NCBI GenBank assembly: GCA_003484585.1
Contig: DNBZ01000321.1
Span: 1-7,474 of the forward strand
DNA length: 7,474 nucleotides
DNA from: Bacteroidota bacterium
Lineage (GTDB): Bacteria; Bacteroidota; Bacteroidia; NS11-12g; UBA9320
Direction of reading: 5' to 3'
The notes under the pieces were generated by a model. That model saw nothing but the letters and a program-made list of their open reading frames with translations, ran no database searches and was not told the DNA's origin. The position numbers were made by a program, and so were the translations under genes. This document shows positions 1-7,474 of this stretch, one piece after another. The number at the start of each line of letters is the position of its first letter. The stretch's first letter is position 1.

Positions 1-246
1 GGTGGAGTAGGATGGGGCGAGGTAATGAATGGCGGATTTGGGATGCTGCTAGACGGTACTGATGAAGCAGATGCTCGCTTAAAAAATATGCTTCTCTATG
101 ATGTGAATAATGGAATAGCTAGACGTAGTTGGGCTAGAAATGAGAACGCACAGTTTGCTATAAAACGTGAAATGGAACGCAACGATAAACTAAAGGTTAC
201 ACTGGCTAATAGTGTGGAGGATGGATTATTGGAGGGGTTGTTTTAA
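1..246 (+). CDS. 3' end of an unidentified protein (partial, enters from left edge)
   Basis: The reading frame is open from base 1 to a TAA stop at 244-246, giving 81 visible residues; the true start lies outside the window. I do not recognise the family. The visible part opens Gly-rich (GGVGWGEVMNGGFGM), then a DGTDEAD stretch, then a charged segment, and ends in the acidic/hydrophobic tail ANSVEDGLLEGLF. No signal peptide or membrane segment is visible. The last ~22 codons recur in degenerate form at 838-894 and 1478-1545, which suggests that a family of paralogous tails once stood here. With a SUKH-like immunity gene about 650 bp downstream, it could be the C-terminal domain of a secreted toxin, but nothing in the visible residues proves that. 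The internal ATG at 25 is probably not the start, because the frame continues upstream without a stop. Confidence 0.55.
   Translation, partial: GGVGWGEVMNGGFGMLLDGTDEADARLKNMLLYDVNNGIARRSWARNENAQFAIKREMERNDKLKVTLANSVEDGLLEGLF
178..246 (+). repeat. Tail repeat, copy 1 (in-frame C-terminus of the left-edge gene)
   Basis: This segment encodes approximately ERNDKLKVTLANSVEDGLL plus EGLF and is the only copy that ends a long open frame. Bases 204-240 match 1509-1545 at 30 of 37 positions by hand alignment. The encoded pattern (V/I)T(L/M)(A/G)N(S/N)(V/I)(E/D)D-LLE is shared with the copies at 838-894 and 1478-1545. Conservation at the protein level suggests descent from related coding 3' ends rather than a non-coding repeat. 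Confidence 0.7.
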
Positions 247-248
247 TT

Positions 249-310
249 TTTTTGTAGGTCCGTGCCGGTTTTTGTAGGTCCGTGCCTCTGAGGCACGGAC
301 CTACAAAAAC
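249..310. repeat. REP-like element: tandem 20-bp unit plus perfect palindrome
   Basis: Two 20-bp units lie head to tail at 249-268 and 269-288. Both begin TTTTTGTAGGTCCGTGCC, and they match at 18 of 20 positions. An inverted copy follows at 290-310, so 268-288 and 290-310 form a perfect 21-bp palindrome around a single central base (289). Each direct unit carries GTAG (254-257 and 274-277), the tetranucleotide typically found at the foot of REP hairpins recognised by RAYT transposases. The element starts 3 bp after the stop of the upstream gene and ends 15 bp before the RAYT start codon, the usual REP/RAYT arrangement. No T-tract follows the stem on either strand, so it is not a standard intrinsic terminator, though it could still stabilise mRNA ends. 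Confidence 0.88.
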
Positions 311-325
311 AACCATATCAATTAT

Positions 326-850
326 ATGTCCAAATACCAAAAACGTCAATACCGATTGCCAGGGTTTAATTATGCATCTAACGATGCCTATTTTGTGACG
401 ATCAATACGACGGATAGGGTTCATTTTTTTGGTGAGATCAAAGAAGGTAAAATGTTACTGTCTGAAATGGGAGAGGTGGTCGTAAATGAATTAGAAATGG
501 CTAGTATTCACAAAAAGAATATTCTCATATCTGACTACGTAGTAATGCCAGACCATGTGCATATTATAGTAGGTTTACAAAACAAAGATCTATCTAAGCG
601 ACCAGAGTTAATCAAAAAAAATCCAGCTATTTCTGGAGAGATACATCCCTTGCAGAAGGGATCTTTGCCCTCATTCGTTAATCATTTTAAAGGCCGTGTG
701 ACCCGTGAAATACGTGAAAAAATTCACGCGGATTTTGGTTGGCAACCCAAATACCATGACAGAATAATACGGGACAGTATAGAGTACGAACGTATTGCCA
801 AATACATAGCGGATAATGTGGCAAAGTGGGATGGGGAATCTAGAGAATAA
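326..850 (+). CDS. REP-associated tyrosine transposase (RAYT, Y1_Tnp/HUH family)
   Basis: This 174-aa protein is a single-strand DNA endonuclease of the IS200/IS605-like Y1 family that is thought to bind, cut and spread REP hairpins. The N-terminus (YRLPGFNYASNDAYFVTINT) is the typical RAYT first strand. The metal-binding HUH motif is H77-V-H79 in VVMPDHVHIIVGL. Near the C-terminus WQPKYHDRIIRD is followed by YIADNVAKW; aligned from memory with E. coli TnpA-REP, Y160 is the catalytic tyrosine. The usual YIxxNP reads YIADNV here. All hallmarks are present in one uninterrupted frame, so the enzyme appears intact. The start at 326 fits the family N-terminus; the leader is A-rich with no clear Shine-Dalgarno. 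A REP-like palindrome stands immediately upstream. The final codons overlap a degenerate copy of the left-edge gene's tail, so the gene may have inserted into or beside that sequence. Confidence 0.93.
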   Translation: MSKYQKRQYRLPGFNYASNDAYFVTINTTDRVHFFGEIKEGKMLLSEMGEVVVNELEMASIHKKNILISDYVVMPDHVHIIVGLQNKDLSKRPELIKKNPAISGEIHPLQKGSLPSFVNHFKGRVTREIREKIHADFGWQPKYHDRIIRDSIEYERIAKYIADNVAKWDGESRE

Positions 851-894
851 CGCTAGGGAATAATGTAGATGATTTGTTGGAAGGGGTTGGTTTA
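838..894 (+). repeat. Tail repeat, copy 2 (coding remnant after RAYT)
   Basis: Read in the frame starting at 847, this segment encodes ITLGNNVDDLLEGVGL, which aligns with VTLANSVEDGLLEGLF at the end of the left-edge gene, with one codon missing. It shares a 16-nt identical block (868-883) with copy 3 (1525-1540). The segment overlaps the last RAYT codons at its 5' end and the stop codon of the convergent SUKH-like gene at its 3' end. It has no start codon or long open frame of its own, so I read it as a fragment of a lost paralogous gene end. Confidence 0.6.
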
Positions 895-1446
895 GTTGTT
901 CTTAGTTTCCTCAAAAAGAATACTTATTTCAGTTTGCCAGTAGTTGCCTTCTGACATTGCTTCAAGGTCAATTGATTCTAATGTATTTTTAAGAGTATTA
1001 ACATTTTCTAGTTTGTATAGAGAATCAAGATATCCATCTGGACCGTATTTTTTCTGTGCTTCTGCTACAAATTCAGTTATGGCATTTAAGCAATAACCTA
1101 GGTGAATTATTGAAGAATTCATAAATTCCTCTTCAAAATCAAATTCGTGATCTAAGATTTTAATCTTATATTTTTCAAATGTATCGATTACAATTTCATT
1201 TCCATTTCCATCAGAACCTATACTAATATATTTAGAGAATTTTGGTTCTAAAAAATCAAACCAGTCAGTCAAAGGGTTTAGTCCTTCATATTGAATATTG
1301 TTATTTTTATTAAACGATAGAAATGGTGCAGAGCTTTCAGGTAATCCATTTGTGGTTAGGAACTCTCTTGTCTTCTCATTCAATTCTAATCCTTGTAAAA
1401 CCTCAGGTGAATATTTAATTATATCGAGTTCTTCATGCCATTTCAT
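892..1446 (-). CDS. SUKH (SMI1/KNR4)-superfamily immunity-like protein
   Basis: This 184-aa soluble protein has no signal peptide or membrane segment. Its pattern fits the SUKH superfamily: FLTTNGLPESSAPFLSF near residues 29-45, ISIGSDGNGNEIVID at 74-88, then LDHEFDFEEEFMNSSI at 98-113 followed by hydrophobic LGYCL. In the SUKH families these correspond to the GLP motif, the central 'iG.d..gn.i.iD' strands and the late 'NsS...fl.cl' helix; the SUKH-4 branch looks closest. Such proteins usually neutralise nuclease or other effectors of polymorphic toxin systems. It is acidic, as is common for immunity proteins. It is transcribed against its neighbours and lies between two direct copies of the left-edge gene's tail, with no intact toxin gene visible beside it. 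An orphan immunity gene is the likeliest reading. Assignment is by motif reading only. Confidence 0.72.
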   Translation of the reverse strand: MKWHEELDIIKYSPEVLQGLELNEKTREFLTTNGLPESSAPFLSFNKNNNIQYEGLNPLTDWFDFLEPKFSKYISIGSDGNGNEIVIDTFEKYKIKILDHEFDFEEEFMNSSIIHLGYCLNAITEFVAEAQKKYGPDGYLDSLYKLENVNTLKNTLESIDLEAMSEGNYWQTEISILFEETKNN

Positions 1447-1451
1447 TCAAG

Positions 1452-1459
1452 CAAAAATA
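1452..1459 (-). promoter_or_regulatory. Candidate -7 box for the SUKH-like gene
   Basis: The minus strand reads TATTTTTG, an exact match to the Bacteroidota -7 consensus TAnnTTTG. Only 5 nt (CTTGA) separate it from the ATG, so a start site at the usual distance would give an almost leaderless transcript. No good -33 TTG lies at the ideal distance: a TTG at 1484-1486 is about 24 nt away, and TTTCC lies nearer. Confidence 0.45.
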
Positions 1460-1477
1460 GAGAATTTTGTAAAACAG

Positions 1478-1545
1478 GAAACGCAACTATAAATGGGGGA
1501 ATTACAATGGCTAATAGTATCGAGGATGATTTGTTGGAAGAGTTG
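1478..1545 (+). repeat. Tail repeat, copy 3, inside a short open frame
   Basis: This segment encodes GNATINGGITMANSIEDDLL plus EEL, aligning with the end of the left-edge gene (30 of 37 bases identical over 1509-1545 versus 204-240). The frame stays open downstream to a TGA at 1618-1620, with possible starts at 1435 and 1506. The residues after the repeat (ILTGFTSSLRSETSVYK) resemble nothing I know and lack the stop found in copy 1. It is most easily explained as a gene-end fragment. A real small protein starting at 1506 (37 aa) cannot be excluded but has no supporting signal. Confidence 0.6.
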
Positions 1546-1682
1546 ATTTTGACAGGGTTTACCTCTTCTTTGAGAAGCGAAACTTCTGTATACAAAATTG
1601 GCCTGATAATAGTATACTGATGATTCATATCTTAACAAAGTTAGGAGGTTAACTCTAAGGTGTGAAAATTTTTATAAATAAA

Positions 1683-1714
1683 AAGAGAGGAGACCCATTA
1701 AGGCTGCCTCTCTT
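1683..1714 (-). terminator. Intrinsic terminator of the yceI-like gene
   Basis: On the minus strand AAGAGAGG (1714-1707) pairs perfectly with CCTCTCTT (1690-1683), with a 16-nt loop, followed by T-rich TTTATTTAT. It lies about 32 nt past the yceI stop codon. The rest of the gene-free stretch 1447-1745 holds tail repeat copy 3 and AT-rich sequence in which I see nothing else. Confidence 0.8.
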
Positions 1715-1745
1715 ATATTTAAATACTAAACCAAAAACTAATTCT

Positions 1746-2345
1746 TTATTTCTTTCTATTCAATTCCATATTGATATTGATTAAAACATCATCACCTACC
1801 ACAGATGTAGCAGCCCAGCTTCCAGAGCCTACACCAAAGGAGGTTCGGTCTAGTTTGGTTTTGATAGCAATACCAAGCAACTCTGTATTTTTCATAAATG
1901 GGTGATCCATTTTACCTTTTACCTCTATAGGGAAAACTACTTTTTTTGTAACGTCTCTTATGGTAAGATCTCCTAGAACTTTAAGCTCGCCATCTTTTTT
2001 CAAGAATTTGTCTGACTTGAATGTAATGTTTGGGAATTGCTTTGCATCAAAAAAATCTCCAGACTGTAGGTGTTTGTCTCTTTTAGCATCTTGTGTATTG
2101 ATACTACTTACTGGTATGGTAAATGACACAGAGCTGCCTTCCAAGTTATTCTCATCAAAACTGATAGTGCCACTGTAGTCAGTGAAATTACCGGTTACGG
2201 CAGAGAAGAAATGATTGATGGAAAAATTGATACCTGTATGTGTTTTATCGATTTTCCAAGAAAGAGCGGTAGCTGCGTATACCGTTGCTGAGGCAAAAAG
2301 TGCTACTAGAGCAAATGCTTTTAAAAATGTTGTTTTGTTATTCAT
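1746..2345 (-). CDS. YceI-family periplasmic lipid-binding-like protein
   Basis: This 199-aa protein begins with a classical signal peptide: positive MNNKTTFLK, hydrophobic AFALVALFASATVYA, cleavage probably after A24. The mature part is a full YceI domain (PF04264 type): the opening WKIDKTHTGINFSINHFFSAVTG, the strand GTISFDENN, and SVSFTIPVSSINTQDAKRDKHLQSGDFFDAKQFPNITFKS. It ends LDRTSFGVGSGSWAATSVVGDDVLININMEL. YceI proteins are periplasmic lipocalin-like beta-barrels that bind polyisoprenoid or amide lipids in known structures; the physiological role is usually unclear. Length is typical (~190-200 aa). The gene stands alone: the dnaJ terminator lies upstream on the same strand and its own terminator follows. 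A weak -7-like TATTTTTC occurs at 2385-2392 without a good -33. Confidence 0.93.
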   Translation of the reverse strand: MNNKTTFLKAFALVALFASATVYAATALSWKIDKTHTGINFSINHFFSAVTGNFTDYSGTISFDENNLEGSSVSFTIPVSSINTQDAKRDKHLQSGDFFDAKQFPNITFKSDKFLKKDGELKVLGDLTIRDVTKKVVFPIEVKGKMDHPFMKNTELLGIAIKTKLDRTSFGVGSGSWAATSVVGDDVLININMELNRKK

Positions 2346-2497
2346 ATCCTGATATACGTGTTGCCTTATTTATTCTGACAATAAGAAAAATAAATACGCA
2401 GCTCTGCTGGGGTTATATGAATTTTTCTTATCAGTTATCACCTAATTTTATTAGGTTTAAGTGTTTTTTAATATTTCCCCATAATTGATTTTAAACA

Positions 2498-2533
2498 TAA
2501 AAAAAGCCGACTAAGAAGTCGGCTAGTTTTTTT
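2498..2533 (-). terminator. Strong terminator after dnaJ
   Basis: AGCCGACT (2505-2512) and AGTCGGCT (2517-2524) form a perfect 8-bp stem with the loop AAGA. It has an A-tract on one side and a T-tract on the other, so it could work in both directions. On the minus strand it lies about 23 nt past the dnaJ stop and ends in a run of seven or more T, closing the grpE-dnaJ unit before yceI. Confidence 0.92.
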
Positions 2534-2547
2534 GTTTTCTGATTCTA

Positions 2548-3690
2548 TTAATTAAAGAAGTCTTTCATCTTGTCAAAGAATCCTCTCTCTTTACTCGGAT
2601 CTGGAGTGAAATTTTCTGCGTCTAGCAATTGTTTCATAATTGCTTTTTCTTCAGTGCTGAGTTTTTTAGGTGTATATACATTTACGTAGATCAGTTGGTC
2701 TCCAGGACCGTATCCATTTACGTCTGGTATGCCTTTGCCTCTTAGTCTGAGTACCTTTCCACTGTGGGTGCCAGCCTCTATCTTTATACGTGCTTTCCCA
2801 GTTACTGTAGGTACCTCTATATCTGCTCCCAGAGCAGCTTGAGGGAAACTAATATGTAGATTAAAGATAATATTATTTCCATCTCGCTCTAGGCTTTCGT
2901 GTTTGGCTTCTTCTACTAGAACTATCAAGTCGCCTGCTACACCACCTGGCATTTCATTTCCTTTGCCACGTACATTGAGCTGCATACCGTCTGCTACTCC
3001 TGCAGGTATGTTGATGGTGGTAGTTACCTCTTCGGTTATTAAACCCATTCCATCTGCTCCTGGAGGAACATTCTTTATCTTCTTGCCCATTCCTTGGCAA
3101 GTAGGACAGGGGCTTGCTGTCTGCATTTGCCCTAAAAAGGTATTTTGTACTCTAGTTACTTGACCTTGTCCGCCGCAGGTACCACAAGTGTCAAAAGTGA
3201 CCCCTTTAGCAACTACCTTTTTCTTGTACTTTATCTTCTTTTCTACGCCGTTGGTTACATCTTCTAGGTTTAGCTTCAGTTTTATTCGAATATTAGAGCC
3301 TACTGCCTGTCTGCTTCCTCCACCACGATTTCCGCCACCAAAGAAGCTTTCGAAGGGACTTCCGCCGCTTCTTCCGCCTCCTCCGCCACCGCCAAAGATG
3401 TCGCCGAAGTGACTGAATATGTCATCCATATTCATACCTCCTCCTCCGCTAAAACCTCCTTGACCGTCTACTCCTGCGTGACCATATTGGTCATACCGTT
3501 GTTTCTTTTCAGCATTACTTAAAACTTCGTAGGCTCCTGCGGCTTCTTTGAATTTGTCTTCAGCTTCCTTATTGTCAGGATTCTTATCCGGGTGAAACTG
3601 TATCGCTTTTTTACGATATGCTTTTTTTATTTCTTCGGCTGTAGCACCTTTTGCTACGCCTAGTATGTCGTAAAAATCTCTTTTTGCCAT
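2548..3690 (-). CDS. dnaJ: Chaperone DnaJ (Hsp40), reduced zinc-finger form
   Basis: This 380-aa co-chaperone stimulates DnaK ATPase and delivers unfolded clients. The J-domain spans about residues 1-70, with HPD at 33-35. A Gly/Phe-rich linker (74-130) contains [20 protein letters not shown]. The zinc region shows only two CxxCxGxG motifs, CGTCGGQG (C169, C172) and CPTCQGMG (C195, C198), where E. coli DnaJ has four. By spacing these match motifs 2 and 3 (zinc centre II); motifs 1 and 4 (centre I) are replaced by [13 protein letters not shown] and [13 protein letters not shown]. The C-terminal client-binding domains are complete ([36 protein letters not shown]) and the end is [10 protein letters not shown]. 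The ATG overlaps the grpE stop as TAATG, indicating translational coupling. I recall the two-motif form as common in flavobacteria, so it is probably lineage-typical rather than decay. Confidence 0.97.
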
Positions 3691-4229
3691 TACTGTCCTA
3701 CTACTACTTTGGCGTATCGTATCACCTTATCATTCAGCTTATAGCCTTTTTCTATCTCATCTACTACCTTGCCTACTAGTTTCTTATTAGGTGCAGGTAT
3801 TTTGGTGATAGCCTCGTGTATCTCCGGGTCAAACGTTTGTTCTATAGACTTGAATGCTTTTAAACCCTTAGATTCTAGGCTGCTTTTAAACTTATTGTAA
3901 ACCAAGTCCACTCCTTTACGAATAGTTTTTACGTCGACATTCTTATCCATGTTTTGCAAGGCTCTTTCAAAATCATCTAATACAGGCACTAGGTCTGTCA
4001 TTATATCTTGTCCCGCAGTTTTAAACAGTTCAATTCGCTCTTTAGAAGTACGTTTACGATAATTGTCAAACTCTGAATAGAGTCTTAGGTATTTGTCATT
4101 GAGCTCGGCTATCTTTTCTTCAGCAGTAAGCTCAGTTGGCTCAACTACTTCTTTCTCAGTATCTTGAACTGCCTGGTCTTGGCTATCGTTTATCTCTTCG
4201 TTTTGATCTTTTGTTTCTTCAGACATCAT
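3690..4229 (-). CDS. grpE: Nucleotide exchange factor GrpE
   Basis: This 179-aa protein releases ADP from DnaK and so completes the DnaK-DnaJ cycle. The N-terminal ~35 residues are acidic and probably disordered. They are followed by a coiled-coil segment ([20 protein letters not shown]) and the family signature FDPEIHEAI, leading into [24 protein letters not shown]. Length is typical. Two ATG codons stand in tandem (4229 and 4226). AAGGA lies 4 nt before the first and 7 nt before the second, so the second Met may be the real start. The stop overlaps dnaJ by one base. A dedicated promoter with two palindromes lies directly upstream. No CIRCE (TTAGCACTC-N9-GAGTGCTAA) is present. No dnaK is seen in the window, so dnaK must be encoded elsewhere. 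Confidence 0.97.
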
Positions 4230-4230
4230 T

Positions 4231-4258
4231 CTATCCTTCTTTTCTGAGATAAGGATAG
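4231..4258 (-). promoter_or_regulatory. Inverted repeat between the -7 box and the grpE start
   Basis: CTATCCTT (4231-4238) and AAGGATAG (4251-4258) form a perfect 8-bp inverted repeat with a 12-nt spacer. Arm centres are 20 bp apart, about two helical turns. On the minus strand the distal arm directly follows the -7 box TACTTTTG, and the proximal arm AAGGATAG contains the Shine-Dalgarno AAGGA and ends 1 nt before the first ATG. It could be a repressor operator. It could also be an mRNA hairpin hiding the ribosome binding site, but only if transcription starts early enough to include the distal arm. Confidence 0.6.
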
Positions 4259-4288
4259 CAAAAGTATTGCCACGTAAGTTTGTGTCAA
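4259..4288 (-). promoter_or_regulatory. Promoter of grpE-dnaJ (Bacteroidota sigma-A type)
   Basis: The minus strand shows -33 TTG (4288-4286, in TTGACA), a 19-nt spacer, then -7 TACTTTTG (4266-4259), an exact match to TAnnTTTG. Spacing fits Bacteroidetes housekeeping promoters. Transcription would begin near 4255, about 25 nt before the start codon. The promoter lies entirely in the 70-bp gap between the thioredoxin-like gene and grpE. No terminator separates those two genes, so read-through from murA is also possible. Confidence 0.75.
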
Positions 4289-4296
4289 TATGACAC
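4282..4296. promoter_or_regulatory. 15-bp palindrome covering the -33 element of grpE
   Basis: GTGTCAATATGACAC is a perfect 6-3-6 inverted repeat (arms 4282-4287 and 4291-4296). It fully covers the TTG of the grpE -33 element and reaches to 3 bp from the stop codon of the preceding gene. Placement and size fit an operator for a dimeric transcription factor. No T-tract follows, so it is not a terminator. Confidence 0.5.
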
Positions 4297-4299
4297 CTC

Positions 4300-4824
4300 T
4301 TATTCTGCCATATGTTTAGCTAGAGTTTCTGCTAACTTATTACCGAAAAGTCCTTTGTACATTATCTTCCCTTTTCCGTCTATAAGCAGATTATGAGGTA
4401 GATATGTGAAATTGTACGTTTTTACAATTTCACTTTCCCATTTTTTAAATTCACACCCGTGGTTGGGCCAGCTTAGTCTATCATTTACTATTGCTTTTTG
4501 CCAAGCTGCCTGATCCGTGTCTAGACTCACACTATAGACTGTAAATCCTTCGCCTATATCAAAAGACTTGTCCTTATAGCTATCGTATGCTTGTCTTATC
4601 GTGTTGTTTTCTATTCGGCATGTTCTGCACCATCCTGCCCAAAAATCTATTAGTACAACTTTCCCTCTAAGGTCTGACAGTTTTATTAATTTACCATCTG
4701 GATTTCGCAGTATTATTTCTGGGGCTATATCTCCTACTGCAGGTTTTATGTCAGTTACGTGAGACTTGAATGCCGTACAGAGTATAAGAACTAAGGCAAA
4801 TACACTAATTCTTATATTGGTCAT
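4300..4824 (-). CDS. TlpA/ResA-like thioredoxin-fold protein with CRTC active site
   Basis: This 174-aa exported or membrane-anchored thiol oxidoreductase has an N-terminal hydrophobic segment (ISVFALVLILCTAF, residues 6-19) acting as signal or anchor; the Cys there is not in a good lipobox. The redoxin/AhpC-TSA fold follows: GDIAPEIILRNPDGKLIKLSDLRGK, then VVLIDFWAGWC, with active-site cysteines C66 and C69 in W65-C-R-T-C. The cis-Pro loop is YLPHNLLID (P143). The family norm is WCxPC; replacing Pro with Thr between the cysteines should make the protein less oxidising or change its partner. An extra Cys (C124) sits in NHGCEF. Relatives reduce or shuffle disulfides in the periplasm or mature cytochrome c; the substrate cannot be told here. 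The start codon lies 3 nt after the murA stop, so the gene is probably co-transcribed with murA. Confidence 0.87.
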   Translation of the reverse strand: MTNIRISVFALVLILCTAFKSHVTDIKPAVGDIAPEIILRNPDGKLIKLSDLRGKVVLIDFWAGWCRTCRIENNTIRQAYDSYKDKSFDIGEGFTVYSVSLDTDQAAWQKAIVNDRLSWPNHGCEFKKWESEIVKTYNFTYLPHNLLIDGKGKIMYKGLFGNKLAETLAKHMAE

Positions 4825-4827
4825 ATC

Positions 4828-6132
4828 TTAAGAACGAGTAATTCTGGCTCCTATTGCATTCAGACGTGTTTCTATATCTTGATAGCCTCTGTCTATTTGC
4901 TCTATGTTATGTATAGTACTAGTGCCTTCTGCACTCATAGCGGCTATAAGTAGAGATACGCCCGCACGTATATCTGGGGAAGACATAGTAGTAGCCTTCA
5001 GCGGTACTCTACGATCTAGTCCCATCACAGTTGCTCTGTGTGGATCACATAGTATTATCTGAGCACCCATATCTATTAGACTATCTACGAAGAATAGTCT
5101 ACTCTCAAACATCTTTTGATGTATTAATACATTTCCTTTTGCTTGTGTACACATTACTAATATTACACTCAATAAATCGGGTGAAAGACCAGGCCATGTA
5201 GCATCTGCTATGGTCATCATACTCCCATCTATAAAGTTGTCTATTTCGTAGTGTCTGTTTTCTGGGATGATGATATCATCATCTTTTATCATAAACTCAA
5301 CGCCTAATTTTTTAAATACCTTAGGTATGATACCTAATTGATCTACTCGGCAATTTTCTATAGTAATCTCAGACTGAGTAAGAGCTGCAAGACTTATAAA
5401 TGAGCCTATCTCTATCATATCAGGTAAGATAGTGTGCGTACATCCACCAAGTTCGCTTACTCCTTCTATAGTTAGCATGTTGCTTCCTACTCCAGAGATT
5501 TTGCCACCCATAGAGTTAATCATCTTGCACAGCTGCTGTAGGTAAGGTTCGCAGGCCGCATTGTATATGGTAGTAGTTCCTTTTGCCATCACAGCAGCCA
5601 TTAGTATATTAGCTGTACCTGTTACAGATGCTTCTTCTAGCAGCATATAGCTGCCTTTTAGGTTTTTACCTTCTACTTTGTAGAAACCTGTTTCTTTATT
5701 ATAGATAAACTCAGCACCCAAACTTTCGAAACCTATGAAGTGAGTGTCGAGTCTTCTTCTTCCTATCTTGTCTCCACCCGGGCTAGGTATATAGCCTATA
5801 CCGAAACGGGCTAGCAATGGACCAATAATCATAATGGAACCACGTATAGCAGCACCTTTGGTTCTAAATTCTTCCGTATGAAAATAATCTAAATCTATCT
5901 CATCAGCCTTGAAAGTCCAGTTTCCTTTGGCTTTATGGTCTACTTTTACTCCTAGGCCCTTGAGTAACTCAATCATACGTAGTATGTCTCGTATCTCAGG
6001 GATGTTGTGTAATTCGACTTCCTCTTCTGTAAGCAACACTGCAGCGAGAATCTGTAGTGCTTCGTTCTTAGCTCCTTGTGGAGTTAATGTTCCCTTTAGC
6101 TTATGCCCTCCTTCTATTGTAAAAGTTCCCAT
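4828..6132 (-). CDS. murA: UDP-N-acetylglucosamine 1-carboxyvinyltransferase MurA
   Basis: This 434-aa cytosolic enzyme transfers enolpyruvate from PEP to UDP-GlcNAc, the first committed step of peptidoglycan synthesis. The full EPSP-synthase-like double domain is present. PQGAKNEAL holds the substrate-binding K22-N23, RGSIMIIGPLLARFG forms the first domain core, and WPGLSPDLLSV and SPDIRAGVSLLIAAMSAEG hold the conserved Asp and Arg. It ends IDRGYQDIETRLNAIGARI. In the active-site loop, SPGGDKIGRRR has D121 where E. coli MurA has C115 (PGGC). Enzymes with Asp here are active but are not alkylated by fosfomycin; the same replacement is known in mycobacteria and chlamydiae, and I recall it in flavobacterial MurA. 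The ATG directly abuts the DUF4290 stop (TAAATG), so translation is probably coupled. Confidence 0.98.
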   Translation of the reverse strand: MGTFTIEGGHKLKGTLTPQGAKNEALQILAAVLLTEEEVELHNIPEIRDILRMIELLKGLGVKVDHKAKGNWTFKADEIDLDYFHTEEFRTKGAAIRGSIMIIGPLLARFGIGYIPSPGGDKIGRRRLDTHFIGFESLGAEFIYNKETGFYKVEGKNLKGSYMLLEEASVTGTANILMAAVMAKGTTTIYNAACEPYLQQLCKMINSMGGKISGVGSNMLTIEGVSELGGCTHTILPDMIEIGSFISLAALTQSEITIENCRVDQLGIIPKVFKKLGVEFMIKDDDIIIPENRHYEIDNFIDGSMMTIADATWPGLSPDLLSVILVMCTQAKGNVLIHQKMFESRLFFVDSLIDMGAQIILCDPHRATVMGLDRRVPLKATTMSSPDIRAGVSLLIAAMSAEGTSTIHNIEQIDRGYQDIETRLNAIGARITRS

Positions 6133-6774
6133 TTATCTTTTCTTGTATTTAGGATTAAAAGGTTTTTTCTTTTTCCCCTTGTTTCTATTGTTATTGTTAT
6201 TTCTGTTGTTATTTGGTTTTCTGATAGTCTCTATGTGTATATCCAAAGAGTCAGGAGCTATCTGCAGTTTACCTTCTGACAAGTCTGCCAAGTGTTGCAC
6301 TACTTGTGTAGGAGTTAGATCTTCCTCGTTCCAGTTCTTACTTGAGTTGACCATGAAAGAAGCTATATAGTTGATGTACATAGATTTAAGCTCACCATCT
6401 TCCATGTCTTTAGCCCCATCTATCATGTCTATCAGATTTCTACCGTAGTATCTATACTTGCTCAGTACATCTTTATAGCCTAAGTGTTCTGGCTTTTCTG
6501 CTTTAGCTGTGGGCTCAGGTGCTGGGTACTCATTATCTATATCTAGCTCAAAATTAGCTATCTCGTGCATGTGATCCCACACGGTTTGCTCGTAATTAGT
6601 CTGGTTTTTTATTTCTGGATTAAGATTTACCATCACTTTAAAAACAGTATGAGCTAGAATATTTCTCTTATCTCTATCGTTTTCAAGTTTTAGGTGCTCT
6701 ACCATCTCTTGTACACCTCTACCATATTCTGTAAGGGCTATTTTTTCTAATTGTGTGTTGTACGACAATTCCAT
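6133..6774 (-). CDS. DUF4290 protein with Asn/Lys-rich tail
   Basis: This 213-aa predicted cytosolic protein is of unknown function. The start MELSYNTQLEKIALTEYGRGVQEMVEHL and the segment NDRDKRNILAHTVFKVMVNLNPE match the DUF4290 family found in Bacteroidota. GYKDVLSKYRYYGRNLIDMI and DGELKSMYINYIASFMVNSSKNWN follow, mostly helical. From about residue 186 the protein turns into a low-complexity basic tail, runs of Asn with Arg then KGKKKKPFNPKYKKR, which suggests contact with RNA or another polyanion (inference). It is the first gene of the unit, with murA beginning at the very next base. This pairing recurs in the phylum as I recall, hinting at a role linked to cell-envelope growth. The start is supported by the conserved N-terminus despite a very short leader. 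Confidence 0.9.
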   Translation of the reverse strand: MELSYNTQLEKIALTEYGRGVQEMVEHLKLENDRDKRNILAHTVFKVMVNLNPEIKNQTNYEQTVWDHMHEIANFELDIDNEYPAPEPTAKAEKPEHLGYKDVLSKYRYYGRNLIDMIDGAKDMEDGELKSMYINYIASFMVNSSKNWNEEDLTPTQVVQHLADLSEGKLQIAPDSLDIHIETIRKPNNNRNNNNNRNKGKKKKPFNPKYKKR

Positions 6775-6781
6775 TTGTGAG

Positions 6782-6789
6782 CAAAGATA
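6782..6789 (-). promoter_or_regulatory. Candidate -7 box for DUF4290-murA
   Basis: The minus strand reads TATCTTTG, an exact match to TAnnTTTG, ending 7 nt before the DUF4290 ATG. No clear TTG lies 17-21 nt upstream (TTAG is the nearest), so the -33 is weak. If it is used, the mRNA would have a leader of only a few bases. Confidence 0.5.
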
Positions 6790-6864
6790 TATGTAGGCTA
6801 CTAACTAATAGGTATAAGATGTAGTTGTTTTCCACTTATTATATTTTTTAGGACAACGTCGTAA

Positions 6865-6885
6865 GAACAAAACCTCCGTTTGTTC
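6865..6885. promoter_or_regulatory. 7-7-7 inverted repeat in the divergent intergenic region
   Basis: GAACAAA (6865-6871) and TTTGTTC (6879-6885) form a perfect inverted repeat around ACCTCCG. It stands between the divergent DUF4290 and SusC-type genes, just upstream of a possible SusC promoter. Arm spacing (centres 14 bp apart) and symmetry suggest a regulator binding site; no T-run follows, so a terminator is unlikely. No regulator gene is adjacent. Confidence 0.35.
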
Positions 6886-6892
6886 AATTAAA

Positions 6893-6959
6893 TTGGCCGT
6901 TCGTATAAAATTTATATTTCGTGACTTTCATTGTCTATTAAATAATATAGTTATTTTTA
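6893..6959 (+). promoter_or_regulatory. Candidate promoters of the SusC-type gene
   Basis: Two near-consensus pairs are visible. The first is TTG at 6893-6895 with TATATTTC at 6913-6920 (17-nt spacer). The second is TTG at 6931-6933 with TATTTTTA at 6952-6959 (18-nt spacer). Each -7 box misses one base of TAnnTTTG. The second would give a leader of about 20 nt. The leader ends in A-rich CCCAAAGAA before ATG, with no Shine-Dalgarno, as is common in the phylum. Confidence 0.35.
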
Positions 6960-6983
6960 CAAATCAGAATAAGACCCAAAGAA

Positions 6984-7474
6984 ATGAATAGCCAATTATT
7001 TAGAAGCTTGGGTATTTGTTGTATGCTGATTTTTTCAGTCATAGCAAATGCACAAAGCCGATCGATTACCGGGACGGTAGTGGATCAAAAATCTCAGCCA
7101 GTTATTGGAGCTGTGATTAAGGAAAAAGGAACTGGTAATGCTGCAATAGCAGGTATTGATGGTACCTTCAGTATAACGATAGCATCTGCATCGCCTACTT
7201 TAGTGGTGAGTTTTGTCGGAATGGAAAATAAAGAAGTAGTAGTTGGAGCATCCAATTCTATTTATATTACTTTATCCGCTTCTGACGAGTCTCTTAATGA
7301 AGTAGTTGTGACAGCTCAAAACATAAAGCGAAATTCTCGTTCTTTGGGCTACTCCGTTGCTTCTGTTAATTCAGTAGATATAGTAGAAGGGGGAACTCGC
7401 TCTGCTGTGAATGGTTTGCAAGGTAAAATTGCAGGTGTTCAGATATCGGCTGCATCTTCAGATCCAGGGGCGTC
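6984..7474 (+). CDS. SusC/RagA-family TonB-linked outer-membrane receptor (5' part)
   Basis: The frame is open from the ATG to the right edge (163 full codons); the gene is cut by the window, as the family is usually about 1000 aa. A signal peptide (residues 1-23, cleaved at ANA|Q) is followed by a carboxypeptidase-regulatory-like beta-sandwich: ITGTVVDQKSQPVIGAVIKEKGTGNAAIAG starts at 28, then DGTFSITI and LVVSFVGM. The TonB-box-like segment LNEVVVTA is at 104-111. The plug begins LGYSVASVNSVDI, with NGLQGKIAGVQIS at 143-155 and SSDPGA after it. SusC proteins import large substrates (glycans, peptides) across the outer membrane with a SusD lipoprotein, normally encoded just downstream and so beyond this window. 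The substrate cannot be inferred. The gene is divergent from DUF4290-murA. Confidence 0.95.
   Translation, partial: MNSQLFRSLGICCMLIFSVIANAQSRSITGTVVDQKSQPVIGAVIKEKGTGNAAIAGIDGTFSITIASASPTLVVSFVGMENKEVVVGASNSIYITLSASDESLNEVVVTAQNIKRNSRSLGYSVASVNSVDIVEGGTRSAVNGLQGKIAGVQISAASSDPGA

Follow-up and report, generated by a model that had tools for sequence, protein, structure and literature searches.

Integrase-type islands that enter the 3' ends of genes leave a displaced gene tail beyond the insert, the gene end itself being restored by an element-borne copy, as with icd and e14. IS200/IS605 elements, which share the Y1 transposase family with the genes considered here, do not generate larger target site duplications according to one account (PMC2817692). 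In REP/BIME clusters the flanking DNA is reported to be reiterated (PMC3733652, PMC2817692) and the 3' ends of rayt genes can be taken into BIMEs (PMC2817692). RAYT genes themselves are presented in one account (PMC8049555) as genes that are inherited vertically, have not been seen on plasmids and do not copy themselves; the RAYT literature consulted invokes vertical inheritance or horizontal transfer for their spread and gives no route.

The locus analyzed here lies in a 7,474-nt stretch of Bacteroidota DNA (the window) and consists of a RAYT-like gene and a SUKH-4 gene, with a degraded copy of the end of the neighboring hutU gene after each of them. As in REPtrons (TnpA-REP), the RAYT-type genes in this study encode a Y1_Tnp domain in about 174-210 aa and have a REP-like hairpin beside them, but the loci of interest differ in their long direct target duplication. 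Compared with IS200/IS605 elements, copies of 33-103 nt flank the gene, and the repeated unit, hereafter X, is present twice in one locus (L394) and once in a relative (G586). Unlike REP/BIME clusters, these loci hold whole genes between copies of a neighboring gene's end, and their displaced tails recall integrase islands, but no integrase was recognized and the inserts comprise one or two genes. We propose, with a probability of roughly one half, that the two extra tails were left by insertion of the SUKH-4 gene and then of the RAYT-like gene at the hutU end, each duplicating its target, and that the resulting X-gene-X scar recurs as an insertion by-product.

Titles and abstract openings on RAYTs with target site duplications or direct repeats, a search outside which most subscription journals fall, contained no description of such a scar, and full-text literature on the reconstitution of gene ends by islands returned no match with all terms. 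Similar scars could help explain how RAYT genes move, and a reproducible insertion scar would provide a sequence-only test of the route by which they reach new loci and genomes. The locus also carries a warning: where short coding repeats occur beside an immunity gene, they may be remains of a housekeeping gene rather than part of a toxin module.

The hutU end and its worn copies

The window opens within hutU (1..246, forward strand), the gene for urocanate hydratase, of which the contig start leaves only the 3' part (Pfam Urocanase_C, E 2.4e-18, residues 1-55). Positions 1-119 are identical to the end of another contig of the same genome (G000:C4), where more of hutU is found, and represent an assembly overlap. 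The source genome is 70% complete in 376 contigs, and the layout is known from the assembly alone. The original prediction described three degenerate copies of one gene's coding tail, and these are real: the live hutU end (tail 1, 197..246), a worn copy (tail 2, 846..897) and a worn copy with indels (tail 3, 1455..1549), all on the forward strand, in the order tail 1-RAYT-tail 2-SUKH-tail 3. The left-hand gene is now identified as hutU, and neither of the two worn copies is preceded by a gene body.

The stretch 1502-1549 matches tail 1 at 81% identity over 48 nt, and a gapped alignment extends this third copy to about 1455. Copy 2 is weaker, with a strict core at 859-894 and a visible start at about 846. 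Both copies outscore all 2000 shuffles; under laxer scoring copy 2 reaches 55, where the shuffles peak at 59 and have their 99th percentile at 46, which makes it the weakest of the three tails. Copies 2 and 3 have an exact 16-mer in common, and no further tail copy was found in 1560-2550 or in a coarse two-strand scan of the remaining window from position 250. Differences from tail 1 had been described as falling mostly at third codon positions, which holds for copy 2 (7 of 12) and fails for copy 3 (5 of 15). The hutU tails are 76-78% alike mutually (n = 3), and each is at most 73% like the tails of relatives.

As predicted, the SUKH-4 gene (892..1446, reverse strand; 184 aa, 29.9% G+C; Pfam SUKH-4, E 5.1e-11, 43.4 bits against a cut-off of 25.5) lies exactly between copies 2 and 3 in opposite orientation, its stop codon overlapping the end of copy 2. 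Its presence had suggested a polymorphic-toxin cassette, or a functional C-terminal tag beside an immunity gene, a reading to which we now attach almost no credence. The tail-bearing gene encodes a metabolic enzyme, copies 2 and 3 lack an upstream gene body, and no toxin gene was recognized in the ORFs scanned, nor one adjoining the SUKH-4 gene. Orthologues of hutU within the genus and beyond have related C-termini, so the tail motif is the normal hutU end and no special tag; a tail motif linked to SUKH genes was rejected on the same grounds. What survives of the distinct cassette layout once envisaged is a repeat-bounded arrangement, X-gene-X, which in other genomes also encloses some genes of RAYT type and a handful of further small genes.

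Between tails 1 and 2 lies the RAYT-like Y1 transposase gene (326..850, forward strand; 174 aa; Pfam Y1_Tnp, 34.9 bits against a cut-off of 23). A perfect 21-nt inverted repeat (268-310, with arms at 268-288 and 290-310 that are 100% identical) ends 15 bp before this ORF and, with an extra half at 249-266, makes up a GTAG-containing REP-like hairpin (249..310), the REP hairpin beside the gene. An exact 13-mer of the hairpin occurs only at the hutU locus in the 70%-complete source genome, with no dispersed REP copies, and we term the gene RAYT-like for this reason. Its protein shows by eye the motifs DHVH, WQ and YIADNV; the family rows in PMC6006769 read HUH, WQ and YIxNNP-like, and the last differs. 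None of the 18 same-genus relatives has a match to this gene, and a RAYT tblastn search against plasmids matched 3 of 72,556 records. The source genome also contains a second, short RAYT fragment (G000:C142:2098-2202).

Farther along, a YceI gene (1746..2345, reverse strand; Pfam YceI, E 9.5e-46) with no recognizable tail copy after it lies between hutU and dnaJ (2548..3690, reverse strand), beyond which come grpE, a thioredoxin-like gene and murA, dnaJ and these last three being named from their translations. The same-genus sample comprises 18 genomes, 13 of them with a hutU match. The convergent neighbor of hutU is dnaJ in seven of the 13 (G006, G008, G010, G011, G012, G016 and G017), separated by anything from a slight overlap to 121 bp in the five loci measured; the remaining six have no dnaJ match within the retrieved stretch, and the two of these that were inspected (L038, L042) have another gene after hutU. 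In L039 and L041 a terminator-like hairpin begins 11-12 bp past the hutU stop, directly after the gene, and its counterpart in the window (2503..2532) begins beyond three extra genes. Judged from this gene order, the RAYT-like, SUKH-4 and YceI genes lie between hutU and what is probably its old terminator-like hairpin. No SUKH gene was found within the retrieved hutU stretches of the same-genus relatives.

Under the proposed sequence of insertions, the SUKH-4 gene would have entered first, because its copy lies farther out, and the RAYT-like gene second. Each insertion would duplicate roughly 40-100 bp of the hutU end, and the copy joined to hutU would retain the stop codon, leaving hutU intact while the displaced tail decays. 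The Y1 (HUH) nuclease would act on single-stranded target DNA, and joining or repair would then produce the second copy of the target. A displaced tail would also be expected of integrase-type island remnants for which the hutU 3' end served as attachment site and the integrase was later lost, and the restoration of icd offers a precedent. We nonetheless hold this origin to be very improbable, since no integrase was recognized among the partly scanned window ORFs, the space between the tails holds no sizeable, identified ORF other than the RAYT-like and SUKH ones, and inserts elsewhere hold little besides one RAYT ORF.

Gene-end copies and close repeats at RAYT-type loci

RAYT-type loci were drawn from 58 relatives, 395 genomes of the phylum and 391 genomes of the class as best matches to two query proteins, and therefore constitute a non-random sample. 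Tails of 120 and 150 nt were used in two surveys. We dropped L152 (a position artefact), fragment matches (L132, L135, L137, L141-L145) and repeat retrievals of loci already counted; L133 and L139, two pieces of one gene, were both counted, and RAYT matches from the sister-genome comparisons of empty sites were left outside the survey.

Tails of genes facing the RAYT gene were copied beyond it in 7 of 170 cases (148 loci) at a score of at least 50, and the same test gave 0 of 96 for control ORFs and 0 of 170 for a reverse-complement null at a score of at least 35. A further 57 loci provided 62 tails, of which 1 was copied at a score of at least 50 and 2 at 40 or more. Heads of facing genes reached a score of at least 50 in 7 of 120 cases, but the reverse-complement null also did so in 3 of 120; in the further loci (n = 48) one head did so and two scored at least 40. 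Given this null and the several repeat arrays among the heads, we place no weight on heads as a class. The tail cases involve a beta-CASP metallo-hydrolase gene (L138), a cytidylyltransferase-like gene read as coaD (L233), an ABC ATPase (L260), a tRNA_SAD protein (L264), a gene with no assignment (L230), lipA (L185), a type I restriction specificity gene (L415) and a doubtful ORF (L404). In L260, about 540 bp of other sequence separates the RAYT gene from the copy, and its genus offers no second genome in which to seek an empty site.

The background for these counts consists of 1094 ORF ends at 120 loci; 40 stretches of 20 kb, taken from genomes of the RAYT survey, supplied 610 of these ends. 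It contains copied tails in 4 cases at a score of at least 50 and in 5 at 40 or more. After exclusion by eye of a repeat array (L261) and, in the background, of two further repeats (L108, L346) and a tandem paralogue (L319), 8 of 232 RAYT tails compare with 2 of 1094 background tails (Fisher, p = 2.6e-5); with nothing dropped the figures are 9 of 232 and 5 of 1094 (p = 1.2e-4). The two background cases judged genuine have a REP-like sequence (L063) and a Y1_Tnp gene (L347) between the copies. L063 is also, among 81 hutU loci, the one other locus with a clear second hutU tail (63 nt, 84%), the REP-like hairpin lying in the spacer.

These background cases bear on a different origin of the scars, in which slippage would have duplicated a gene end and its REP in tandem and genes would have landed in the spacer afterwards. 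Such a product may be seen at L065:9797-10080, where a 142-bp tandem duplication (97%) includes REP-like sequence along with the final 29 nt of a gene; this tail comes from an earlier survey of 550 tails and not from the background of 1094. In that background, however, no plain tail-tail tandem occurs without an element, both genuine cases holding one, and we regard prior slippage as improbable.

A test independent of gene calls compared the 300 bp on either side for non-palindromic direct repeats with a score of at least 40. Such close repeats flank 15 of 205 RAYT-type loci, or 15 of 207 when L374 and L377, first left out and later found negative, are included; among control ORFs the count is 3 of 277 (p = 4e-4 for 15 of 205). 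Since most of the control ORFs are stable genes, the recent insertion of any gene may account for part of the excess. About six of the 15 look REP-, array- or terminator-like by eye (L198, L217, L235, L255, L388, L396), and five involve gene ends (L230, L264, L394, L403, L415). Most RAYT loci have no such repeat. The window's own pair scores 33 and falls outside the 15, and L138, which like some others entered through a partial match, was missed for that reason. One control match (L311:3767-4495) is an HNH gene with homing-endonuclease-associated repeats and a direct repeat on either side.

Empty sites, stepwise arrays and divergence of the copies

In L394 the RAYT gene is bracketed by two copies of a 42-nt X that spans the pntB start, and a pntA-type gene lies beyond (pntA-X-RAYT-X-pntB). 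In the relative G586 the two flank alignments overlap on a single 43-bp stretch, that is, one X, and one X against two is the pattern that insertion with target duplication would predict. A second empty site is provided by lipA, which in G451 is directly joined to the sequence that in G105 comes after the displaced tail. G459 has lipA-HicB-HicA and the following sequence with no RAYT gene, and G456 has a HicB-like start after lipA; the tail copy of G459 falls below the scan threshold, yet the region aligns through it. The lipA copies thus flank HicBA, the RAYT gene having come later, and the RAYT gene as sole cause of the duplication at lipA was rejected.

Genome G627, a sister of G578, has a RAYT gene followed by X, an ORF6N gene and X, an arrangement that resembles the two-step array of the window, with no X found before the RAYT gene. 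L352 (67 nt, 97%) had been considered as an empty-site case and was discarded, as the sister G627 also has the RAYT gene. In the 11 cases compared, inserts measure about 0.5-0.75 kb and show by eye no common end motif.

Taken with the surveys, these comparisons make it likely that the X-gene-X scar, with X of about 30-150 bp, is an insertion by-product, found at a minority of RAYT-type genes, at gene ends or junctions, in other genomes of the phylum. The same scar at SUKH, HicBA and ORF6N genes suggests a route open to other genes as well as to the RAYT gene.

The shared layout of the HicBA, SUKH and ORF6N inserts would also be expected if the hutU end of a related species had recombined, together with its cargo, into the resident hutU end by homologous recombination, so that donor and resident tails flank a cargo in which the RAYT gene is a passenger. 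The divergence of the copies bears on this alternative. Over 13 alignments the copies differ at 41, 25 and 71 sites in codon positions 1, 2 and 3, an uneven distribution (p = 6e-6), and in L394, with G586 used to polarize the differences, three changes, all at third positions, fall in the copy that is not joined to pntB. This third-position excess may mean that the copies diverged before they were joined, which would favor such a capture, but selection on the live copy alone explains part of it. At L138, moreover, 117 of 120 homologues have V or I at a position where the copy departs, which favors the decay of a local duplicate; of the same 120, the live tail is the nearer sequence for 62 and the copy for 22. 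Capture also leaves the link with Y1/REP elements unexplained; we judge it less likely than insertion, but a serious rival to it.

Insertion with target duplication, extended beyond hutU, would imply that RAYT genes, although described as resident and immobile, do move, by near-bare insertion that duplicates 30-150 bp of target and leaves gene ends undamaged. Small genes for immunity or toxin-antitoxin functions would arrive by the same route, so that X-gene-X-gene-X arrays would build up at housekeeping genes. We advance this general form tentatively, with more doubt than confidence.

The RAYT-type genes surveyed vary in organization. GTAG-type hairpins lie within the RAYT ORFs of L260 (near 1750), L264 (near 1745) and L185 (near 1765), as PMC6006769 describes for one RAYT subclass. 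In genome G065, at least three RAYT-type genes or pieces stand in tandem (L168:888-2542).
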